Below are positions 1 through 64,000 of a stretch of DNA of 64,000 bases, one piece after another. The DNA is from Natronomonas salina (GTDB taxonomy: Archaea; Halobacteriota; Halobacteria; Halobacteriales; Haloarculaceae). Under the pieces are notes generated by a model that worked only from the letters and a program-made list of their open reading frames with translations, was not told the DNA's origin and searched no databases. Both the position numbers and the translations under genes were made by a program. The stretch spans positions 2,418,001 through 2,482,000 of the forward strand of contig NZ_CP058335.1 in NCBI RefSeq assembly GCF_013391105.1, written 5' to 3'. Position 1 is the first letter of the stretch, and each line of letters begins with the position of its first letter.

Positions 1-1227
1 CGGCAGTACGAGCGGAAGACCCGCGTCCCGACTGACCTCGTCGAGGAGATCAGCGAGGCCACCTCGGACGCCCACCCCGTCTGGCAGGAGGCCCGCGAGA
101 ACGACGACTGGGAGACCTTCGCCCCGACCGTCGAGCGCCTGCTCGACCTCAAGCGGGAGTACGCCGAGCACATCGACCCCGACGCCGACCCCTACGCGGT
201 CCTCTTCGCGGACTACGAGCCCTACATCGACCTCGAGACCGCCGAGCGCGTCCTCGAGCGCCTCCGCGAGGGGCTCGTCCCGCTCATCGACGCCATCCGC
301 GAGTCCGACGCCGACCTCTACGAGGTCGACGGCACCTTCCCCGAGGACCGGCAGCTCGAGCTCTCCCGGGAGGCCCTCGAGACGCTGGGCTACGACTTCG
401 AGCACGGGCGCCTCGACACCGCGCCGCACCCCTTCTCCTCGGGCACGCAATTCGACGCCCGGGTGACGACCCGCTTCGACGAGTCCGACCCCCTCGACTC
501 GCTGGGGTCGACGATCCACGAGTTCGGCCACGCGACCTACACCCAGGGGCTCCGGCAGGACGAGTACGGCACGCCCCTCGGCGAGCACCGCGGCCTGACG
601 GTCCACGAGTCCCAGTCGCGGCTCTGGGAGAACCACGTCGGCCGCACCCGCGCCTTCTGGGACCTGTTCGTCCCCCGGTTCAACGAGCAGCACGGCACCG
701 ACCTCACCCCGGAGCAGGCCTACGAGGCCGCCAACCAGGTGTACGAGGACAACCTCATCCGCGTCGAGGCGGACGAGCTCACCTACCACCTCCACATCAT
801 CCTCCGGTTCGAGATCGAGCGCGACCTCCTGGCCGGCGACCTCGACGTCGAGGAGGTGCCGGCGGTCTGGAACGACAAGATGGAGGAGTACCTCGGCGTC
901 CGTCCCGACACCGACGCCAACGGCTGCCTGCAGGACATCCACTGGAGCCACGGCTCCTTCGGCTACTTCCCGACCTACTCGCTGGGAAGCGTCCTCGCCG
1001 CCCAGCTCGACGCCGCCGCGCGCGAGGACCTCTCGCTCGACGAGCAGGTCCGCGACGGCGAGTTCGACCCGCTCCACGAGTGGCTCACCGAGAACGTCCA
1101 CCGCCACGGCCAGCGCTACACCACCGACGAACTCGTCGAGGAGGCCACCGGGGAGTCCTACACCGCCGACTACTTCCTGGAGTACGCCAAGTCGAAGTTC
1201 GGCGACCTGTACGACCTCGACGTGTAG
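1..1227 (+). CDS. M32 family carboxypeptidase (Taq/Pfu type), 5'-truncated by window edge
   Basis: The reading frame is open from base 1, so the gene starts outside the window; the last 408 residues are present of about 500 usual for the family. The zinc-binding motif HEFGH is visible near base 517 (IHEFGHATY), followed downstream by the typical HESQSRLWEN segment, where the third metal ligand Glu lies, and by LTYHLHIILRFEIE, all hallmarks of M32 metallocarboxypeptidases. The family removes C-terminal residues from peptides in the cytoplasm, usually with Zn or Co. No signal peptide can be judged because the N-terminus is missing. The TrmB-like regulator that follows is 110 bp away and probably transcribed separately. 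Confidence 0.95.
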   Translation, partial: RQYERKTRVPTDLVEEISEATSDAHPVWQEARENDDWETFAPTVERLLDLKREYAEHIDPDADPYAVLFADYEPYIDLETAERVLERLREGLVPLIDAIRESDADLYEVDGTFPEDRQLELSREALETLGYDFEHGRLDTAPHPFSSGTQFDARVTTRFDESDPLDSLGSTIHEFGHATYTQGLRQDEYGTPLGEHRGLTVHESQSRLWENHVGRTRAFWDLFVPRFNEQHGTDLTPEQAYEAANQVYEDNLIRVEADELTYHLHIILRFEIERDLLAGDLDVEEVPAVWNDKMEEYLGVRPDTDANGCLQDIHWSHGSFGYFPTYSLGSVLAAQLDAAAREDLSLDEQVRDGEFDPLHEWLTENVHRHGQRYTTDELVEEATGESYTADYFLEYAKSKFGDLYDLDV

Positions 1228-1337
1228 GTCCTTCGTGGTATTCGCGGTCGAGGCCGTCGACACGCTCGGCCGACTGGCCGAGTGTTATAGTCGACACGGA
1301 CACTGCATTTATCGCCGCGGCGGCCCAGGGTACGGCC

Positions 1338-1718
1338 ATGGAACCCGAACCGGACCCTGCGCGGTTCCGGAATCTGATGCTGGACTCGGAGCCGGGCTGT
1401 GAGGAGGTGCTGCGGTGCGTCTTCGGCATCCAGGAGCACGAAGCACGGCTCTACATGGAGCTGCTGGAGGCGCCGGACAGCACGGTCGCCGAACTCGCCG
1501 AGGTCGTCGACCGCGACCGGAGCAACGTCAACCGGGGGCTGACGACGCTGCTGGAGAAGGACCTGGTGAATCGCCGCCGCCGGCTGCTCGACAGCGGCGG
1601 GCACGTCTACCAGTACCGGGCGACGCCAGAGGAGGAGGCCCGCGAGATGATGCACGCGACGCTCGACGAGTGGACGGCGTTCGTCCACGAGCGGATCGAC
1701 GAGTTCCCGCAGCGGTAG
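1338..1718 (+). CDS. TrmB-like winged-helix transcriptional regulator
   Basis: 126 aa. Residues 35-100 form a winged helix (LYMELLEAPDSTVAELAEVV, then DRDRSNVNRGLTTLLEKDLV, then a basic wing with RRRR), the layout of haloarchaeal TrmB/MarR-like DNA-binding proteins. The ATG at 1338 was chosen because the frame upstream of it is an artefact overlapping the M32 gene. No effector-binding domain is present, so it is a stand-alone DNA-binding protein. The target is unknown. Confidence 0.8.
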   Translation: MEPEPDPARFRNLMLDSEPGCEEVLRCVFGIQEHEARLYMELLEAPDSTVAELAEVVDRDRSNVNRGLTTLLEKDLVNRRRRLLDSGGHVYQYRATPEEEAREMMHATLDEWTAFVHERIDEFPQR

Positions 1719-1892
1719 TCACTCCAGCGCGTCGACGCCGACGGCCCCGTCGGACTGGAGCCAGGCGTTGTGGTTCTCGACGTCGTAGATGACGACCTCG
1801 CCGTTCGCGAGGTCGAGGTCCGCACACCGGCGCTTCCGGGCCGGGAGGCTGTCGTCGGCATCGTCGGAGCGGTCTTCGAGTGGCGCTGGCAT
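1719..1892 (-). CDS. Small acidic haloarchaeal protein, resembles DUF7331
   Basis: 57-aa frame starting at the CAT complement at 1890-1892 and ending immediately after the stop of the convergent regulator. The C-terminal half contains GEVVIYDVENHNAWLQSD, which I recognise as characteristic of a short protein family found throughout Halobacteria (DUF7331). Function unknown; soluble, with no membrane segment or cysteine cluster. Convergent, abutting stop codons support a real gene. Confidence 0.7.
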   Translation of the reverse strand: MPAPLEDRSDDADDSLPARKRRCADLDLANGEVVIYDVENHNAWLQSDGAVGVDALE

Positions 1893-2021
1893 GTGTTGTC
1901 AGAGAGCGGTTTCGCCCTACGAGAGGCCGTTGGCGTCGGGTATTGTTAAACGTTATCACGTGTCATACGCGCGTCGGACAGATTTGCCAGCCGTGAAGTG
2001 CCGCCGGCCCGAGGTCGGGGT

Positions 2022-2267
2022 ATGAGCGACCAGACAGTCGTGGAGGCCGGCGAGTACACGTCCGAGGAGCTACTCGCGAAGCTCGAGGACGGCGAGCGGC
2101 TCGTCGTCCGGACCCGGGTCCTCGGCAGCGAGGAGGAGCTGACCCTCCGGTTCGACGGGGAGACGTACTACTGCGACTCGCCAACGACGCTGCACAAGCA
2201 CGACGACCGCGACGAGATGCGGACCTGCATGGAGCACTACGGCTACGTCCGCGACGCCGCGGCGTGA
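2022..2267 (+). CDS. Small conserved-looking haloarchaeal protein
   Basis: 81 aa, acidic. The sequence alternates short predicted beta strands (RLVVRTRVLG, LTLRFDGETYYCDSP) and ends in a helix with Cys-Met-Glu-His (MRTCMEHYGYV). No known domain is recognised. The ATG at 2022 is preferred over the in-frame ATG at 1998 because the upstream codons encode a Pro/Arg-rich stretch unlike coding sequence here. A TATA-like TTGTTAAAC lies about 75 bp upstream. Probably its own unit before thrC. Confidence 0.65.
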   Translation: MSDQTVVEAGEYTSEELLAKLEDGERLVVRTRVLGSEEELTLRFDGETYYCDSPTTLHKHDDRDEMRTCMEHYGYVRDAAA

Positions 2268-2357
2268 GGGCGCCGGTCCCGTCGCCGTGACCGCCCCGCG
2301 ACCGCAACACGGGCCCGAAACGCCCCCTTTTTGCGACTCCGCGACCGAGGGTCTCCA

Positions 2358-3635
2358 ATGACCGACCTGTCGCTCCCCGAGACCCCCGAGGCGCCCGCCG
2401 TCGCCGAGGACGGCGTCTGGCTCCGCTGCATCGAGTGCGGCCACGAGCACGCGCCCTTCGACGACATCGTCTACACCTGCGAGGAGTGCGACTCGCTGCT
2501 GGAGGCCCGCTACGACCGCTACCCGACCTTCGACGAGTTCGCGGGCCGCGGCGTCTGGCGCTACAGCGCCGCCCTCCCGTTCGAGGAGGGGGTCACCCTC
2601 CCGGAGGGCGACACGCCGCTGCACCGCGTCCCGCGGCTGGAGGACGACGTCGGCGTCCGGACGCTCCGCGTCAAGCACGAGGGGATGAACCCCACCGGCT
2701 CGTTCAAGGACCGCGGGATGACCGTCGGCGTCCGCGTCGCCGCCGAACTCGGCGTCGGTCGGCTGGCCTGCGCCTCCACCGGTAACACCTCCGCCGCGCT
2801 GGCGGCCTACGGCGCCCGCGCCGACCTCGAGACGCTCGTCCTGCTGCCGGCCGGGAAGGTCGCCGCCGGGAAGGTCGCGCAGGCGAGCCTCCACGGCGCC
2901 CGCATCCTCGAGGTCGACGGGAACTTCGACGCCTGCCTCGACGTCGTCCAGAACCTCGCGGACCGCGGCGAGGCGTACCTCCTGAACTCGCTGAACCCCT
3001 TCCGCCTGGAGGGCCAGAAGACCATCGGCCTGGAGATCCTCGAGGAGTTCCGCGACGACTACGGCCGGTTCCCCGACCGGATCGTCCTGCCGGTCGGCAA
3101 CGCGGGCAACACCGCCGCCCTCTACAAGTGCTTCCGCGAGCTCGTCGCGGCCGGCGAACTCGAACCTGACGAGGTGCCGAAGCTGACCGGCGTGCAGGCG
3201 GAGGGCGCCGCGCCGATGGTCGAGGCCATCGAGTCCGGCGCCGAGGACACCGAGCGCTGGGCTGAGGTCGAGACCATCGCGACGGCCATCCGCATCGGCA
3301 ACCCGGTCAACGCGCCGAAGGCGCTGCCCGGCATCCGCGAGACCGGCGGCACCGCCGTCGCCGTCTCCGACGACGAGATCACCGACGCCCAGCGCGCGCT
3401 CGCCCACGAGGGCGTCGGCGTCGAGCCGGCCTCGGCGGCCTCCGTCGCCGGCCTGCGCAAGCTCCGGAGCGAGGGCGTCGTCGGCGACGACGAGGACGTC
3501 GTCTGCCTGACCACCGGCCACCTGCTGAAGGACCCCGACGCCGCCGCGGCGGCCGGCAACGACCCCGAACCGGTCGCCAACTCGACCGAGGCGGTGCTGG
3601 AGCACCTCGGAATCGCAGCGACGGCAGAACGGTAA
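2358..3635 (+). CDS. thrC: Threonine synthase
   Basis: 425 aa. Converts O-phospho-homoserine to threonine with PLP. An N-terminal Cys4 ribbon (LRCIECGHEH, then YTCEECDS) precedes the fold-type II PLP domain; the Schiff-base lysine sits in NPTGSFKDRGM near residue 117, and the phosphate-binding glycine loop is PVGNAGNTAA. Length and ribbon match archaeal ThrC. The ATG at 2358 follows a TTTTTG tract; upstream in-frame residues are not conserved-looking. LysC (55909-57093) and threonine deaminase (41876-43084) in this window use or supply the same pathway but are not linked to it. Confidence 0.96.
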   Translation: MTDLSLPETPEAPAVAEDGVWLRCIECGHEHAPFDDIVYTCEECDSLLEARYDRYPTFDEFAGRGVWRYSAALPFEEGVTLPEGDTPLHRVPRLEDDVGVRTLRVKHEGMNPTGSFKDRGMTVGVRVAAELGVGRLACASTGNTSAALAAYGARADLETLVLLPAGKVAAGKVAQASLHGARILEVDGNFDACLDVVQNLADRGEAYLLNSLNPFRLEGQKTIGLEILEEFRDDYGRFPDRIVLPVGNAGNTAALYKCFRELVAAGELEPDEVPKLTGVQAEGAAPMVEAIESGAEDTERWAEVETIATAIRIGNPVNAPKALPGIRETGGTAVAVSDDEITDAQRALAHEGVGVEPASAASVAGLRKLRSEGVVGDDEDVVCLTTGHLLKDPDAAAAAGNDPEPVANSTEAVLEHLGIAATAER

Positions 3636-3660
3636 GCGGCAGGCGGGACAGCAGCGCCGG

Positions 3661-6027
3661 TCAGTCGGCGGCCTCGGCCGCGCCGGACTCGCCGGTCCGG
3701 TCGGCGAGGAACACCTTCGTCGTCGACTCGCCCGCCGCGACCTCGACCTCGTACTCGCCGTACCGGCTGGCGAGGACGACCGTCGCGGGGCCGTCGCTGT
3801 CGACGTCCAGGGTCAACTCCGACTCGACGTCGAGGCCGGCCGCCTCGACCCAGAGGGTGGCCTCCGCGACGCCCTCGAGGGTGACCTCCAGGGCGTTCTC
3901 CGGGCTGCGGCGCGACCCGGCGTCGGGCGTCTCCCACTCGACGCCGCGGCTGAGGTGCCGCTGGGGCCGCCGGCCGTAGCGCTTGAACGAGCGGGCCTCC
4001 GGGTCCGCGTAGCCGTCGGCCAGCGACGTGGCGTCGACGAGCCCGGAGTCCTCGCCCAGCCGGGTCCGGATGTCGGAGACCCAGTAGGCGCCGTCGTGGA
4101 CGAGGTCGACCTCGGGGTGGTCGAGCTCCGGTACCTGGCGGTAGGTGACCCGGCGGGGGTTCCGGACGACCGTGCCCGCCGAGACGAACTCGGGGATACC
4201 GTCCCACCGGTCGCGGTACCCAAGCGAGAGGTGGGTGGCGGCGGGGAACAGGTCGAACTGGTAGCGGTAGCCGTGGCGCTTGAGCCGGCGGGCGTAGTTC
4301 TCCGGCGCGAGGAACGGCACCAGGGGGTCCCCGACGCTGTTCCAGACGAGCATCGGCACGTGCCGGAGGTTGTCCGTCACCTTCAGGGCGCTCTCGGGGC
4401 TGTCGGTGAAGAGGTTCAGCAGGTCGCCGCCGCCCTGGCCGCCGAACAGCCCGGTGGTGAGCCGCTCCGGCGCGCCGAGCAGCCCGCCGGTGACGCCCTC
4501 GACGGGGTCCTCGGCGGCGGGGCCGACGATGGAGAAGCCGCGGCCGACGAGGTCCGGACACTGCGCGGCGAGCATGCAGGTGCCGAACCCGCCCATCGAG
4601 TACCCGCCCATGGCGACGCGACTGCGGTCGATCTCGTAGCGCGTCTCGAGGTCGCGCCAGGCCTCGAAGACGTCGAGTTCGGCCTCCCGGCTGTACCACC
4701 GACCCGGGCCGCGGGCCTGCGGCATCAGCACGATCGCGCCGGCCTCCTCGGCGAGCGACCGGAGGAGGTTCGGCGTGTAGACGGCGTACTGGGTGTACCC
4801 GCAACTCAGCGAGTGCAGCAGCAGGACGAGCGGCGCCGGCTCCTCGAGGTCCTCGGGGACGTAGACGTTGTACGGCTGGATCCGACCCTGGAGGACGTCG
4901 TTGTCGACGTCGACGCCCTCGCCGAGGTAGTACCGCGAGGGGTACAGCAGCGACATGACGCCGGAGTCTGGGACGTTGCGCTCGGTGGTCCCCTCGCGGA
5001 GCGCCCCGAAGTCGACGTCGGCGTGGAACTCGGAGATGTCGCGGTCGGCCAGCGCGGTCGCCTGGCGGTGCTCCCGCCAGTTCCCCCGGCCGAAGACCCG
5101 CGGCGACCGGTCGAGCAGCGTCTCGAGGATGCCGTTGCCGATGCCGGTCACGTCGAGGAGGTCGAAGAGGCCGCGGCCGACGTCGACCGGCCCGACGTTG
5201 CTGGCGTAGGGCTCGTCGAACCGGAAGCCGACGTTGAAGACCGGCGGCGTGTCGTGGCCCGACTTTCCGCCGCCCGGCGTCTCCGCGTCGGGGCTGACGG
5301 CGATCTGCTGGAACTCGTCGTTCTCGTCGTCCCAGAGGCCGACGACGCAGTAGTGTCGCCACGTCTCCTCGCCCGGTTGGAGGGGCACCTCGACCTCGAT
5401 CTGGTTGCGTTCGACGTCCACAGAGACGCGGTCGTCGGCCAGCGGCTCACCGTCGAGTTCGGCGCCGGTGCCCCAGGTGGCGAGGCGGTGGTCGACGGGC
5501 GCGCCGAGGTCGCCGAGGCCGTAGCCCCAGTCGGTGCGACGGCCGCCGTCGCTCCCGGTGCCGTCCGGGTCGGTGTCGATACCGACGGCGACGGCGGCGG
5601 CGTCGGGTTCGAGCATCGTGTTGAGGGTGATGCGGTAGGCGATGCCGTCGTCGGTGGGGCGGGCGCGGAACTCCAGGAGGTCCGCGCCGTTGTAGCCGAA
5701 CCGGGTCGGGTCGTTCGGGTAGTGGTAGTCGCCGGTCGGCTGCGAGAGGATGCCGCCGAGCGCGGAGGCGTCGGCGGGCGATCCCGCTACCCACGAGCGG
5801 GTGTCGGCGCCGCGGTCGTCGTAGACGTAGTCCTGGTAGAGGTACTCGCCGTCGACGTAGGCGTCGCAGCCGGAGACGAGGAGGGGCGCTGCGTCCCAGC
5901 CCGGCCCGTTCTCCAGCTGGGGCGGCGTCGGGTTCGCCCCGTAGAGGGCGTCGGGGCCGGGTCGAGGGGGCGAAGGCGGATCGGCGGCGTCTGAACCCGC
6001 CTCCGGTTCACGGTTGCCGTGCGGCAT
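3661..6027 (-). CDS. Large two-domain alpha/beta hydrolase (prolyl-oligopeptidase/esterase-like), copy 1
   Basis: 788 aa. The N-terminal ~300 residues resemble the beta-sandwich binding module seen at the end of glucodextranase-type proteins (DALYGANPTPPQLENGPGW, then a YQDYVYDDRGADT segment). The middle contains an alpha/beta-hydrolase domain with nucleophile elbow GGYSMGG (Ser near residue 476), an acid in VGDPLVP and a His in ATHLSLG near 598. The last ~120 residues form another beta domain. No signal peptide or Tat motif, so cytoplasmic location is inferred. It lies head-to-tail with a full paralogue (6176-8707). Substrate unknown: peptide or ester bond. Confidence 0.85.
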   Translation of the reverse strand: MPHGNREPEAGSDAADPPSPPRPGPDALYGANPTPPQLENGPGWDAAPLLVSGCDAYVDGEYLYQDYVYDDRGADTRSWVAGSPADASALGGILSQPTGDYHYPNDPTRFGYNGADLLEFRARPTDDGIAYRITLNTMLEPDAAAVAVGIDTDPDGTGSDGGRRTDWGYGLGDLGAPVDHRLATWGTGAELDGEPLADDRVSVDVERNQIEVEVPLQPGEETWRHYCVVGLWDDENDEFQQIAVSPDAETPGGGKSGHDTPPVFNVGFRFDEPYASNVGPVDVGRGLFDLLDVTGIGNGILETLLDRSPRVFGRGNWREHRQATALADRDISEFHADVDFGALREGTTERNVPDSGVMSLLYPSRYYLGEGVDVDNDVLQGRIQPYNVYVPEDLEEPAPLVLLLHSLSCGYTQYAVYTPNLLRSLAEEAGAIVLMPQARGPGRWYSREAELDVFEAWRDLETRYEIDRSRVAMGGYSMGGFGTCMLAAQCPDLVGRGFSIVGPAAEDPVEGVTGGLLGAPERLTTGLFGGQGGGDLLNLFTDSPESALKVTDNLRHVPMLVWNSVGDPLVPFLAPENYARRLKRHGYRYQFDLFPAATHLSLGYRDRWDGIPEFVSAGTVVRNPRRVTYRQVPELDHPEVDLVHDGAYWVSDIRTRLGEDSGLVDATSLADGYADPEARSFKRYGRRPQRHLSRGVEWETPDAGSRRSPENALEVTLEGVAEATLWVEAAGLDVESELTLDVDSDGPATVVLASRYGEYEVEVAAGESTTKVFLADRTGESGAAEAAD

Positions 6028-6175
6028 ACGTCTAGGGTCGCCTGCGAGGCGGAAAGGTGTTAACCCGACGCACGACTGGACGTTTAAGTGTCGACGATGA
6101 ATGGTGGGTTCGTTTACTGCGGTTGAACGGCGGGAGGGCGGCTCTCGCCGCTGAGCCCGCTCCGGCGGTCGGCCG

Positions 6176-8707
6176 CTACGCGAGCGGGCCGACGGTGGTC
6201 TCGGATTCGCCCTCCCGGAGGCTGACGTCGTGGGTGCCGAACGGGCCCCGGAGCGTGACCGTCGCGGGGCCGTCACTGTCGGCTTCGATGGTGAGTTCCT
6301 CGTCGACGTCGAGGCCGGCTTCTTCGATCCAGACCGTCGCCGAGCCGACGCCCTCGAGGTCGAGCGCCAGCGCGTTCTCCGGGCCGCGCTCGGTCTCCGG
6401 TTCGTTCCACCGGACGCCCGTGGCGGTGTACGCCAGGGGCTTGCTCCCGGTGGTGGTGTAGCGCTCGGCGTCGGGTTCGCCGTAGCCGTCGGCGAACGAG
6501 GTGGCGTCGACGAGCGCGCTGTCCTCGCCGGCGCGGGGCTCGACGTCCGTGACCCAGTGGGCGCCGTCGTGGACCAGCCCGAGGTCGTCGTGGTCGAACT
6601 CCGGGACCCGCTTGTAGGTCACCCGGGCCGGCCGCTGCGGGACCGCCGCCTCGGCGAGGTACTCGGGGCCGCGGTCCCAGCGGTCCTGCAGCGCCAGCAG
6701 GAAGTGGTCCGACGGGAAGACGTCGATCTGGTGGCGGTAGCCGTGGGACCGGAGGCGGCCGGCGTAGTTCGTCGGCCCGAGGAGGGGCACCAGCGGGTCC
6801 GTGCCGCCGTGCCACAGCAGCATGGGGACGTGCCGGAGGTTCTCGGTGAGGCGCAGCGCGTTCTCCGGCTCCTCGTCGAAGACGGTGAACAGCCGGCCGC
6901 CGCCCTCGCCGCCGAACAGGCCGTCGAACAGCAGCGACGGCGTCGCGAGCATGTTGTTCGTCGGCGCCTCCAGCGGGTCCTCGGCCGGCGGTCCGACGAC
7001 CGGGAAGCAGCGACCGAAGCAGTCCGGGTGCTTCGCCGCCGTTATGATGGCGCCGTAGCCGCCCATCGAGTAGCCGGTGATGGACACCCGCGAGCGGTCG
7101 ACGTCGAAGCGCGTCTCGAGGTCGCGCCAGGCCTCGAAGACGTCGAGTTCGGCCTCCCGGCTGTACCACAGGCCGGGGCCGCGGGTCTGGGGCATGAACA
7201 CCAGCGCCTCGCAGGTCTCGCCGACGTCCTCGACGTAGTTGGACATCCACACCGGGTACTGGTTGTAGCAGTTGCCCAGCGAGTGCAGCATCGCGACCAT
7301 CGGCGCCGGCTCCTCGAGGTCCACGCTCTCCGGGACGTAGACGTTGTACGGCTGGATGCGCCCCCGCAGCACGTTCGCGAAGGGGTCGACGCCGTCGCCG
7401 AACTCCTCCCGGGACGGGTAGAGACAGGAGACGACGCCGGAGTCGGGGACGTTGCGCTCGGTGGTCCCCTCGCGGAGCGCCCCGAAGTCGACGTCGGCGT
7501 GGAACTCCGAGAGGTCCCGCTCGGCGAGCTTCGTGGCCTGCCGGTGCTCGCGCCAGTTGCCGACGCCGAGCACGCGCGGGATGCCCTCGGTGCCGTTGAA
7601 CAGCCAGAACCGGTCGAGTTCGTCGAGCAGGTCCGAGAGGCTGGACGAACCGAGCGGGGTGAGGGGACTCTCCAGCGGGTTCAGCAGGTCCAGGGAGTCG
7701 TCGAGGTCGCCGATGAGGTTCGGCAGGTCGTCGAGGCGGTCGACGATCTCCAGCGGCCCGTCGAGTTCGTCGAGGGCGTCGCTCGGCGCGTTCGCCAGGA
7801 CGGTCGTCAGCCGCGGCACCAGCGTGTCGAGGTCGACGTTCCGCCCCATCGGCTCCTCGAACCGGAACCCGACGTTGAAGATCGGCGGCGCGCCGCCGCG
7901 CTGCGCGTTGCCGCCGGGGCGCTCGTCGTCGGCGTCGGGCGCCACTTGCTGGAACGCGTCGTTGTCGTCGTCCCAGAGGCCGACGACGCAGTAGTGCCGC
8001 CAGGTCTCTTCGCCGGGGTCGAGGGGGGCTTCGAGTTCGATCTGGTTACGTTCGACGTCGACGGAGACGCGGTCTGAGTCGAGGGGTTCGCCGTCGAGTT
8101 CGGCACCTGTGCCCCACGTCACCAGTCGGTGGTCGACGGGCGCGCCCAGGTCGCCGAGGCCGTAGCCCCAGTCCGTTCGGCGGTCGTCGGTCTGGCGGCC
8201 GGTGTCGCTCTGACGGTCGGTGTCCCTCTGTCGGTCGTCGTCGGTCTCGTCGGCGGTCCCGCACTGCGTGTCGATACCGACGGCGACGGCTGCGGCGTCG
8301 GGTTCGAGCATCGTGTTGAGGGTGATGCGGTAGGCGACGCCGTCGTCGGTGGAGCGGGCGCGGAACTCCAGGAGGTCCGCGCCGTTGTAGGCGTAGGTGT
8401 CGGGGTCGCTCGGGTAGCGGTAGTCGCCGGTCGGCCGGGAGTAGAAGCCGCCCAGGTGGTCGCCGTCCGGCGGCTGTTCGAGCACCGAGCGGGTGTCGGC
8501 GCCGTGGTCGTCGTAGACGTAGTCCTGGTAGAGGTACTCGCCGTCGACGTAGGCGTCACAGCCCGCGAACAGAAGCGGGTCTGCCTCCCATCCCGGTCCG
8601 TTCTCCAGTTGTGGCGGCGTCGGGTTCGCTCCGTACAGCGCGTCGGGGCCGGCCTGCGGCGTCTCCCGCGCCGGGGGGTCCGTCCCGCCGCTCGACTCTT
8701 CGGACAT
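6176..8707 (-). CDS. Large two-domain alpha/beta hydrolase, copy 2 (tandem paralogue)
   Basis: 843 aa, same architecture as copy 1: N-terminal module, hydrolase domain with GYSMGG (Ser near residue 547), Asp in GGTDPLVP and His in SDHFLLALQDRW, then a C-terminal beta domain. Many blocks are identical to copy 1, for example AELDVFEAWRDLETR and FHADVDFGALREGTTERNVP. It carries extra material: an Asp/Arg/Thr-rich insertion near residue 150 and about 45 additional residues of Leu/Asp repeats near 300-350. It is upstream of copy 1 on the same strand, with a 148-bp gap, so co-transcription is possible. Confidence 0.85.
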   Translation of the reverse strand: MSEESSGGTDPPARETPQAGPDALYGANPTPPQLENGPGWEADPLLFAGCDAYVDGEYLYQDYVYDDHGADTRSVLEQPPDGDHLGGFYSRPTGDYRYPSDPDTYAYNGADLLEFRARSTDDGVAYRITLNTMLEPDAAAVAVGIDTQCGTADETDDDRQRDTDRQSDTGRQTDDRRTDWGYGLGDLGAPVDHRLVTWGTGAELDGEPLDSDRVSVDVERNQIELEAPLDPGEETWRHYCVVGLWDDDNDAFQQVAPDADDERPGGNAQRGGAPPIFNVGFRFEEPMGRNVDLDTLVPRLTTVLANAPSDALDELDGPLEIVDRLDDLPNLIGDLDDSLDLLNPLESPLTPLGSSSLSDLLDELDRFWLFNGTEGIPRVLGVGNWREHRQATKLAERDLSEFHADVDFGALREGTTERNVPDSGVVSCLYPSREEFGDGVDPFANVLRGRIQPYNVYVPESVDLEEPAPMVAMLHSLGNCYNQYPVWMSNYVEDVGETCEALVFMPQTRGPGLWYSREAELDVFEAWRDLETRFDVDRSRVSITGYSMGGYGAIITAAKHPDCFGRCFPVVGPPAEDPLEAPTNNMLATPSLLFDGLFGGEGGGRLFTVFDEEPENALRLTENLRHVPMLLWHGGTDPLVPLLGPTNYAGRLRSHGYRHQIDVFPSDHFLLALQDRWDRGPEYLAEAAVPQRPARVTYKRVPEFDHDDLGLVHDGAHWVTDVEPRAGEDSALVDATSFADGYGEPDAERYTTTGSKPLAYTATGVRWNEPETERGPENALALDLEGVGSATVWIEEAGLDVDEELTIEADSDGPATVTLRGPFGTHDVSLREGESETTVGPLA

Positions 8708-8892
8708 AGTGGCCCGTTACGTTCGTCCGCGATAGGGATTCCCCCTAGTATCACCCCGACTTTTTATCCGCATGCGGGGCGGTGTCGCTCCCCGTGTTCC
8801 CGTGTTACGTGGCCCTTGGATGGCGATTCCGAGTAACGCGGTGTGACGGCCGTCTGACGCGGTTATTTGGGACTTCGTGGCGTACTAGAGCC

Positions 8893-9168
8893 ATGGCATC
8901 GGCTTCATCCGAACCGGTGGGGAGCGAGGTCCGGGCGGACGGCGATCGGGCCGCCGAACTCGAGGCCGAACTGGCCCGGGAGCGCCGCCGCCGCGAGGCC
9001 GCAGAGGAGTGGGCCGAGTTCCTGGAGCGGGAACTCGAAGCGCGCGAGCAGCAACTCGACGGCGTCATCGACCAGTACGAGACCCAGCTCGAGGGCGTCC
9101 AGCGGGACGCCGAGGGGGGATCTGGCAGGCTGTGGGCGCGGCTGGCCGGCTGGCTCCGCGGTCGCTGA
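8893..9168 (+). CDS. Short coiled-coil protein
   Basis: 91 aa. Residues 20-70 are a highly charged continuous helix rich in Glu/Arg (ELEAELARERRRREAAEEWA) predicted to form a coiled coil. The last 12 residues, RLWARLAGWLRGR, are amphipathic and basic, suggesting membrane or nucleic-acid contact. The ATG at 8893 lies about 25 bp after a GGTTATTTGG TATA-like box. No family assignment. Confidence 0.6.
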   Translation: MASASSEPVGSEVRADGDRAAELEAELARERRRREAAEEWAEFLERELEAREQQLDGVIDQYETQLEGVQRDAEGGSGRLWARLAGWLRGR

Positions 9169-9230
9169 GTCCGTCGAAACGACTCGAGAAAGTTAGTCTA
9201 CTCCCCGCCGGTCTCCGTTTTCTACCCGCT

Positions 9231-10814
9231 CTACACGCCGTTGAGGCTGATGTAGCGCGTCTCGATGATGCGGTCGTCGGTCTCTAACTCCTCGCGTGCC
9301 TCGTCGGGGACCTCCTCGTCGACGTTGTAGACGGTGAGCGCCTCGCCGCCGATGATCTCGCGGGCGTTGAACATGGCCGCGATGTTGACGCCGTACTTCC
9401 CCATGACCGTCCCGATGTGGCCGATGACGCCCGGCTCGTCGGTGTTGCGCGTGACCATCATCTTGCCGCCGGGGATGGCGTCGACGCGGTAGCCGTCGAC
9501 CCGGACGATGCGGGCGTCGTCGCCGGCGAACAGCGTCCCGTCGACGGAGATCTCCTCCTCGCCGTCGCTGACGGTGACGGTGACGAGGCTCTGGAAGTCC
9601 TCGGCCTGCTGGCGCTTGGTCTCGCTGACCTCGATGCCGCGCTCCTCGGCCATCGCCGGGGCGTTGACGGCGTTGACCTGCAGCTCCAGCGGCGCGAAGA
9701 CGCCCTTCAGCGCGGAGGCGGTGACGAGCTCGACGTCCTCGCCGGCGATGTCGCCCTCGTAGCGCACCTCGACGCTCTCGACGCGGCTGTCGAGCAGCTG
9801 GACGGCGATCTTGCCGGCGGTGTCCGCCAGGTGGATGTACGGCTCGACGCGCGGGAACGCCGACTGGTCGATGGAGGGGGCGTTCAGGGCGTTGGCGACG
9901 GGCTCGTCGGCGAAGGCGGCGGCGACCTGCTCGGCGGTCGAGACGGCGACGTTCTCCTGGGCGGCTTCCGTCGAGGCGCCGAGGTGCGGCGTGACGATGA
10001 CGTCCTCGGCGTCGAGCAGCGGGCTGTCCTCGGCGAGGGGTTCCTCGGCGAAGACGTCCAGCGCCGCCCCGGCGAGGACGCCGTCCTCGACGGCCTCGGC
10101 GAGGGCGACCTCGTCGACGATGCCGCCGCGGGCGCAGTTGACGAGGTAGCCGCCCTCCATCTGGGCGAGCTCCTCCTCGCCGATCATGTTCTCGGTCTCG
10201 GAGGTCAGCGGCGTGTGGATGGTGAGGACGTCGGCGCGCTCGAGGACGGCGTCGAGTTCGGCGAGTTCGGCGCCGAGCTGCTCGGCGCGCTCCTCGGAGA
10301 TGTAGGGGTCGAAGGCGACCAGGTCCATACCCAGCGAGTCGAGCTTCTTGGCGACCTCCTGGCCGACGCGGCCGAGGCCGACGATGCCGAGGGTCTTGCC
10401 GTTGAGTTCGGTGCCGAGGAAGGCGCCCTTCGCCCACTCGCCGGTCTTCAGCCGGGCGTGGGCCTGCGGGATGGAGCGGGCGGTCGCGAACGTCATCGCG
10501 ACGGTGTGCTCGGCGGCGGCGCGGACGTTCCCCTCGGGGGCGTTGGCGACGATGACGCCGTGGTCGGTGGCGGCGTCGATGTCGATGTTGTCGACGCCGA
10601 TGCCGGCGCGACCGACGATGACGAGCTCCTCGGCGGCCTCGAACACCTCGCGGCTGACGTCGGTGCCGGAGCGGACGATGAGCGCGTTGGCGTCGGCGAC
10701 GGCCGCCAGCAGCTCGTCGCCCTCGGCGTCGTAGTCCGTGACGACCTCGTGGCCGGCGTCGCGCAACACGTCCATGCCGGCGTCGGCGATGGGGTCCGTG
10801 ACGAGTACCTTCAT
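9231..10814 (-). CDS. serA: D-3-phosphoglycerate dehydrogenase
   Basis: 527 aa, long (type I) form. First step of serine synthesis: 3-phosphoglycerate to 3-phosphohydroxypyruvate with NAD. Visible are the Rossmann motif GIVGLGRVGQEVAKKL near residue 145, the active-site Arg/Glu/His set ending in VTPHLGAST, an intervening allosteric-substrate-binding domain, and a C-terminal ACT domain (EPGVIGHIGTVMGKYGVNI) expected to sense serine. The ATG at 10814 is chosen because MKVLVTDPIADAG is the normal N-terminus; about 50 upstream in-frame residues are spurious. Confidence 0.96.
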   Translation of the reverse strand: MKVLVTDPIADAGMDVLRDAGHEVVTDYDAEGDELLAAVADANALIVRSGTDVSREVFEAAEELVIVGRAGIGVDNIDIDAATDHGVIVANAPEGNVRAAAEHTVAMTFATARSIPQAHARLKTGEWAKGAFLGTELNGKTLGIVGLGRVGQEVAKKLDSLGMDLVAFDPYISEERAEQLGAELAELDAVLERADVLTIHTPLTSETENMIGEEELAQMEGGYLVNCARGGIVDEVALAEAVEDGVLAGAALDVFAEEPLAEDSPLLDAEDVIVTPHLGASTEAAQENVAVSTAEQVAAAFADEPVANALNAPSIDQSAFPRVEPYIHLADTAGKIAVQLLDSRVESVEVRYEGDIAGEDVELVTASALKGVFAPLELQVNAVNAPAMAEERGIEVSETKRQQAEDFQSLVTVTVSDGEEEISVDGTLFAGDDARIVRVDGYRVDAIPGGKMMVTRNTDEPGVIGHIGTVMGKYGVNIAAMFNAREIIGGEALTVYNVDEEVPDEAREELETDDRIIETRYISLNGV

Positions 10815-10892
10815 GGCCGTATCGTCCCCGGCGTCAGGGATAACGCTTTCCTCATCGCCCCGTTCTGCCGGAGACGTAACGGGAGATGTGGA

Positions 10893-10970
10893 CACGATCG
10901 TGCCCATTCCCACGGCGCGGAATCTACGGATGGGCACGTGGGTGCCATCTCGGCACCGTGCCACGATACC
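10893..10970. promoter_or_regulatory. Interleaved inverted repeats between serA and the RND exporter
   Basis: The 289-bp divergent gap 10815-11103 carries no convincing gene. It contains a perfect palindrome CACGATCGTG (10893-10902), 9-bp arms CGTGCCCAT / ATGGGCACG (10899-10907 and 10930-10938), and GGTGCC-atctc-GGCACC (10941-10957). The pentamer GTGCC/GGCAC therefore occurs five times in about 60 bp. Likely an operator region for one or both divergent genes; the regulator is unknown. Confidence 0.45.
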
Positions 10971-11103
10971 GGACCGTTCGCGGCCAACCGACCGACTGCA
11001 GGCCCCCGCTGCTCCCGATACTCGACGCTGTGGCCTCTCATCTGGGGCGATGACTATTTACGGAATCCGGGTGCATGGTCGCTGACTCTCGCCTTCGCCC
11101 CGC

Positions 11104-13758
11104 ATGAAGCTGGACTCCTTCGCTCGAGCCCTCGTCTACGAGCACCGTCGGAAGGTCATCGCCGTCACCCTAGCGACGGTGTTCGTCCTCAGTCTGGGGC
11201 TCCCGGGCGTCGTCATCGACACCACCCTCGAGGAGTTCCGCGGCGGCACCGAGGAGCACGCCGCCGACGCGTACGTCGACCGGCACCTCAGCGGGCAGGC
11301 CCCGAACTCGACGGCCGCCCTCGTCGTCGTCCGCGACGACGAGAACGTCCTGACGACCGACCGGTACCGCCAGCAGCTACGGGCCCAGCAGCGGTTGCGG
11401 AACGACCCCGTCGTCGGCCCGACGCTCGTCGAAGAGCAGCAACCGCTCGGCCTCGCGAACGTTGTCGCCATCGTCGCCATCCGGTCGGACGAGGGACAGG
11501 ACGTCCGGGAGATCACCGTCGAGCCGCGGCCGTCCCTCGAGGCGCAGATCGCGGCCATGGAGGACCTCTCGGCCGCCGAGCGCCGGCTCTACACCGCCTG
11601 GGCGGTCGGCATCGTGATGGACGGCGTCGACCACACCTGGCCGGAGGGCGGCCCCTTCGCGACGGTGCCGACGAGCTACGAGGGCAACGGCAAGTACGCC
11701 GAGTCGACCGCGATCCTCGTCTCCCAGCGCGACGACGTCCCCGCCGAGGACCTCGCGGCGGCCCAGACCCGGATGGCCGATATCGTCGACGAGGAGGTCG
11801 AGGGGGAGGCGATGGTGATCGGCGACGGCGTGATCGACGACGAACTCCGCCGGTCGTCGTTCGACAGCCTCGGCATCGTCGGCCCCCTGGCGTTCCTGTT
11901 CATCCTGCTCGTGCTGCTGTACGCCTACCGCGACGTCTACGACGTGGCGCTGGGGCTGCTCGGCGTCGGCCTCGTCCTCGTCTGGACGTTCGGGTTCATG
12001 GGGTGGGCCGGCATCACGTTCAACCAGCTGTTCGTCGCCGTCCCGGTGCTGCTGATGGGGCTGTCCATCGACTACGCCATCCACGTCTTCATGCGGTACC
12101 GCGAGGAGCGGCCGCCGGGAGGGGCTTCGGATGCACGGCCCGGCGCCGGGGACGGCGGCTTCGAGTTCGGAGACGGGGACGACGCCGGTCGACCGCCGTC
12201 GGTCCGGAAGGCGATGGGGACGGCGCTGGCGGGCGTCACCGTCGCGCTCGCGCTCGTCACGGCCACGACGGCGACGGGCTTCCTCTCGAACGTCGTCAGC
12301 GAGGTCCAGCCCATCAGGCAGTTCGGCGTCGTCAGCGCGGTCGGCATCCTCGGCGCGTTCGTCGTCTTCGCGCTGCTGATCCCGGCGCTGAAGGTCGAAC
12401 TCGACCGGTGGCTCGAGGCCCGCGGCCACGACCGCCGGCAGACGGCCTTCGGCACGGAGGGCGGCCGGCTCTCCGCGGCCCTGGCCGTGCCCATCGCGGC
12501 GGCCCGGCTCTCGCCGAAGGGCGTCCTCGCGGCCGCGCTGGTCGTCACGCTGGTGGCCGGCGCCGGCGCCGCGACGGTCGACACCACCTTCGAGCAGGAG
12601 GACCTGCTCGTCGAGGAGGTCCCCGACTGGATGGAGGGGCTGGGGCCGCTCGCCCCCGGCGAGTACACCGCCCAGGAGAACATCGCGTTCGTCGACGGCG
12701 CGACGTACATCTACGACGGCACGTCCACGCAGATCCTCGTCAGGGGCGACGTGACGGCGAACGACACACTCGAGCGCGTCCAGAATGCCTCCGACGCGGC
12801 CAACGGGACGGACGTCGTCCTCGTCATGCCCGACGACACCTACGGGACGCAGAGCCCGGTCCGCATGATGGGCGAACTCGCCGACGACAACGAGAGCTTC
12901 GCCGAGACGTTCGAGGCCGCCGACACCGACGGCGACGGCGTCCCCGACCGGAACCTCGAGGCCGTCTACGACGCCTTCTACGCGGCGGCGCCGGACGGCG
13001 CCGGGAACTGGGTCCACCGCGAGGACGGCGAGTACGTCGCCCTCCGGATCGTCGTCCCGGTCGACGGCACGGCCGGCGAGCCGGCCATCGCCGAGCAGGT
13101 CCGGTCGGCCGCCGAGCCCGTCGACGGCGACGGCCTGGATGCCACCGCCACCGGCCAGCCGATCATGAACCAGGCCGTCGCGGAGAACCTCCTGTCGACG
13201 GTCCTCTACAGCCTCGCCATCACGCTCGCGGTCGTCCTCGCGGTCCTGATGGCGGTCTACCGGCGCGTCGAGGGGTACGCGAGCCTCGGGGCGGTGACGC
13301 TGGTCCCCATCGCCCTCGCCGTCGTCTGGATCACCGGGTCGATGGCCGCCCTCGGCATCCCGTTCAACGTGATGACCGCGCTCATCACCAGCTTCACCAT
13401 CGGCCTCGGCATCGACTACTGCATCCACGTCTCCGAGCGGTACGTCTACGAACTGAACCGCGAGGTCGGGCGGGACGAGGCCCTCGAGAACGCCGTCCTC
13501 GGCACCGGCGGCGCGCTGCTGGGGTCGACGGCCTCGACCGCCGGCGGCATCGCCATCCTCGGGTTCGCGCTGCTCGTCCCGCTCCAGCAGTTCGGCGTCA
13601 TCACCGCGCTCACCATCGTCTACGCCTTCGTCGGGAGCGTCGTCGTCCTGCCGAGCCTGCTCGCGCTGTGGACCGAGTGGGCCGACGCCGACCCCGCGGC
13701 CGTCCCGGAACACGTGCAGCGACGAGGGCAGCGCCGCCAGCAGCACAGCGGGGAGTGA
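11104..13758 (+). CDS. RND-superfamily (MMPL/Patched-like) membrane transporter
   Basis: 884 aa in two homologous halves. Each half begins with one membrane helix (residues about 17-37 and 475-492), a large extracytoplasmic loop (about 40-255 and 493-690), and five clustered helices starting about 257 and 695. The second-half loop contains TDGDGVPDRN, a possible Ca-binding loop. The conserved SIDYAIHVFMRYREE and GLGIDYCIHVSERYVYE segments are typical of archaeal RND/HpnN-type exporters of lipids or hydrophobic compounds. A short Gly/Asp-rich cytoplasmic insertion sits near residue 350. Divergent from serA. Substrate unknown. Confidence 0.88.
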   Translation: MKLDSFARALVYEHRRKVIAVTLATVFVLSLGLPGVVIDTTLEEFRGGTEEHAADAYVDRHLSGQAPNSTAALVVVRDDENVLTTDRYRQQLRAQQRLRNDPVVGPTLVEEQQPLGLANVVAIVAIRSDEGQDVREITVEPRPSLEAQIAAMEDLSAAERRLYTAWAVGIVMDGVDHTWPEGGPFATVPTSYEGNGKYAESTAILVSQRDDVPAEDLAAAQTRMADIVDEEVEGEAMVIGDGVIDDELRRSSFDSLGIVGPLAFLFILLVLLYAYRDVYDVALGLLGVGLVLVWTFGFMGWAGITFNQLFVAVPVLLMGLSIDYAIHVFMRYREERPPGGASDARPGAGDGGFEFGDGDDAGRPPSVRKAMGTALAGVTVALALVTATTATGFLSNVVSEVQPIRQFGVVSAVGILGAFVVFALLIPALKVELDRWLEARGHDRRQTAFGTEGGRLSAALAVPIAAARLSPKGVLAAALVVTLVAGAGAATVDTTFEQEDLLVEEVPDWMEGLGPLAPGEYTAQENIAFVDGATYIYDGTSTQILVRGDVTANDTLERVQNASDAANGTDVVLVMPDDTYGTQSPVRMMGELADDNESFAETFEAADTDGDGVPDRNLEAVYDAFYAAAPDGAGNWVHREDGEYVALRIVVPVDGTAGEPAIAEQVRSAAEPVDGDGLDATATGQPIMNQAVAENLLSTVLYSLAITLAVVLAVLMAVYRRVEGYASLGAVTLVPIALAVVWITGSMAALGIPFNVMTALITSFTIGLGIDYCIHVSERYVYELNREVGRDEALENAVLGTGGALLGSTASTAGGIAILGFALLVPLQQFGVITALTIVYAFVGSVVVLPSLLALWTEWADADPAAVPEHVQRRGQRRQQHSGE

Positions 13759-13782
13759 CCCACACCCGCCGTCTCGCGACGG

Positions 13783-15078
13783 CTACAGCCGCTCGACGAA
13801 GGTGTCGAACGCTCCCGAATCGGCGTGGACGTGCGCGTAGGTCCCCAGAGTCCGGTACTCGGCGAGGCCGTCCTTCCCGTCGGCGATGCCGTCGCCCCCC
13901 TCGACGTCGAAGGCGAAGCTGGCGTCGGGGGCGACGTCCGCGGACGAGTAGTGGAACTCGTGGCCGCGGACGCTCGCCCCGGCGTCGGCGGTCAGCGCGT
14001 CGTCGCGGGCGACGAGTTCGACGTGGTCGAGGGCCTGGTAGCGCTCCCGCATCTTGACGTCGGCGGGGAGGACGCCGGCCATCTCGTGGGTCGCCCCCTC
14101 CGCGTCGGTGAGCGTCTCGCAGAGCGCCATGAAACCGCCGCACTCGCCCAGGACGGGCAGTCCCTCGGCGGCGCGGTCGCCCAGTTCGTCGAGCGTCCCG
14201 CCGGCTTCGAGTTCGGCGCCGTGGAGTTCGGGGTAGCCGCCGGGGAGGTAGACGCCGTCGCAGTCGGGGACCGGGTCGCCGGCGACCGGCGAGAAGGTCG
14301 TCACCTCGGCCCGTTCCCGGAGGCGCTCGCGGGTGGCGGGGTACGAGAAGCAGAACGCCGCGTCGTCGGCGACGGCGACGGTCGTGTCCGTCAGCGGTCG
14401 CGAGGGCTCGGGCTCCGGTCGGAGCGGTTCGCGGGCCAGGTCCAGCAGCCGGTCGACGTCGACGTGCTCGCTGGCGTCCTCGAGGGCGTCGCGGTCGATG
14501 GGCGACTCCTCGCCCATCTCGAGGCCGAGGTGGCGGTCGGGGATCTCCAGGCCGGACAGCGGCGGAATCCGACCGACGTACTCGAGGCCGTCCGGGAGCG
14601 CCTCGCGGATGCCCTCGGCGTGGCGGCCGCCGTGGGCGCGCTGGGCGAGGACGCCGGCCACGTCGACGTCCCGGTCGGCCTCGGCGGCGTACTCCCGGAA
14701 GCCGAGCGCCTGCGCGGCGACGCTCTCCATGCCCGCCGCGGCGTCGACGACGAGGACCACGGGGAGGTCGAGGGTCTCGGCGACGTAGGCCGTCGAGTTC
14801 GCGCCGTCGTACAGGCCCATCATCCCCTCGACGACGCAGACGTCGCCGCCGCCCCGCCAGTAGTTGCGCCGGCAGCCGACCTCGCCGGAGAGCCACGGGT
14901 CCAGCGACCGGGAGGGGCGGTCGCAGACGACCGCGTGGTGGCTCGGGTCGATGAAGTCCGGTCCGGCCTTCGCGGGCTGGGGGTCGTACCCCTGCCGCTG
15001 GAGGGCCCGGAGGGCGGCGAGCGTCGCGACGGTCTTGCCGACGCCCGAGGCCGTGCCGGCGATGACGACGCCCTTCAC
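13783..15078 (-). CDS. cbiA: Cobyrinate a,c-diamide synthase
   Basis: 431 aa. ATP- and glutamine-dependent amidation of the a and c side chains of (co)byrinate. The P-loop [10 protein letters not shown] opens the protein, followed by [12 protein letters not shown]. The C-terminal glutaminase domain has [11 protein letters not shown], the nucleophile Cys in [11 protein letters not shown], and GHEFHYS. The GTG start at 15078 overlaps the TGA of the upstream gene as GTGA, so the two are translationally coupled. Part of the cobalamin region, but transcribed from a promoter upstream of 16112. Confidence 0.95.
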
Positions 15079-16112
15079 GGCCGGGGCGCCTCCCGCTGGT
15101 CGTCGGCCAGCAGGTCGTCGTACACCTCGCGGACGCCGTCGCGAACCTCGGCCATCGGGAACCCGGCGCGGTCGGCGAGCGCCAGCGCGCCGCCCATGCC
15201 GACGCCCTCCTTGGCCTCGCCGCGCAGGTAGGCGGCCGTCGCGGGGTGGTCGTCGGTGAAGCCGGGGTCGGTCGCCGTCACGGAGAGGTCCAGTTCCGCG
15301 GCCGCCCGGTCCAGGTCGACGGCGGGGTCCTCGGCGACGAACGAGGTGGTGGCCAGCGACAGCCGACTGTCGTAGCCGCCGTGGCGGAGGCAGGCCGCCG
15401 CGGCGACCAGTTGCGTGCCGCCGGCCAGCGTGACGGCGGTGTCGGTCTCCAGCGCGCCCGCGGCGATCCCCGAGAGGACGGCGAGGACCGGGTCGCCGGC
15501 GCGGCGGAGCGCCACGAGCGGTTCGCCGGCGGCGTCGCCGGGTTCGAGCGTCGAGGCCTCGAGCGCCTCGGCGACGATGCGGCGCTTCAGGTCGAGGGGG
15601 TTCTCCGGGAGGGACGAGGAGACGGCGCCTCGCGCCTCGCCGCCCAGGACGTCCTCGTCCCCGAGGGCGGTCAGCACGCCCAGCGCGGTGGTCGTCCCGC
15701 CGGGGACGGTCTCGGCGAGGAACAGCTCGTCGTCCGGGAGCTTCCGGCCGAACTGGCGGGCCGCGGCGAAGGCACCCGGCGCCGAGGGCACGGGGTCCTG
15801 CTCGCGGATGTCGTCGCCCGCGCGGGCGCCGACCGTCACCGTCGGCGCGCCGGTCGGTTCGGCGAGCCCCGCGTCGACGACCGTGCAGTCGACGCCGAGT
15901 CGCTCGAGGACGGCGCGGGTCACCACGGCGGGGGTCGGACAGCCCGTCGGGGAGACGGGGACGACCGGCGCGCGGACCGGCCGGCCGTAGGCGAGGATCT
16001 CTGCGTCGGCGCTCGGCGTGTGGGCCATCGCGTCGGCGTCGGCGCCGGCGGCGCTGATGCCGTCGACGAGGGCGGTCCGGGTGGTCCCGGCGCAGCAGAC
16101 GAGTCGAGTCAC
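15075..16112 (-). CDS. Archaeal CobT-like protein (nicotinate mononucleotide:base phosphoribosyltransferase family)
   Basis: 345 aa. Begins [20 protein letters not shown] and contains [13 protein letters not shown] and [18 protein letters not shown], the pattern of the archaeal branch of the CobT family (TIGR00303-like). In cobamide synthesis such proteins activate the lower-ligand base; the archaeal members are less well characterised, so activity is inferred from family and from the coupled cbiA. GTG start at 16112, chosen from the N-terminal pattern. The upstream gap has CTATACAAT at about -15, which may be a TATA-like box. Confidence 0.85.
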
Positions 16113-16196
16113 TACGATTGTATAGCGTCCAACCGGACTTGAGTTTGCGGGTCGGTTGTCGCCCCCGTAACGTATTTACCCGAAGCCGTTGCACTG

Positions 16197-16233
16197 GATG
16201 ACAACCAAAGTTGCGCTAATACAAGCGCATTTG
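16197..16233 (+). promoter_or_regulatory. Shared cobalamin promoter element, site 1 (upstream of CbiX-like gene)
   Basis: GATGACAAC at 16197-16205, exactly 10 bp, CTAATACAAG at 16216-16225, 3 bp, ATTTG at 16229-16233. The same modules with the same spacing occur at 22716-22750, 24831-24866 and on the minus strand at 35209-35175. The element ends 11 bp before the ATG at 16245, so it covers the core promoter. Confidence 0.65.
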
Positions 16234-16244
16234 TTTCAACGACC

Positions 16245-16955
16245 ATGACGGACGCACTCCTGCTCGTCGGGCGGCAGCACACGCGCGAGGTGGCACAGCG
16301 GCACGCGAGGCGGCTCCGGGAACGGGGCGTCGCCGACAGCGTCGCCGTCGAGACGTACGACCGCGACCCAGCGGAGCTGGACGTCGACGCCGGCGACGCC
16401 ACCTACGTCGTGCCGATGGCGGTCGCGCCGGACCGCGACACCACCCGCGGCATCCCCGGGGCGCTCCCCGCGGCGCGGCACTGCCAGCCCATCGGCACCA
16501 GCCCCGCGGTGAGCCGCGCGCTCGCCGACCGCGCCGCGGCGGCGACCGCCCCCGGCGACGACGCCTCGCTCGCGCTCGTGGCCTTCGGCGACACCTCCCT
16601 GGAGGGCTCGCGGCGGACGACCGAGGACCACGCCGCCCGCCTCCGGGAGTCCGCCGCCTACGGCGAGGTGACGACCGCCTACCTGCTGCAGAACCCCGCC
16701 GCAGAGTGCGTCCGATACAACCTCTCGGGCGACCGAGCCGTCGCCGTCCCGTTCTTCCTGGCCGCCTGCGAGGAGACCGAGCGCGCCCTCCCAGAGAAGC
16801 TCGAACTCGACCGCGGCGGCCTGGCCTACGCCGACCCGCTCGGCGCCCACGAGGCCGTCACCGACGCCATCGAGGCGGAGGTCGCGAAGGCCCGCGCCAT
16901 CGACGCCGGCACCGCGTCGGTCAGCCCCGTCGCCACGGACGGCGGCGGCAAGTAG
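16245..16955 (+). CDS. CbiX-like chelatase-fold protein with altered active site
   Basis: 236 aa in two chelatase-like halves. The first half has LLLVGRQHTREVAQRHARRL in place of the usual G-H-G-S-R block, and VPMAVAPDRDTTRGIP in place of the helix that normally carries the second metal-binding His. The second half has VAFGDTSLEGSRRTTEDHA and VPFFLAACEETERALPEKL. Overall order resembles SirB/CbiX cobaltochelatases, yet the canonical His pair is not obvious; His13 in GRQHT may replace it. Its position between cbiA and cobN units and its promoter element (site 1) support a cobalt or corrinoid role. A C-terminal ~20-residue tail is unstructured. Confidence 0.75.
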   Translation: MTDALLLVGRQHTREVAQRHARRLRERGVADSVAVETYDRDPAELDVDAGDATYVVPMAVAPDRDTTRGIPGALPAARHCQPIGTSPAVSRALADRAAAATAPGDDASLALVAFGDTSLEGSRRTTEDHAARLRESAAYGEVTTAYLLQNPAAECVRYNLSGDRAVAVPFFLAACEETERALPEKLELDRGGLAYADPLGAHEAVTDAIEAEVAKARAIDAGTASVSPVATDGGGK

Positions 16956-17029
16956 CGCCGACGCCACTGTCCCCCGTCGGGTCCTCAGCCCGTTCAAGGC
17001 TTATTAGAAGGCGGTACCGAGGCAACGAC

Positions 17030-17293
17030 ATGGTCTCCGAACCGTTCGCAGGTGCTCTCCTCCAGGTCCAGACCGGTTCGTTCTCGGACCCCCTCTTCCC
17101 CCTCGGAGTCGTCGCTCTACTCGCCCTCGGCGTCCTCTTCGGCGTCGTCCGCGTGGCGATGATCCAGGGGACAGGGCAGTCCGAGGGTCCATCTCCGGAC
17201 GAACTGACGAACTGCGCCGACTGCGGCGCCCGGACCCCCGTCGCTGAGGAGAACTGCGAGTACTGCGGTCGACCGGTGTCAGAGGATCGCTAA
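17030..17293 (+). CDS. Membrane-anchored zinc-ribbon protein
   Basis: 87 aa. One hydrophobic helix at residues about 22-42 (FPLGVVALLALGVLFGVVRV), then a C-terminal rubredoxin-like Cys4 knuckle, NCADCGART and NCEYCGRPV. This anchor-plus-ribbon layout is common in haloarchaea and its role is unknown. ATG at 17030 follows a TTATTAG TATA-like sequence by about 28 bp, fitting a leaderless transcript. It lies within the cobalamin region but points the other way from cbiE. Confidence 0.7.
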   Translation: MVSEPFAGALLQVQTGSFSDPLFPLGVVALLALGVLFGVVRVAMIQGTGQSEGPSPDELTNCADCGARTPVAEENCEYCGRPVSEDR

Positions 17294-17324
17294 GGACCGA
17301 CCCGGGATGTGGGGTCGCCGACCG

Positions 17325-18062
17325 TCACCGCCGCACGGCCAGGACCGACAGGTCCGAGAACGCCGTCTCCTCCTTCGAGTCGACGTCGGTCGCCAGTTCC
17401 GCCAGCGACGTCCGGGTCACCGACTCGTCGTCGTGAGTCAGCTGCTCCAGCACGAGCGCCTCGCCGTCCGCGGCGCCCGACTTGAGCAGACGGTGGGCGA
17501 TACGCTCCGGCATCCAGTCGTAGGGCCGTGGCAGGACGAGCAGGTGGCGGTCGCCGACGTCCCGCTCCAGCCGCCGCAGGTCGGCCTCGATCGGGCCGCT
17601 CTTGTGCAGCGTGACGAAGGTCGTCTCCTCCATCGGCGTCCGTGCGCGGCTCGCCGCGACCTGCAGCGACGAGATGCCCGGGACCACCTCGACGGGCGCG
17701 TCGACCGCGGACTCGACCTTCCCGACGAACTGGTAGCCGGAGTGGTTCGGGTCGCCCATCAGCACCGCCGTCCCGCGCTCGCCGTCGGCGACGCGGTCGG
17801 CGAAGCTTGCGAGAACCTCTGGCTCGTCCCTGTAGCCGCAGGTCAGCGCGACGCCCTCGATCTCCTCCCGGACGAAGTCGACGACGGTCTCGAAGCCGAC
17901 GACCACGTCCGCCTCGCGGATGGCCCGGGCGCCTCGAGGGGTGAGGTACTCCGGATTCCCGGGGCCGATGCCGACCGCGTAGACCGGGTCGTCGCCGCGG
18001 GGCTCCGGCCCACCGGCCGCGAACGCCGCCGGCGAGTCGGGGAACGCCACCTCCTCGGTCAC
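17325..18062 (-). CDS. cbiE: Cobalt-precorrin-7 (C5)-methyltransferase
   Basis: 245 aa tetrapyrrole methylase. YAVGIGPGNPEYLTPRGARA is the N-terminal glycine-rich loop; LMGDPNHSGYQ and VVPGISSLQVAASRA are the other SAM/substrate motifs and match CbiE rather than CbiF/H/L. Start is GTG at 18062, whose last bases overlap the TGA of cbiC (GTGA). The roughly 30 residues before the methylase core are a low-complexity extension. Last gene of the cobN-cbiC-cbiE unit. Confidence 0.9.
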   Translation of the reverse strand: MTEEVAFPDSPAAFAAGGPEPRGDDPVYAVGIGPGNPEYLTPRGARAIREADVVVGFETVVDFVREEIEGVALTCGYRDEPEVLASFADRVADGERGTAVLMGDPNHSGYQFVGKVESAVDAPVEVVPGISSLQVAASRARTPMEETTFVTLHKSGPIEADLRRLERDVGDRHLLVLPRPYDWMPERIAHRLLKSGAADGEALVLEQLTHDDESVTRTSLAELATDVDSKEETAFSDLSVLAVRR

Positions 18063-18793
18063 AGCGTAACGTCCCCCGATCTGACGTCGCTGGCGACGTG
18101 GACCAGCTCGTTCGTCAGCCCCGCCGCGAGGCCGCTGCCGCCGCGCCGCCCGACGTTCGTGATCGCGGGGACGCCGTGCTCTTCGCAGACCTCGCGGACG
18201 CGTTTCCGGCTCTCGGCTGCCTTCACGAAGCCGACCGGCGTGGCGACGACGACTGCCGGCCGGGTGCCCTGCTCGATGCAGTCCGCGAGCGCGAGCGCGG
18301 CCGTGGGCGCGTTCCCGACGACTGCGACGGCGCCGTCGTAGACGCCCCGCCTGTCGAGCTCGAGGACCGACGCGGCGGTCCGCGTCATCCCGGTCTCGGC
18401 GGCCAGGTCGGCGCCGTTGCCGATGGCCTTCCGGACCTCGCATTCGTGACCGCGGCCGGTCACGCCCGACTTCACCATCGTGATGTCGGTCACCACGGGC
18501 GCCTCGTCGAGGACGGCCCGCGCGCCCTCGCGGACCGGCTCCGAATCGTCCGCGCCGGTGAACCGCACCAGGTGCTGGAACTCCGGGTCGCCGGTGGCGT
18601 GGACGGCCTTCGCCCGCATCCGATCGGCCAGCGTCTCCTGGGGGACGAGGTCGTGGACGCGGTCCATGCTCGTCTCGGCTATCTCCATGGCGTCCGAGGT
18701 GGTGGCGCCGAGGTCGGCGTACTCTTCGAACTCCCCGGCGTCGCCCGCGGCCGCGCCGCCGTCGGTCGCGGTGCGTTCGTCCTCAGTCGTCAT
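18059..18793 (-). CDS. cbiC: Cobalt-precorrin-8 methylmutase
   Basis: 244 aa. Moves the C11 methyl group to C12 to give cobyrinate. Conserved features: LVRFTGADDSEPVREGARAV, a TDITMVKSGVTGRG segment with the region of the catalytic His represented near CEV, and the P-V-G-F-V-K-A-A-E-S-R motif near the C-terminus followed by ITNVGRRGGSGLAAG. An N-terminal acidic Ala-rich extension of about 25 residues is present. It overlaps the end of cobN by 11 bp and cbiE by 4 bp. Confidence 0.93.
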   Translation of the reverse strand: MTTEDERTATDGGAAAGDAGEFEEYADLGATTSDAMEIAETSMDRVHDLVPQETLADRMRAKAVHATGDPEFQHLVRFTGADDSEPVREGARAVLDEAPVVTDITMVKSGVTGRGHECEVRKAIGNGADLAAETGMTRTAASVLELDRRGVYDGAVAVVGNAPTAALALADCIEQGTRPAVVVATPVGFVKAAESRKRVREVCEEHGVPAITNVGRRGGSGLAAGLTNELVHVASDVRSGDVTL

Positions 18794-21700
18794 CGCTGGC
18801 CACCTCCCCGACCGTCCCCGGATTCGTGGCGCGCTCCTCGAGGTCGCCGTCGACCCGGAGGTTGAGGTCGGTCAGGCGCTCCTCGGTCGCCTCGTCGGCG
18901 TCCCAGAGCCCGCGCTCGATGGCCTCCAGGAGCGTGTCGGTGATCGACTCGAGGGCCCAGGGGTTCACGTCGCGCAGCCACTCCTGGCGCTCCTCGTCGA
19001 AGGCGTATTTCTCGGCGACGTCGTCCCACAGCGCGTCGCTGACGACGCCCGTCGTCGCGTCCCAGCCGAGCGTCACGTCGACCGTCTGGGAGAGGTCGCC
19101 GGCGCCCTTGTAGCCGTGGTCCTCCATCGACTCCAGCCACTCGGGGTTGAGGACGCGCGCCCGCATCGCCTTGCGGACCTTCTCCTCGTTGGTGTAGACG
19201 TCGACGTTGTCGGGGTCCGAGGAGTCGCCGACGTAGGAGGCGGGCTCCTCGCCGGCGACCTCCGAGACGGCGGTGATGAAGCCGCCGTGGAAGGCGTACC
19301 AATCCGAGGAGTCGAACTCGTCCTGTTCCATCGTGTCCTCGATCTTGACGGTCGCCTCGACGCTCCCCAGTCGCCGGCGGAAGGCATCGCGGTCCTCCGA
19401 GACGCGGCCCCTGGAGCCGAGCGCGTAGCCGCCCCACTGGACGTACACCTCCGCGAGGTCCGAACGGTCCTCCCAGTTCCCCTCGTCGACGGCCTTGTTT
19501 GTCCCCGCGCCGTAGCCGCCCGGCCGCGTGGTGAACACGCGCGGCAGCGCGGCGTCGCGGGCGTCGTCGGGGTCCATGCCCTCGGCTTCGAGTTCCTTGG
19601 CCTCCTCCTCGACGTGCTTCTTCACGAAGTTCATCTCGTGGGGTTCGTCGAGGTCGACGACGGCCTCGACGGCGTCGTGGACGACGCCGGCGGCCTGCGG
19701 GAAGGCGTCGCGGAACAGGCCTGAGACCCGCGTCGTCGCGTCGACGCGGGGCCGGTCGAGTTCGTCCAGCGAGATCGGTTCGACGTCGTCGACGCGGCCG
19801 GCGTCGGTCCAGACCGGCCGGACGCCCAGCAGCGCGAGCACCTGCGCGATGGTCTCCCCGCGGGTCCTGACGGTGGGCGTGCCCCACGCCACGACGCCGA
19901 CCTCCTCGGGGTACTCGCCGTGCTCGTCGTGGTGGCGTTCGAGGGTACCGTCGGCGACCTCGCTGCCGACCTCCCAGGCGGACCGCGCGGGCACCTTCCG
20001 CGGGTCCAGCGTGTAGAAGTTCCGCCCCGTCGGCAGCAGGTCGACGCCGCCGCGCGTCGGCGCGCCGCTGCCGCCCGGCGGGACGTACTCGCCGTTCAGC
20101 GCGTCCGCCGTCTGGGGGATCTCCTCGGCGGCGCCGAAGACCCGCGGCGCGGCTTCCTCGCAGATGAACGCCAGGACCTCCCGCAGGCCGTCGTGGGCGC
20201 CGCCCTGTACGCGAGCGTCGCCGAGCGGGTCGATATCGACGACGAGCAGGTTCATGTTCGCCTCGTCCTCGGGACCCGAATCGACCTCGGATTCGGGCAG
20301 GTCGAAGCCGTACTCCGCGAGGGTCTCGACCAGCTCGACGCTCTTCTCGTGAACTTCGTCGGCGGCCTGCGAGTAGGTCATCCCGAGCGTCTCGTCGTAC
20401 TCGCCGGGCGACTCGAGCATCGCCTCGTAGTCGACGCCCAGCACGCCCGCGACGCTCTCGCGGAGACTGGGCGCGCCAGCGTTCTCCAGCCGCGTCAGCG
20501 CGACGAGATACTCCACGAGCGCGTCGCCCTCGGGCGGCTCCCCCATCGTGTGCAGGCCCATCCGAATCTGGGTGGTCTTCACGTCCGTCAGGTAGGCGTG
20601 GACGCGCTCGACGAGTTCGTCGGCGTCGACGTCGTCCCCGGAGACCTCGCCCTCGGCGAGGGTGGTGCCGGCCTCGTCGGGACCTCGGACGTCGGCCTGC
20701 TCGTCTATCTCGCCCGCGATGCCGAGCTCGACGGCGAGGTCCAGTTCCGCGACGGTCTCGCGGAGCAGGCGTTCGACCGTCTCGCCGGCCTCGCTACCGG
20801 CCTCGCGGTACTGGTCGGCCAGCTCCTCGAGTTCCGCGAGCTCGTCGTAGGTACCCGCGTTCGCCATCGGCGGCGTGAGGTAGTCGACCACCGTCGCGTA
20901 GGAGCGGCGCTTGGCCTGGGTCCCCTCGCCTGGGTTGTTGACGATGTAGGGGTAGACGTTCGGCAGGTCCGAGACGAGGGCGTCCGGAGCGCTCTCCGAA
21001 TCGAGCCCGACGGTCTTGCCGGGGAGCCACTCCAGGGAGCCGTGCGTGCCGAGGTGGACGACCGCGTCGGCGTCGTAGGCGTGCCGGAGCCACGCGTAGA
21101 AGGCGTAGTAGTCGTGCGGCGGCTGGAGGTCGGAGTCGTGGTACACCTTCGAGGGGTCCATCCCGAAGCCGCGCGGCGGCTGGACGGTCACGAGGACGTT
21201 GCCGAACTCCGCGCCGGGGATCGCGAACGGCCGGTTGGGGGCCTCGCCCCACTCCTCGACGACGTTCTCGCGGAACGCGGGGTCGGCGTCGCTCCACCAC
21301 TCGTCGTACTGGTCGGGCGAGACGACGTCGACGGAGAGGTCGCGGACGTCCTCGGGGGCGACCCAGCGGTCGTCCAGTGTGAGCTGCGACGTGAGGGTCT
21401 CCATCAGCGACTGGCCCGAGGCCGGGAACTCGCCGCCCAGGTCGTAGCCCCGGTTCCGCAGCTCTTCGAGCAGGTTGACCGTCGATTCGGGCGAGTCGAG
21501 GCCGAAGGCAGTGCCGATACCGTCGTCGCTCGGCGGGTAGTTGTGCAGGACGACCGCGACCTGCTTCTCCTCGTTCGGCGTGTAGCGGAGGTTCGCCCAG
21601 TTCACCGCCAGCGAGGCGGCGTGCTCGACGCGGTCCTCGATGGGGAAGTGCTGCTTCGGGGCGCTGCCGATGCCCGCCGCGTCGTCGGTGCGCTCCTTGC

Positions 21701-22709
21701 CCGAGATCGGGTGGGTGATCACGTTGCCGTCGAACTCCGGCAGCGCCACGGAGAGGGCGAGTTCGAAGCCCATGACACCCGTATCGCTGGCGTCGTACCG
21801 CGACCGAGAGCGCATCGTCGTCACCGTCTGGAGGACGGGGACGCCGAGGCGCTTGAGGAACACCTCCTCGGCGTCGGTGCCCTCGTCGCTGGCGTCGCGG
21901 CCGCGCTCGGCCATCGACAGCGAGAACATGAACGACGAGCAGACCGAATCGACGATCGGCTCGCCCGAATCGTCCGTGAGCCACTCGTCGACGACCCACT
22001 CGGCGTCGCCGGACCGCGTCCGGCTGCCCGAGGCGTCTTCCGACGCCTCGCTGTCCTGCTGCTCCTCGCTGTCGGTGACGGGGTTGCAGAACACCGGGAG
22101 TGCGTCGGCGCCCTGGGCCTCGATGGCTCGGACGAGCGAGTCGACGTACCGGGTGTTCTCGTGGGTCCAGTGGGACTCGTAGAACCACACCGCCACGGTC
22201 GGCCGGCCCTCGTCCAGCGTCGCGCGCAGCTCCTCGTAGGAGGCGCCGGGGTGGTCGGGGTGGTAGACGCCCTCCGTCGGGAGCGCCACGGGGTCGTCGT
22301 ACTCGGGTTCTGCGGGCGTGAACCGGTCGACGAGGTACCGAATCCCGTTCGCGAGGTTCGCGCTGCCGCCCGTCTCGAGGTACCCACAGACGTCCTCGCG
22401 GACGCTCCCCGGCACGGTCGTGTCCTCGACGGCGAAGGCGTCGCCGGTGGCCTCGACCACGAGGGGGACGCCGGCCTCGTAGCAGGCGTCGACCGCGCGG
22501 TCGTAGCCCGGCATCGAGTCCTCGGCGCCGTGGAGCCAGAGGACGACGGCGTCGCAGTCGGATAGTTCGTCGCAGAACGCCTCGACGCGCTCGGGGTCGT
22601 CGAGGTCGCTCTCCGATCGGACGACGAGGTCGCAGTCCACCTCGCCGGCGGCGCGCTGCAGCGCCCCCAGTTCGTTCTCGGTCGCGGTGTAGAGTCCAAT
22701 CCGTGGCAT
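18783..22709 (-). CDS. cobN: Cobaltochelatase large subunit CobN
   Basis: 1308 aa, normal for CobN/ChlH. Signature regions include VVHLGTHGSLEWLPGKTVGL, PNVYPYIVNNPGEGTQAKRR, and the C-terminal VDVTLGWDATTGVVSDALWD. CobN inserts cobalt into hydrogenobyrinate diamide with an AAA+ partner; the divergent ChlI/ChlD fusion (22744-24828) is the obvious partner because no CobS/CobT(chelatase) genes are seen. Residues 300-330 carry a Ser/Asp/Glu-rich insertion. Start ATG at 22709 (MPRIGLYTATENELG). The 34-bp gap to the divergent gene holds promoter site 2. Confidence 0.96.
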   Translation of the reverse strand: MPRIGLYTATENELGALQRAAGEVDCDLVVRSESDLDDPERVEAFCDELSDCDAVVLWLHGAEDSMPGYDRAVDACYEAGVPLVVEATGDAFAVEDTTVPGSVREDVCGYLETGGSANLANGIRYLVDRFTPAEPEYDDPVALPTEGVYHPDHPGASYEELRATLDEGRPTVAVWFYESHWTHENTRYVDSLVRAIEAQGADALPVFCNPVTDSEEQQDSEASEDASGSRTRSGDAEWVVDEWLTDDSGEPIVDSVCSSFMFSLSMAERGRDASDEGTDAEEVFLKRLGVPVLQTVTTMRSRSRYDASDTGVMGFELALSVALPEFDGNVITHPISGKERTDDAAGIGSAPKQHFPIEDRVEHAASLAVNWANLRYTPNEEKQVAVVLHNYPPSDDGIGTAFGLDSPESTVNLLEELRNRGYDLGGEFPASGQSLMETLTSQLTLDDRWVAPEDVRDLSVDVVSPDQYDEWWSDADPAFRENVVEEWGEAPNRPFAIPGAEFGNVLVTVQPPRGFGMDPSKVYHDSDLQPPHDYYAFYAWLRHAYDADAVVHLGTHGSLEWLPGKTVGLDSESAPDALVSDLPNVYPYIVNNPGEGTQAKRRSYATVVDYLTPPMANAGTYDELAELEELADQYREAGSEAGETVERLLRETVAELDLAVELGIAGEIDEQADVRGPDEAGTTLAEGEVSGDDVDADELVERVHAYLTDVKTTQIRMGLHTMGEPPEGDALVEYLVALTRLENAGAPSLRESVAGVLGVDYEAMLESPGEYDETLGMTYSQAADEVHEKSVELVETLAEYGFDLPESEVDSGPEDEANMNLLVVDIDPLGDARVQGGAHDGLREVLAFICEEAAPRVFGAAEEIPQTADALNGEYVPPGGSGAPTRGGVDLLPTGRNFYTLDPRKVPARSAWEVGSEVADGTLERHHDEHGEYPEEVGVVAWGTPTVRTRGETIAQVLALLGVRPVWTDAGRVDDVEPISLDELDRPRVDATTRVSGLFRDAFPQAAGVVHDAVEAVVDLDEPHEMNFVKKHVEEEAKELEAEGMDPDDARDAALPRVFTTRPGGYGAGTNKAVDEGNWEDRSDLAEVYVQWGGYALGSRGRVSEDRDAFRRRLGSVEATVKIEDTMEQDEFDSSDWYAFHGGFITAVSEVAGEEPASYVGDSSDPDNVDVYTNEEKVRKAMRARVLNPEWLESMEDHGYKGAGDLSQTVDVTLGWDATTGVVSDALWDDVAEKYAFDEERQEWLRDVNPWALESITDTLLEAIERGLWDADEATEERLTDLNLRVDGDLEERATNPGTVGEVASDDD

Positions 22710-22715
22710 AATCTT

Positions 22716-22750
22716 GATAAACTCCGCTTTCTCTAGTACAAGTGTGTTTG
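22716..22750 (+). promoter_or_regulatory. Shared cobalamin promoter element, site 2 (cobN / ChlID divergent gap)
   Basis: GATAAAC at 22716-22722, 10 bp (TCCGCTTTCT), CTAGTACAAG at 22733-22742, 3 bp, GTTTG at 22746-22750. GATAAAC is placed as a TATA box for a leaderless GTG start at 22744; the CTAG core lies between TATA and start, a position typical of repression. Being within a 34-bp divergent gap it could also affect cobN. Confidence 0.7.
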
Positions 22751-24828
22751 AATTCGCCGAAACCAAAAGCGTTTCCACGCCCTTCGGCGCGGTCGTGGGC
22801 CAGGAGCCGCTGAAGGAGGCGCTCCTGGCGGTCGCGACCGACGACGGCCTGGACGGCCTGCTCGTCTCCGGCGAGAAGGGCACCGCGAAGTCCACGCTGG
22901 TCCGCGGCCTCGCCGATTTGCTGCCGGACCAGCGCGCCGTCGCGGACTGCCCCTACGGCTGCCCGCCGGGCGACCGCTCGCGGCAGTGCGAGGGCTGTCG
23001 CGACCGCGCGGCGTTCCCCGTCGAGGAGCGGTCCGTCCCGCTGGTGACGCTCCCGCTCGGCGCCACACGCGAGCGCGTCGTCGGGACGCTGTCGGTCTCG
23101 GACGCGCTGGCCGGGGTGGCGGAGTTCGACCCCGGGCTCCTGGCGCGCGCCAACCGCGGTATCCTCTACGTGGACGAGGTGAACCTGCTCGACGACCACC
23201 TCGTGGACGTCCTCCTGGACGCGGCCGCCGCCGGCGAGAACCGCGTCGAGCGCGACGGCGTCAGCGTCTCCCACCCCGCCGAGTTCACCCTCGTCGGGAC
23301 GATGAACCCGGAGGAGGGCGACCTCCGGCCGCAGCTGCGCGACCGCTTCGCGCTCTCGGTCGAGGTCCGCGGCGAGCGGGACCTCGAGGACCGCGTCGCC
23401 ATCATCGACGGTGACCTGCGGGAGGCCGTCGGAGACGACGATACGGCCGACCAGCGTCGCCGTCTCCGACACGGACGCGACATGCTCGACGCGGTCGCGC
23501 TGACCGACGACCAGAAACGCGAAATCGCGGAGCTGTGCCTCAATGCCGGCGTCGACGGCCACCGCGCCGATATCGCCGCCGCTCGCGCCGCCCGCGCGCT
23601 CGCAGCCCTGGACGGCCGCCCCACCGTGACGGACGGCGACCTCCGGCGCGCGGCGGAACTCGCGCTCGGCCACCGGATGCGGTCGGCGCCGTTCGAGGAC
23701 GCGCCCGACGCCGACGAGGTGGTCGACGACCACTTCGAGGACGAGTCGGGGAACGGCGACCCCGATCCGGGAGGTGGCGACGGCGAATCCGATGCGGAGG
23801 AGGCCGGCGGTCCGGAGGCCGACGAGCCCGGGGACGACGATTCGGAGCCCGGGGAGGGAACCGACCCCGACGGATGGTCCGGGGACGAAGCGGGGAGCGA
23901 AGCTCCGCCCCCGGACGACGACGAAGTCGGAGACGACGGGTCGACACCCGCGTCCGACCCGACTCCCGCCGACGCCGAAACGGCCGACGACGGTCCCGAC
24001 GAACCCGACGACGCGAGCGGCAACACCGGTGAAGAAGCGACACCGATCGTCCCCGGTCAGCCGCGACATGAACCAGGAGCGGCCGGCGCCCCCGACCTCG
24101 ACGCACCCGAAACCGAGGGATCGAGCGGCCCCGGTAGCGCACGCTCGGCGCCGTCGACGGGCAACCGCGGCGCCCGCGTCCGCACCGAGTCCACCGACGG
24201 CGCGAGCGGCGTCGACGCCGCCGCGTCGGTCCGCGCGGCAGCCAGCAGGGGCGCCGACCGCGTCGAGAAACGCGACCTCCGGCGGTCCGTGCGCTCCGGC
24301 GACGGCGAGGCCCTGGTCGTCTTCGCCGTCGACGCCAGCGCCTCGATGCGGTCGGCCATGCGCACCGCGAAGGGCGTCACCCTCGAACTGCTGGAGGACG
24401 CCTACACCGAGCGGGACAGCGTCGCGGTCGTCGCCTTCGCCGGCGAGGACGCCGAGGTGCTCCTGCCGCCGACCGACTCGGTGACGCTCGCGTCGCGGCA
24501 CCTCAAGGACCTCCCGACCGGCGACCGGACGCCGCTCCCGGCGGGCCTCCGCTCGGCCGCGGAGGTCGTCGACCGCGCCGACCCCGAGGCGGCCGTCGTG
24601 GTCCTGGTCTCCGACGGGCGGGCCAACGCGGTCGCTGACCCGACGGCCGACACTCGCTCGGCGGCGGCGGCGCTGGCTTCGACGGGCGCCCGCGTCGTCT
24701 GCGTCGACGCCGGATCGGAGCGCGGCCTGCTCGACGACGTCGTCGCGGCGACCGACGGCGAGCGGGTCCCGCTGGACGCCCTGACCCCCGAGCGGGTCGA
24801 AGCGGCCGTCACCGCGTCGCGCCGGTAG
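22744..24828 (+). CDS. Fused ChlI/ChlD-type AAA+ and VWA chelatase subunit
   Basis: 694 aa from GTG 22744. N-terminal AAA+ domain: Walker A GEKGTAKST near residue 43-51, Walker B ILYVDEVNLLDDH, arginine-finger region LRPQLRDRFALSVEV. A Cys4 loop CPYGC-x8-CEGC is inserted between them. A ~170-residue Asp/Glu/Pro linker leads to a VWA domain with MIDAS DASAS near residue 529. It is the motor subunit for CobN. A TTG at 22714 would add 10 residues, but it would place GATAAAC and the CTAG element inside the gene, so GTG is preferred. Confidence 0.92.
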   Translation: MFEFAETKSVSTPFGAVVGQEPLKEALLAVATDDGLDGLLVSGEKGTAKSTLVRGLADLLPDQRAVADCPYGCPPGDRSRQCEGCRDRAAFPVEERSVPLVTLPLGATRERVVGTLSVSDALAGVAEFDPGLLARANRGILYVDEVNLLDDHLVDVLLDAAAAGENRVERDGVSVSHPAEFTLVGTMNPEEGDLRPQLRDRFALSVEVRGERDLEDRVAIIDGDLREAVGDDDTADQRRRLRHGRDMLDAVALTDDQKREIAELCLNAGVDGHRADIAAARAARALAALDGRPTVTDGDLRRAAELALGHRMRSAPFEDAPDADEVVDDHFEDESGNGDPDPGGGDGESDAEEAGGPEADEPGDDDSEPGEGTDPDGWSGDEAGSEAPPPDDDEVGDDGSTPASDPTPADAETADDGPDEPDDASGNTGEEATPIVPGQPRHEPGAAGAPDLDAPETEGSSGPGSARSAPSTGNRGARVRTESTDGASGVDAAASVRAAASRGADRVEKRDLRRSVRSGDGEALVVFAVDASASMRSAMRTAKGVTLELLEDAYTERDSVAVVAFAGEDAEVLLPPTDSVTLASRHLKDLPTGDRTPLPAGLRSAAEVVDRADPEAAVVVLVSDGRANAVADPTADTRSAAAALASTGARVVCVDAGSERGLLDDVVAATDGERVPLDALTPERVEAAVTASRR

Positions 24829-24830
24829 AT

Positions 24831-24866
24831 TTACAAACGAGCTTGTTGTTAGAACAAACAGATTTG
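24831..24866 (+). promoter_or_regulatory. Shared cobalamin promoter element, site 3 (upstream of cbtB)
   Basis: TTACAAAC at 24831-24838, 10 bp (GAGCTTGTTG), TTAGAACAAA at 24849-24858, CAG, ATTTG at 24862-24866, then the cbtB ATG at 24869. CAAA-CAGA-TTTG inside it is a perfect 4-bp inverted repeat. The minus strand reads CTAACAACAAG-CTC-GTTTG over the upstream half, so a second, inverted copy overlaps. Confidence 0.65.
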
Positions 24867-24868
24867 GA

Positions 24869-25057
24869 ATGCCGGTAGCCAACGACACCGTGTCCGACCG
24901 CATCGACACCGCCCGCGCGACGCTCTCCCCGACCCAGGTGGGTCTGGGGCTGCTCGGGATCACGCTCGCGCTGTTCCTGCTGGCGTTCGCCCAGGAGCCG
25001 CTCGTCCACGACGCGATGCACAACGGCCGCCACGTCGCCGGCGTCGTCTGCCACTGA
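24869..25057 (+). CDS. cbtB: Cobalt transporter subunit CbtB
   Basis: 62 aa. One membrane helix (residues about 22-44, VGLGLLGITLALFLLAFAQE) followed by the diagnostic histidine tail VHDAMHNGRHVAGVVCH, the proposed cobalt-binding end of CbtB. Stop and cbtA start overlap as TGATG, so translation is coupled. Preceded by promoter site 3. Confidence 0.93.
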   Translation: MPVANDTVSDRIDTARATLSPTQVGLGLLGITLALFLLAFAQEPLVHDAMHNGRHVAGVVCH

Positions 25058-25782
25058 TGGACGACCACCTCAGACGGGGGGCCGTCGCCGGCGCGGTCGG
25101 CGGCGGCGCCTACGGGCTCTACACCGCGCTCGTGGGCAACCCCCTCGTCGCACACGCCGAGGCCCTCGCTCATCAGGGACACGAACACTCGCACGGACAC
25201 GAAACCGAGGCCGCGGGCCTCGTCGGCGAGAGCGTGACCAGCGCCGTCTCCGTCGGCGGCGGCGTCGTCCTCGGCCTCCTCTTCGGGGTCGTCGTGTTCG
25301 GCGTCGCGGCGTACCTCTTCGAGCCGGCGCTGCCCGACCGCGGCGGGAGCTACCTGCTCGGACTCGCCGGGTTCCTCACGGTCTCCGGCGTCCCGTGGCT
25401 CGTCCTCCCGCCCGCCGCGCCGGGCGTCGAGCCGTCCATCTCGACGGACGCCGCCCTGGCCCTCTACGCGGGGCTGATGGCAGTCGGTGCGGCGGCCTGC
25501 CTCGGAGCGGGCTGGACGTACCATCGAACGTCGGATCGCGGCTCGCCGGTCGCCGCCGGGGCGGGACTCGCCGTCTTCGCCGCGGTCGTCGGTCTGGCGG
25601 TCCTCGCCGCGCCGGCGCCGACCTACGAGAGCGCGCTCCCGGCGACGTTCGAGACCGCCTACGTCGGAGTCGTCGTGACCGGGCAGCTCGGACTCTGGGG
25701 CGTCGCCGCGGCGGCCCACGACCGCCTCGACGCGACGGGCGCGACTCCTTCCCCGAGCGTCCCGCCGACGGCGGCCGACTAG
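25057..25782 (+). CDS. cbtA: Cobalt transporter subunit CbtA
   Basis: 241 aa integral membrane protein. About five to six hydrophobic helices; after the first helix lies a His-rich loop HQGHEHSHGHETEA suited to Co binding. RRGAVAGAVGGGAYGLYTAL at the N-terminus is typical of CbtA. With CbtB it forms a B12-linked cobalt importer. Its TAG overlaps the stop of the convergent HTH gene by 4 bp. Confidence 0.93.
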   Translation: MDDHLRRGAVAGAVGGGAYGLYTALVGNPLVAHAEALAHQGHEHSHGHETEAAGLVGESVTSAVSVGGGVVLGLLFGVVVFGVAAYLFEPALPDRGGSYLLGLAGFLTVSGVPWLVLPPAAPGVEPSISTDAALALYAGLMAVGAAACLGAGWTYHRTSDRGSPVAAGAGLAVFAAVVGLAVLAAPAPTYESALPATFETAYVGVVVTGQLGLWGVAAAAHDRLDATGATPSPSVPPTAAD

Positions 25783-26072
25783 ACCTCGATCTCCAGTTCT
25801 ATCCGGTCGTAGTCGACGACCGGCCGGTGGGCCTGGCCGCTCCGGTCGAACGTCACCAGGTCCAGCTTCCCGAGCTTCCAGAGGTTGTCGTGGACCTGCC
25901 GGACGTCCCGGTCGACGAGCCTCGCGGCCTCGCGGATGCTCGCCGGCTCCTCGCGGGCGACCGCCCGCAGCAGCTCGATGCTCGTCGGGCGGCACACCCG
26001 GTCGGCGTCCTCTGTGGTGAACTCCCGTTCGTCGGTGCCGTCGGGGCCGACGAGGCGGAGGACGACTGTCAT
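25779..26072 (-). CDS. HVO_A0114-type winged-helix DNA-binding protein
   Basis: 97 aa. The helix-turn-helix spans REAARLVDRDVRQVHDNLWK with a following strand LDLVTFDRSGQAHRPVV, and VCRPTSIELLRAVAREEPAS precedes it, the pattern of the short HVO_A0114-like regulators. It has its own TATA-like TTATATCGG about 25 bp upstream of ATG 26072. It is convergent and overlapping with cbtA and directly downstream of the long cbi operon. By location it is a candidate regulator of the shared promoter element; that is inference only. Confidence 0.8.
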   Translation of the reverse strand: MTVVLRLVGPDGTDEREFTTEDADRVCRPTSIELLRAVAREEPASIREAARLVDRDVRQVHDNLWKLGKLDLVTFDRSGQAHRPVVDYDRIELEIEV

Positions 26073-26121
26073 GGCGCCCCGTGCGCCCGGCGCCGATATA
26101 ACGTTGTGGTAGAAGACAGCG

Positions 26122-27369
26122 CTACGGCAGGTGGAGCGCGTAGCCGCCGCGCACCTCGCCGTCGTCGTGGTACCGGACGGGTTCCTCGACGAGCGCCAGC
26201 CGATTGCCGTCGAGTCCCGCGGCGGTCACGACACCCTCGCAGTCGATGGTCTCGACGAGGCCGTCGGCGACGTCGAACAGCCGCCAGCCGTGGACGACGG
26301 GGTCGCGGTCCCGGAAGTGCTGGGCGACGGGGACGAGCAGCCGGTCGCCGTCCGCGTCGATCTCGTGGGCGAAGCCGCCGACCTCGGCGCGCCAGCGCTC
26401 CTCGCCGTTCAGCGAGTAGCCGAACGCCGACTGCTCGTCCGGGTGGCGCTCGTCGGTCTCCCGGCCCTCCTCGGGGAAGGAATTGCCCGTCAGGAAGGCG
26501 ACGCCCGAGTCCGTCGCGTGGACGTGGTTCGGGTATGCGTACACACGGTCGCCGCGGTCGAGGGCGATGCCGAGGTCGACCGCCCAGTCGACCGCGCCGT
26601 CCGTCAGCCGGTACCCTCGGTAGTCCGCGTGGCTCGCGACGACCAGTCCTTCGGCAGTCGCCGCGACGTCGCCCACGCGGCGCTGGGCTCCGCGGTCGGG
26701 GTCCCAGGTCCACCGCTCCCGGCCGTCACCGTCGAGGACGACGAGGCCGTCGTCGTGGTCGCCGGGACACCGGTTGTACGCGACCGCGACGCCGCTCGCG
26801 GTTCCTCCGTCACCGCTCTCCCGTTCGGTGGCCTCCCGTCGGTCGGCCGCGCCGCTCTCGAACGGAACGACGGCGATGGGCGAGGCGTCGGCGGCGTGGC
26901 GCCAGCGGACCGTGCCGTCGGGCGCGAGCGCGTAGACGGTGCTCTCGAAGTGGCGCTGGTCCCCGCGACGCTCGTACCGTCGCGCGGCGACGTAGGCGGT
27001 GTCACCGTCGACCGAGGCGTCGACGACCATCGGCAGGAAGAACCGCGTGTCCTTCGTTGGTTCGCCGATGGCGTCGGTCGCGTCGTGGCGCCAGCGCTCC
27101 TCGCCGGCTTCGAGGTACCTGATCGCGCCGCGAGCGGACCGCTCGCCGACAATCACCCCGTCGCCGAACGGGACGAGGGTGATGGCGCTGCCCTCGCCGT
27201 CGGCGGTCCACCGCTCCGTTCCTTCGGGATCGAACGCGCGGACGCGCCCGTCCGCGAGGCCGACGACGGGACCGTCGTCGGTCGTCGTGACGCCGGAGCG
27301 GCGGCCCGCCTGTCGGGATCCGCAGGGATTAACGTCGCCGAGCGGGACGCGTCGGGCGGTCCTACTCAT
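26122..27369 (-). CDS. PQQ-like beta-propeller repeat protein in the cobalamin operon
   Basis: 415 aa. At least six blades can be seen from the recurring Trp motif: TERWTADGEG, EERWRHDATD, TVRWRHAADA, RERWTWDPDR, AVDWAVDLGI, EERWRAEVGG. No signal peptide or lipobox is convincing, although the first 30 residues are basic and contain a Cys. BamB-like/PQQ-like propellers act as scaffolds or, less often, as enzymes. It overlaps the DUF3209 gene by 8 bp and so is the last gene of the long operon. Role in corrinoid metabolism is unknown. Confidence 0.82.
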   Translation of the reverse strand: MSRTARRVPLGDVNPCGSRQAGRRSGVTTTDDGPVVGLADGRVRAFDPEGTERWTADGEGSAITLVPFGDGVIVGERSARGAIRYLEAGEERWRHDATDAIGEPTKDTRFFLPMVVDASVDGDTAYVAARRYERRGDQRHFESTVYALAPDGTVRWRHAADASPIAVVPFESGAADRREATERESGDGGTASGVAVAYNRCPGDHDDGLVVLDGDGRERWTWDPDRGAQRRVGDVAATAEGLVVASHADYRGYRLTDGAVDWAVDLGIALDRGDRVYAYPNHVHATDSGVAFLTGNSFPEEGRETDERHPDEQSAFGYSLNGEERWRAEVGGFAHEIDADGDRLLVPVAQHFRDRDPVVHGWRLFDVADGLVETIDCEGVVTAAGLDGNRLALVEEPVRYHDDGEVRGGYALHLP

Positions 27370-27733
27370 CCGTCGGGAACGCCTCGTGGAGGGCCTCGTG
27401 GGAGTCCCCGAGGCCCTCGAGGACGCCCTCGCCGTGAGTCGACAGGCGCTCGAGGGCGCCCTCGGCGTCCCGGACGGCGACGAGGCGCCCGCGGAGGTAG
27501 TCGTACGCCTGTCCGTCGGCGTCGGCGGCGGCGACCTCCTCCTCGAGCTCGACGAGGGCGGTGTCGAGGTGCCGCCGGCACTCCGCCAGCGACTCCGCCT
27601 CGGCGAGGGCCGCGATGTGGGGGTCGGGGTCGTCGCCGATCTCGTCGCGGGCGTGCTTGCGTGCGGCGTCGTCGCCGACGCCGAGGCTGTTCATCAGGCC
27701 GAGTCGCAGGGCTTCGATCTCGTGGCAGGTCAT
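27362..27733 (-). CDS. DUF3209 protein
   Basis: 123 aa, predicted all-helical and acidic. Starts MTCHEIEALRLGLMN and has LAECRRHLDTALVELEEEVA, the pattern of DUF3209, a family found with cobalamin genes. Cys3-His4 at the N-terminus and Cys in AECRRH are candidate metal ligands. It sits 6 bp downstream of cbiX and overlaps the propeller gene. Molecular function not established. Confidence 0.88.
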   Translation of the reverse strand: MTCHEIEALRLGLMNSLGVGDDAARKHARDEIGDDPDPHIAALAEAESLAECRRHLDTALVELEEEVAAADADGQAYDYLRGRLVAVRDAEGALERLSTHGEGVLEGLGDSHEALHEAFPTDE

Positions 27734-27739
27734 GTGCGA

Positions 27740-28927
27740 TCAGAGTGTCTGTGTGACTAAATCGGATACGATGCGGTCCCGCTGCAGGGACGAGGCGAGG
27801 CGGTCGGCGTCGTCCGGCGCGACGTCGCCGTACCAGACGCCGTCGGGGTAGACGGCGACGTTCGGGCCGTCGCCACAGCGGCCGAGACACGACGACCGCG
27901 TGATGCGGGCGTCGACGTCGCGGTCGCGAGCCGCCTGGCGGAGCCGCTCGAGGACCGTCGCCGCGCCGTCGCCCGCGCAGGTGCGGTTCGTGCAGACGGT
28001 GACGTGCTTGTCCGGCGCGTCGTGGACGTGCGGCTCGTCGTCGACCTCGGAGCGGTCGGCGTGGGCGGCCCGGTGGGTCATCGCCCGCAGCATCGCCCGG
28101 GCGCCGCCGGCCTCGCCCTCGAAGCCGTCCATCTCGACCTTGTACTTGCACGTGTCGCAGGACATCGAGACGTCGCCGGCGCGGGCCGCCTCGAAGCGGT
28201 CGGCCAGTACCTCCAGCAGGCGGTCGTCGGTGCCGAGCGGGTCCCCGGCCGCGGCGTCGACGTACGGATAGTCGGCGTCGAACTCCTCGGTCCGGTCGCG
28301 GATCCGCTCCGTGAGGACGCCGTCGCCGAGCATGTACGGCAGGACGACAACCGCGTCGGGGCGCCGCTTGGCGACGGTGTGCAGCGTCTCCTCGAGCAGC
28401 GGCTCGGTGACGCCGATGAAGGACGCCCGGACGTCGCCGAAGGCGCGGCCCTCGTACAGCAGCCGGCCGAGCTTGTGGACGTCGGCGTTGGCGTCCGGGT
28501 CGGAGGAGCCGCGGGCGCAGAGCACGACGAGCACGTCGTCGGCTTCCCGGTCGACGCCCAGTTCGTCCTCGACGGCGGCAGCCCGGTCGTCGAGCAGTTC
28601 GACGATGGCGGGGTGGACGCCGAGGTGCTTGCCGCTGTGCAGCGTCACGTCGTGGTCGGCGCGCGCCCGCCGGACGACCAGCGGGACGTCGGCCTTCACG
28701 TGGCTCGCGGCGAACAGCGACAGCGGCAGGACGGTCACGTCCGAGGCGGAGGGGGCCAGCGCGCCGATGGCGTCGCCGATGGTCGGCTCCGCGAGTTCGA
28801 GGAAGCCGGCGTCGACCGGTAGCCCGAGTCGGCCCTCCAGGTCCGCGGCGAGCGTCCGGACCTGCTCGTTGGACTTCTCGCGGCGCGAGCCGTGGCCGGC
28901 GAGGACGACCGCCTCCGCGTCGAGCAT
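27740..28927 (-). CDS. cbiX: Sirohydrochlorin cobaltochelatase with C-terminal 2Fe-2S ferredoxin-like domain
   Basis: 395 aa. First half (1-125) is a complete CbiX domain: AGHGSRREKSNEQ and LFAASHVKADVP give both metal-binding His residues. The second half (140-260) repeats the fold but lost both His (CARGSSDPDAN, YMLGDGVLTERI). Then CDTCKYKVEMDGF, a His/Asp linker, and a thioredoxin-like ferredoxin domain with CTNRTCAGDG and SSCLGRCGDG. CbiX inserts Co into sirohydrochlorin at the start of the anaerobic route. Start ATG 28927 overlaps the previous stop by 1 bp. Confidence 0.94.
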   Translation of the reverse strand: MLDAEAVVLAGHGSRREKSNEQVRTLAADLEGRLGLPVDAGFLELAEPTIGDAIGALAPSASDVTVLPLSLFAASHVKADVPLVVRRARADHDVTLHSGKHLGVHPAIVELLDDRAAAVEDELGVDREADDVLVVLCARGSSDPDANADVHKLGRLLYEGRAFGDVRASFIGVTEPLLEETLHTVAKRRPDAVVVLPYMLGDGVLTERIRDRTEEFDADYPYVDAAAGDPLGTDDRLLEVLADRFEAARAGDVSMSCDTCKYKVEMDGFEGEAGGARAMLRAMTHRAAHADRSEVDDEPHVHDAPDKHVTVCTNRTCAGDGAATVLERLRQAARDRDVDARITRSSCLGRCGDGPNVAVYPDGVWYGDVAPDDADRLASSLQRDRIVSDLVTQTL

Positions 28928-29595
28928 CAGTACTCCTCCGCCTGCTCGACGCTCCGGCGGAGCTTCCGGCGTCGACTCGGCGCGAACAGCCCCGAACGCT
29001 CGCTGCCCTCGTAGACCCACTCGCCGAAGGCTGGCGCCGCGCCGTCGTCGAGGCCGAACCAGTAGCCGCCCGACGAGGTCTCCGAGACCTCTCCGTACGG
29101 CGCCGCGACCGGCGCGTCCTCGAGCAGGCGCTGGATTCGCTCGAGCAGCTTCCGGTCGTCGTGGACGAACGAGACGCCGACGGTGCCGGCCGAGGACTTG
29201 AAGCAGACCGTCCCGCAGCCCTCCAGCAGCCCGCGGAACAGCTGGCGGTCGTGGTCGGCCAGCACGTCGAGCCGGTAGCCGCCGTCGTCGCCCTCGAAGG
29301 GGAGCCCGAGGGCGGCCGCCGCCCGGTCGCCGACGCCGCCGAGGGCCTGCACGGTGTAGCTGTCCTCGCTGCGGATGATCGCCGTGTCGTGGGCGTACTC
29401 CCGCCCGACGATCCGGTGGTCGATGACGTCCGCGCCGGCCACCGCAGCCAGGCGGTCCGCGGCCGTCTCGTCGGTCGTCCGCACCGTCACGCCGTCTCGG
29501 GTCACCTCGCCGTCGCCGACGACCCGACCCCAGAAGTACGCCGTCTCGGGGTGGGCGTCGAGGAGGTTCCTCGGCGCGCCGGTCTCGACGCTCAT
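28927..29595 (-). CDS. LAGLIDADG-fold protein embedded in the cobalamin operon
   Basis: 222 aa. Two LAGLIDADG-type repeats are readable: residues 19-31 AYFWGRVVGDGEV, and 118-130 QLFRGLLEGCGTV followed by VGVSFVHDDRKLLERIQRLL, the usual strand plus helix of the second repeat. The first motif keeps its acidic residue (Asp28); the second has Cys127 where Asp is expected, so nuclease activity is doubtful. It is joined to its neighbours by ATGA and TGATG overlaps. I interpret it as a domesticated homing-endonuclease fold with a role in cobalamin synthesis or its control; no exact function is known to me. Confidence 0.7.
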   Translation of the reverse strand: MSVETGAPRNLLDAHPETAYFWGRVVGDGEVTRDGVTVRTTDETAADRLAAVAGADVIDHRIVGREYAHDTAIIRSEDSYTVQALGGVGDRAAAALGLPFEGDDGGYRLDVLADHDRQLFRGLLEGCGTVCFKSSAGTVGVSFVHDDRKLLERIQRLLEDAPVAAPYGEVSETSSGGYWFGLDDGAAPAFGEWVYEGSERSGLFAPSRRRKLRRSVEQAEEY

Positions 29596-29891
29596 GGTTC
29601 CCTCCGGTCACCGCTCGCGGGTCGCGCAGGCTCCCCGCTCGCTCGTTCCGGGGACTCGCTCCGCTCGTCTCCGCGCACCTCGATGGCATCTAGCGGACAC
29701 GCCGCGGCGGCCTGTTCGGCCTCGTCGCGGCGCTCGTCGTCGAACGTCGCGACCAGTTCGCCGCCGTCGCGATCGCCGCCCGGCAGCGTCACGAGGCCGT
29801 CCTCGGCCTCGGCGAAGCGGCCGTCGCGGACGAGACACGCGAAGACGCCGTCGCAGGCGTCGAGGTCGACCGAAACGCTGTATCCCGACAT
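29592..29891 (-). CDS. Small ferredoxin-like iron-sulfur protein
   Basis: 99 aa. Begins YSVSVDLDACDGVFACLVRD, giving Cys-x5-Cys, and AAAACPLDAIEV supplies the closing CP motif, a one-cluster 3Fe-4S/4Fe-4S ferredoxin pattern with one usual Cys lacking. The C-terminal ~25 residues (Ser/Glu/Arg/Pro) are disordered. Start ATG at 29891; ends overlapping the LAGLIDADG-like gene (ATGA). Likely electron donor for ring contraction or reduction steps in this operon, by context. Confidence 0.82.
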   Translation of the reverse strand: MSGYSVSVDLDACDGVFACLVRDGRFAEAEDGLVTLPGGDRDGGELVATFDDERRDEAEQAAAACPLDAIEVRGDERSESPERASGEPARPASGDRREP

Positions 29892-29893
29892 GG

Positions 29894-30964
29894 TCAGTAG
29901 TCGTACTTCGTCTCGTAGCCGCGCGGAGTGACCATCCGGTCGTCCCACACGTACGTCTCCCCGTTGCCGACGACGATGGTCGTCGTCATGTCGACGATGT
30001 CCGCCTCGCCGAGTTCCGGGAGCGTCCCGAGGTCGGTTATCATCGTCGCCTCGTCGTCCCTGGAGGCGCCGTGGACGATGCCGACCGGCGTCTCTGGGTC
30101 GCGGTGCTCCAGCAGGATCTCGCAGCACCGCTGGAAGTTCTCCCGGCGCTTCCGGCTCCAGGGATTGTAGATGGCGATCGTGAACCCCTCGGGCGCGATG
30201 GCGTGCAGCCGCGACTCGATCTCGTCCATCGGGGTGAGGTGGTCCGACAGCGATACGGAGACCGTGTCGTTGACCAGCGGGGCGCCGAGGCGGGCGCCAC
30301 AGGACTGCGCTGCCGGCACGCCGGGGACGACCTCGAAGTCGACCGCCGAGGCCGTCCCGCCCTTCGACTCCAGGATCTCCAGGGCGAGGCCGGCCAGCGC
30401 GTAGACGTTCGGGTCGCCGGAGCCGACGATGGCGACGTCGTTGCCCGCCAGCGCCCGGTCGATGGCCTCCTCGGTCCGGGAGACCTCCCCGCACATCGGC
30501 GTCGAGTAGATGTCGTCGGCGCCGTCGGTGACGTCGTCCGGCAGCAGGTCGACGTACGTCGTGTAGCCGACGATGTGCTCGGCGTCGGCCAGCGCGGCCT
30601 TCGCGCGGGCGGTCATCCCCTCCGGCTCGCCCGGACCGAGCCCGACGGCGATCAGGCGGCCGGGGTCGCCCTCGAAGTCGTCGACGGTGGCGCCGACCTC
30701 CTGCTCGTCGCTGGATGAGGACGCGCCGCACTTCGAGGCGGACGCGTCGCTCGAGGCGGCTCCGCACGTGCTCTCCGTCGACGTCTCGGTCGTAGAGGCG
30801 CCGCACTTGCTCTCGTTAGAGGGCTCGGTGCTGGCCTGGGCCGCCGTCGAGGAGCTCGCGGCTTCGCCGCTCGCTTCCGAGGCGCTCCGCGCCTCGCTCG
30901 CCCCGCACTTCGATTCGCTGCCTGTCGATGCCTCGGTCGTCTCCGCGGTGTTGTCAGTGCTCAT
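29894..30964 (-). CDS. cbiH: Precorrin-3B/cobalt-factor III C17-methyltransferase with Cys-repeat tail (CbiH1)
   Basis: 356 aa. From residue about 98 it is a full tetrapyrrole methylase: LIAVGLGPGEPEGMTARAKA, VGSGDPNVYALAGLALE, VVPGVPAAQSCGARLGAPL and a C-terminal VTPRGYETKYDY, all CbiH-like (ring contraction). The first ~90 residues are a Ser/Thr/Glu/Ala linker with four Cys at 20, 54, 67 and 79, each in (K/T)CGA(S/A). No similar tail is on CbiH2. Start ATG 30964 is 1 bp from the CbiH2 stop. Confidence 0.9.
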   Translation of the reverse strand: MSTDNTAETTEASTGSESKCGASEARSASEASGEAASSSTAAQASTEPSNESKCGASTTETSTESTCGAASSDASASKCGASSSSDEQEVGATVDDFEGDPGRLIAVGLGPGEPEGMTARAKAALADAEHIVGYTTYVDLLPDDVTDGADDIYSTPMCGEVSRTEEAIDRALAGNDVAIVGSGDPNVYALAGLALEILESKGGTASAVDFEVVPGVPAAQSCGARLGAPLVNDTVSVSLSDHLTPMDEIESRLHAIAPEGFTIAIYNPWSRKRRENFQRCCEILLEHRDPETPVGIVHGASRDDEATMITDLGTLPELGEADIVDMTTTIVVGNGETYVWDDRMVTPRGYETKYDY

Positions 30965-30965
30965 T

Positions 30966-31856
30966 TCAGAAGTCCTCCACCTCGCGGCCGCCGCGCGGCG
31001 TCACGAGGTACTCGCCGTGGTCGTTGGTCCACTCGTGGGACTCGTGGGTGCCCACGAGGATGCTGGTCCCCATGCCGCCGACCTTCTCGTCGTGCTCGAT
31101 CGCCTCCCCGAGCGTTGTGATGGTGTGGGTCTCGTCCTCCAGGTTCCGCCCCGCCTCGCCGCGGCCGGCGTCGTTGAAGATGGCGACGGGGACGTCGTCG
31201 GCCCGCTCCTCGCGGAGCACCTCGATGGCGCGCTCGTAGTCGCGCCAGCAGTTGTAGAGGACGACGACGAACCCGGAGATGGCGGCGGCCCGCAGCTTCT
31301 CGGCGATCTCCTCCCAGCCGCGCCACTTGTCCGACAGCGATATCGTACAGAAGTCGTTCGACAGCGGCGCGCCGAGGTTGGCGGCCCCGCCCAGCGCTGC
31401 CGTCACGCCGGGGACGATCTCGATGGGGACGTCGTAGGCGTCCTCCTCCTCGGCCATCAGGAAGACGAGGTCGCTCTTCCCGTAGACGTTCGGGTCGCCG
31501 CCGGAGACGTGCGCGACGTCCTGGCCGTCCCGGACGCGCTCGAAGGCCTCGCGGGCCAGTTCGACCTGCTGGCCCATCGACGACCGCACGATCTCCTGTT
31601 CGTCGCCGGTCGGTCGCGTCGCGACGCCGCCATCGGTCGCCGTCTCCGGCGGGAGCGTCCCGTCCTGTCGCAGGAACTCCTGGTAGAGGTTCGACGCGAT
31701 GACGCAGTCGGCCGTCTCGACGACGTCGCGGGCGCGCTGGGTCATCGCGTGCGGCAGGCCGGGACCGATGCCGACGACGTAGAGCGTGCCATAGTCGTCG
31801 GTGTCGGCGTCAGTTTCGCCACCACTCGCGGGTCGCTCCGCTCCCCGCTCGCTCAT
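30966..31856 (-). CDS. Second CbiH-type C17-methyltransferase paralogue (CbiH2)
   Basis: 296 aa. YVVGIGPGLPHAMTQRARDV, VSGGDPNVYGKSDLVF and EIVPGVTAALGGAANLGAPL match the CbiH/CobJ group; ends VTPRGGREVEDF, parallel to CbiH1. It differs by VLYNCWRDYERAIEVL and an internal insertion (residues 62-85). Whether it shares the C17 reaction or replaces another missing step cannot be told from sequence. It lies between cbiG and CbiH1 in the operon. Confidence 0.88.
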   Translation of the reverse strand: MSERGAERPASGGETDADTDDYGTLYVVGIGPGLPHAMTQRARDVVETADCVIASNLYQEFLRQDGTLPPETATDGGVATRPTGDEQEIVRSSMGQQVELAREAFERVRDGQDVAHVSGGDPNVYGKSDLVFLMAEEEDAYDVPIEIVPGVTAALGGAANLGAPLSNDFCTISLSDKWRGWEEIAEKLRAAAISGFVVVLYNCWRDYERAIEVLREERADDVPVAIFNDAGRGEAGRNLEDETHTITTLGEAIEHDEKVGGMGTSILVGTHESHEWTNDHGEYLVTPRGGREVEDF

Positions 31857-31887
31857 TCCGAGACCTCCCTTCGGTCGGTCTCGCGCG

Positions 31888-32916
31888 TCATCGTCCCACC
31901 GCCACCGTCACGGCCTCGTCGTACCGCTCCTTCTCGCGGGCCAGTTCGTGCTCGCGGCCGCCGGCGATGGCCGACGCCTCGGCGATGCCGGGCCAGCCGA
32001 TCAGCTCCTTCGCCCGCGAGGGGGTCGGCCCCTCGTAGTCCAGCAGCGTCGCCTTCTCGAACAGGACGACGCCGGCGTCGATCTCCCGGGCGGCCTCGTA
32101 GAGCCCCTCCTCGCCCTCCTTCCGCGTCGCGGTGGCGACGAACTCCACGTCCGAGAAGTCGCGGTCGAGGTCCGCGAGGGCGGCCTCCCAGGCGTCGAGT
32201 ACCTGGGCCTTCTTCACGCCGTCGACGGTGCCGGTCCCGAGGACGACGCCGTCGGTGTTCCGCTTCATCACGGTCACGTCGTCGCCGACGAGGACGGCCC
32301 GGGGGCCGTCCAGCCGCTCGACGGCGTCGATCTCGTCGTTCAGGACGGCGAGGTTCGTCGCGACCGTCGAGTCGCCGTTGACAACGTGGGCGTCCAGCGC
32401 CTTCGCCTTCGACTCGATGCCCTGCTTGCCTGCGGCCTCGCTGGCGGTCGTCATCGCCGGCACGGCGCCCATCTTCGAGAGGTCGTGGGCGACCTGATTG
32501 GCGCCGTGGTGACCGCCGGTTATCGGGATGGCCCACGTCAGCTCCTCGTCGACGACGACGAGCGCGGGGTCGTCCCACTTGTCGTCGAGCAGGTGGGCCG
32601 TCTTCCGCATCGCGATGCCGGAGGCCATCAGCCCGACGAAGCAGTCGTACTCCCCCCAGTGCTCCTCGAACACCTCGCCGTGGTACTCGACGACGTCGAT
32701 GCCGTCGTAGTCGTCCGCCAGTTCGTCCTGGATGTCGCGCGCGACGGGCAGCTTCCGCTCGAAGCTCACGATGGCGATCTCCTCCGCAACCTCGCCGTCG
32801 GAGTCGGGCGTCGAGCAGTGGCCACCGTCGGACGTCTCGTCCGACGAGGGTCGGCTCGCTTCGCTCGCCTCCCCGCCGCCGCTGTCGCTGGTGTCGGTGG
32901 TGTCGTCAGTACTCAT
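31888..32916 (-). CDS. cbiG: Cobalt-precorrin-5A hydrolase
   Basis: 342 aa. CbiG opens the delta-lactone of cobalt-precorrin-5A. The CbiG N-domain is seen in CFVGLMASGIAMRKTAHLL and PITGGHHGANQVAHDLSKM; the C-domain has VATATRKEGEEGLYEAAREI. About 45 N-terminal residues are an acidic Ser/Gly/Asp tail with one Cys. Start ATG at 32916 is 1 bp after the cbiF stop region; 31 bp separates it from CbiH2. Confidence 0.94.
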   Translation of the reverse strand: MSTDDTTDTSDSGGGEASEASRPSSDETSDGGHCSTPDSDGEVAEEIAIVSFERKLPVARDIQDELADDYDGIDVVEYHGEVFEEHWGEYDCFVGLMASGIAMRKTAHLLDDKWDDPALVVVDEELTWAIPITGGHHGANQVAHDLSKMGAVPAMTTASEAAGKQGIESKAKALDAHVVNGDSTVATNLAVLNDEIDAVERLDGPRAVLVGDDVTVMKRNTDGVVLGTGTVDGVKKAQVLDAWEAALADLDRDFSDVEFVATATRKEGEEGLYEAAREIDAGVVLFEKATLLDYEGPTPSRAKELIGWPGIAEASAIAGGREHELAREKERYDEAVTVAVGR

Positions 32917-32917
32917 G

Positions 32918-33802
32918 TCAGTCGTCTCCCTCCGCTGTGTCTCCGCTCCTGTTCGCCCAGTCGCCGTAGAGGTACGACCGCTCGTACCCCTCGTCGCTCG
33001 CGCCGCGGGCCGCCCCGCCGACGATCACCATCGCGGAGGCCCGGTAGCCGGCCTCCTCGACGGCCTCGTCGATGGTGGCGACGGTGCCCTCCAGCACGTC
33101 CTCGTCGGGCCAGGACGCGTGGTAGACGACCGCCACCGGCGTCTCGGGGTCGGCGCCCGAGTCGAGCAGCCGGTCCATCGTCTCCGGGATGGCGTGGGTG
33201 CCGAGGTAGATGCAGGTCGTCACGTCGCCCTTCCCGACGAAGTCGGCGATGTGATCGTCCTCGGGGTCGAGCGTCTTCCCCTGCGGACGCGTGAAGGCGA
33301 CGTGGTTGGCGACGCCGTTGAGCGTCAGCTGCGTGCGCAGCGTCGCGCTCGCGGCGAACGCCGACGTGACGCCGGGGACGATGTAGGTGGGCACGCCCTC
33401 GTGCTCCAGGGCGTCCATCTGCTCGAGGGCGGCGCCGTAGATTGCTGGGTCGCCGCTGTGCAGCCGGACGACCTCGCGGCCGTCCTCGTAGGCGTCCCGC
33501 ATCAGTGGGATTAGCTCCTCGAGGTCCTTGCCGACGCTGTTGACCAGTTCGGCGTGGTCGCAGTAGACCTCCAGCAGTTCGCTGTTGACCAGCGAGCCGG
33601 CGTGGACGACGAGGTCGGCGTCGGCCAGCAGTTCCCGGCCGGCGACGGTCAGCAGTCGGGGGTCGCCCGGCCCGGCGCCGACGAAGGGGATGCCCTCCTG
33701 TTCGTCGCCGGCGCCGTGCTCGTAGATGCGGTCGTCGCGCTCCCCGGCCAGCCGCGCCCGCTCGGCGTCGATGGCCGCCTGCGGGTCCGCCTCCTCAGTC
33801 AT
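32918..33802 (-). CDS. cbiF: Cobalt-precorrin-4 (C11)-methyltransferase
   Basis: 294 aa. PFVGAGPGDPRLLTVAGREL, VHAGSLVNSELLEV, VRLHSGDPAIYGAALEQM and YIVPGVTSAFAASATL identify CbiF/CobM. A basic, His-containing N-terminal ~35 residues precede the core. Overlaps cbiL by 8 bp. Methylates C11 using SAM after ring contraction. Confidence 0.95.
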   Translation of the reverse strand: MTEEADPQAAIDAERARLAGERDDRIYEHGAGDEQEGIPFVGAGPGDPRLLTVAGRELLADADLVVHAGSLVNSELLEVYCDHAELVNSVGKDLEELIPLMRDAYEDGREVVRLHSGDPAIYGAALEQMDALEHEGVPTYIVPGVTSAFAASATLRTQLTLNGVANHVAFTRPQGKTLDPEDDHIADFVGKGDVTTCIYLGTHAIPETMDRLLDSGADPETPVAVVYHASWPDEDVLEGTVATIDEAVEEAGYRASAMVIVGGAARGASDEGYERSYLYGDWANRSGDTAEGDD

Positions 33803-34610
33803 GGTGGACCTCCTCTCGCGGTTCCACTGCTCGACCGGTCGAGGCGCGATGCGCCTCGCTGTCCCCGCCCGATTCGGCGACCGCTAGCTCCTCCGCGACG
33901 GTTCCGCCACCGTCGGTCGCCGCTTCCCGGCCGAACGCCGCGGTCGCCGGCTCCTCGCCGGCGTCCGGCTGCTCGGCGTAGGCGACGGTGTAGTAGTCGC
34001 GCTCGTCGAGCCGGTCGGGGTCGCTCGTCACGACCGACTCGTGGCCGTCCATGAACAGCCGACGGCCGTAGGTGACGTCGTAGCCCGCCTCGAGCAGCCC
34101 CTCGTGGGTCGCGGGCACGTCGGTGACCTTGAACAGCACCATCCGGTCGGGGCCGGTAGGGGCCTTCCCGCCGGCCGCCTCGCGGAGGACGAGGTCGGAG
34201 CCGGCCGTGATCTCGACGTCCAGCGCCGTCGCGAACGCGGTCACCGCCGAGACACCCGGGACGACCTCCAGGTCGACCTCCGGGTGGAAGCGGTCGAGCG
34301 TCCGCCGGAGGTGGCCGAACGTCGAGTAGACGTTCGGGTCCCCGAGCGTGACGAAGGCGGCGCTGCCGTCCTCGGCGACGGGGGCGACCTCCTCGGCGGC
34401 GGCCTTCCAGGCCCGTCGGAGTTCGTCCTCGTCGCGCGTCATCGGGAAGTCGAGGTCGCCGAGCTGGGACTCGTCGACGTACTCGGTCGCGACGTTCCGG
34501 GAGAGCCGCCCGGGCGTGTAGACCGTATCGGCGTCCGCGAGGACCTCGCGGCCGCGGACGGTCACGAGCCCGGCGTCGCCTGGGCCGAGCCCGACGCCGT
34601 ACAGCGTCAC
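33795..34610 (-). CDS. cbiL: Cobalt-factor II (C20)-methyltransferase
   Basis: 271 aa. LYGVGLGPGDAGLVTVRGRE, AAFVTLGDPNVYSTFGHLRR and EVVPGVSAVTAFATALDVEI are CbiL/CobI motifs. The C-terminal ~40 residues are an acidic tail outside the methylase fold. Overlaps cbiT by 4 bp and cbiF by 8 bp, so translation is coupled along the operon. Confidence 0.94.
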   Translation of the reverse strand: MTLYGVGLGPGDAGLVTVRGREVLADADTVYTPGRLSRNVATEYVDESQLGDLDFPMTRDEDELRRAWKAAAEEVAPVAEDGSAAFVTLGDPNVYSTFGHLRRTLDRFHPEVDLEVVPGVSAVTAFATALDVEITAGSDLVLREAAGGKAPTGPDRMVLFKVTDVPATHEGLLEAGYDVTYGRRLFMDGHESVVTSDPDRLDERDYYTVAYAEQPDAGEEPATAAFGREAATDGGGTVAEELAVAESGGDSEAHRASTGRAVEPREEVHHD

Positions 34611-35146
34611 GCCGCACCTCCGACGACGACGTAGACGGGGTTGTTCGAGTCGAAGCTGGTCGCGCCGGCGAGCTCGTAGCCCGTCGAGACCTGCACCTGG
34701 ACGATCTCCTCGAACAGGTCGCGCTCGCGGAAGGCCCGGACGGCGTCGCCGGCGACCTCCAGCCGCGAGACGTTCATGACGATCCGGTCGACGCCGGTCT
34801 CCGCGGCGTGGTCCAGTACCGCGCCGTAGTTCCTCGACCCGCCGAGGAACAGCGCGTCGGCGTCGTCGGGGAGCCCCTCGGGGGCCTCCCCGTCGATCAG
34901 TTCAACGTCGCCGACGTCGTTCGCCGCGAGGTTCTTCCGAGTCGTCTCGAGCCGCTCTGGCTTCCGTTCCAGCGCCGTCACGCGGCCGGCCCGACGGGCG
35001 GCCTCGACGGTGACCGCGCCGGTGCAGGAGCCGACCTCGACGAAGTGGTCGGCCGGGCCCAACTCGAGCTTCCCGAGCGTCACCGACCGGACCTCCGGCT
35101 TCGTCGGCCCGGCCTTCGCGTCGTGGGGGAGCGCTACGCGTGCCAT
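34607..35146 (-). CDS. cbiT: Cobalt-precorrin-6B C15-methyltransferase (decarboxylating), CbiT
   Basis: 179 aa Rossmann methyltransferase. Motif I appears as HFVEVGSCTGAVTVEAARRA, followed by VTALERKPERLETTRKNLAA and ALFLGGSRNYGAVLDHA, the CbiT pattern. First gene of the long cbi operon; ATG at 35146 is 28 bp downstream of promoter site 4. Confidence 0.94.
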   Translation of the reverse strand: MARVALPHDAKAGPTKPEVRSVTLGKLELGPADHFVEVGSCTGAVTVEAARRAGRVTALERKPERLETTRKNLAANDVGDVELIDGEAPEGLPDDADALFLGGSRNYGAVLDHAAETGVDRIVMNVSRLEVAGDAVRAFRERDLFEEIVQVQVSTGYELAGATSFDSNNPVYVVVGGAA

Positions 35147-35174
35147 GGGGATACAACTACAGCAGCGCGTAAAA

Positions 35175-35209
35175 CAATTATGCTTGTTCTAGGGAAAGTG
35201 TGGTTTATC
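35175..35209 (-). promoter_or_regulatory. Shared cobalamin promoter element, site 4 (upstream of cbiT operon)
   Basis: Read on the minus strand: GATAAAC (35209-35203), 10 bp CACACTTTCC, CTAGAACAAG (35192-35183), CAT, AATTG (35179-35175). Spacing is identical to site 2, and even the spacers resemble each other (both hold CTTTC at the same place). A second TATA-like TTTTA follows just downstream, so which box drives cbiT is open. Confidence 0.7.
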
Positions 35210-35273
35210 GACCGGCGGGTGAACTTGCTCAGCTATCGCTACGAGGTCGAGTGCCTCTGGAGAACTGACGTCC

Positions 35274-36419
35274 TCACTCGTCGGCGGCGTCCCGCTCGAT
35301 GTCGGCGGTCTCCATCTCGAAGTCCATCCCGCCGGCGCCGTTGCCGGCCGCGATGGAGTCGATGTCGTCCAGGCCGAGCAGTTCGCTGGTCTCCTCGTCG
35401 AAGCCGAGCGACTCCAGGGGCGGGCCGTCCCCGGCGGCCCCGTCGCTGCCGGTGAGGTGTCTCCCGTACCGCGAGAGCATCGAGGTGAGCTCCTGGGGCA
35501 GGACGTACGTCGTCGAGGGGCTGGTGCCGATCTCGGTCAGCGCGTCCATGCCGCGCTCGACGATGGCGCGCTCGCCCATCGACTCCGCGGACTTCGCCCG
35601 CAGCACCGTCGCGATGGCGTCGCCCTGCGCCTCGAGGATCTGGCTCTGCTTTTCCCCCTGCGCGCGGACGATGTCGGCCTGTTTGTCGCCCTCCGCGCGC
35701 TCGACGGCCGAGCGCCGCTCGCCCTGCGCCTCGAGGATCATCGCCCGGCGGCGGCGCTCCGCGGCGGTCTGCTGCTCCATCGCGCCGGTGACGGCGCCGG
35801 AGGGGGTGACCTCCCGCACCTCGACGGCCTCGACGCGGACGCCCCACTCGTCGGTCGGGCCCTCCAGTTCCTCGCGGATGCGCGCGTTGATCTTCTCGCG
35901 CTGGCTGAGCGTCTCGTCCAGTTCCATGTCGCCCAGCGCCGCCCGGAGCGTCGTCTGCGCGAGGTTCGATGTCGCGTTCCGGTAGTCCTCGACCTCGAGG
36001 AACGCCCGCTTCGCGTCCATCACCCGGACGTAGACGACGGCGTCGGCGATGACCGGCGAGTTGTCGCGGGTGATCGCCTCCTGCTGGGGCACGTCGAGCG
36101 TCTGGGTCCGGAGGTCGAAGGGGTAGGTCCGCGAGACGAACGGCGGGACGACGTGGAGCCCCGGCTCGAGGAGTTCGCGGAACTCGCCGAAGACCGTCAG
36201 TGCGCGCTTCTCGTAGGCCTCGACGATCTCGATGGAACTGACGACCGCCGCGACGGTGATCGCCAGCAGCGCCAGCCCCACGAGGAGCATCGGGTCGAAC
36301 TGGACGACCCCGGACCAGACCGCCAGCCCCACCGCTGCCGCCGCCAGCGCGGCGACCGTCAGGCTGGAGGTGACGCGGGCGCTCGCGCGCCCGAGCGACC
36401 GGGCGGCGCTTCGGGACAT
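35274..36419 (-). CDS. SPFH/Band 7 (stomatin-like) membrane protein
   Basis: 381 aa. Two adjacent N-terminal hydrophobic helices (about 18-36 and 43-63) are followed by the SPFH core (residues about 65-250: VEAYEKRALTVFGEFRELLE, ARIREELEGPTDEWGVRVEA) and by an Ala/Glu/Gln coiled coil with repeated EAQGERRSA, RAQGEKQSQ and EAQGDAIAT. The last ~70 residues are acidic. Stomatin relatives scaffold membrane microdomains and often bind proteases. No NfeD partner is adjacent. Confidence 0.92.
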   Translation of the reverse strand: MSRSAARSLGRASARVTSSLTVAALAAAAVGLAVWSGVVQFDPMLLVGLALLAITVAAVVSSIEIVEAYEKRALTVFGEFRELLEPGLHVVPPFVSRTYPFDLRTQTLDVPQQEAITRDNSPVIADAVVYVRVMDAKRAFLEVEDYRNATSNLAQTTLRAALGDMELDETLSQREKINARIREELEGPTDEWGVRVEAVEVREVTPSGAVTGAMEQQTAAERRRRAMILEAQGERRSAVERAEGDKQADIVRAQGEKQSQILEAQGDAIATVLRAKSAESMGERAIVERGMDALTEIGTSPSTTYVLPQELTSMLSRYGRHLTGSDGAAGDGPPLESLGFDEETSELLGLDDIDSIAAGNGAGGMDFEMETADIERDAADE

Positions 36420-36525
36420 ACCCCCGGTTTGGGCCCGTCCGCACTTGAACCCTGGCGCGCGAGCGCCGCGGTCTCTCGGGCCCGGGAGACCAGCACTGAA
36501 ATGGGTCGGCCCCGTCTGGGCAACT

Positions 36526-37053
36526 ATGACAGAGCAGCGACACCACGCCGACCGGGAGTCGCGGGCGGGCCCGCTCTCGTCGAGCCGCCGCCGGGTCGTC
36601 GCGGGTCTCGGCGCGGGCCTGGCCGTCGGGCTCGCCGGCTGTAGCGACTCTGCCCGCTCTCCCTCCTACGAGGAGCGGACGGTAGAGGGCGTCAACGGAA
36701 CCGCACGGAACGCCTCGGAGATGTCCGCAGCGGAGGCCGTCGCCCAGCAGCAGGTCGACCAGAACCTCTCGATGCTGGACGCGATCACCGTCGAGGACCA
36801 CGAGTTCGTCCTCGAGGACGGCTACCTGGGGTCGACCGTCCAGGGGACGCTCTCGAACACCGGCGACGACCGCCTCGAGTCCGTCGAGGTCCGAGTCCGC
36901 GTCTACGACGGCTCCGACCGTCAACTCGGCCGGTATGTCGCCAGCACCGGTGACCTCTCGTCGGGGTCGAGCTGGTCGTTCACGGTCGTCCTGCTCGAGT
37001 CGCCCGCGGACATCGCGGCCTACGACCTGGCCGCCCTCGGGATGACCGCCTGA
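36526..37053 (+). CDS. Tat-exported lipoprotein with FxLYD-like domain
   Basis: 175 aa. N-terminus has twin arginines (SSRRRVVAGLGAG) and a lipobox LAVGLAGC, so export by Tat and lipid anchoring at Cys is predicted. Residues 85-170 form a beta-sandwich typical of FxLYD proteins: GSTVQGTLSNTGDDRLESVE, then VRVYDGSDRQLG. Start ATG 36526. No neighbour suggests a substrate. Confidence 0.82.
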   Translation: MTEQRHHADRESRAGPLSSSRRRVVAGLGAGLAVGLAGCSDSARSPSYEERTVEGVNGTARNASEMSAAEAVAQQQVDQNLSMLDAITVEDHEFVLEDGYLGSTVQGTLSNTGDDRLESVEVRVRVYDGSDRQLGRYVASTGDLSSGSSWSFTVVLLESPADIAAYDLAALGMTA

Positions 37054-37064
37054 AGGCGGCTACC

Positions 37065-38795
37065 TCAGAGCGCGCGGTCGATGGCGTCGGCCGTCGACTC
37101 CCCGACGCCGTCGACGCTCGCCAGTTCGTCGCGGGAGGCCTTCCGGACGCCCTCGACGCTGCCGAACCGCCGGAGCAGGCGCTTGCGCAGCTCGGGGCCG
37201 ATCCCCGAGACGTCGTCCAGCGGCGTCGACACGGTGTCGCGGACGGTCTGGTGGTACTGGACGGCGAAGCGGTGGGCCTCGTCGCGGACGCGCTGCAGCA
37301 GGTGCAGCGCGGGGTCGTCGCCCTCCCAGTCGTAGACGCCGTCGTCCGTGACGACCAGCTCCTTCTCCTTGGCGAGCGCGATGGCGGGGACGTCCCAGCC
37401 GGTCTCCGCGAGCGCGTCGCGGGCGGCGCCGAGCTGCCCCTCGCCGCCGTCGATGAGCAGCAGGTCGGGGTCCGGGCGGTCGTCGCGGCCCTCCAGCGAC
37501 CGCAGCGCGCGCCACCGCACCAGCTCCCGCATGTTGCCGTAGTCGTCGTTGGTCTCGTCGAGCTTCTTCCGGCGGTAGCCGCGCTTCTCCGGGGAGCCGC
37601 CCGCGAAGGTGACGTCGCTGCCGACGACGGCCTTCCCCTGGGCGTGGCTGACGTCGAACCCCTCGATGCGCTCCGGGCGGTCGATGCCGAGCCGGCGGGC
37701 GAGCGCGGTCGCGTCGTCGGCCTCGCCCGCGGTCCGGCGGGCGTTCTTCAGCGCCAGGTCGACCAGCGTCGCCTCCCGACCGGCGCCGGGCACCCGGACG
37801 GCGACGCTCTCGGCCTCCAGCCACCGGTCGACGTCCGCGTCGCCGTGGCGCTCCGGCAGCAGCAGCGCGTCCGGCAGCCGCCGGTCGGCGTAGAACTGCG
37901 GGATGAAGGCGGCGAGGACAGCCGCCACGCGCTCCTCGCCCTCCGGCGCGTCGACGCGGTGGCGTTCCCGGTCGACGAGCTTGCCGTCCTCGCTGTGGAG
38001 CCGCGCGACCGTCGCCGAGTCGCCCTCGACGGCGACGCCGAGGACGTCGACGACCTCCTCCTCACGGTTGACGACCGCCTCACCGCCGCCCTCGTGGAAC
38101 GCCTCGACGGCGTCGAGCTTGTCCCGGGCCGCCGCGGCGCGCTCGAAGGCCTGCTCCTGGGCGGCCCGCTCCATCTCCCCGCGCAGCGGCTCGGCGAGGA
38201 CGCCCGTCTCCCCCTCGAGGAACCGGACCACCGACTCGGTGTCGGCGAGGTACTCCTCCGCGCCGATCTCCGCGGTGCAGGGCGCCGTGCACAGCCCCAT
38301 CTCGTAGTCGAGACACGGTCGGTCCCTGTTCGCGAACTTGTGGTCCGAGCAGCCGCGGATGCCGTACGTCTCCCGCAGTGCCTTGACGACGGTCTCGACG
38401 CGGCCCTTGTTCGTGAACGGGCCGAACACCGTCGCACCGTCCTCCGGGTCGCGGGTCACCTCGATCCGCGGGAACTCGTGGTCGGTCAGCTGGACCAGGG
38501 GGTAGGACTTGTCGTCCTTCAGCCGGACGTTGTACCGCGGCTGGTGGCGCTTGATGAGGTTGGCTTCGAGGAGGAGCGCCTGGGTCTCGGTGTCCGTGAC
38601 CGCGAAGTCGATCCGCTCGGCGGCGTCGACCATCCGGCGGATGCGCCGGCCCCGCGGGTCCGCGTACGACCGCACCCGGTCCCGGAGGTCGACGGCCTTC
38701 CCGACGTAGAGGACGTCGTCGCCCGCCTCGAAGTGGTAGACGCCCGGCTCTCGGGGCAGGTCGTTCGCGCGCTCCCGGACCGCCACCGCGTCCAT
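37065..38795 (-). CDS. uvrC: Excinuclease ABC subunit C
   Basis: 576 aa. N-terminal GIY-YIG nuclease ([20 protein letters not shown]), UVR helix pair near residues 195-235, RNase H-like C nuclease domain ([35 protein letters not shown]), and tandem HhH at the end ([20 protein letters not shown]). Makes both incisions in nucleotide excision repair with UvrAB. Haloarchaea retain the bacterial Uvr system. Stands alone here. Confidence 0.97.
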
Positions 38796-38958
38796 GTGTT
38801 GTCGGTTAGTGGTGGCGGAACCGTATCAGCGTGACGCGTCGGGTCGCCCTTGCCTGGTTTGGGCTCGCCGACCGTGCGCTCCCGCCGAACATCTCGGAGG
38901 CCGGCGGGGCTCCCGGGAGCGGCACGTACAAACGACCGGCGGACCAACCGCACACTCG

Positions 38959-39222
38959 ATGACCGACACCGAGCGGCTGTGGATGGTCGAGCGCACCTAC
39001 ACGGACCGGGACCTCGTCGTCCTCATCTACGCGACGCCGGACGGAAAGCAGCAGCTCCGCAAGGAGCTCGCCTCGACGATGCTCCAGCGGACGACGATCA
39101 CGGCGGCCGTCGACGCGGACCCGGAGGACCTCGAACCGGTCGCCGACGAGGAGACGCGGGAGCGTTACGCCACCGAAGTCGAGCGCGTCCGCGAGGACCA
39201 CGAGCCGGACGACCCGATCTGA
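38959..39222 (+). CDS. Small haloarchaeal protein of unknown function
   Basis: 87 aa, acidic, no cysteine. Contains LWMVERTYTDRDLVVLIYAT and a helix KQQLRKELASTMLQR, suggesting a small alpha/beta fold. ATG 38959 chosen because upstream in-frame sequence is Arg/Pro-rich. It precedes the ABC exporter by 90 bp; a link is not evident. Confidence 0.7.
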   Translation: MTDTERLWMVERTYTDRDLVVLIYATPDGKQQLRKELASTMLQRTTITAAVDADPEDLEPVADEETRERYATEVERVREDHEPDDPI

Positions 39223-39312
39223 GGCGGCGGCGCCCCGTTTTGGAAATGATTAACACACGTCAGGCGGGCCCTAAAGGCCTATAGGTCCGGGCTTTGAACC
39301 GCCGACAGAATC

Positions 39313-40221
39313 ATGGCCGCCATCGAGCTGGACGGCGTACGGAAGTCCTTCGGCGACGTGCGCGCGTTGCGCGGCGTCGACCTGGAGGTCGAGGAGGGCG
39401 AGATCTTCGGCTTCCTCGGGCCGAACGGCGCCGGCAAGTCCACGACGATCAACATCATCCTCGACTTCGTCCGGCCGGACGGCGGGTCGGCCCGCGTGCT
39501 CGGCCGCGACGTCCGCGAGGAGAGCGTCCCCGTCCGGGAGCGCACCGGCGTGCTGCCGGAGGGGTACGACCTCTACGACCGGCTGACCGCCCGCGAGCAC
39601 CTCGAGTTCGCCATCGACTCGAAGGAGGCCGACGACGACCCCTACCCCCTGCTCGAGCGCGTCGGGCTGGCGGACGCGGCCGACCGGAAGGCCGGCGGCT
39701 TCTCCACGGGGATGCAGCAGCGGCTCACGCTGGCGATGGCGCTGGTCGGCGACCCCGACCTGCTCATCCTCGACGAGCCGTCATCGGGGCTGGACCCCAA
39801 CGGCGCCCGGCAACTCCGGACCATCGTCGAGGAGGAGGCCGCCAACGGCACGACCGTCTTCTTCTCGAGTCACATCCTCGGGCAGGTCGAGGCGGTCTGC
39901 GACCGCGTCGGCATCATCCGCGAGGGCGAGGTCGTCGCCGTCGACAGCATCGCGGGGCTCCGCGAGAACGTCGCCGGCGGCTCGACGCTCGTCGTCGATG
40001 TCGACCGGGTACCGGACGACGCGGTCTCGCGGCTCGAGGGCCTCGACGGCGTCTCCGAGGTGACCGTCCAGGGGACGACCCTCCGGGTGGCCTGCGCCGA
40101 CGAGGCGAAGATGGACGTCGTCGGCGAACTGGAGGCGGCGGGCGCGACCGTCTCCGACTTCTCGACCGAGGAGGCGCCCCTGGAGGACCTCTTCGCGGCC
40201 TACACGGAGGGCGACGCATGA
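39313..40221 (+). CDS. ABC exporter ATP-binding protein
   Basis: 302 aa. Walker A GPNGAGKST (residues 38-46), signature FSTGMQQRL, Walker B DLLILDEPSSGLDP and the switch His in FFSSH are all present. The C-terminal ~80 residues form the extension domain of ABC-2 type ATPases. ATGA overlap with the permease gene indicates a two-component exporter. Confidence 0.95.
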   Translation: MAAIELDGVRKSFGDVRALRGVDLEVEEGEIFGFLGPNGAGKSTTINIILDFVRPDGGSARVLGRDVREESVPVRERTGVLPEGYDLYDRLTAREHLEFAIDSKEADDDPYPLLERVGLADAADRKAGGFSTGMQQRLTLAMALVGDPDLLILDEPSSGLDPNGARQLRTIVEEEAANGTTVFFSSHILGQVEAVCDRVGIIREGEVVAVDSIAGLRENVAGGSTLVVDVDRVPDDAVSRLEGLDGVSEVTVQGTTLRVACADEAKMDVVGELEAAGATVSDFSTEEAPLEDLFAAYTEGDA

Positions 40222-41081
40222 GCGTGCTCGCCGTCGCCGAGAAGGACTTCCGCGACGCCATCCGCTCGCGGCTGCTCATCGCACTGACGACGCTGTTCGT
40301 GCTGTTCGCCGCGCTCGCCTCCTACGTCGTCTCGGAGATCGAGCCGCCCCAGCAGGCGACGATCACCGGCGAGATGACGACGGCCCTGCTGATCAGCGGC
40401 CTCGTCCGGGCGACGGCCGTGTTCATCCCCATCGTCGCCATCGCGGCCGCCTATCGCTCGCTGGCGGGGGAACGACAGAGCGGAAGCCTGAAGCTGCTGC
40501 TGTCGCTGCCGAACAGCCGCGAGGACGTCGTCGCCGGGAAGTTCCTCGGCCGCGCCGCGGTCGTCTCCGTCGCGCTGCTGATCGGCTTCTCCATCGGGCT
40601 CGTGGTCACCGCGGCGCTGGCCGACGGCTTCGCACCGGTGGAGTACCTGGCGTTCGTGCTGATCTCGCTGCTGTTCGCGTTCGTCTTCGTCGCCATCGCG
40701 GTCGGCATCTCCGCGTTCACCTCCTCCACGTCCCGGGCCGCCTACGGTTCGTTCGGCCTGTTCGTCGTCTTCCAGTTCCTGTGGGGCATCCTCGGCCGGG
40801 GCATCGTCTACGTCGCGAACGGCTTCTCCTACGAGGGTATCCAGCAGGGCGACAGCCTCTACCAACTCTACCAGTTCATCCAGATCCTCAGCCCCACCAC
40901 CGCCTACCAGCAGGGGACGAACTGGACGATCCGGCTCATGGCCGACGACCAGAGCCTGGACCAGGCGGTCTCCGAGTTGCCCTTCTACGTCCAGGACTGG
41001 TTCGGCTTCGTCGTGCTGGCGCTGTGGATCGTCGTTCCGCTGGCGATCGGCTACCTCCGGTTCGAGTCCGCCGACCTCTGA
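40218..41081 (+). CDS. ABC-2 type permease
   Basis: 287 aa with six predicted membrane helices (about 19-40, 55-80, 105-130, 140-170, 178-200, 262-283). LAGERQSGSLKLLLSLPNSR and EDVVAGKFLGRA are the coupling segments of NosY-like permeases. Partner of the preceding ATPase. Substrate unknown. Confidence 0.92.
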   Translation: MSVLAVAEKDFRDAIRSRLLIALTTLFVLFAALASYVVSEIEPPQQATITGEMTTALLISGLVRATAVFIPIVAIAAAYRSLAGERQSGSLKLLLSLPNSREDVVAGKFLGRAAVVSVALLIGFSIGLVVTAALADGFAPVEYLAFVLISLLFAFVFVAIAVGISAFTSSTSRAAYGSFGLFVVFQFLWGILGRGIVYVANGFSYEGIQQGDSLYQLYQFIQILSPTTAYQQGTNWTIRLMADDQSLDQAVSELPFYVQDWFGFVVLALWIVVPLAIGYLRFESADL

Positions 41082-41134
41082 GGCCGACCCCCCGGGAATC
41101 CTTTTTGCGTCCGCGGCCCCTCGTCACCGACACG

Positions 41135-41560
41135 ATGTCCCGGAACCCCTTCGACGAGATCGAGCGCATGTTCGACCGGATGAGCAGCCAGTTCGACCCC
41201 ACTGAGGGCGGCGCCCTGGGCGGCCCCCTCGGCGGCTCGGTCGCCGTCGACGTCGAGGACGCCGGCGACGAGTACGTCGTCACGGCGGACCTCCCGGGGT
41301 ACGACCGCGAGGACATCGACGTCCAGCTCGCCGGCGAGCGGCTCACCGTCTCCGCCGACCACACCGACGCCACCACGGCCGAGGAGGACGACGGCCGCTA
41401 CGTCCGCAAGGAGCGCCGCCAGCAGTCGGTCAGCCGGACGATCCGGCTCCCGGAGGCCGTCGACGAGTCCGGCACCGAGGCGGAGTACAACAACGGCGTC
41501 CTCACGGTGACCCTCCCGAAGGTCGGCGTCGACGACGGCCACGACATCCCGATCAACTGA
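41135..41560 (+). CDS. Hsp20/alpha-crystallin small heat-shock protein
   Basis: 141 aa. Alpha-crystallin domain residues 33-130: VDVEDAGDEYVVTADLPGYD, IDVQLAGERLTVSADH, and YNNGVLTVTLPK (the G-V-L hallmark). N-terminus MSRNPFDEIERMF is typical of haloarchaeal members, with a C-terminal IPI in place of the IxI motif. Upstream TCCTTTTTG is a possible promoter. Confidence 0.95.
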   Translation: MSRNPFDEIERMFDRMSSQFDPTEGGALGGPLGGSVAVDVEDAGDEYVVTADLPGYDREDIDVQLAGERLTVSADHTDATTAEEDDGRYVRKERRQQSVSRTIRLPEAVDESGTEAEYNNGVLTVTLPKVGVDDGHDIPIN

Positions 41561-41875
41561 CCGGCCGGCCGAGATCGAGCCCCCGCTTTCCCCACCGATT
41601 CGAACCCCGTATCGAACCGTCGGCCGGCCGTCGAACGACCGTCTGACGACGGCCTCACAGCGCCGCCCGCTGCCGATTTCACTTTCAGTATGCATGGGCG
41701 GGTTTTATGTTCCTCCCCTCCCCCGAATCAGTTGCACACGCTCCTTCCCCTTTGGTCGCTACACTCCGAGCGGCGGTGCTCCCCCGGGCGAGGTCGACCG
41801 CACACCGACCGTTCCCGTCCGCCGGCGGACCCGCCGCCCGGAAGGCCTACCACCCAGCCCCGACTAGGCGGGGGT
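41561..41875. other. 315-bp gap between Hsp20 and ilvA genes
   Basis: No gene is supported. The in-frame codons upstream of ilvA from 41690 encode a Pro/Arg/Ser-rich stretch unlike coding sequence. A TATA-like GGTTTTATG at 41701-41709 would, if used, give ilvA a leader of roughly 140 nt, which is long for a haloarchaeon. The leader is pyrimidine-rich and shows no clear terminator or uORF. Confidence 0.4.
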
Positions 41876-43084
41876 ATGCTCGAACTCGCGGACGTGACGG
41901 CGGCCCGCGACCGCGTCGCTGAGACGGCGCGGGAGACGCCGCTCGAGTACTCCAACACCTTCTCGAAGTACACCGGCGCCGACGTGCGCCTGAAGCTGGA
42001 GAACTTCCAGCGCACCGGCTCGTTCAAGATCCGGGGCGCCACCAACATGATCGCCCAGCTCGACGACGCCGAGCGCGAGGCCGGGGTCGTCACCGCCAGC
42101 GCCGGCAACCACGCCCAGGGCGTCGCCCTCGCGGCCACCCGGGCGGGCGTCGACTCGACCATCGTCATGCCCGAGTACGCGCCCATCTCAAAGATCAACG
42201 CGACCGAGGAGTACGGCGCCGAGGTCGTCCTCCACGGCACCGACTACGCCGACGCCGCCGACCGCGCCCACGAGATCGAACGCGAGGAGGACCGCACCTA
42301 CGTCCACGCCTTCGACGACCCCGCGGTGATGGCCGGCCAGGGCACCATCGGCCTCGAGATCGCCGAGCAGTGCCCGGACGTCGACACGGTCGTCGTCTCC
42401 ATCGGCGGCGGGGGCCTCATCGCCGGCGTCGCGACCGCGCTGAAGGCCGCCACCGACGCGCGCGTGATCGGCGTGCAGGCCGAGGGCGCCTCCAGCGTCG
42501 CCGAGTCCCTGCAGAAAGGCGAGCGCGTCGAGCGGGAGTCCGTCGACACCATCGCCGACGGCATCGCGACCCGGACGGTCGGCGAGCACACCTTCGACGT
42601 CATCGAGGAGCGCGTCGACGAGGTCGTCACGGTCTCCGACCCCGAGATCGCCGACGCGCTGACGTCGCTGCTGGAGCGGACGAAGGTGCTCGTCGAGGGC
42701 GCCGGCGCCGTCCCCGTCGCGGCCGTCCTCGAGGAGCGCTTCGACTACGAGGACGGCGAGACCGTCGTCCCGGTGCTCTCCGGCGGCAACATCGACCTCA
42801 ACGTCCTCACCACCGTCGTCACCCGCGGGCTCGTCGAGCGCGGCCGCTTCCTGCGGATCAGGACCGTCCTCAAGGACCGCCCCGGCGCGCTGGTCGACCT
42901 CGCCGAACTGCTCGCCGACAACCGGACCAACATCCACGCCATCGAGCACGACCGCGCCTCCAAGGACATCGCGATGAACGCCGCCGAGGTCGAACTCGAC
43001 CTCGAGACCCGCGGCCCCGAGCACGTCCTCGACCTGCTCGAGACCCTGGAGGCCGCCGGCTACGAGGTCGAGGTGCTCTCCTAG
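41876..43084 (+). CDS. ilvA: Threonine ammonia-lyase (threonine deaminase)
   Basis: 402 aa. PLP enzyme producing 2-oxobutanoate for isoleucine synthesis. Lys in FQRTGSFKIRGATN forms the Schiff base, SIGGGGLIAGVATALK is the phosphate loop, and residues about 325-402 form one ACT domain (LKDRPGALVDLAELLADNRT), the short biodegradative/archaeal layout. ATG 41876. Its end overlaps the convergent BrkB-like gene by 4 bp. Confidence 0.95.
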   Translation: MLELADVTAARDRVAETARETPLEYSNTFSKYTGADVRLKLENFQRTGSFKIRGATNMIAQLDDAEREAGVVTASAGNHAQGVALAATRAGVDSTIVMPEYAPISKINATEEYGAEVVLHGTDYADAADRAHEIEREEDRTYVHAFDDPAVMAGQGTIGLEIAEQCPDVDTVVVSIGGGGLIAGVATALKAATDARVIGVQAEGASSVAESLQKGERVERESVDTIADGIATRTVGEHTFDVIEERVDEVVTVSDPEIADALTSLLERTKVLVEGAGAVPVAAVLEERFDYEDGETVVPVLSGGNIDLNVLTTVVTRGLVERGRFLRIRTVLKDRPGALVDLAELLADNRTNIHAIEHDRASKDIAMNAAEVELDLETRGPEHVLDLLETLEAAGYEVEVLS

Positions 43085-43872
43085 TCGCCGGCGGCCCCCG
43101 ACGCTTCGCGAAACTCGGCGACCGTGGCGTTGACGACGACGCCCAGCATGAGCGCGGCGGCGGCGATGTAGAGGCTCGTGAAGATGAGGATGATGCCGCT
43201 GAGGATGCCATAGAGGGCGTACTGTCCGGCGTTGGAGGCGTAGAAGACGACGCCGGTCACGAGGGACGTCCACCCGAGCGCCGCGGTGATCGCGCCCGGC
43301 AGCGCCGAGACCAGATCCGTCACGACCTGCGAGGAGACGAAGTACAGCGGGAGGAACGCGAGGGTGAGCGTCACCAGGAGCACGCCCGGCGCCAGCCACG
43401 TGACGAACGGCACCGTGGAGCGGGCTGCCACGAACCCCTCCGTGAACACCACGGACCCGACGGCCAGGCAGAGCGACGCGAAGATGCCGGCGGCGTCGCG
43501 GAGCTGTTCACCCCAGGTCCGGCCGTCGAGCCCTTCGACCCGCTCGACGATGGTCTGGAAGGCGACGGTCATGTTGGCGCCGCTCCAGGCGAAGACGCCG
43601 ATGGCGAACAGGGTCGCGCCCGCCCGGCCCGAGGCGACCGCCAGCGACTCGTAGACCAGCAGCTGGGCCTCCGGCGCCAGGAGCTGCGGCAGCGACCGGT
43701 CGAGCCGGACGACGGCGGCCCGGTCGAGGAGCCCGACAGCCAGCACGAGCAGCGGGAGGAACGCGACGAACCCGTAGTAGGCGAAGGCGGCCGCCGGATA
43801 CTTGACGTCGTGCTCTTCGGCCGACCGGAAGACGGCCACCGCGAACTCGACGACGTCCTCCCGACTCGGCAT
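43081..43872 (-). CDS. YihY/BrkB-family membrane protein
   Basis: 263 aa with six predicted membrane helices. YPAAAFAYYGFVAFLPLLVL opens the first helix as in YihY (formerly RNase BN). The second region FAIGVFAWSGANMTVAFQTI and C-terminal YALYGILSGIILIFTSLYI match family topology. Possibly a transporter or envelope protein; activity not defined. ATG 43872 preferred to a start 16 codons upstream. Confidence 0.9.
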   Translation of the reverse strand: MPSREDVVEFAVAVFRSAEEHDVKYPAAAFAYYGFVAFLPLLVLAVGLLDRAAVVRLDRSLPQLLAPEAQLLVYESLAVASGRAGATLFAIGVFAWSGANMTVAFQTIVERVEGLDGRTWGEQLRDAAGIFASLCLAVGSVVFTEGFVAARSTVPFVTWLAPGVLLVTLTLAFLPLYFVSSQVVTDLVSALPGAITAALGWTSLVTGVVFYASNAGQYALYGILSGIILIFTSLYIAAAALMLGVVVNATVAEFREASGAAGD

Positions 43873-43909
43873 ACGCCAACTAGCGGGAGCGGACGTAAAA
43901 CGGCAGCCG

Positions 43910-45427
43910 TCAGGCCCCATCGTCGCCCAGCCAGTCGACGAACGTCCCCTCGACCAGCGTCTCGGACTGCTCGTCGATGTACTCGGACTGCATCCCCCAG
44001 ATGGCCTGGGCGAACGGCTCGCCGCGGTCGACGGCCCGCCGGACGCGGCCGTGCTTCCAGCTGGCGGGCGTGACGCCGCGGTCGACGCGCTCGCGGAGCG
44101 GCTGGATGTAGCGGTTGGCCTCCTCGGCGTCCATCCCGCGGAGCTCGAGGCCGTCGCGGGCGAGCTCGAACAGCTCGGCGTACAGCTCCTCGGTGTCGGT
44201 CGTCTCGGTGGCGTCGGCGGTGACCCACCGCAGGTCGGCGTCGAGGCCCTCCCGGACCGCCGCGTAGAAGTTCTCGCGGGCGACCGCCCAGGACTGGTCG
44301 TAGACGGGGTGTTCCCGCCGCGGGAGGCTCTCGAGCAGCCCGGCGAACACTGCCTGCAGCGCGACGGTGTCGCGGACGGTCGGCTGGGCCGGCAGCGGCC
44401 GGAACTCGATGCGCGCGTTGGCGCCCTTGCGTGTCCGACCCCCGAAGACCGGGCGCACCCACCGCCAGAAGCTCCCGTGCTTGTGCCGGAAGTGCGCGAA
44501 CTCGTCGTCGAAGCGGTCGCCGGTCTCGACGGTCGCGGGCACGACCGTCTCGTCGGTCGCGATCCGCTCGAGGGCGTCGTCGATGTCCTCGAGGTCCCGC
44601 GGGAACGTCACCTTCTCGTCGTCGCTGGGGTTGAGCACCGACTCGAAGATGGGCACGCGGTTCTCCATCCACCCCTCCGAGAGGATCGTCTCGGGGTCGG
44701 CGTGGTAGAGGTCCGGCGGGAAGAACGGCGAGTTCACGGAGACGGCCAGCAGCGGCCCCGCGATGCGCAGCGCGTACCGGAAGTTCTCCGGGAGGTCGTG
44801 GGCGTGGGCCATCTGGTAGTGCGGCTGGATAGAGGTGATGAGACTCTCCGGCATCACCGTGTCCGCCGACAGCGAGACGTGCGGGGCGTCCAGCTGCAGC
44901 TCGGCGGCGTAGTCGGTGTTGGCCATCGCGTGGTACCGGACGGCCGCCGACATGTTCGTCGCGAGGCGGACGCCCTCTTCCTCGACGCTGTCGGTGAGGT
45001 AGCCGGTGGCCGTCTCGCCGACCGGCGGCACCGTCCAGAGGCCGTCGCTCACGAGGGCCATCCCCTCGCGGGCGACCTCGTTCTGGGCGGCGTCGAGCTT
45101 CGCCTGCACCTCGGCCTCCTGGGCGCGCAGGCCGTACTTCGAGAGGGGCTGCGGCGCCGTCGACAGCTCCGCGTTGTGGAGCCCCAGCTCCTTCTCGAAG
45201 CCGATGTACTCGAGCAGGCGCCGGGGGACGCGCATCAGCGCGTCGGTCTCGGCGTCGACGGCGTAGAACTCGTACTCCAGGCCGACGATGGCCTGCGGGT
45301 TGTCGAAGGTGCCCGCCTCGATCTCCTCGCGCAGCACCTCCACCTCTGCCTCGACCCGCGACGCGAACTCCTCGCCGTCGGCTTCCAGGGCCTCCTTCAC
45401 CTGCGCCGCGAGCTCTGAAGCGGACAT
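43910..45427 (-). CDS. GCS2-family carboxylate-amine ligase (glutamate-cysteine ligase-like)
   Basis: 505 aa. Recognisable GCS2 blocks: GLEYEFYAVDAETDALMRVP near residue 49 (metal-binding Glu pair), LHNAELSTAPQPLS, DAPHVSLSADTVM, and ARIEFRPLPAQPTVRDTVAL. Haloarchaea use gamma-glutamylcysteine as thiol, and the family makes it, but this protein is longer than the ~360-aa GshA and could use another amine. No adjacent thiol genes. Confidence 0.8.
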   Translation of the reverse strand: MSASELAAQVKEALEADGEEFASRVEAEVEVLREEIEAGTFDNPQAIVGLEYEFYAVDAETDALMRVPRRLLEYIGFEKELGLHNAELSTAPQPLSKYGLRAQEAEVQAKLDAAQNEVAREGMALVSDGLWTVPPVGETATGYLTDSVEEEGVRLATNMSAAVRYHAMANTDYAAELQLDAPHVSLSADTVMPESLITSIQPHYQMAHAHDLPENFRYALRIAGPLLAVSVNSPFFPPDLYHADPETILSEGWMENRVPIFESVLNPSDDEKVTFPRDLEDIDDALERIATDETVVPATVETGDRFDDEFAHFRHKHGSFWRWVRPVFGGRTRKGANARIEFRPLPAQPTVRDTVALQAVFAGLLESLPRREHPVYDQSWAVARENFYAAVREGLDADLRWVTADATETTDTEELYAELFELARDGLELRGMDAEEANRYIQPLRERVDRGVTPASWKHGRVRRAVDRGEPFAQAIWGMQSEYIDEQSETLVEGTFVDWLGDDGA

Positions 45428-45567
45428 GTGTCCCCCTCCGTCGGGGAACGGTTTGAAACGTGGGGCTCCGGCCGCGTCGGCGTGCCGGGACGGCGCCGTC
45501 GCTCCGGAGGCGAGACGCGAGAGAAAAGGGAAGAACTAGTGGGGAACTCTGAGGGAGTCGCCGCCGT

Positions 45568-46128
45568 TCAGGCGACCGTGTCGCCGACCTGCTCCGTGGC
45601 CTCCTCGACCTGGTTCTGGAGCTGCTCGGACTGCTCCTCGACCTGGGCCTGGAGCTCGTCGATCTGCTCCTCGAGGTTCTCGAGGGCCTCGACGGTCTGG
45701 TCCTCGAGGTCCTCGCTGGTCTCCAGCAGCGACTGGACCTGCTCGTCGAGCTGCGCGAGGAAGTCCTCGAGCATCTCGTCGACGGACTCGGAGCCCTCCT
45801 GGAGGTTCTGCTCGATGGTCTCGAGGGCCTCGGACTGGCTCTCCTCGAGGGCGTCGAACTGCTCGTCGACGTTCTCGCGGACCTCGGCGAGGACCTCCTG
45901 GTCGCCGGGGACGGTGGCCTCGACGGCGTCGAAGTAGGCGTCGACGCTGCGGCGGAGGAGGTCGTTGCTGCGCTGGGAGACGCCCGCTGCGGAGTCGAAG
46001 CTCTCGACGAACGTCTCGTTGACGGTCTGCTGGAACTCGACGCCGCGTGCGAAGACGCGGTGGGTCTGCTCGATGGCGTTGCGCTGGAACTCGAAGACCG
46101 GACTGACGGCGGAGTCGTTCTGGCTCAT
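45568..46128 (-). CDS. Acidic coiled-coil protein, possibly phasin-like (copy A)
   Basis: 186 aa, almost wholly helical. N-terminal block FEFQRNAIEQTHRVFARGVEFQQ resembles the N-terminus of the protein at 47216-48124. Residues 95-180 are a heptad coiled coil of Glu/Gln/Leu (VEEQSEQLQNQVEEATEQ). Such amphipathic helix proteins coat granules (phasins), but no PHA synthase is in the window, so the label is tentative. TATA-like TTTATATCC sits 27-36 bp upstream. Confidence 0.65.
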   Translation of the reverse strand: MSQNDSAVSPVFEFQRNAIEQTHRVFARGVEFQQTVNETFVESFDSAAGVSQRSNDLLRRSVDAYFDAVEATVPGDQEVLAEVRENVDEQFDALEESQSEALETIEQNLQEGSESVDEMLEDFLAQLDEQVQSLLETSEDLEDQTVEALENLEEQIDELQAQVEEQSEQLQNQVEEATEQVGDTVA

Positions 46129-46172
46129 TGTACTTCCAACTACCACCCGAGAGGATATAAACTTACCGCTGA

Positions 46173-46202
46173 ATGGCATCGGATGGTTTCAGATGGCATC
46201 AG
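46173..46202. repeat. Three in-phase 10-bp direct repeats between divergent genes
   Basis: ATGGCATCGG, ATGGTTTCAG, ATGGCATCAG follow one another without gap, one per helical turn. They sit just beyond the TATA box of the coiled-coil gene starting at 46128. The GATGG half also forms the palindrome at 47077-47089 upstream of the second coiled-coil gene. Confidence 0.55.
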
Positions 46203-46265
46203 GTGTCTGCTAACTGCCCTCCGCGGGTGACAACTGCCTTCGGGCTGGAGCCCCAAGCCGTGGAC

Positions 46266-46751
46266 ATGACCGACGACGGGGGCCAGCTGACGATCCCGGA
46301 ACTGGCCGAGTACTGCCGGACGCAGGCCGGGCTGCTCTCGGGGCGCGTCCAGACCATCGGGGAGGAGGCCGACGACCTGCTCGACGAGATCGACGAGGAC
46401 ATCGCCGGGATGCGGACGCGGCTGGCCGACCAGGGGGCCCCGACCGCCGCCGAGCCGCCGGCGACCGCGGCCGGCGAGGACGACGTCGAGGACCTCGAAC
46501 AGCTGGAGGAGGAACTCCAGACGAAGCAGGCGCTCGTCGAGGCCAAGCAGACGCGGATGGAGCTGTTCCAGGACCTCGCCGCCGGCTACGTCGAACTGGC
46601 CGAGGAACTGGAGACGGACCTCGACGACTGGCAGGCCGCCCTCGACCGCGTCGTCTCCTTCGAGCGCGACGCCGACGCCCCCGCGTACTTCGACGAGCGC
46701 GAGACGCTCCTCGAAGCCGTCGCCACCAGCGGCGACTCGACGCCGGACTGA
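46266..46751 (+). CDS. Helical protein between the two coiled-coil genes
   Basis: 161 aa. Two long charged helices (LLSGRVQTIGEEADDLLDEI; EQLEEELQTKQALVEAKQTR) separated by an Ala/Pro/Thr linker at residues 60-75, ending in a short acidic tail. No enzyme motif. ATG 46266 is chosen over an in-frame ATG at 46173, which lies in the operator-like repeats. Confidence 0.65.
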   Translation: MTDDGGQLTIPELAEYCRTQAGLLSGRVQTIGEEADDLLDEIDEDIAGMRTRLADQGAPTAAEPPATAAGEDDVEDLEQLEEELQTKQALVEAKQTRMELFQDLAAGYVELAEELETDLDDWQAALDRVVSFERDADAPAYFDERETLLEAVATSGDSTPD

Positions 46752-46818
46752 GCCGTCGCCCCCTCTCCTTCGCTTCTCGACCCCACTCGAGCGTACCGGC
46801 TGTACTCCGTTCCGGTCG

Positions 46819-46968
46819 TCAGCTCCGCTGTTCCTGTCCGGCACCGTCGCGACCCTCGCCCTCGTCGTCTCCGCTTCGGCGCAGTCCCTCGACGACGAGC
46901 GCCGCGACACCGATCGCGAGGGCCCCGAGCGCGAGCACCCAGGGCCCCGTCTGTGAGGTTTCTTCCAT
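46819..46968 (-). CDS. Small single-pass membrane protein
   Basis: 49 aa from ATG 46968. One helix (GPWVLALGALAIGVAALVVE) with a charged Gly/Asp/Glu/Arg tail. Short and unrecognised; the main support is the clear membrane segment and acidic tail typical of haloarchaeal micro-proteins. Confidence 0.45.
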   Translation of the reverse strand: MEETSQTGPWVLALGALAIGVAALVVEGLRRSGDDEGEGRDGAGQEQRS

Positions 46969-47076
46969 CGCTCGTACTAGGGCCCGCCGGTGCATGAACG
47001 CTGGGTCCTGGCCCGGTCTCGCCGTCTGCTCGTCGTCGTCGCCGTCCGGGTCCAATTCACGTTGGCTCTCCAACAG

Positions 47077-47089
47077 GATGGTAACCATC
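47077..47089. promoter_or_regulatory. Perfect palindrome GATGGT-A-ACCATC
   Basis: A 13-bp exact palindrome 127 bp before the coiled-coil gene at 47216. Its half-site matches the tandem repeats at 46173-46202, suggesting a shared regulator for the two coiled-coil genes. Confidence 0.5.
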
Positions 47090-47215
47090 TGACGGTATCG
47101 AAAGGCAACGAAAGCCTTTGCGCGGCAACCCTTATCAGTGTGAGTCCCCTCGTTTCAAATGCGAAGACCAGCGGCGGGGTGGCTTCTGGCCATCTCGCCG
47201 CCCACCACACAACCC

Positions 47216-48124
47216 ATGACTAACGCAACCACACCGATCCACACGATGTTCGAGATGCAGCGACAGGCGACCAGGCCGGCCCAGCAGCTGTTCGAGCAGG
47301 GCCTCGAGATCCAGCAGAACGCGACCGAGGCGTTCCTGCGCAACAGCATGACGGCCCAGCGTTCCGCCCAGAAGCAGGGCGCCGAACTCGCCCACGAGGT
47401 GACCGACGCCCAGATCGACGCCTTCGAGTCGGCCGTCGACAAGAACGAGAGCGACTTCCGCGCCGCGATGGACGAGCAGTTCGAGCAGAACGCCGAGCTC
47501 ACCCAGGAAGTGCTCAACTCCCAGTTCGAGGAGGGCGCGGAGTTCTTCCAGCAGCTCCTCAACGCGCAGTTCGACGCCTTCCAGTCGGCCCTGGAGTCCG
47601 AGGACTTCGACGTCCGCACGACCGTCGACGAGCAGTTCGAGGCGTTCTCCGACGCCCAGGACGAGGCCTGGGACGAGTTCGAGCCGGAGTTCCTCGACGC
47701 CTTCGAGGACCTGAACGAGCAGCAACAGCAGTTCGTCGCCCAGTCGATCGACGCGTTCCTCGACGCTCACGCCGACGCGGAACGGCAGACGATCGAGGGC
47801 GTCCAGCAGGCCGAGGAGGCCGCACGGACGGCCCAGGAGCAGACCGAACAGGTCGCCCGGACCACCCAGGAGAACGCGGAAGACCTGGCCGAGGAGACCG
47901 CCGACGCGGCCGAAGAACAGGTCGAGACGCAGGCGGAGGCTGCCGAGGAGTCCATCGACACCCTCGCCGACCTCGGCACCGACAACGCCGACCTGCTCTA
48001 CGACCAGGGCTACGAGTCCATCGACGCGCTGGCCGAGGCGAACGCCGACGCGGTCGCGACGGCCGTCGGCGTCTCCGAGTCCGAGGCCGAGGAGTGGATC
48101 GAGGCGGCCCAGTCCGGGATCTAA
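47216..48124 (+). CDS. Coiled-coil protein with C-terminal helix-hairpin-helix, possibly phasin-like (copy B)
   Basis: 302 aa. N-terminal MFEMQRQATRPAQQLFEQGL parallels copy A. Residues 30-245 are a long Gln/Glu/Ala/Phe-rich helical region (AQFDAFQSALESEDFDV, repeated FEQ/FDAF units). Residues 250-300 form a helix-hairpin-helix-like end (TLADLGTDNADLLYDQGYES then VGVSESEAEEWIEAA) that may mediate DNA or protein binding. That combination would suit a granule- or nucleoid-associated protein. ATG 47216. Confidence 0.7.
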   Translation: MTNATTPIHTMFEMQRQATRPAQQLFEQGLEIQQNATEAFLRNSMTAQRSAQKQGAELAHEVTDAQIDAFESAVDKNESDFRAAMDEQFEQNAELTQEVLNSQFEEGAEFFQQLLNAQFDAFQSALESEDFDVRTTVDEQFEAFSDAQDEAWDEFEPEFLDAFEDLNEQQQQFVAQSIDAFLDAHADAERQTIEGVQQAEEAARTAQEQTEQVARTTQENAEDLAEETADAAEEQVETQAEAAEESIDTLADLGTDNADLLYDQGYESIDALAEANADAVATAVGVSESEAEEWIEAAQSGI

Positions 48125-48143
48125 CTCCGACGAGCAGCGTTTT

Positions 48144-48263
48144 TCTTTCCGCGGTGGCAGTCGTCAGTAGACTCTCGTTTGGCGTGAACACCGTGATTCG
48201 GAACAGCCAGGTGATGAGTACAACAGCCAGCAGCGGGAGGTAAATTCGTCGAAGCAGTTTGCT
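48144..48263 (-). pseudogene. Fragment of a DUF2270 gene
   Basis: Reads SKLLRRIYLPLLAVVLITWL then FRITVF on the minus strand. This lines up with the DUF2270 protein at 52481-53200 (NRLRRVYLALLSVLLVAWIF then RITAF). No start codon, and the rest of the domain is absent on both sides, so it is a remnant about 40 codons long. Confidence 0.7.
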
Positions 48264-48447
48264 GTGGCTTCCAATATCGATACGTTCATCGGTCCGTACG
48301 TTCCCTATACCGACCGAATTGTGGGTAGGATGATTCCAGCAGTATGAGTCTGGATCAGCTGTGAGAACCAGCTTGCAAACCGAGCGCAGGGTAGTACGGA
48401 CAACACCGTCTATCATTCGGCGCGTTGAAGCGGTCAGTATAGGGGAT
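48264..48447. other. Non-coding, A/T-richer stretch after the DUF2270 remnant
   Basis: No start codon and no recognisable product on either strand. It is the beginning of a stretch, to about 53.7 kb, with visibly more A/T than the flanks. Confidence 0.4.
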
Positions 48448-50931
48448 TCACGTATCGTTACCGCTCGCGGTCGGAAGCGTGAACGAGAACGTTGACCCCT
48501 CCCCGGGCGTGGAGTCGACCCAGATCTCGCCACCGTGACGCTCAATAATCCGCTCGCACAGCGCGAGGCCAATTCCGGTGCCATCGTGTTCGTCGCGGCC
48601 GTGCAGGCGCTCGAACACCTCGAAGATGTGTTCCTGTTGCTCAGGCTCGATGCCGATCCCGTTGTCGTGGACTGAAATGATCCATTCCGACCCCCGCCGT
48701 TCGGACGTGATCTGAATCCGTGGCCGCTCCTCACTGTATTCGATGGCGTTGTCGAGGAGGTTCTGGAACACTTGGCGGAGCTGCCCCGCGTCTCCCTTCG
48801 CCTGGGGAAGCGCCTCGGACGTGATTTCGGCGTCGCTTTCCGCGATGCGCATCTGGAGATCGTTCAGCACGTCGTCGAGAACGGCGTCGAGATCGACCGC
48901 CTCGAACGGGTCGCCCTGCCTCTCGACCCGGGAGTACGTGAGCAGCCCGTCGATCATCTCACGCATCCGCTCGGCCCCATCGATAGCGAACGCGAGGTAG
49001 TCCTTCCCGTCCTCGTCGAAGGCGGACTCGTAATCCCGTTCGAGAAATTGAAGGTACGTCGAGATCATCCGGAGCGGCTCCTGGAGGTCGTGACTGGCTG
49101 CATACGCGAATTGTTCGAGTCGATCGGTCTCCGCGTGTAACTGCTCGATGTACTCCTCCCGTTCGAAGTGAAACCGCAGGAGTGTCACGAGCGTGTCGAG
49201 CAGTTCCTCCTCCTCGGCGAGAAACGGCTTGGTAGCCTCCTCTGCTGGCGTTTCGAGGAGGACGACGTCGATCCTGATCGGCGTGTCGTTGGTCGTTCTG
49301 GTCGAGGCAGTGATCGAGCGGTCGAGCGGCTGGTATCCCTCAGTCGCTACCTCGTCATCGCCAATCGCAATCCGCACGGCAGTGTGGTCGGGGAATCTGA
49401 ACGAGTCGGCAAGACTCGTCACGAACTCCTGAAGGAGTTCCTCCAGTGGTTGTTCACCGGGTGTCAACAGGTTCGTGGCGAGTCGGACGGCAGCGAGATT
49501 CTTCTCGCGCTCCTCCAGTTCGTGCTTGCGCCGGGTCGCAAGCTCCTTGAGTTCGGTGATGTCCGTTGCCGTGACGAGAGCCTGCTCAGGGTCGCCCTGT
49601 TCGTCGGTGATCGGGGTGGCGTTTATCGAGAGCCACCGCTTCTGGCCATCCGGCGGATCGAGGAGGATCTCTCGATCGTAGACCGGCTCGCCGCGTTCGA
49701 ACACGCGACTCGCAGGCCGTTCCTCCATCGGGAAGGCCCCCCCATCGGCGTCGTAGATGTCCCGCTGACCTGCCGTGTACGCTGCCATGTCGGTCGTCGG
49801 AAGGCCGAGCAGTTCGGCCATCCGTTCGTTCGCCCGGCTGGTCGAGCCGTCCGAATCCACAACCGCGATGCCCACGGGGCTTGTTTCGAGCATCTGTTCG
49901 ATCAGGTCGCGTTCGCGCTGGAGCTGCTGCTCTCGTTCCCGCCGCTCGGTCATATCCCGCGTGACCTTTGCGAATCCACGCAGTGTACCGTCATCGTCGT
50001 GGAGCGCCGTGATGATGACGTTCGCCCAGAACGTCGAGCCATCTTTGCGGACGCGCCACTTCTCGTCTTCGACGCGACCATCTTCAGCGGCCTTCGTGAG
50101 GTTTCTCTCGGGCCGCCCGTCGTCGCGGTCGTCCTCGGTGTAGAACGTCGAGAAGTGCTGACCGATAATCTCGTCCTCCCTGTAGCCTTTCAACTCGCGT
50201 GCGCCGTCGTTCCACGTCTGGACGACGCCGTCGGGATCGAGCATGAAAATCGCGTAGTCTTTGACTTCCTGGACGAGCGTCTCGAATCGGTCTTTCTCTT
50301 TGCGGAGCCGTTCTTCGTACTCGTGGCGCTCGGTCATGTCGCGGGTGACCTTCGTGAATCCCTGGAGGGCTCCTTGGTCGTCCCGGATGGCGGTGATGGT
50401 GACGTTCGCCCAGAACGTCGAGCCGTCCTTGCGGACGCGCAACCCCTCGTCTTCGACCCGGTTCTGCTCCCGTGCAGCTTCGAGGTTGTTCGCAGGTCGC
50501 CCCGCCTCGCGGTCTTCTTCAGTGTAGAACGTCGAGAAGTGCTGGCCGACGATTTCGTCTTCCGAGTAGCCCTTGATCCGCTCGGCGCCCTCGTTCCAGC
50601 TGACGACGGCGCCGTCGGGATCGAGCATGAAAATCGCGTAGTCTTTGACGGAACTCACGAAGGCACGAAACCGTTCTTCGTCTGATTGCTGGCCAGCAGA
50701 GAGCTGTTTCTCGGGCGTCCACCAAATTCTGCTTGAGTCATCTACGACCTTCGTTTGGAGTTCTCCTTGTCCGGCAAGCTCCTCCAGATAGCGATGTGCT
50801 GTTTGCGGAGAACAGCCCAGCGGTTCAGCCACTTCCTCCGTAGAGAGCGGTGTAAAGGACTGAGCCGTTTGATCGAAAAACCCCCGAACATCGTCTAACG
50901 TCACCTCTGGCGATTGTTCGGAGGAACCCAT
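48448..50931 (-). CDS. PAS-domain sensor histidine kinase with N-terminal winged-helix domain
   Basis: 827 aa, no membrane helix. Residues 10-70 resemble a winged helix (EVAEPLGCSPQTAHRYLEEL). PAS1 (about 85-205) and PAS2 (about 210-335) are near copies, sharing GQHFSTFYTE and VRKDGSTFWANV; PAS3 is about 340-460. A further sensor-like region spans 480-600. HisKA has YAASHDLQEPLRMIS (phospho-His), HATPase has NLLDNAIEYS, DNGIGIEP and GTGIGLALCERI. No receiver domain or cognate regulator is adjacent. Senses light, redox or small molecules in the cytoplasm, unknown which. Confidence 0.93.
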   Translation of the reverse strand: MGSSEQSPEVTLDDVRGFFDQTAQSFTPLSTEEVAEPLGCSPQTAHRYLEELAGQGELQTKVVDDSSRIWWTPEKQLSAGQQSDEERFRAFVSSVKDYAIFMLDPDGAVVSWNEGAERIKGYSEDEIVGQHFSTFYTEEDREAGRPANNLEAAREQNRVEDEGLRVRKDGSTFWANVTITAIRDDQGALQGFTKVTRDMTERHEYEERLRKEKDRFETLVQEVKDYAIFMLDPDGVVQTWNDGARELKGYREDEIIGQHFSTFYTEDDRDDGRPERNLTKAAEDGRVEDEKWRVRKDGSTFWANVIITALHDDDGTLRGFAKVTRDMTERREREQQLQRERDLIEQMLETSPVGIAVVDSDGSTSRANERMAELLGLPTTDMAAYTAGQRDIYDADGGAFPMEERPASRVFERGEPVYDREILLDPPDGQKRWLSINATPITDEQGDPEQALVTATDITELKELATRRKHELEEREKNLAAVRLATNLLTPGEQPLEELLQEFVTSLADSFRFPDHTAVRIAIGDDEVATEGYQPLDRSITASTRTTNDTPIRIDVVLLETPAEEATKPFLAEEEELLDTLVTLLRFHFEREEYIEQLHAETDRLEQFAYAASHDLQEPLRMISTYLQFLERDYESAFDEDGKDYLAFAIDGAERMREMIDGLLTYSRVERQGDPFEAVDLDAVLDDVLNDLQMRIAESDAEITSEALPQAKGDAGQLRQVFQNLLDNAIEYSEERPRIQITSERRGSEWIISVHDNGIGIEPEQQEHIFEVFERLHGRDEHDGTGIGLALCERIIERHGGEIWVDSTPGEGSTFSFTLPTASGNDT

Positions 50932-51294
50932 TGTCCTCGAATAACGCTGGTAGCGTATAAATGGTTGGCCAAATGGAACGATTCGTCAGGGCACTCCTCA
51001 AGCGTGTACCTGAGGGCCTCGAAGAAGGCCAAACTGAGAGCAAGACGGTCCCACCAACGATGTCGTTTCTACAGCAGATAGCGGGATAATCGACACACAG
51101 CTGGTTCTTCGGCCCTATAACGACAAACACCCCACCGTCAGAGGCGACAAACCGGGTTCTTCGTCTCCGTCAAGCCTTCTACGCCACCAACGGCACTCCC
51201 GGATCGGTCTATATAGGGGGTGTAATGTGTGCTCGAATCGGTCAGACCGATGCTCGACCAAACCATTATCCGAAGCCATTCCCTATTACGAAGG
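50932..51294. other. 363-bp gap upstream of the DUF5789 gene
   Basis: No convincing gene. A 42-codon frame 50961-51089 on the plus strand (MVGQMERFVRALLKRVPEGL...) is possible but unsupported. TCTATATAGGGGG at about 51209-51221 is a strong TATA-like box, 75-85 bp before the DUF5789 ATG at 51295. Confidence 0.4.
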
Positions 51295-51627
51295 ATGGCA
51301 GATGACAAACAGGGCCGAGACGACCAAGCGGATGATGCAGAGCGACGCCAGCGGGAGCGTGAGCTAGAGGAGGCACGTAACCGCGGCGATGAAGCCGAAC
51401 CGATCCGCGATGACCCTGGCGAGGAACTTGGTGACCTTGATGAAGCACTCCAAAACCATGAGTACCCAACCACGACGGAAGCATTGATCGAGGCCTATGG
51501 CGACTATGAGATCGAAACGCAGGACGGGCAGAAACCCCTTGCTGAAGTGCTTGCCCCAACCGACGACCAAACGTACGATTCCGCTGATGACGTTCGAAGC
51601 CGGATACAGGGACTAATACATCGCTGA
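51295..51627 (+). CDS. DUF5789 family protein
   Basis: 110 aa. RELEEARNRGDEAEPIRD, PTTTEALIEAYGDYEIETQD and DDVRSRIQGLIHR at the C-terminus are the DUF5789 pattern, common in haloarchaea. Charged, soluble, function unknown. Start ATG 51295. Confidence 0.85.
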   Translation: MADDKQGRDDQADDAERRQRERELEEARNRGDEAEPIRDDPGEELGDLDEALQNHEYPTTTEALIEAYGDYEIETQDGQKPLAEVLAPTDDQTYDSADDVRSRIQGLIHR

Positions 51628-51832
51628 TGAATACGCTCTAATCATCCCCGTCTCGTTAGTTGGACACCCTGGCTCTGATACGTATGCAGGCCCGATCGTT
51701 CGGCGGATCCTCTCCCGTCGATCTGTGGAACCAACTTGCTCTCGGTTCGATCGACGTAGGGCATCTATGGAATGGGACGGAAGAATGCAACACACGTCAT
51801 ACCGTCTTTTCTGCCGAGTTGCTGACTCTCAG

Positions 51833-51851
51833 TAACAATAATTATGTTACC
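51833..51851. promoter_or_regulatory. Dyad GTAACA-N7-TGTTAC upstream of ester cyclase-like gene
   Basis: Perfect 6-bp arms with an A/T centre AATAATT-type spacer, 32 bp before the ATG at 51883. The centre may be the TATA box, so a repressor bound here would block it. Confidence 0.4.
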
Positions 51852-51882
51852 ACACCTCACGATATGTCTACGGTGAGATGCA

Positions 51883-52355
51883 ATGGCTCAAACCCAGGCG
51901 GACGTCAAAGAGGTGATCGCCGACTACGAGGCGTTGTGGAACGGTGACTTCTCGAAACTTGAGGTGGTTGCGGAGTCTGCCGATGTGTACGACCCGGCAG
52001 CTCCGGATGGAGAGGTTCACGGTCGTGAGCCATTCGAAGCGTTCCTCCGGGAGACGCGGGAGGCGTTCCCCGATTTTACGCTCCAGACTCAGGAGATGCT
52101 CGTTGAAGATGAGACGGTTATGGTCGAGTGGACGGTGGCCGGAACCCTCGAAACGAGTTCTATGGCGCACCGCCGAGTGGCCGGTCGATGGAGATTAGAG
52201 GGATGGCAAAAACCATCGTGAGAGATGGACAGGTACAGGAAGACCGCCTCTATTACGACCAGAAAGACATGCTCGCCCAGCTCGGCTTCACCTTCCCGGA
52301 CGTGATTTTCCTGCTGCCGAAATTAGTCTGGGGGAAGATCGCCAGCGGTGGGTAA
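51883..52355 (+). pseudogene. SnoaL-like ester cyclase gene broken by a frameshift
   Basis: The first part reads MAQTQADVKEVIADYEALWN through MVEWTVAGTLE, matching SnoaL-like/ester cyclase polyketide-cyclase proteins. The family sequence then continues in the next frame from 52152 as NEFYGAPPSGRSMEIRGMAK and ends at 52355 (LGFTFPDVIFLL). Losing one A in GAAAACG near 52150 would explain it. Unless programmed, the product is truncated to 112 aa. Confidence 0.75.
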
Positions 52356-52480
52356 CTCGTATTTTTACTGGACGGAGATACGGATGAGCCAGTCGGCAAG
52401 CAGGATCAGTCTATCAGCTGATTCAGCCTCATTCTGGTGAAACCAGCCGAAACCCGAACCGTTCGGTAGAGAGAACGGAT

Positions 52481-53200
52481 TTATCGGTCCGTCTCTTTCC
52501 AGTCGTCCGGGTTCCCTTCACGGAATTCACCCTTGGCATGCCGTTCGTGGGGCCAGAAGGTAACGCCCAGTAGTACGACGTAGAATACACCCATAACGGC
52601 GACCACAGCACTCCCGGGGAGACGCGCGATTCCAGCGGCTGTTAACCAGTCTTGGCGTGGCGCGAACGCTGTGATTCTGAAGATCCACGCGACCAAGAGG
52701 ACACTGAGCAGCGCGAGGTACACACGCCTGAGCCGGTTTGCGAGAGCTTCGTAGAACGAGACTTTCAGCGTCGGCCTGCGATAGTCCCTGCTCAGTTCCG
52801 CCCGCCAGTCGTGACGTTCAGTGCCCTGGGACGGATCAAGCGCGTTAGCGAACAGGTTCTCTTGGATGACGCGTGCCCGAGAGCGAAAGACATCGTAATC
52901 GCGGTACCGCCGCGCTTCGATGCCCAGAAAAACGGTGACGACAACGATCCCGATCAGCAGGATATAGTGAGGGTTATCGGTACTCGAGAATCCCCACGTC
53001 AAGATCGCTGCCATCAGCGTCACCGCCCACGTCGTCGTCTCGTCGAGGCGCTGCCGCCACGTCCCCACGCGGTCTATCTCTCCGCGATAGGCGTGGGCCA
53101 TCACCGATCCGAGTCCAGTACTGTCGTCAACCATCTCGCGGCCAATCTCTCGTTGGTCTGGTGCTGTTGGGTCGAACTCGTCGCTACTCGGATCGGTCAT
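52481..53200 (-). CDS. DUF2270 membrane protein
   Basis: 239 aa. REIGREMVDDSTGLGSVMAH and AYRGEIDRVGTWRQRLDETT are hallmark DUF2270 sequence. Four hydrophobic helices: about 56-73, 79-97, 158-178, 194-214. The loop between helices 2 and 3 is basic (RDYDVFRSRARVIQENLFAN). Function unknown. A degraded second copy lies at 48144-48263. Confidence 0.88.
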   Translation of the reverse strand: MTDPSSDEFDPTAPDQREIGREMVDDSTGLGSVMAHAYRGEIDRVGTWRQRLDETTTWAVTLMAAILTWGFSSTDNPHYILLIGIVVVTVFLGIEARRYRDYDVFRSRARVIQENLFANALDPSQGTERHDWRAELSRDYRRPTLKVSFYEALANRLRRVYLALLSVLLVAWIFRITAFAPRQDWLTAAGIARLPGSAVVAVMGVFYVVLLGVTFWPHERHAKGEFREGNPDDWKETDR

Positions 53201-53417
53201 AGCGGAGAGACGTCTCCTCGCTCCATAAGCAGTCATGGTGACGGCGTCATCGGAGTAGCGTGTACTGGAAAACATCGAACAGTACGCAGACTCAAACTTG
53301 CGGCTGGTTCATTGCTGAGACCGTGAAATATTGCGCCGAACTGGTGCGACCAACTCAAACGGCTAGAACGAGCGGTGATTCTCGACCTGATGGAGATCGA
53401 CTAGGACGGCTGTATCG
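53201..53417. other. Non-coding stretch before the 13-bp repeat array
   Basis: No gene is supported on either strand. A short frame ends LERAVILDLMEID at 53402 and may be a decayed gene end; nothing recognisable. Confidence 0.35.
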
Positions 53418-53638
53418 TCACAATCACCGGTCACAGACACCTCTCACAGTCACCTGAGCGAGTTACAACTCACAGTGATTGGGCACAATCGCCAATCACC
53501 GTGAGAGTTCACAACCACCAACCACAATCGCCCGTGGTGCTCCCTCGTTACGATCGCTTGTCACCCACTCCTCTCACAGTGACTGCTCACAATCACCTGA
53601 GATAATCACAGATGACCGTGAGTCAGTACGATTACCAA
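53418..53638. repeat. Degenerate 13-bp tandem repeat, about 17 units
   Basis: Units begin every 13 bp from 53418: TCACAATCACCGG, TCACAGACACCTC, TCACAGTCACCTG, and further on TCACAACCACCAA (53509), TCACAATCACCTG (53587). Consensus TCACAATCACCTG. Some units (53457, 53535, 53613) are strongly eroded but keep the phase. The period is not a multiple of three, so it is not a coding repeat. Confidence 0.75.
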
Positions 53639-53659
53639 CTCCGCCGGAGATTTAGCGGT

Positions 53660-53687
53660 ACGAATCCCTGGTGAATTAGGGATTCGT
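53660..53687. terminator. Perfect 10-bp hairpin downstream of tRNA-Gln
   Basis: ACGAATCCCT (53660-53669), 8-nt loop, AGGGATTCGT (53678-53687). On the tRNA strand it follows the 3' end by 14 bp after a CATTTTGG run. Could be a terminator or processing signal. Confidence 0.5.
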
Positions 53688-53700
53688 GCCAAAATGGGTA

Positions 53701-53773
53701 TAGTCCCGGGAGGATTCGAACCTCCGTCGTTGCCCCCAGAAGGCAACAGGATTGGCCACTACCCCACGGGACT
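53701..53773 (-). tRNA. tRNA-Gln (anticodon CTG)
   Basis: The 7-bp acceptor AGTCCCG/CGGGACT, anticodon stem TTGCC/GGCAA with loop TTCTGGG (anticodon CTG), and T-arm GGAGG-TTCGAAT-CCTCC can all be folded. CCA is not encoded and no intron is seen. It marks the edge of the A/T-rich stretch. Confidence 0.95.
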
Positions 53774-53886
53774 GCCTGCACACGGTAGCACGCCGCCGCC
53801 ATACTTATGATTGTCGTAACGGACCGCGGTCGGCGCGGCAACGGCGAACCGACACCGACATACCGCCCTCGCGGGCACGTACGACC

Positions 53887-54468
53887 ATGTACGTCGGCCG
53901 CTTCATCGTCGTGGCACCGGACCGGGCCGCCTACCGCGTCTCCTCGCGGTCGTTCCCGAACCGACGAGTCATCGAGCGCGACGGGACGCTCACCGTCGCG
54001 CCGACGGCGGACGCCCCGGAGACGGACAACCCCTACATCTCCTACAACTGCCTGCGGATCACCGGGGACGGCGACCGGGCGGTCGTCGGCAACGGGACAC
54101 AGGTCGACCCGATCACCGAGAAGCTCGAACTGGGCTACCCGGCGCGGGACGCGCTCGTCGAGCCGCTGCTGGCGCTGGACTACGAGAAGGACGACTACGA
54201 CACGCCGCGGATCGCGGGCGTCGTCGGGCCGGATGAGAGCTACGTCGGCATCGTCCGCCGCGACGCGATGCTCGTCCACGCCGTCGAGGAACCGACGCTC
54301 GTGGCCACCTACGAGACGGACCGCCCCGAGGCGACGGCCCTCGAGGCCACGGAGCCGGAGAAGATGGCCCGCGAGGTCTACGACCTCGACCTCGAACACC
54401 CGGTCTGTGCCGCCGCGGTCGCGCAGACCGGCGACGGTTTCGAGACCGGCTTCTACAACGGCGAGTAG
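53887..54468 (+). CDS. purO: IMP cyclohydrolase, archaeal type
   Basis: 193 aa. PurO closes the purine ring (FAICAR to IMP). [20 protein letters not shown] then RSFPNRRV at the N-terminus, SYNCLRI and FYNGE near the C-terminus are PurO-specific. Usual length about 200. ATG 53887 is preferred to an in-frame ATG at 53752, which lies in the tRNA. Confidence 0.93.
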
Positions 54469-54536
54469 CGGGCCCGCGAGCCGTCTTTCCTGTCCGACAC
54501 CAACCGCTAAGTCGGTCCGTGCCGTCCGTCGTGGTG

Positions 54537-54731
54537 ATGTCAGACGTGGAACTCGATTTGGACGAACTCGTCGACGGCAGCGACTCCAAGATGAAGACGA
54601 AGCTCCCCGGGGTCGAGGTGACGACCCAGCTCGCCGACGGCGACCCCGAGGAGCTGCAACGGCTCCACCGCGAGCAGCTCACCTTCGCGCTGGAGCACGC
54701 GGAGGACGCCAAGGAAGCCTCCCGGATGTGA
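54537..54731 (+). CDS. Small acidic haloarchaeal protein
   Basis: 64 aa. VELDLDELVDGSDSKMKTKL then VEVTTQLADGDPEELQRLHR; N-terminal acidic strand, C-terminal helix. No family recognised. ATG 54537, about 70 bp after purO; may be co-transcribed. Confidence 0.6.
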   Translation: MSDVELDLDELVDGSDSKMKTKLPGVEVTTQLADGDPEELQRLHREQLTFALEHAEDAKEASRM

Positions 54732-54799
54732 CCCCGGGGGCCGTCGACACTCCCGTTCGACCACCACGCCTTAGCCGTCGGCCCGCGTAGCAGTCGACG

Positions 54800-55459
54800 A
54801 TGCTAGTCGGGGTCATCTCCGATATCCACGCCAACCGGGTCGCGCTCGAGGCGGTGCTGGCGGACATGCCCGACGTCGACGCCCTAGTCTGTGCCGGCGA
54901 CGTCGTCGGGTACAACCCCTGGCCGGCCGAGTGCGTCGACGCGCTCCGGGAGCGGGACGTCCCGACGATCATGGGGAACCACGACCGGTCGGTCGTCACC
55001 GAGACCGGCTACCCGGGCAACCGGATGGCCGACGCGGGGGTCCACCACGCGCTCGACGAACTCGACGACGACCAGCTCGAGTGGCTCCGCAGCCTGCCGA
55101 CGGAGCGGCTGTGCTTCGACGGCCGGATGAAGCTCGTCCACGGCCACCCGGACGATCCGAACCGCTACACCTACCCGGGACTGTTCTCCGCGACCCTGCT
55201 GGAGGACGAGGACGTGCTGGTGATGGGCCACACCCACGTCCAGGCCCACGAGACCTTCGACGAAGGCGTCGTGATGAACCCGGGGAGCGTCGGCCAGCCC
55301 CGCGACGAGGACCCCCGGGCCGCGTACTCGGTGGTCGACCTCGACGACCTCACCGTCGAGGAGCACCGCGTCGAGTACGACGTCGAGGCCGTCGTCGAGG
55401 CTGTCGAGGCTGCGGGCCTCCCGGAGGGGACGGGCACCCGACTGCGGAAGGGCCGATAG
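54800..55459 (+). CDS. Metallophosphoesterase (YfcE-like phosphodiesterase)
   Basis: 219 aa. Five metal/phosphate motifs are present: GVISDIHANRVALEAV, CAGDVVGYNPWPAECV, MGNHDRSVV, VHGHPDD and GHTHVQ. YfcE-type enzymes hydrolyse phosphodiesters such as cyclic nucleotides with Mn. The C-terminal ~40 residues form an Asp/Glu-rich strand typical of the family. Confidence 0.92.
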   Translation: MLVGVISDIHANRVALEAVLADMPDVDALVCAGDVVGYNPWPAECVDALRERDVPTIMGNHDRSVVTETGYPGNRMADAGVHHALDELDDDQLEWLRSLPTERLCFDGRMKLVHGHPDDPNRYTYPGLFSATLLEDEDVLVMGHTHVQAHETFDEGVVMNPGSVGQPRDEDPRAAYSVVDLDDLTVEEHRVEYDVEAVVEAVEAAGLPEGTGTRLRKGR

Positions 55460-55848
55460 ATCCACGACGACGGTCGCAAGAGACGTGTCTCGCCGAGAAG
55501 GGCAGACAGGCGGAACTGGGATTCGGGGAAGACGGCTCACTCGACCGTCGAGGGCAACATTTTCTCCCGATCCCTACAACCGGCGATGGTGTTCCGCGCT
55601 ACGGTCTCGACCGACCGCCGGCTCACGTCAGGTCACGGGCGGTCTGGCCGCGTAATCGGATATAAAACGTCGGTCGGTGGAGCATCCGCGCGAGCGAAGC
55701 GAGCGCGGTTCTCCGGCGACGAGCGGTGCGTGGCGCGAACGGCGAGTGAAACGAGCCGTGAGCAGGGAGCGAGTCGCCGTAGCGCGCGCGGACTAACGCG
55801 GCGCCGACCGTAGGAAGGCGCCGCGGCAGGAGCACGCGCGCATATTTT
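55460..55848. other. Gap with orphan TATA box and GC-rich hairpins
   Basis: No gene is supported. TATAAAA at 55661-55667 with a CGGA-type upstream element is canonical for haloarchaea yet faces no open frame. Downstream are GAGCGAAGCGAG-type repeats and GGCGCC-N11-GGCGCC near 55800-55823. A non-coding RNA is possible but unproven. Confidence 0.35.
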
Positions 55849-55905
55849 CCCCAAGTTTTTGCCGCGAGGCGCGGCCCCGCCGCGCCGAGCGTGCAAAAAG
55901 TGGGG
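55849..55905 (-). terminator. Inverted-repeat terminator after lysC
   Basis: Outer arms CCCCAAGTTTTTGC (55849-55862) and GCAAAAAGTGGGG (55893-55905), with inner GGCGCGG-N5-CCGCGCC. On the lysC strand the arm begins with a T5 run just after the stop at 55909. Confidence 0.55.
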
Positions 55906-55908
55906 TTT

Positions 55909-57093
55909 CTAGACCGCGTCCTGGATGATCTCCAGGGCCTCCTCGCGGTCCGCCCAGTCGAGGAAGACGGCGACGGAGGTGGCGCTGGTGACGAGGTCGT
56001 GGATGTTGATGTGCTGTTCGGACAGCGGCGCGATGATCTCCTGGAGGACGCCGGACTGGTTGGGGAGTTCGCCGCCGGTGATGCGGATGACGGCGACGTT
56101 GTCGTCGACGGTGACGCTGGAGAGCTCGTCGAGGTCGATGACGGCCTGGTGGAGGACGTTCTCGGCGCGCTCGGCGATCTCCTCGTCGACGTAGAACGTC
56201 ACGCTGTCCATGCCGCTGGCGACGGCGTCGACGTTGATGTCGGAGTCCGAGAGCGCGACCGAGAGGTCCGAGAGCACGCCGGGCGTGTTGCGGATCGCGC
56301 GGCCGGCGACGGTGAGGCAGGCCAGCGGTTCCTCCCGGAGGTCGATGAGGTTCTCGAACTGCCCCTCGATGGTGGTGCCGCCCTCCAGGAGGTCGCCGTG
56401 CTGGTAGTGGGCGACCCGGACGATCATGTCGGCGGTCTTGTAGGCGAGCGCGGAGGGGGCGACGACCTCGGCGCCGCGGAACGAGAGGTTCCGCAGTTCG
56501 TCGACGGTGATCTCGCCGACGTTGCGGGCGCCCTCCACGACGCGGGGGTCGCCGGTCATGACGCCCTCGACGTCGGTGATGATGACGACCTCGTCGGCGT
56601 TCATGTAGTTGCCCATCATCACGGCGGTGGTGTCGGAGCCGCCGCGGCCGAGTGTCGTGACGTTGCCGGCGTGGTCCTGCGCGAGGAAGCCGGTGATGAC
56701 GGGGACGTAGCCCTCGGCGGCCATGTCGGCGGCGAGCTGCTTGGCGCGGCGCTGGGTCTCCTCGACGTCGACCTCGCCGTGCTCGTCGGTGATGACCGGC
56801 CAGCCGTCGGCGCCGGGTTCGAGGAACTTCGCGTCGATGCCGCGGGCGCCGAGGGCGGCCTTCAGCATCCGGACGGAGGTCCGCTCGCCCATCGAGACGA
56901 TCTCGGCCTCGTCGGACTCGTCGGCCTCGAACTCGATGGCGTCCAGCAGGAAGTCGGTGGTCGACCCCATCGCGCTCGCGACGATGGCGACCTCGTGGCC
57001 GGCCTCGACGGCGTCGGCGATGGTGTCTGCGGCCCGGTTGACGCGGTCCCCGTTCCCGAGGCTCGTGCCGCCGAACTTGGCGACTACGCGCAT
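55909..57093 (-). CDS. lysC: Aspartate kinase
   Basis: 394 aa. Phosphorylates aspartate at the head of Lys/Thr/Met synthesis. N-terminal VVAKFGGTSLGNGDRV, catalytic TTLGRGGSDTTAV and ITDVEGVMTGDPRVV, then two ACT domains (ITGGELPNQSGVLQEIIAPL in the second) for feedback control. ATG 57093; upstream in-frame codons are not coding. Confidence 0.95.
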   Translation of the reverse strand: MRVVAKFGGTSLGNGDRVNRAADTIADAVEAGHEVAIVASAMGSTTDFLLDAIEFEADESDEAEIVSMGERTSVRMLKAALGARGIDAKFLEPGADGWPVITDEHGEVDVEETQRRAKQLAADMAAEGYVPVITGFLAQDHAGNVTTLGRGGSDTTAVMMGNYMNADEVVIITDVEGVMTGDPRVVEGARNVGEITVDELRNLSFRGAEVVAPSALAYKTADMIVRVAHYQHGDLLEGGTTIEGQFENLIDLREEPLACLTVAGRAIRNTPGVLSDLSVALSDSDINVDAVASGMDSVTFYVDEEIAERAENVLHQAVIDLDELSSVTVDDNVAVIRITGGELPNQSGVLQEIIAPLSEQHINIHDLVTSATSVAVFLDWADREEALEIIQDAV

Positions 57094-57314
57094 GTGATCA
57101 CCCGCTGTACGGCGTGGTAGCTCATACCGCCGGGTAGCCGGTCCCGGGAGATAATCCTGTCCATCTGCGGAACGTTTGCCAGCCGGCCTACTCGCGGCGA
57201 ATATTGCGCTTCCGGATGTAGCGTCCCCCGAACCGATTCGGGTGGGCCGAAGTCGCGGTCCGGGCGGTGCCGGTCCCCCCGACGGCTGCAAGAGTTAAAC
57301 CACGGGGATACGCT

Positions 57315-57320
57315 AGGAGG
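57315..57320 (+). promoter_or_regulatory. Strong Shine-Dalgarno AGGAGG
   Basis: AGGAGG followed by TCAC and the ATG at 57325. It fixes the start of the GNAT gene and shows this message has a leader, with TATA-like GAGTTAAAC about 30 bp upstream of the ATG. Confidence 0.7.
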
Positions 57321-57324
57321 TCAC

Positions 57325-57720
57325 ATGGATATTCGGGATGCCGTGGAGGCCGACGCCGAGCGGATGGCGAACCTGACCGGGTCGCCGAAGGACGTGATGC
57401 GGAACCTCGTCCACGACCGGACGGTCCGCGTCGCGGAGGAGGGCGACGAGGTCGCGGGGTTCGTCAGCTTCGACGCCCAGAACGAGACGGTCCACGTGAC
57501 ACAGCTCGAGGGCGACCCGGAACTCGGCGCGCGCCTGCTCGGGGAGCCGCGGCGGTTCGCTGAGCGGGAGGGGATGTCCGTCGAGCTGCTCGTACCGCAG
57601 GACGACGAGAACGCGCGCGCGGCGGCCGACCGCGCCGAGTTCGACGAGTACGGCCCGGGCCCGCAGTTCGACGGCACGCGGACGACCCGGTACCGGTGGG
57701 GCCCCGACGGCGGGGAGTGA
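57325..57720 (+). CDS. GNAT-like N-acetyltransferase
   Basis: 131 aa. MDIRDAVEADAERMANLTGS, VRVAEEGDEVAGFVSFDAQN and a helix GARLLGEPRRFAEREGMSVE follow the GNAT strand order, though the canonical Q/RxxGxG/A loop is not clean (ELGARLLG). Substrate unknown. Start set by the AGGAGG at 57315. Confidence 0.72.
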   Translation: MDIRDAVEADAERMANLTGSPKDVMRNLVHDRTVRVAEEGDEVAGFVSFDAQNETVHVTQLEGDPELGARLLGEPRRFAEREGMSVELLVPQDDENARAAADRAEFDEYGPGPQFDGTRTTRYRWGPDGGE

Positions 57721-57746
57721 GATCAGACGGCGGTCCGCGGCCCGCG

Positions 57747-58337
57747 CTACCCCAGGTGGCGGTCGATGACCGCCTTCGCGGCCCGGGCCTTCTCCTTCCA
57801 GCCGTAGCCCTGCTCGTAGACGTGCTGCTTGTCGTCGACGAGCTCCGCCGGGGTCTCCTCGTCGAAGCCGCCGCGGTCCCAGGTGCCGGAGGTCTCCAGC
57901 CAGTCGATGGTGTTCTCGCGGGCCTCCTCCCAGGAGAGCCCGACCATCTCGTAGAACGCGATGAGGCTGAAGACGCTGTTGTCGTGGGCGCCGGGGACGC
58001 TCCCCTTCTCGTAGATGGTCTGCATCGGCTCGAAGGTGGGGTGGGAGACCCGCTCCTTGTACTCCTCGGCGGAGAGCAGCCGCAGCTCGTCGTCCTCCTC
58101 GACGACGCGCTGGTCGCTCCGGAGCCGCGAGAGGGCGGCGGCGTGGAGTCCGCTCCAGCGCTCGGGGACGGCCTCGCGGAGCGCCTCCTCGTCGGCGTAG
58201 GTACGCGCGGTCAGTGCCGCGAGCAGGTCCGTGTACGCCTTCTCGATGTGCACCCGCTCGGTGCCCTCGAACTCGCAACCGGGGTCGTGGAGGTTGCTCG
58301 TCGTCCGGCAGCCTGGACAGCGATACCTCAGTCGCAC
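57747..58337 (-). CDS. Haloarchaeal protein with N-terminal zinc knuckle
   Basis: 196 aa from GTG 58337. RLRYRCPGCRTTSNLHDPGC is a Cys-based ribbon beginning right at the start. The rest is helical and acidic (HIEKAYTDLLAALTARTYAD; YEKGSVPGAHDNSVFSLIAF). Starting at ATG 58406 would add 23 residues of low-quality sequence. Conserved-looking but no function recognised; lies convergent with the GNAT gene and divergent from priL. Confidence 0.7.
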   Translation of the reverse strand: MRLRYRCPGCRTTSNLHDPGCEFEGTERVHIEKAYTDLLAALTARTYADEEALREAVPERWSGLHAAALSRLRSDQRVVEEDDELRLLSAEEYKERVSHPTFEPMQTIYEKGSVPGAHDNSVFSLIAFYEMVGLSWEEARENTIDWLETSGTWDRGGFDEETPAELVDDKQHVYEQGYGWKEKARAAKAVIDRHLG

Positions 58338-58483
58338 ACCGGAGGGATACCGCCCGCGGGCCAAGAGCGTATCGGCTGACTCCCGGCGGATACCGCACCG
58401 CGACACCTCGAATCAACCCCGTCCGGTCGTGCAACCAGAGCTGACCGGTTCGTTTATCGGGACCGGTACGAAACGGGCTGGGT

Positions 58484-59548
58484 ATGGAGCGGCTCCACGC
58501 CCGATACCCCTTCCTCGAGGCGTCCCGCGACGCCGTCGAGGCGGCGGACGTCGACCTCGCGGAGCTCGTCGCGGCCGGCGGTCCCGCCGTCGAGCGCGGC
58601 CGCGAGCGCGTCCAGCGCGCGCTGCTGGCGGGCACCACCGAGGCCGAGGAGCCGCGGACCTGGAGCGACCGCGCGGAACTGCTCTCCTACCCCGTCGCCC
58701 GCGTGCTCGTCTCGCTGCTGGACGTCCCGGGGGCCGTCGAGAAGTACGCCGCCGCCGAGGCCGCCACCGCCCGCGAGCGGTTCGTCGACGACTTCGAGGC
58801 CGAACTCGAACTGAAGAGCACCGCCGACGAGCGGCTCACCCTGGACGGCCTGCTGGCCGACTTCGGGCTGTCGGGGCGGGTCGAGCCGACCGGCGACGGC
58901 GAGTTCAGCGTCGCCGTCACCGCTTACCTCCAGCTCGCCTCGTCGCTCGACGGCGACGAGTGGCGGCTCGCCGGCCGGCCGCTCGACGGGGGCCGGGTGC
59001 CGGTCGCCCGGCCGGAACTGTACACGCTGCTGCGGGAGGCCGTCCGCCGCCGCGTCGAGGAGGGGCTGCCGCTGTCGGTGCCGGACGCCATCGCCGACCC
59101 GCTGGACGACGAACTGGCGGCCGTCCGCGGCAGCGTCGCGGACCTCAACCCACCGACGTCGTTCGACGCCGTCGTACCGGGGCTGTTCCCGCCGTGCATG
59201 CGCGCGCTGCTGACCCGGGCCAGGGAGGGGGAGGCGCTGCCCGACCACTCGCGGTTCTCGCTGGTCGCGTTCCTCGTCAGCGCCGGCCTCGACGCCGAGG
59301 AGGTGACGGAGCTGTGCGACGTCTCCGGCGAACCCGCGGCGGCGGTCCGCTCGCAGGTCGAGCGGCTCCGCGACGAGACCGGCGCCGTCGCGGCGCCGCC
59401 GTCCTGTGCGGTGATGGCGGAGTACGGCGACTGCGTCGACAAGGACGACCTCTGTGAGACGATCCAGCACCCGCTGTCCTACTACGAGGAGCGGCTGGCG
59501 CAGGCGCCCGACGACCGGATCACCGACTGGCGGGAGAGCGGCACCTGA
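58484..59548 (+). CDS. priL: DNA primase large subunit
   Basis: 354 aa. PriL/Pri2 supports primer synthesis with PriS. The C-terminal Fe-S domain is visible: FPPCMRALL, PPSCAVMAEYGDC, KDDLC and HPLSYYEER, which supply the four Cys. The N-terminal ~200 residues are the helical PriL fold. GTTTATCGG about 33 bp upstream is a TATA box. Confidence 0.93.
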   Translation: MERLHARYPFLEASRDAVEAADVDLAELVAAGGPAVERGRERVQRALLAGTTEAEEPRTWSDRAELLSYPVARVLVSLLDVPGAVEKYAAAEAATARERFVDDFEAELELKSTADERLTLDGLLADFGLSGRVEPTGDGEFSVAVTAYLQLASSLDGDEWRLAGRPLDGGRVPVARPELYTLLREAVRRRVEEGLPLSVPDAIADPLDDELAAVRGSVADLNPPTSFDAVVPGLFPPCMRALLTRAREGEALPDHSRFSLVAFLVSAGLDAEEVTELCDVSGEPAAAVRSQVERLRDETGAVAAPPSCAVMAEYGDCVDKDDLCETIQHPLSYYEERLAQAPDDRITDWRESGT

Positions 59549-59572
59549 GCCGGGAAGCTTCAGCTCGCGACG

Positions 59573-59770
59573 TCAGTACCGCCGGGCGAGGAACAGGCCG
59601 ATCGCGGACATGAAGACGACGAAGAAGGCGACGGCGCCGACCAGCGCGAGCCCGCCGTCGCTGGAGAGCCCGTCGTCGTAGTAGACGCTTCCGATAGTGA
59701 CGATGAGTCCGGCGAGAGTGGCGACGCCGACGAACGCGACGGCGGCTTCGACGACGGCATCACGATCCAT
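59573..59770 (-). CDS. Small two-helix membrane protein, resembles DUF7472
   Basis: 65 aa. Two hydrophobic helices (VVEAAVAFVGVATLAGLIVT, LALVGAVAFFVVFMSAIGLF) joined by an acidic Gly-rich loop, ending ARRY. The layout is that of a short haloarchaeal family found near priL. Function unknown. Confidence 0.7.
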   Translation of the reverse strand: MDRDAVVEAAVAFVGVATLAGLIVTIGSVYYDDGLSSDGGLALVGAVAFFVVFMSAIGLFLARRY

Positions 59771-59835
59771 GCTCTGGATACCGCAGGTGCAGGGCAAAAG
59801 CGCTTCGAAGGCGAGCGGTACGGCTCGGCCCGGGA

Positions 59836-60219
59836 TCACCGGCGGCCGCTGCCGTCCCCGACCCGCTCGCTGGAGACGAACTGGCCGAGCAGTCCACGCC
59901 GGTCGGCGAGCTCCCAGTAGAGCTTCTCGCGGACCCGCTCGTAGTCCTCGAACTGCCGGAGGAACTCGAAGAGGTCGCGGGAGCCCGGCGGCACGTCGGC
60001 GCGGGCCAGCGCCTGCTCGATGGCGGCCCCGCAGGAGTAGACCTCGTCGTCGGTCACGAGGTGCGAACACTCCTCGTAGTCCGCGGACAGGCGCTCGCGC
60101 TGCGCGTCGGTGAGTTCGCTGAACCCGACCAGCTCCAGGTTCGTCCGCTGGCCGAAGTAGTCGGCCAGCCACGTGCAGAACCCGCAGTCCTCGTCGTAGA
60201 CGAACGTGCCGTCGCTCAT
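59836..60219 (-). CDS. DCC-family thiol-disulfide oxidoreductase
   Basis: 127 aa. The D-x-x-C-x-x-C motif is DEDCGFCTWLADYF at residue 9-22, followed by a thioredoxin-like fold with GAAIEQALARADV. DCC1-like proteins act on disulfides in the cytoplasm or envelope. C-terminal tail is charged. Confidence 0.85.
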   Translation of the reverse strand: MSDGTFVYDEDCGFCTWLADYFGQRTNLELVGFSELTDAQRERLSADYEECSHLVTDDEVYSCGAAIEQALARADVPPGSRDLFEFLRQFEDYERVREKLYWELADRRGLLGQFVSSERVGDGSGRR

Positions 60220-60282
60220 ACCCGGCTGTATGGACGCGGACGGTTTAGAATTCCCGACTCCGGCGCGTCGTGGCTCCCCGCG

Positions 60283-60750
60283 TCACGAGAACCGGCCGGT
60301 CTCGGACCCGCACTCGACGCAGACCGTGAGGAGCGCCTCGCCGTCGTCGCTGCGCTCGATCTCCTGGTCGGTGCGCTCGCCGCAGTCCTCGCACTCCCGC
60401 AGCAGCGTCAGGTCGCCGCCGTCGGTGGGGGCGCCGAGTCCCAGCACCCGGGCGCGGCCGTCGCCGGCGTTGCGGCTCTGCTGGAGCTCCCCGGGCTCGA
60501 AGTAGATGACCTCCCCCTCGCCGACCTCGACGTCGCCGTCCTCGGTCTCGAACGACAGGGTACCGTCCAGCACGTAGAAGACCTCCTCCTGGTCGGCGTG
60601 GGCGTGGTAGCCGAAGGCGGTGCTCTCGCCGGGTTCGAGTTCGTAGAACCGGATGCCCATGTGCTCCGTGCCCAGCGCCTTCCCGACCGGCCGCTTGACG
60701 TCGGCCGGGCCCATCCAGTTGTCCAGGTCGTCGATGGCGACTTTCTCCAT
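60283..60750 (-). CDS. Cupin fused to a C-terminal zinc ribbon
   Basis: 155 aa. Cupin residues 35-108: GYHAHADQEEVFYVLDGTLS supplies the HxH and Glu, and VIYFEPGELQQSRNAG the second motif. Residues 118-150 add CEDCGERT and CVECGSETG, a Cys4 ribbon, uncommon on small cupins. May bind a metal-ligand or act as sensor. ATG 60750. Confidence 0.85.
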   Translation of the reverse strand: MEKVAIDDLDNWMGPADVKRPVGKALGTEHMGIRFYELEPGESTAFGYHAHADQEEVFYVLDGTLSFETEDGDVEVGEGEVIYFEPGELQQSRNAGDGRARVLGLGAPTDGGDLTLLRECEDCGERTDQEIERSDDGEALLTVCVECGSETGRFS

Positions 60751-60883
60751 ACCCCCGAATGAGACGGCACGGAGCAAAAAGTGTGGGTCGACGCGAGACG
60801 GAAGGGGACGTAGAACAGGAGCGTTGCCACGGCCTGCAGTCGACGAGCGATACGGAAGCAGCGGCGATCGGGAGAGTAGCATA

Positions 60884-60934
60884 CGGCGCGCGAAGCGCGC
60901 CGTTTCCCCGGACGCGAGCGCAGCGAGCGTCCGG
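60884..60934. terminator. Two consecutive GC-rich hairpins
   Basis: CGGCGCGC-GAA-GCGCGCCG at 60884-60902 and CCGGACGC-N11-GCGTCCGG at 60908-60934, followed on the plus strand by CCTTTTTC. They separate the thermosome gene from the cupin gene. Confidence 0.45.
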
Positions 60935-60949
60935 CCTTTTTCATGAACG

Positions 60950-60995
60950 TTTTTCGGCCGAGCGGTGCGGCGAAGCCGCACCCGAGGCCGAAAAA
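60950..60995 (-). terminator. Long hairpin terminator after the thermosome gene
   Basis: Outer arms TTTTTCGGCC (60950-60959) and GGCCGAAAAA (60986-60995), inner GTGCGGC-GAA-GCCGCAC (60965-60981). On the minus strand it follows the stop at 61000 and ends in a T run. Confidence 0.65.
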
Positions 60996-60999
60996 GGTT

Positions 61000-62677
61000 C
61001 TACATCATACCGCCCATGCCGCCGCCCATACCGCCCATGCCGCCCATACCGCCGCCGGGGCCGCCTTCCTCTTCTTCGCCCTCGGTGCTGAGGTCGCCGG
61101 CGGCGATGATGTCGTCGATCTTGAGCACGAGGTTGGCGGCCTCCGTCGCGGAGGACAGCGCCTGGCGCTTGGCGTGGGCGGGCTCGACGACGCCGGCGTC
61201 GTAGGTGTTGACGACGTCGCCGCTGAAGACGTTGAGCCCGGCGGTCTCGTCGCCGTCGTCGTGGGCCGCACGGAGGTCCACGAGCGTGTCGATGGAGTCG
61301 AGGCCGGCGTTCTCGGCGAGGACGCGCGGGGACGAGCTCCAGGGCGTCGGCGAAGGCCTCGACGGCGAGCTGCTCGCGGCCGGAGACGCTGTCGGCGTAG
61401 TCGCGGACGCGGCGGGCGACCTCGACCTCGACGGCGCCGCCGCCGGCGAGGACGCGACCGTCGGAGACGGTCTGGGAGACGACGTCGAGGGCGTCGCCGA
61501 TGCCGCGCTCGAGCTCGTCGACGACGTGCTCGGTGGAGCCGCGGAGCAGCAGCGTCACGCCGTGGGTCTCGTCGCCGGTGCCCTCGACGTAGAACAGCTC
61601 CTCGTCGTCGTCGAACCGGACGTCGGCGTTCCCGAGGGCGTCGCCGGAGACTGTGTCGAGGTCGGAGACGATGGTGGCGCCGGTGACCTCCTTCAGGAAG
61701 CCGAGGTCGGTCTTCTTGACGCGGGAGGCCGCGAGGATGCCCTTCTTCGCGAGGAAGTGCTCGGCGAGGTCGTCGATGCCGCGCTGGCAGAAGACGACGT
61801 CCGCGCCGGTGTCGGCGATGGCCTCGACCTTCTCGCGGAGCTGCTCTTCCTCCTGGTCGAGGAAGTCCTGGAGCTGGTCGGGGCTGTCCAGCTGGAGGCT
61901 GGCGTCGGCGTCGGTGTCGTCGATCTCGATGGCCTCGTCGATGAGCAGGACCTCGGCGTCGTCGACCGACGTCGGCATGTCGGCGTGGACGGGGTCCTTG
62001 TCGATGACGGCGCCGTTGAGGAGCTCGCTGTCGCCGGCCGAGCGGCCGGTCTGGGTCTCGACGTTGACGTACTCGAGGTCGACGATGGTCTCGCCGTCGT
62101 CGGCCTCGACGGTGACGCCCTGGACGGCGTCGACGACGAGCTGCGCGAGGACGTCCTTGTTGAGTTCGGCGCCCTTGCCGGTCATCGAGGTCTCGGCGAC
62201 CTTCCGGAGGAGGTCGGTGTCCTCGGGATCGACGTCCCGGGCGACGTTGTCGATCTCCTCGCGTGCGCGAGCGCTCGCGAGGTCGAACCCGCGGATGATC
62301 GCCGTCGGGTGGATGTCCTGCTCGAGGAGGTCCTCGGCGTTCTTCAGGAGTTCGCCGGCGATGGAGACGGCGGTCGTCGTGCCGTCGCCCGCCTCGTCCT
62401 CCTGGGTCTCGGCGACCTCGATGATCATCGAGGCCGTCGGGTTGTCGATGTCCATCTCCTGGAGGATGGTGACGCCGTCGTTCGTGACGGTGATGTCGCC
62501 CATCGAGGAGACGAGCATCTTGTCCATTCCCTTCGGGCCGAGCGTCGAGCGGACCGATTCCGCGACCGCCTGCGCCGCAGAGATGTTGTGCGACTGGGCG
62601 TCGCGGTCCTTCATCCGCTGGGAGTCCTCGCCGAGGATGATCATCGGCTGGCCTCCCATTCGCTGCTGTTGGCTCAT
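61000..62677 (-). pseudogene. Thermosome (group II chaperonin) subunit with apparent +1 frameshift
   Basis: MSQQQRMGGQPMIILGEDSQ at 62677, STLGPKGMDKMLVSSMG, GDGTTTAVSIAGELL, and the Gly/Met tail (GGMGGMGGMG) give a full ~558-aa chaperonin apart from one extra C. The frame breaks at the G run 61328-61331: after ALELVP the family continues in the next frame (RVLAENAGLDS, then VDLRAAHDDGDETAGL). Both sides are otherwise intact, so this is either a sequencing error or a very recent lesion. If real, the product loses its last ~110 residues. Confidence 0.88.
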
Positions 62678-62912
62678 GGTCGTCCGGATGATTGTCCACG
62701 GTTCTATATAAACGCTTCTGATGGCGGTGCGCGGAGCCGCCGCGATGGAATCGACGTAGCCGCGGAAAAACGGGCAACTGCGACGCCGTGGGGGTGAGTG
62801 TCCGGGGACGGGCCGCGACCCGCCGCCGCGGATATCATTCGAGTTCGACCCTGCCTTTATACACACTCGTCCGCCCCGGACGCGCCACACGCTCCCGCCG
62901 CGGTCGGGGCGT

Positions 62913-63785
62913 TCAGTCCGCCTCGAACTCGAGGATGCGGTCGACGACCTCGTCCGGGCGCTCGGCGTGCACGAAGTGCCCGGCCGTCGGGAGGACCTCG
63001 AGTTCGGCCCGCGCGTCGTAGCAGTCCGTCGCCGACTCGAACATGTCCGCGCCGATGCAGCCGTCGGCGCCGCCGGCCACCAGCAGTGTCGGGACGTCGA
63101 TCCCGGAGACCGCAAGCTGGGACTGCCGCCGCGGCAGCATCATGTCGAACATGTCCTTGTAGTACTGCAGGGCGGCTTCGACGGTATTGCCGGTCGCGAA
63201 GGTCTCCTTCACCGCGGCGAGCTCCTCGTCTCCGTAGTTCCAGTTCGGGCTCCAGAGCTGCCAGAGCCGCTCGAGGAGCGCGAACTCGTTCCGTCGCAGG
63301 ATCTCCTCGCCGTGGCCGGGGATCTGGAACTCGGTCATGTACCAGCTCCGGAGCGCCTGGCTCGCGTACTCGTCGACCTGCGCCCAGAAGTTCGGCGGCA
63401 CGGCCATGACCGCGCAGGTCCCCATCCGGCTGGGGTCGGTCACCGCGGCCGTCGTGGTGGCGATGGCGCCCCAGTCGTGGCCGACCACCAGCGGGTCGTC
63501 GGTCTCGAGGGCCGACAGCAGCGAGAACACGTCGGAGGCCAGCACCATCGGCGAGTAGTTGCCCGGTTCGACGGGCGGCCGGTCGGTCTCGCCGTACCCG
63601 CGCATGTACGGCGCGACGGCGGTGTAGCCCGCGTCGGCCAGCCGGCGGAGCACCGGCTCGAAGGTGGTGGGGGCGTCGGGGAAGCCGTGGAGGACCAGCG
63701 CCGTGCGGTCGCCGTCGCCGCAGGTCAGCGCCGCGAACTCCAGGTCGGCGGTCGGGATCGTCGTCCGCTCGACGTCGTGTGCCAT
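62913..63785 (-). CDS. Alpha/beta hydrolase, epoxide-hydrolase/haloalkane-dehalogenase type
   Basis: 290 aa. VLHGFPDAPTTF gives the oxyanion HGxP, GHDWGAIA supplies nucleophile Asp near residue 108, and HFVHAERPDEVV the catalytic His. Asp as nucleophile points to epoxide hydrolase or dehalogenase rather than esterase. ATG 63785 preferred over an upstream in-frame ATG with a Cys-rich stretch. Confidence 0.88.
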   Translation of the reverse strand: MAHDVERTTIPTADLEFAALTCGDGDRTALVLHGFPDAPTTFEPVLRRLADAGYTAVAPYMRGYGETDRPPVEPGNYSPMVLASDVFSLLSALETDDPLVVGHDWGAIATTTAAVTDPSRMGTCAVMAVPPNFWAQVDEYASQALRSWYMTEFQIPGHGEEILRRNEFALLERLWQLWSPNWNYGDEELAAVKETFATGNTVEAALQYYKDMFDMMLPRRQSQLAVSGIDVPTLLVAGGADGCIGADMFESATDCYDARAELEVLPTAGHFVHAERPDEVVDRILEFEAD

Positions 63786-63879
63786 GGCTATACACCTCGC
63801 ACAACCGCAATCGTCTCTTCCCCGCGCATTCACGGCGGCTTTAATCCGTCCGGCCCGGGCCGACGGATCCCCGGCGCAG

Positions 63880-64000
63880 TCAGGCCGAATCCAGGTCGAG
63901 GACGTCCCGGTAGACCCCCAGGACGCGCCAGGCCGTCCGCTCGGTGTGCAGTTCCCGGGCGTACGCCCGGCCGGTCGAGCGCTCCCCCCGGCGGAGCACT
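63880..64000 (-). CDS. C-terminal end of a probable glycosyltransferase (runs off the window)
   Basis: The last 39 residues, for example GRAYARELHTERTAWRVLGV then YRDVLD, resemble the closing helices of GT4 family glycosyltransferases. The start lies outside the window. Identity is tentative given the short piece. Confidence 0.45.
   Translation of the reverse strand, partial: VLRRGERSTGRAYARELHTERTAWRVLGVYRDVLDLDSA

Follow-up and report, generated by a model that had tools for sequence, protein, structure and literature searches.

A LAGLIDADG-fold protein in the haloarchaeal cobalamin operon: a disabled homing-enzyme relative apparently re-used for cobalt handling, cobalt sensing or operon switching

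Introduction

What is a protein with the fold of a homing endonuclease doing inside a vitamin B12 operon? The question is raised by an open reading frame for 222 residues with an ATG start, hereafter LAG, on the minus strand of a 64,000-nucleotide stretch of the Natronomonas salina genome (the window), whose RefSeq product name is either 'cobalamin biosynthesis protein' or 'hypothetical protein'. The first-pass annotation, made from the letters of the DNA, had described it as a domesticated LAGLIDADG protein that is integrated into the operon and had taken the WhiA protein as a precedent for DNA binding. Domestication of this fold is already known from WhiA (PMC3781837) and from yeast HO (PMC7282813), and of the four publications in the literature searched that name both LAGLIDADG and cobalamin, none appears by its title to concern the haloarchaeal B12 operon. 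In Haloferax volcanii, the gene HVO_B0055, located between cbiX1 (B0054) and B0056/cbiH2 (B0057), was listed in 2021 as 'function unassigned', and the main text of that work gives no fold or mechanism for it (PMC8305020). Judging from its position, HVO_B0055 is probably the orthologue of LAG.

Results

Operon setting of LAG

The coordinates of LAG, of its sequence features and of its neighbours are given in Table 1. The minus-strand operon runs in the order cbiT-cbiL-cbiF-cbiG-cbiH1-cbiH2-ferredoxin-LAG-cbiX-DUF3209-PQQ-like protein, so that the immediate upstream neighbour of LAG is the ferredoxin gene and cbiH2 lies one gene beyond. The genes cbiF, cbiG, cbiH1 and cbiH2 were identified by NCBIfam/Pfam, cbiT was named from a methyltransferase fold match and its position, and cbiL from its position and length; all upstream genes were also identified by synteny. 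Coupled overlaps had been proposed on both sides of LAG, and both were found: the stop codon of the ferredoxin gene overlaps the LAG ATG in the sequence ATGA (29595-29592), and the LAG stop codon overlaps the cbiX start in TGATG, with base 28927 common to both genes. In 37 loci, LAG and cbiX overlap by 4 or 1 nt.

Table 1. Positions in the window of LAG, its sequence features, the neighbouring genes and the element preceding cbiT.
Feature	Position	Strand	Basis or remark
LAG, LAGLIDADG-fold protein predicted to be catalytically dead, 222 aa	28927..29595	-	ORF, Pfam LAGLIDADG_3, AlphaFold model and PDB fold matches, 71 syntenic loci
Ferredoxin (Fer4_15)	29592..29891	-	Pfam E=3.3e-14; overlaps LAG start by ATGA
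CbiX cobaltochelatase with C-terminal thioredoxin-like 2Fe-2S domain	27740..28927	-	Pfam CbiX 4.2e-47, 2Fe-2S_thioredx 1.5e-6
DUF3209, co-occurring partner	27362..27733	-	Pfam E=9.4e-50
Upstream operon genes cbiT, cbiL, cbiF, cbiG, cbiH1, cbiH2	29894..35146	-	separate bases, see text
LAGLIDADG motif 1, FWGRVVGDG, residues 21-29	29509..29535	-	profile alignment to RpoA'' intein
Asp28, catalytic position 1	29512-29514	-	variable across family
LAGLIDADG motif 2, FRGLLEGCG, residues 120-128	29212..29238	-	Pfam match, intein alignment
Cys127 at catalytic position 2	29215-29217	-	intein alignment
Cys131, first strand past motif 2	29203..29205	-	invariant 50/50
His69	29389..29391	-	invariant 50/50; kept in divergent G021 homologue
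C-terminal helix with basic run RRRK, residues 206-221	28933..28980	-	AlphaFold secondary structure, column counts
Conserved inverted-repeat element ACAAGCATAATTGTTTT	35171..35187	-	about 26-45 nt before cbiT ATG; kept with and without LAG

Distribution and selection

Most B12-making haloarchaea keep LAG in the B12 operon. The gene was found in 204 and cbiG in 210 of the same 391 Halobacteria genomes; both were present in 202, cbiG only in 8, LAG only in 2 and neither in 179 (Fisher p about 1e-98, ancestry ignored), which bears out the co-occurrence with haloarchaeal cobalamin clusters that had been suggested as a check. In one of the two LAG-only genomes, G340, the assembly is incomplete and LAG sits at the end of a contig; the second, G317, carries a homologue without a recognisable cbi gene nearby. 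Homologues with an insertion between both repeats were observed in G014 and G317 (loci L134 and L135). The order cbiH2-ferredoxin-LAG-cbiX was kept in 71 of 71 loci from named genomes, and the gene is single-copy in its own genome; apparent paralogues, considered because some genomes gave extra matches, proved to be fragments of a single gene.

When 393 genomes from across the phylum were scanned with the profile, LAG homologues appeared solely within the order to which the window belongs, no homologue was found in the viral contigs searched, and the eight plasmid records with LAG are all haloarchaeal. On one of the plasmids of Haloarcula rara (NZ_CP119786.1; loci L049 and L051), the cobalamin region around LAG is present twice. 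Against close relatives, LAG shows dN/dS values of 0.17-0.37, similar to those of CbiX (0.14-0.25). The gene is under purifying selection, and within the searches made the family is confined to haloarchaea and vertically kept. It is inherited together with an early cobalt-insertion module that comprises the ferredoxin, CbiX with its 2Fe-2S domain and, usually, DUF3209.

Evidence for the LAGLIDADG fold

The two repeats that had been read by eye, FWGRVVGDGEV (residues 21-31) and FRGLLEGCGTV (120-130), are both present in LAG, as is the strand-helix segment SFVHDDRKLLERIQRLL (142-158). Against Pfam LAGLIDADG_3, the window protein scored E=3.5e-4 and 21.2 bits over residues 116-159, just below the curated cut-off of 22.5, and 39 of 50 diverse family members matched the same profile (best E 4.5e-5). 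The family profile also aligns to the homing-endonuclease domain of the haloarchaeal RpoA'' intein across both motifs, with FWGRVVGDG against FFGAYLAEG at motif 1 and LFRGLLEGCG against LLRGYLSGDG at motif 2. Searches of NCBIfam and PHROGs with LAG gave nothing useful, and single-sequence and profile searches of the PDB sequences retrieved no LAGLIDADG chain; such chains were obtained by fold search alone.

Structure prediction had likewise been proposed as a check, and the LAGLIDADG fold was seen in it. AlphaFold, run on the family alignment (pLDDT 91.2, pTM 0.88), predicts helices at residues 16-28, 43-53, 88-96, 109-127 and 148-159 and strands at 29-32, 35-40, 57-66, 74-85, 128-133, 138-145 and 178-182, an order that corresponds to a tandem LAGLIDADG protein, in which strand pairs and helices come after each of the two motif helices. 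What follows this core in the model is no more than a brief turn and a single helix (198-201 and 206-221). At E<=0.001, Foldseek matched 44 chains of the PDB, without exception LAGLIDADG proteins or inteins, with I-Tsp061I, PI-SceI, TliVMA, WhiA and I-DmoI as the top matches; the TM-scores of 0.42-0.62 indicate that the relation to solved LAGLIDADG structures is remote. On the combined weight of alignments and predicted model, LAG is a member of the LAGLIDADG fold superfamily and the similarity is not due to chance.

Since the fold search also matched the bI3 maturase and the C-terminal helix is basic, LAG could be an RNA-binding, maturase-like protein that regulates the operon mRNA post-transcriptionally, a role that we consider improbable.

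Loss of the catalytic acids

Across 50 family members, catalytic position 1 (Asp28 in LAG) is occupied by D in 32, S in 12 and N, A or G in 6, and is thus non-acidic in 18 of 50. Catalytic position 2 corresponds in the RpoA'' intein alignment to Cys127, as the first-pass annotation had proposed, and is Cys in 49 of 50 members and Ser in the remaining one. Both catalytic acids have therefore been lost as conserved features, which, as far as residue conservation can tell, makes endonuclease activity very unlikely.

Other positions are strictly kept. Cys131, His69, Arg75, Arg108, Arg121, Glu125, Arg208 and Lys211 are invariant, R209 and R210 of the RRRK run nearly so, and R65, K133 and C127 are also near- or fully invariant. 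The conserved basic residues fall on predicted strands and on the C-terminal helix. From the topology of the model, C127, C131 and H69 may lie near one another.

These data bear on the possibility that LAG is a homing endonuclease, still active or active until recently, or an intein remnant, inserted by chance in the operon. The fold and the distant similarity to the RpoA'' intein agree with such an origin, but the catalytic positions are not conserved, the gene is single-copy and occupies the same position in all 71 loci, it is under purifying selection, and a viral homologue was searched for and not found. Synteny and active-site loss effectively refute this reading, and the earlier claim that LAG is integrated and not a parasitic insertion holds, the gene showing no sign of mobility.

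Operons without LAG and the metal context

Eight genomes carry a cbi operon without LAG, its absence being confirmed by profile search. Where their clusters were readable, the ferredoxin and DUF3209 were also absent from the operon, except in G052. A CbiX with a His-rich tail, defined as at least 10 His per 30-residue window, was found in 7 of the 7 genomes without LAG that yielded a CbiX (G001, G007, G129, G269, G319, G359 and G052); in the eighth, G318, the stretches searched gave no CbiX. By comparison, among the CbiX proteins of 71 loci with LAG, 70 have at most 6 His per 30-residue window, and the exception, L060, combines LAG with a His-rich CbiX. The CbiX of the window has the 2Fe-2S thioredoxin-like domain and no His-rich tail. 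The association between His-rich CbiX and LAG absence (Fisher 3e-9) is overstated by this value, since the CbiT tree needs 3 label changes and the number of independent events is thus small. The His-rich tails of CbiX in haloarchaea without LAG (L127, L129, L130, L131, L234, L235 and L238) can be as long as about 100 residues. The exact LAG slot of G052, between the ferredoxin and the CbiX with the 2Fe-2S domain, is taken by the His-rich CbiX of this genome.

We also considered whether the genomes without LAG are all anaerobes, and rejected this: three of the eight (G001, G007 and G129) lack cytochrome oxidase subunit I, which suggests that these three are anaerobes, and the others have it.

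Genome G021 has a divergent LAG homologue (L132 11825-12421), 34% identical in the profile alignment, that shares a gene run (L132 10444-13453) with a rhodanese and two Cation_efflux transporters. It keeps His69 and both Cys positions. Elsewhere in this genome, the cbi operon keeps the ferredoxin and lacks LAG, and a CbiX without a His-rich tail and DUF3209 lie on another contig. Of all the observations, the cation-efflux setting of the G021 homologue hints most strongly at a metal role for LAG. The same genome has apparent intein insertions in a dCTP-deaminase-like gene (L132 15361-17442) and in the gene of the RNA polymerase subunit A'' (L133 5986-8595).

Taken together, the complementary distribution of His-rich CbiX and the efflux context in G021 make cobalt handling a serious alternative to DNA binding. 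LAG would then no longer bind DNA, and would form a complex with the ferredoxin and CbiX in which it delivers or gates cobalt, as the His-rich tail of CbiX may do elsewhere, or it would act as a partner in Fe-S handling. The slot exchange in G052, the contrast between 7 of 7 genomes and 1 of 71 loci, the overlap of the LAG gene with both neighbours and the Cys/His conservation are consistent with this proposal, which we regard as possible. It is weakened by the conserved basic residues on the strands and the C-terminal helix, which suggest nucleic acid, by L060, and by the fact that operons without LAG represent few independent lineages. In addition, Thermus has CbiX and DUF3209 adjacent without LAG, which suggests that haloarchaea added LAG and the ferredoxin to an older unit; a Thermus gene that seemed to occupy the LAG slot in a frameshifted record is actually CbiG.

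The missing B12 enzymes

CbiD and CbiJ were each found in 0 of 26 haloarchaeal genomes, with positive controls detected, and it has been suggested, in general terms, that these gaps are filled by cluster genes without an assigned function (PMC8305020). LAG could be one of the missing enzymes, at the CbiD or the CbiJ step, and its positional equivalent HVO_B0055 is on the published candidate list. Nevertheless, the eight cbi-operon genomes without LAG lack CbiD and CbiJ too, so LAG is not a general substitute for them, and the fold search shows no methyltransferase or reductase fold for LAG. It is thus unlikely that LAG is the missing CbiD or CbiJ, and the probability that we attach to such an enzymatic role is very small.

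A conserved element upstream of cbiT

A strongly conserved element of roughly CTANNACAANCANAATTGTTTT lies upstream of cbiT and ends about 26 nt before the ATG, the position expected for the TATA box of a leaderless haloarchaeal transcript, and it may therefore belong to the promoter. The inverted repeat ACAANCANAATTGTTTT looks like a candidate operator of a haloarchaeal B12 regulon: two sites with at most 3 mismatches were found in the window, against a chance expectation of 0.04. The second site (16221-16237, plus strand, 3 mismatches) stands just before another CbiX-like gene (16245-16955), and a partial match, CTAGTACAAG, occurs at 22733-22742 (plus strand), where the chlID gene region begins.

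That this operator is specific to LAG was considered and rejected, as the element is present in all nine operons without LAG, a number that includes G021, whose LAG homologue is elsewhere. Its conservation in these operons points to another reader or to a basal element, and weakens the idea that LAG binds it. Operons differ in the base that follows CAANC: of 67 with LAG, 62 have A, and of 9 without it, 8 have G. G052, which lost LAG recently, retains the A. This base may co-vary with the presence of LAG or simply follow ancestry. Closer to the ATG, operons without LAG lack a second element, GTTGT, which many operons with LAG have lost as well.

Discussion

The evidence obtained in this work describes a disabled relative of homing enzymes that has apparently been re-used for cobalt handling or sensing, or for switching of the operon. 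Its closest structural relatives are the archaeal intron and intein homing endonucleases, as I-Tsp061I, I-DmoI, PI-PfuI and the haloarchaeal RpoA'' intein share the tandem two-repeat LAGLIDADG architecture and gave the best fold and profile matches. Those enzymes, however, cut DNA and move, whereas LAG has no conserved acids and no splicing domain and is kept at one genomic position.

WhiA/DUF199 (PDB 3hyi and 3hyj) and LAG both have a degenerate LAGLIDADG fold, have lost the catalytic residues and are encoded by vertically kept host genes. WhiA, however, is bacterial, has no tie to B12 and binds DNA through an added C-terminal HTH domain, and its LAGLIDADG domain alone cannot footprint (PMC3781837). 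LAG has only the short basic C-terminal helix, together with a conserved Cys/Cys/His set; no WhiA family match to it was found in the NCBIfam/Pfam searches and no HTH in the predicted structure, so that the analogy is weaker than had been stated. The CbiX with a His-rich tail offers another comparison, since it takes the place of LAG in G052 and substitutes for the module elsewhere; as a chelatase enzyme of unrelated fold, it is analogous to LAG at most in cobalt handling.

We tentatively favour, over a cobalt-handling partner of the chelatase, the view that LAG is a cobalt- or redox-responsive DNA-binding regulator. DNA would be held by a saddle-shaped sheet (R65, R75 and K133) together with the basic helix at the C terminus; the old Mg2+ site, now Cys127/Cys131 and perhaps His69, would bind cobalt or sense the redox state; and DNA binding would tune the B12 genes, and the cation-efflux genes in one genome, to cobalt supply. 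The ancestral DNA-binding fold, the conserved basic residues, the Cys/His residues at or near the former metal site and the efflux-gene context are consistent with a regulator. The same view draws on the constant operon position, the co-occurrence with cbiG, the purifying selection, the His-rich CbiX of genomes without LAG and, although confounded by ancestry, the base after CAANC. The failure of the LAGLIDADG domain of WhiA to footprint alone and the retention of the cbi element without LAG argue against it, and the tight coupling to CbiX and ferredoxin would equally suit a protein complex. A further idea concerns the site itself: the Mg2+ centre of a homing endonuclease may have been rebuilt as a Cys/His cobalt site, making LAG a LAGLIDADG cobalt sensor or chaperone that serves B12 synthesis and, in one lineage, efflux; we consider this rather unlikely.

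Domesticated LAGLIDADG proteins are few, the examples being WhiA, yeast HO and the intron maturases, and LAG, with its constant place in a core vitamin operon throughout an archaeal class, would extend this list to metabolism. Of the four genes in the haloarchaeal B12 cluster that had no assigned function, one can now be given a fold, a partner module, an active site predicted to be dead and roles that can be tested, and since Haloferax volcanii is genetically tractable, tests of the role of LAG would be direct.
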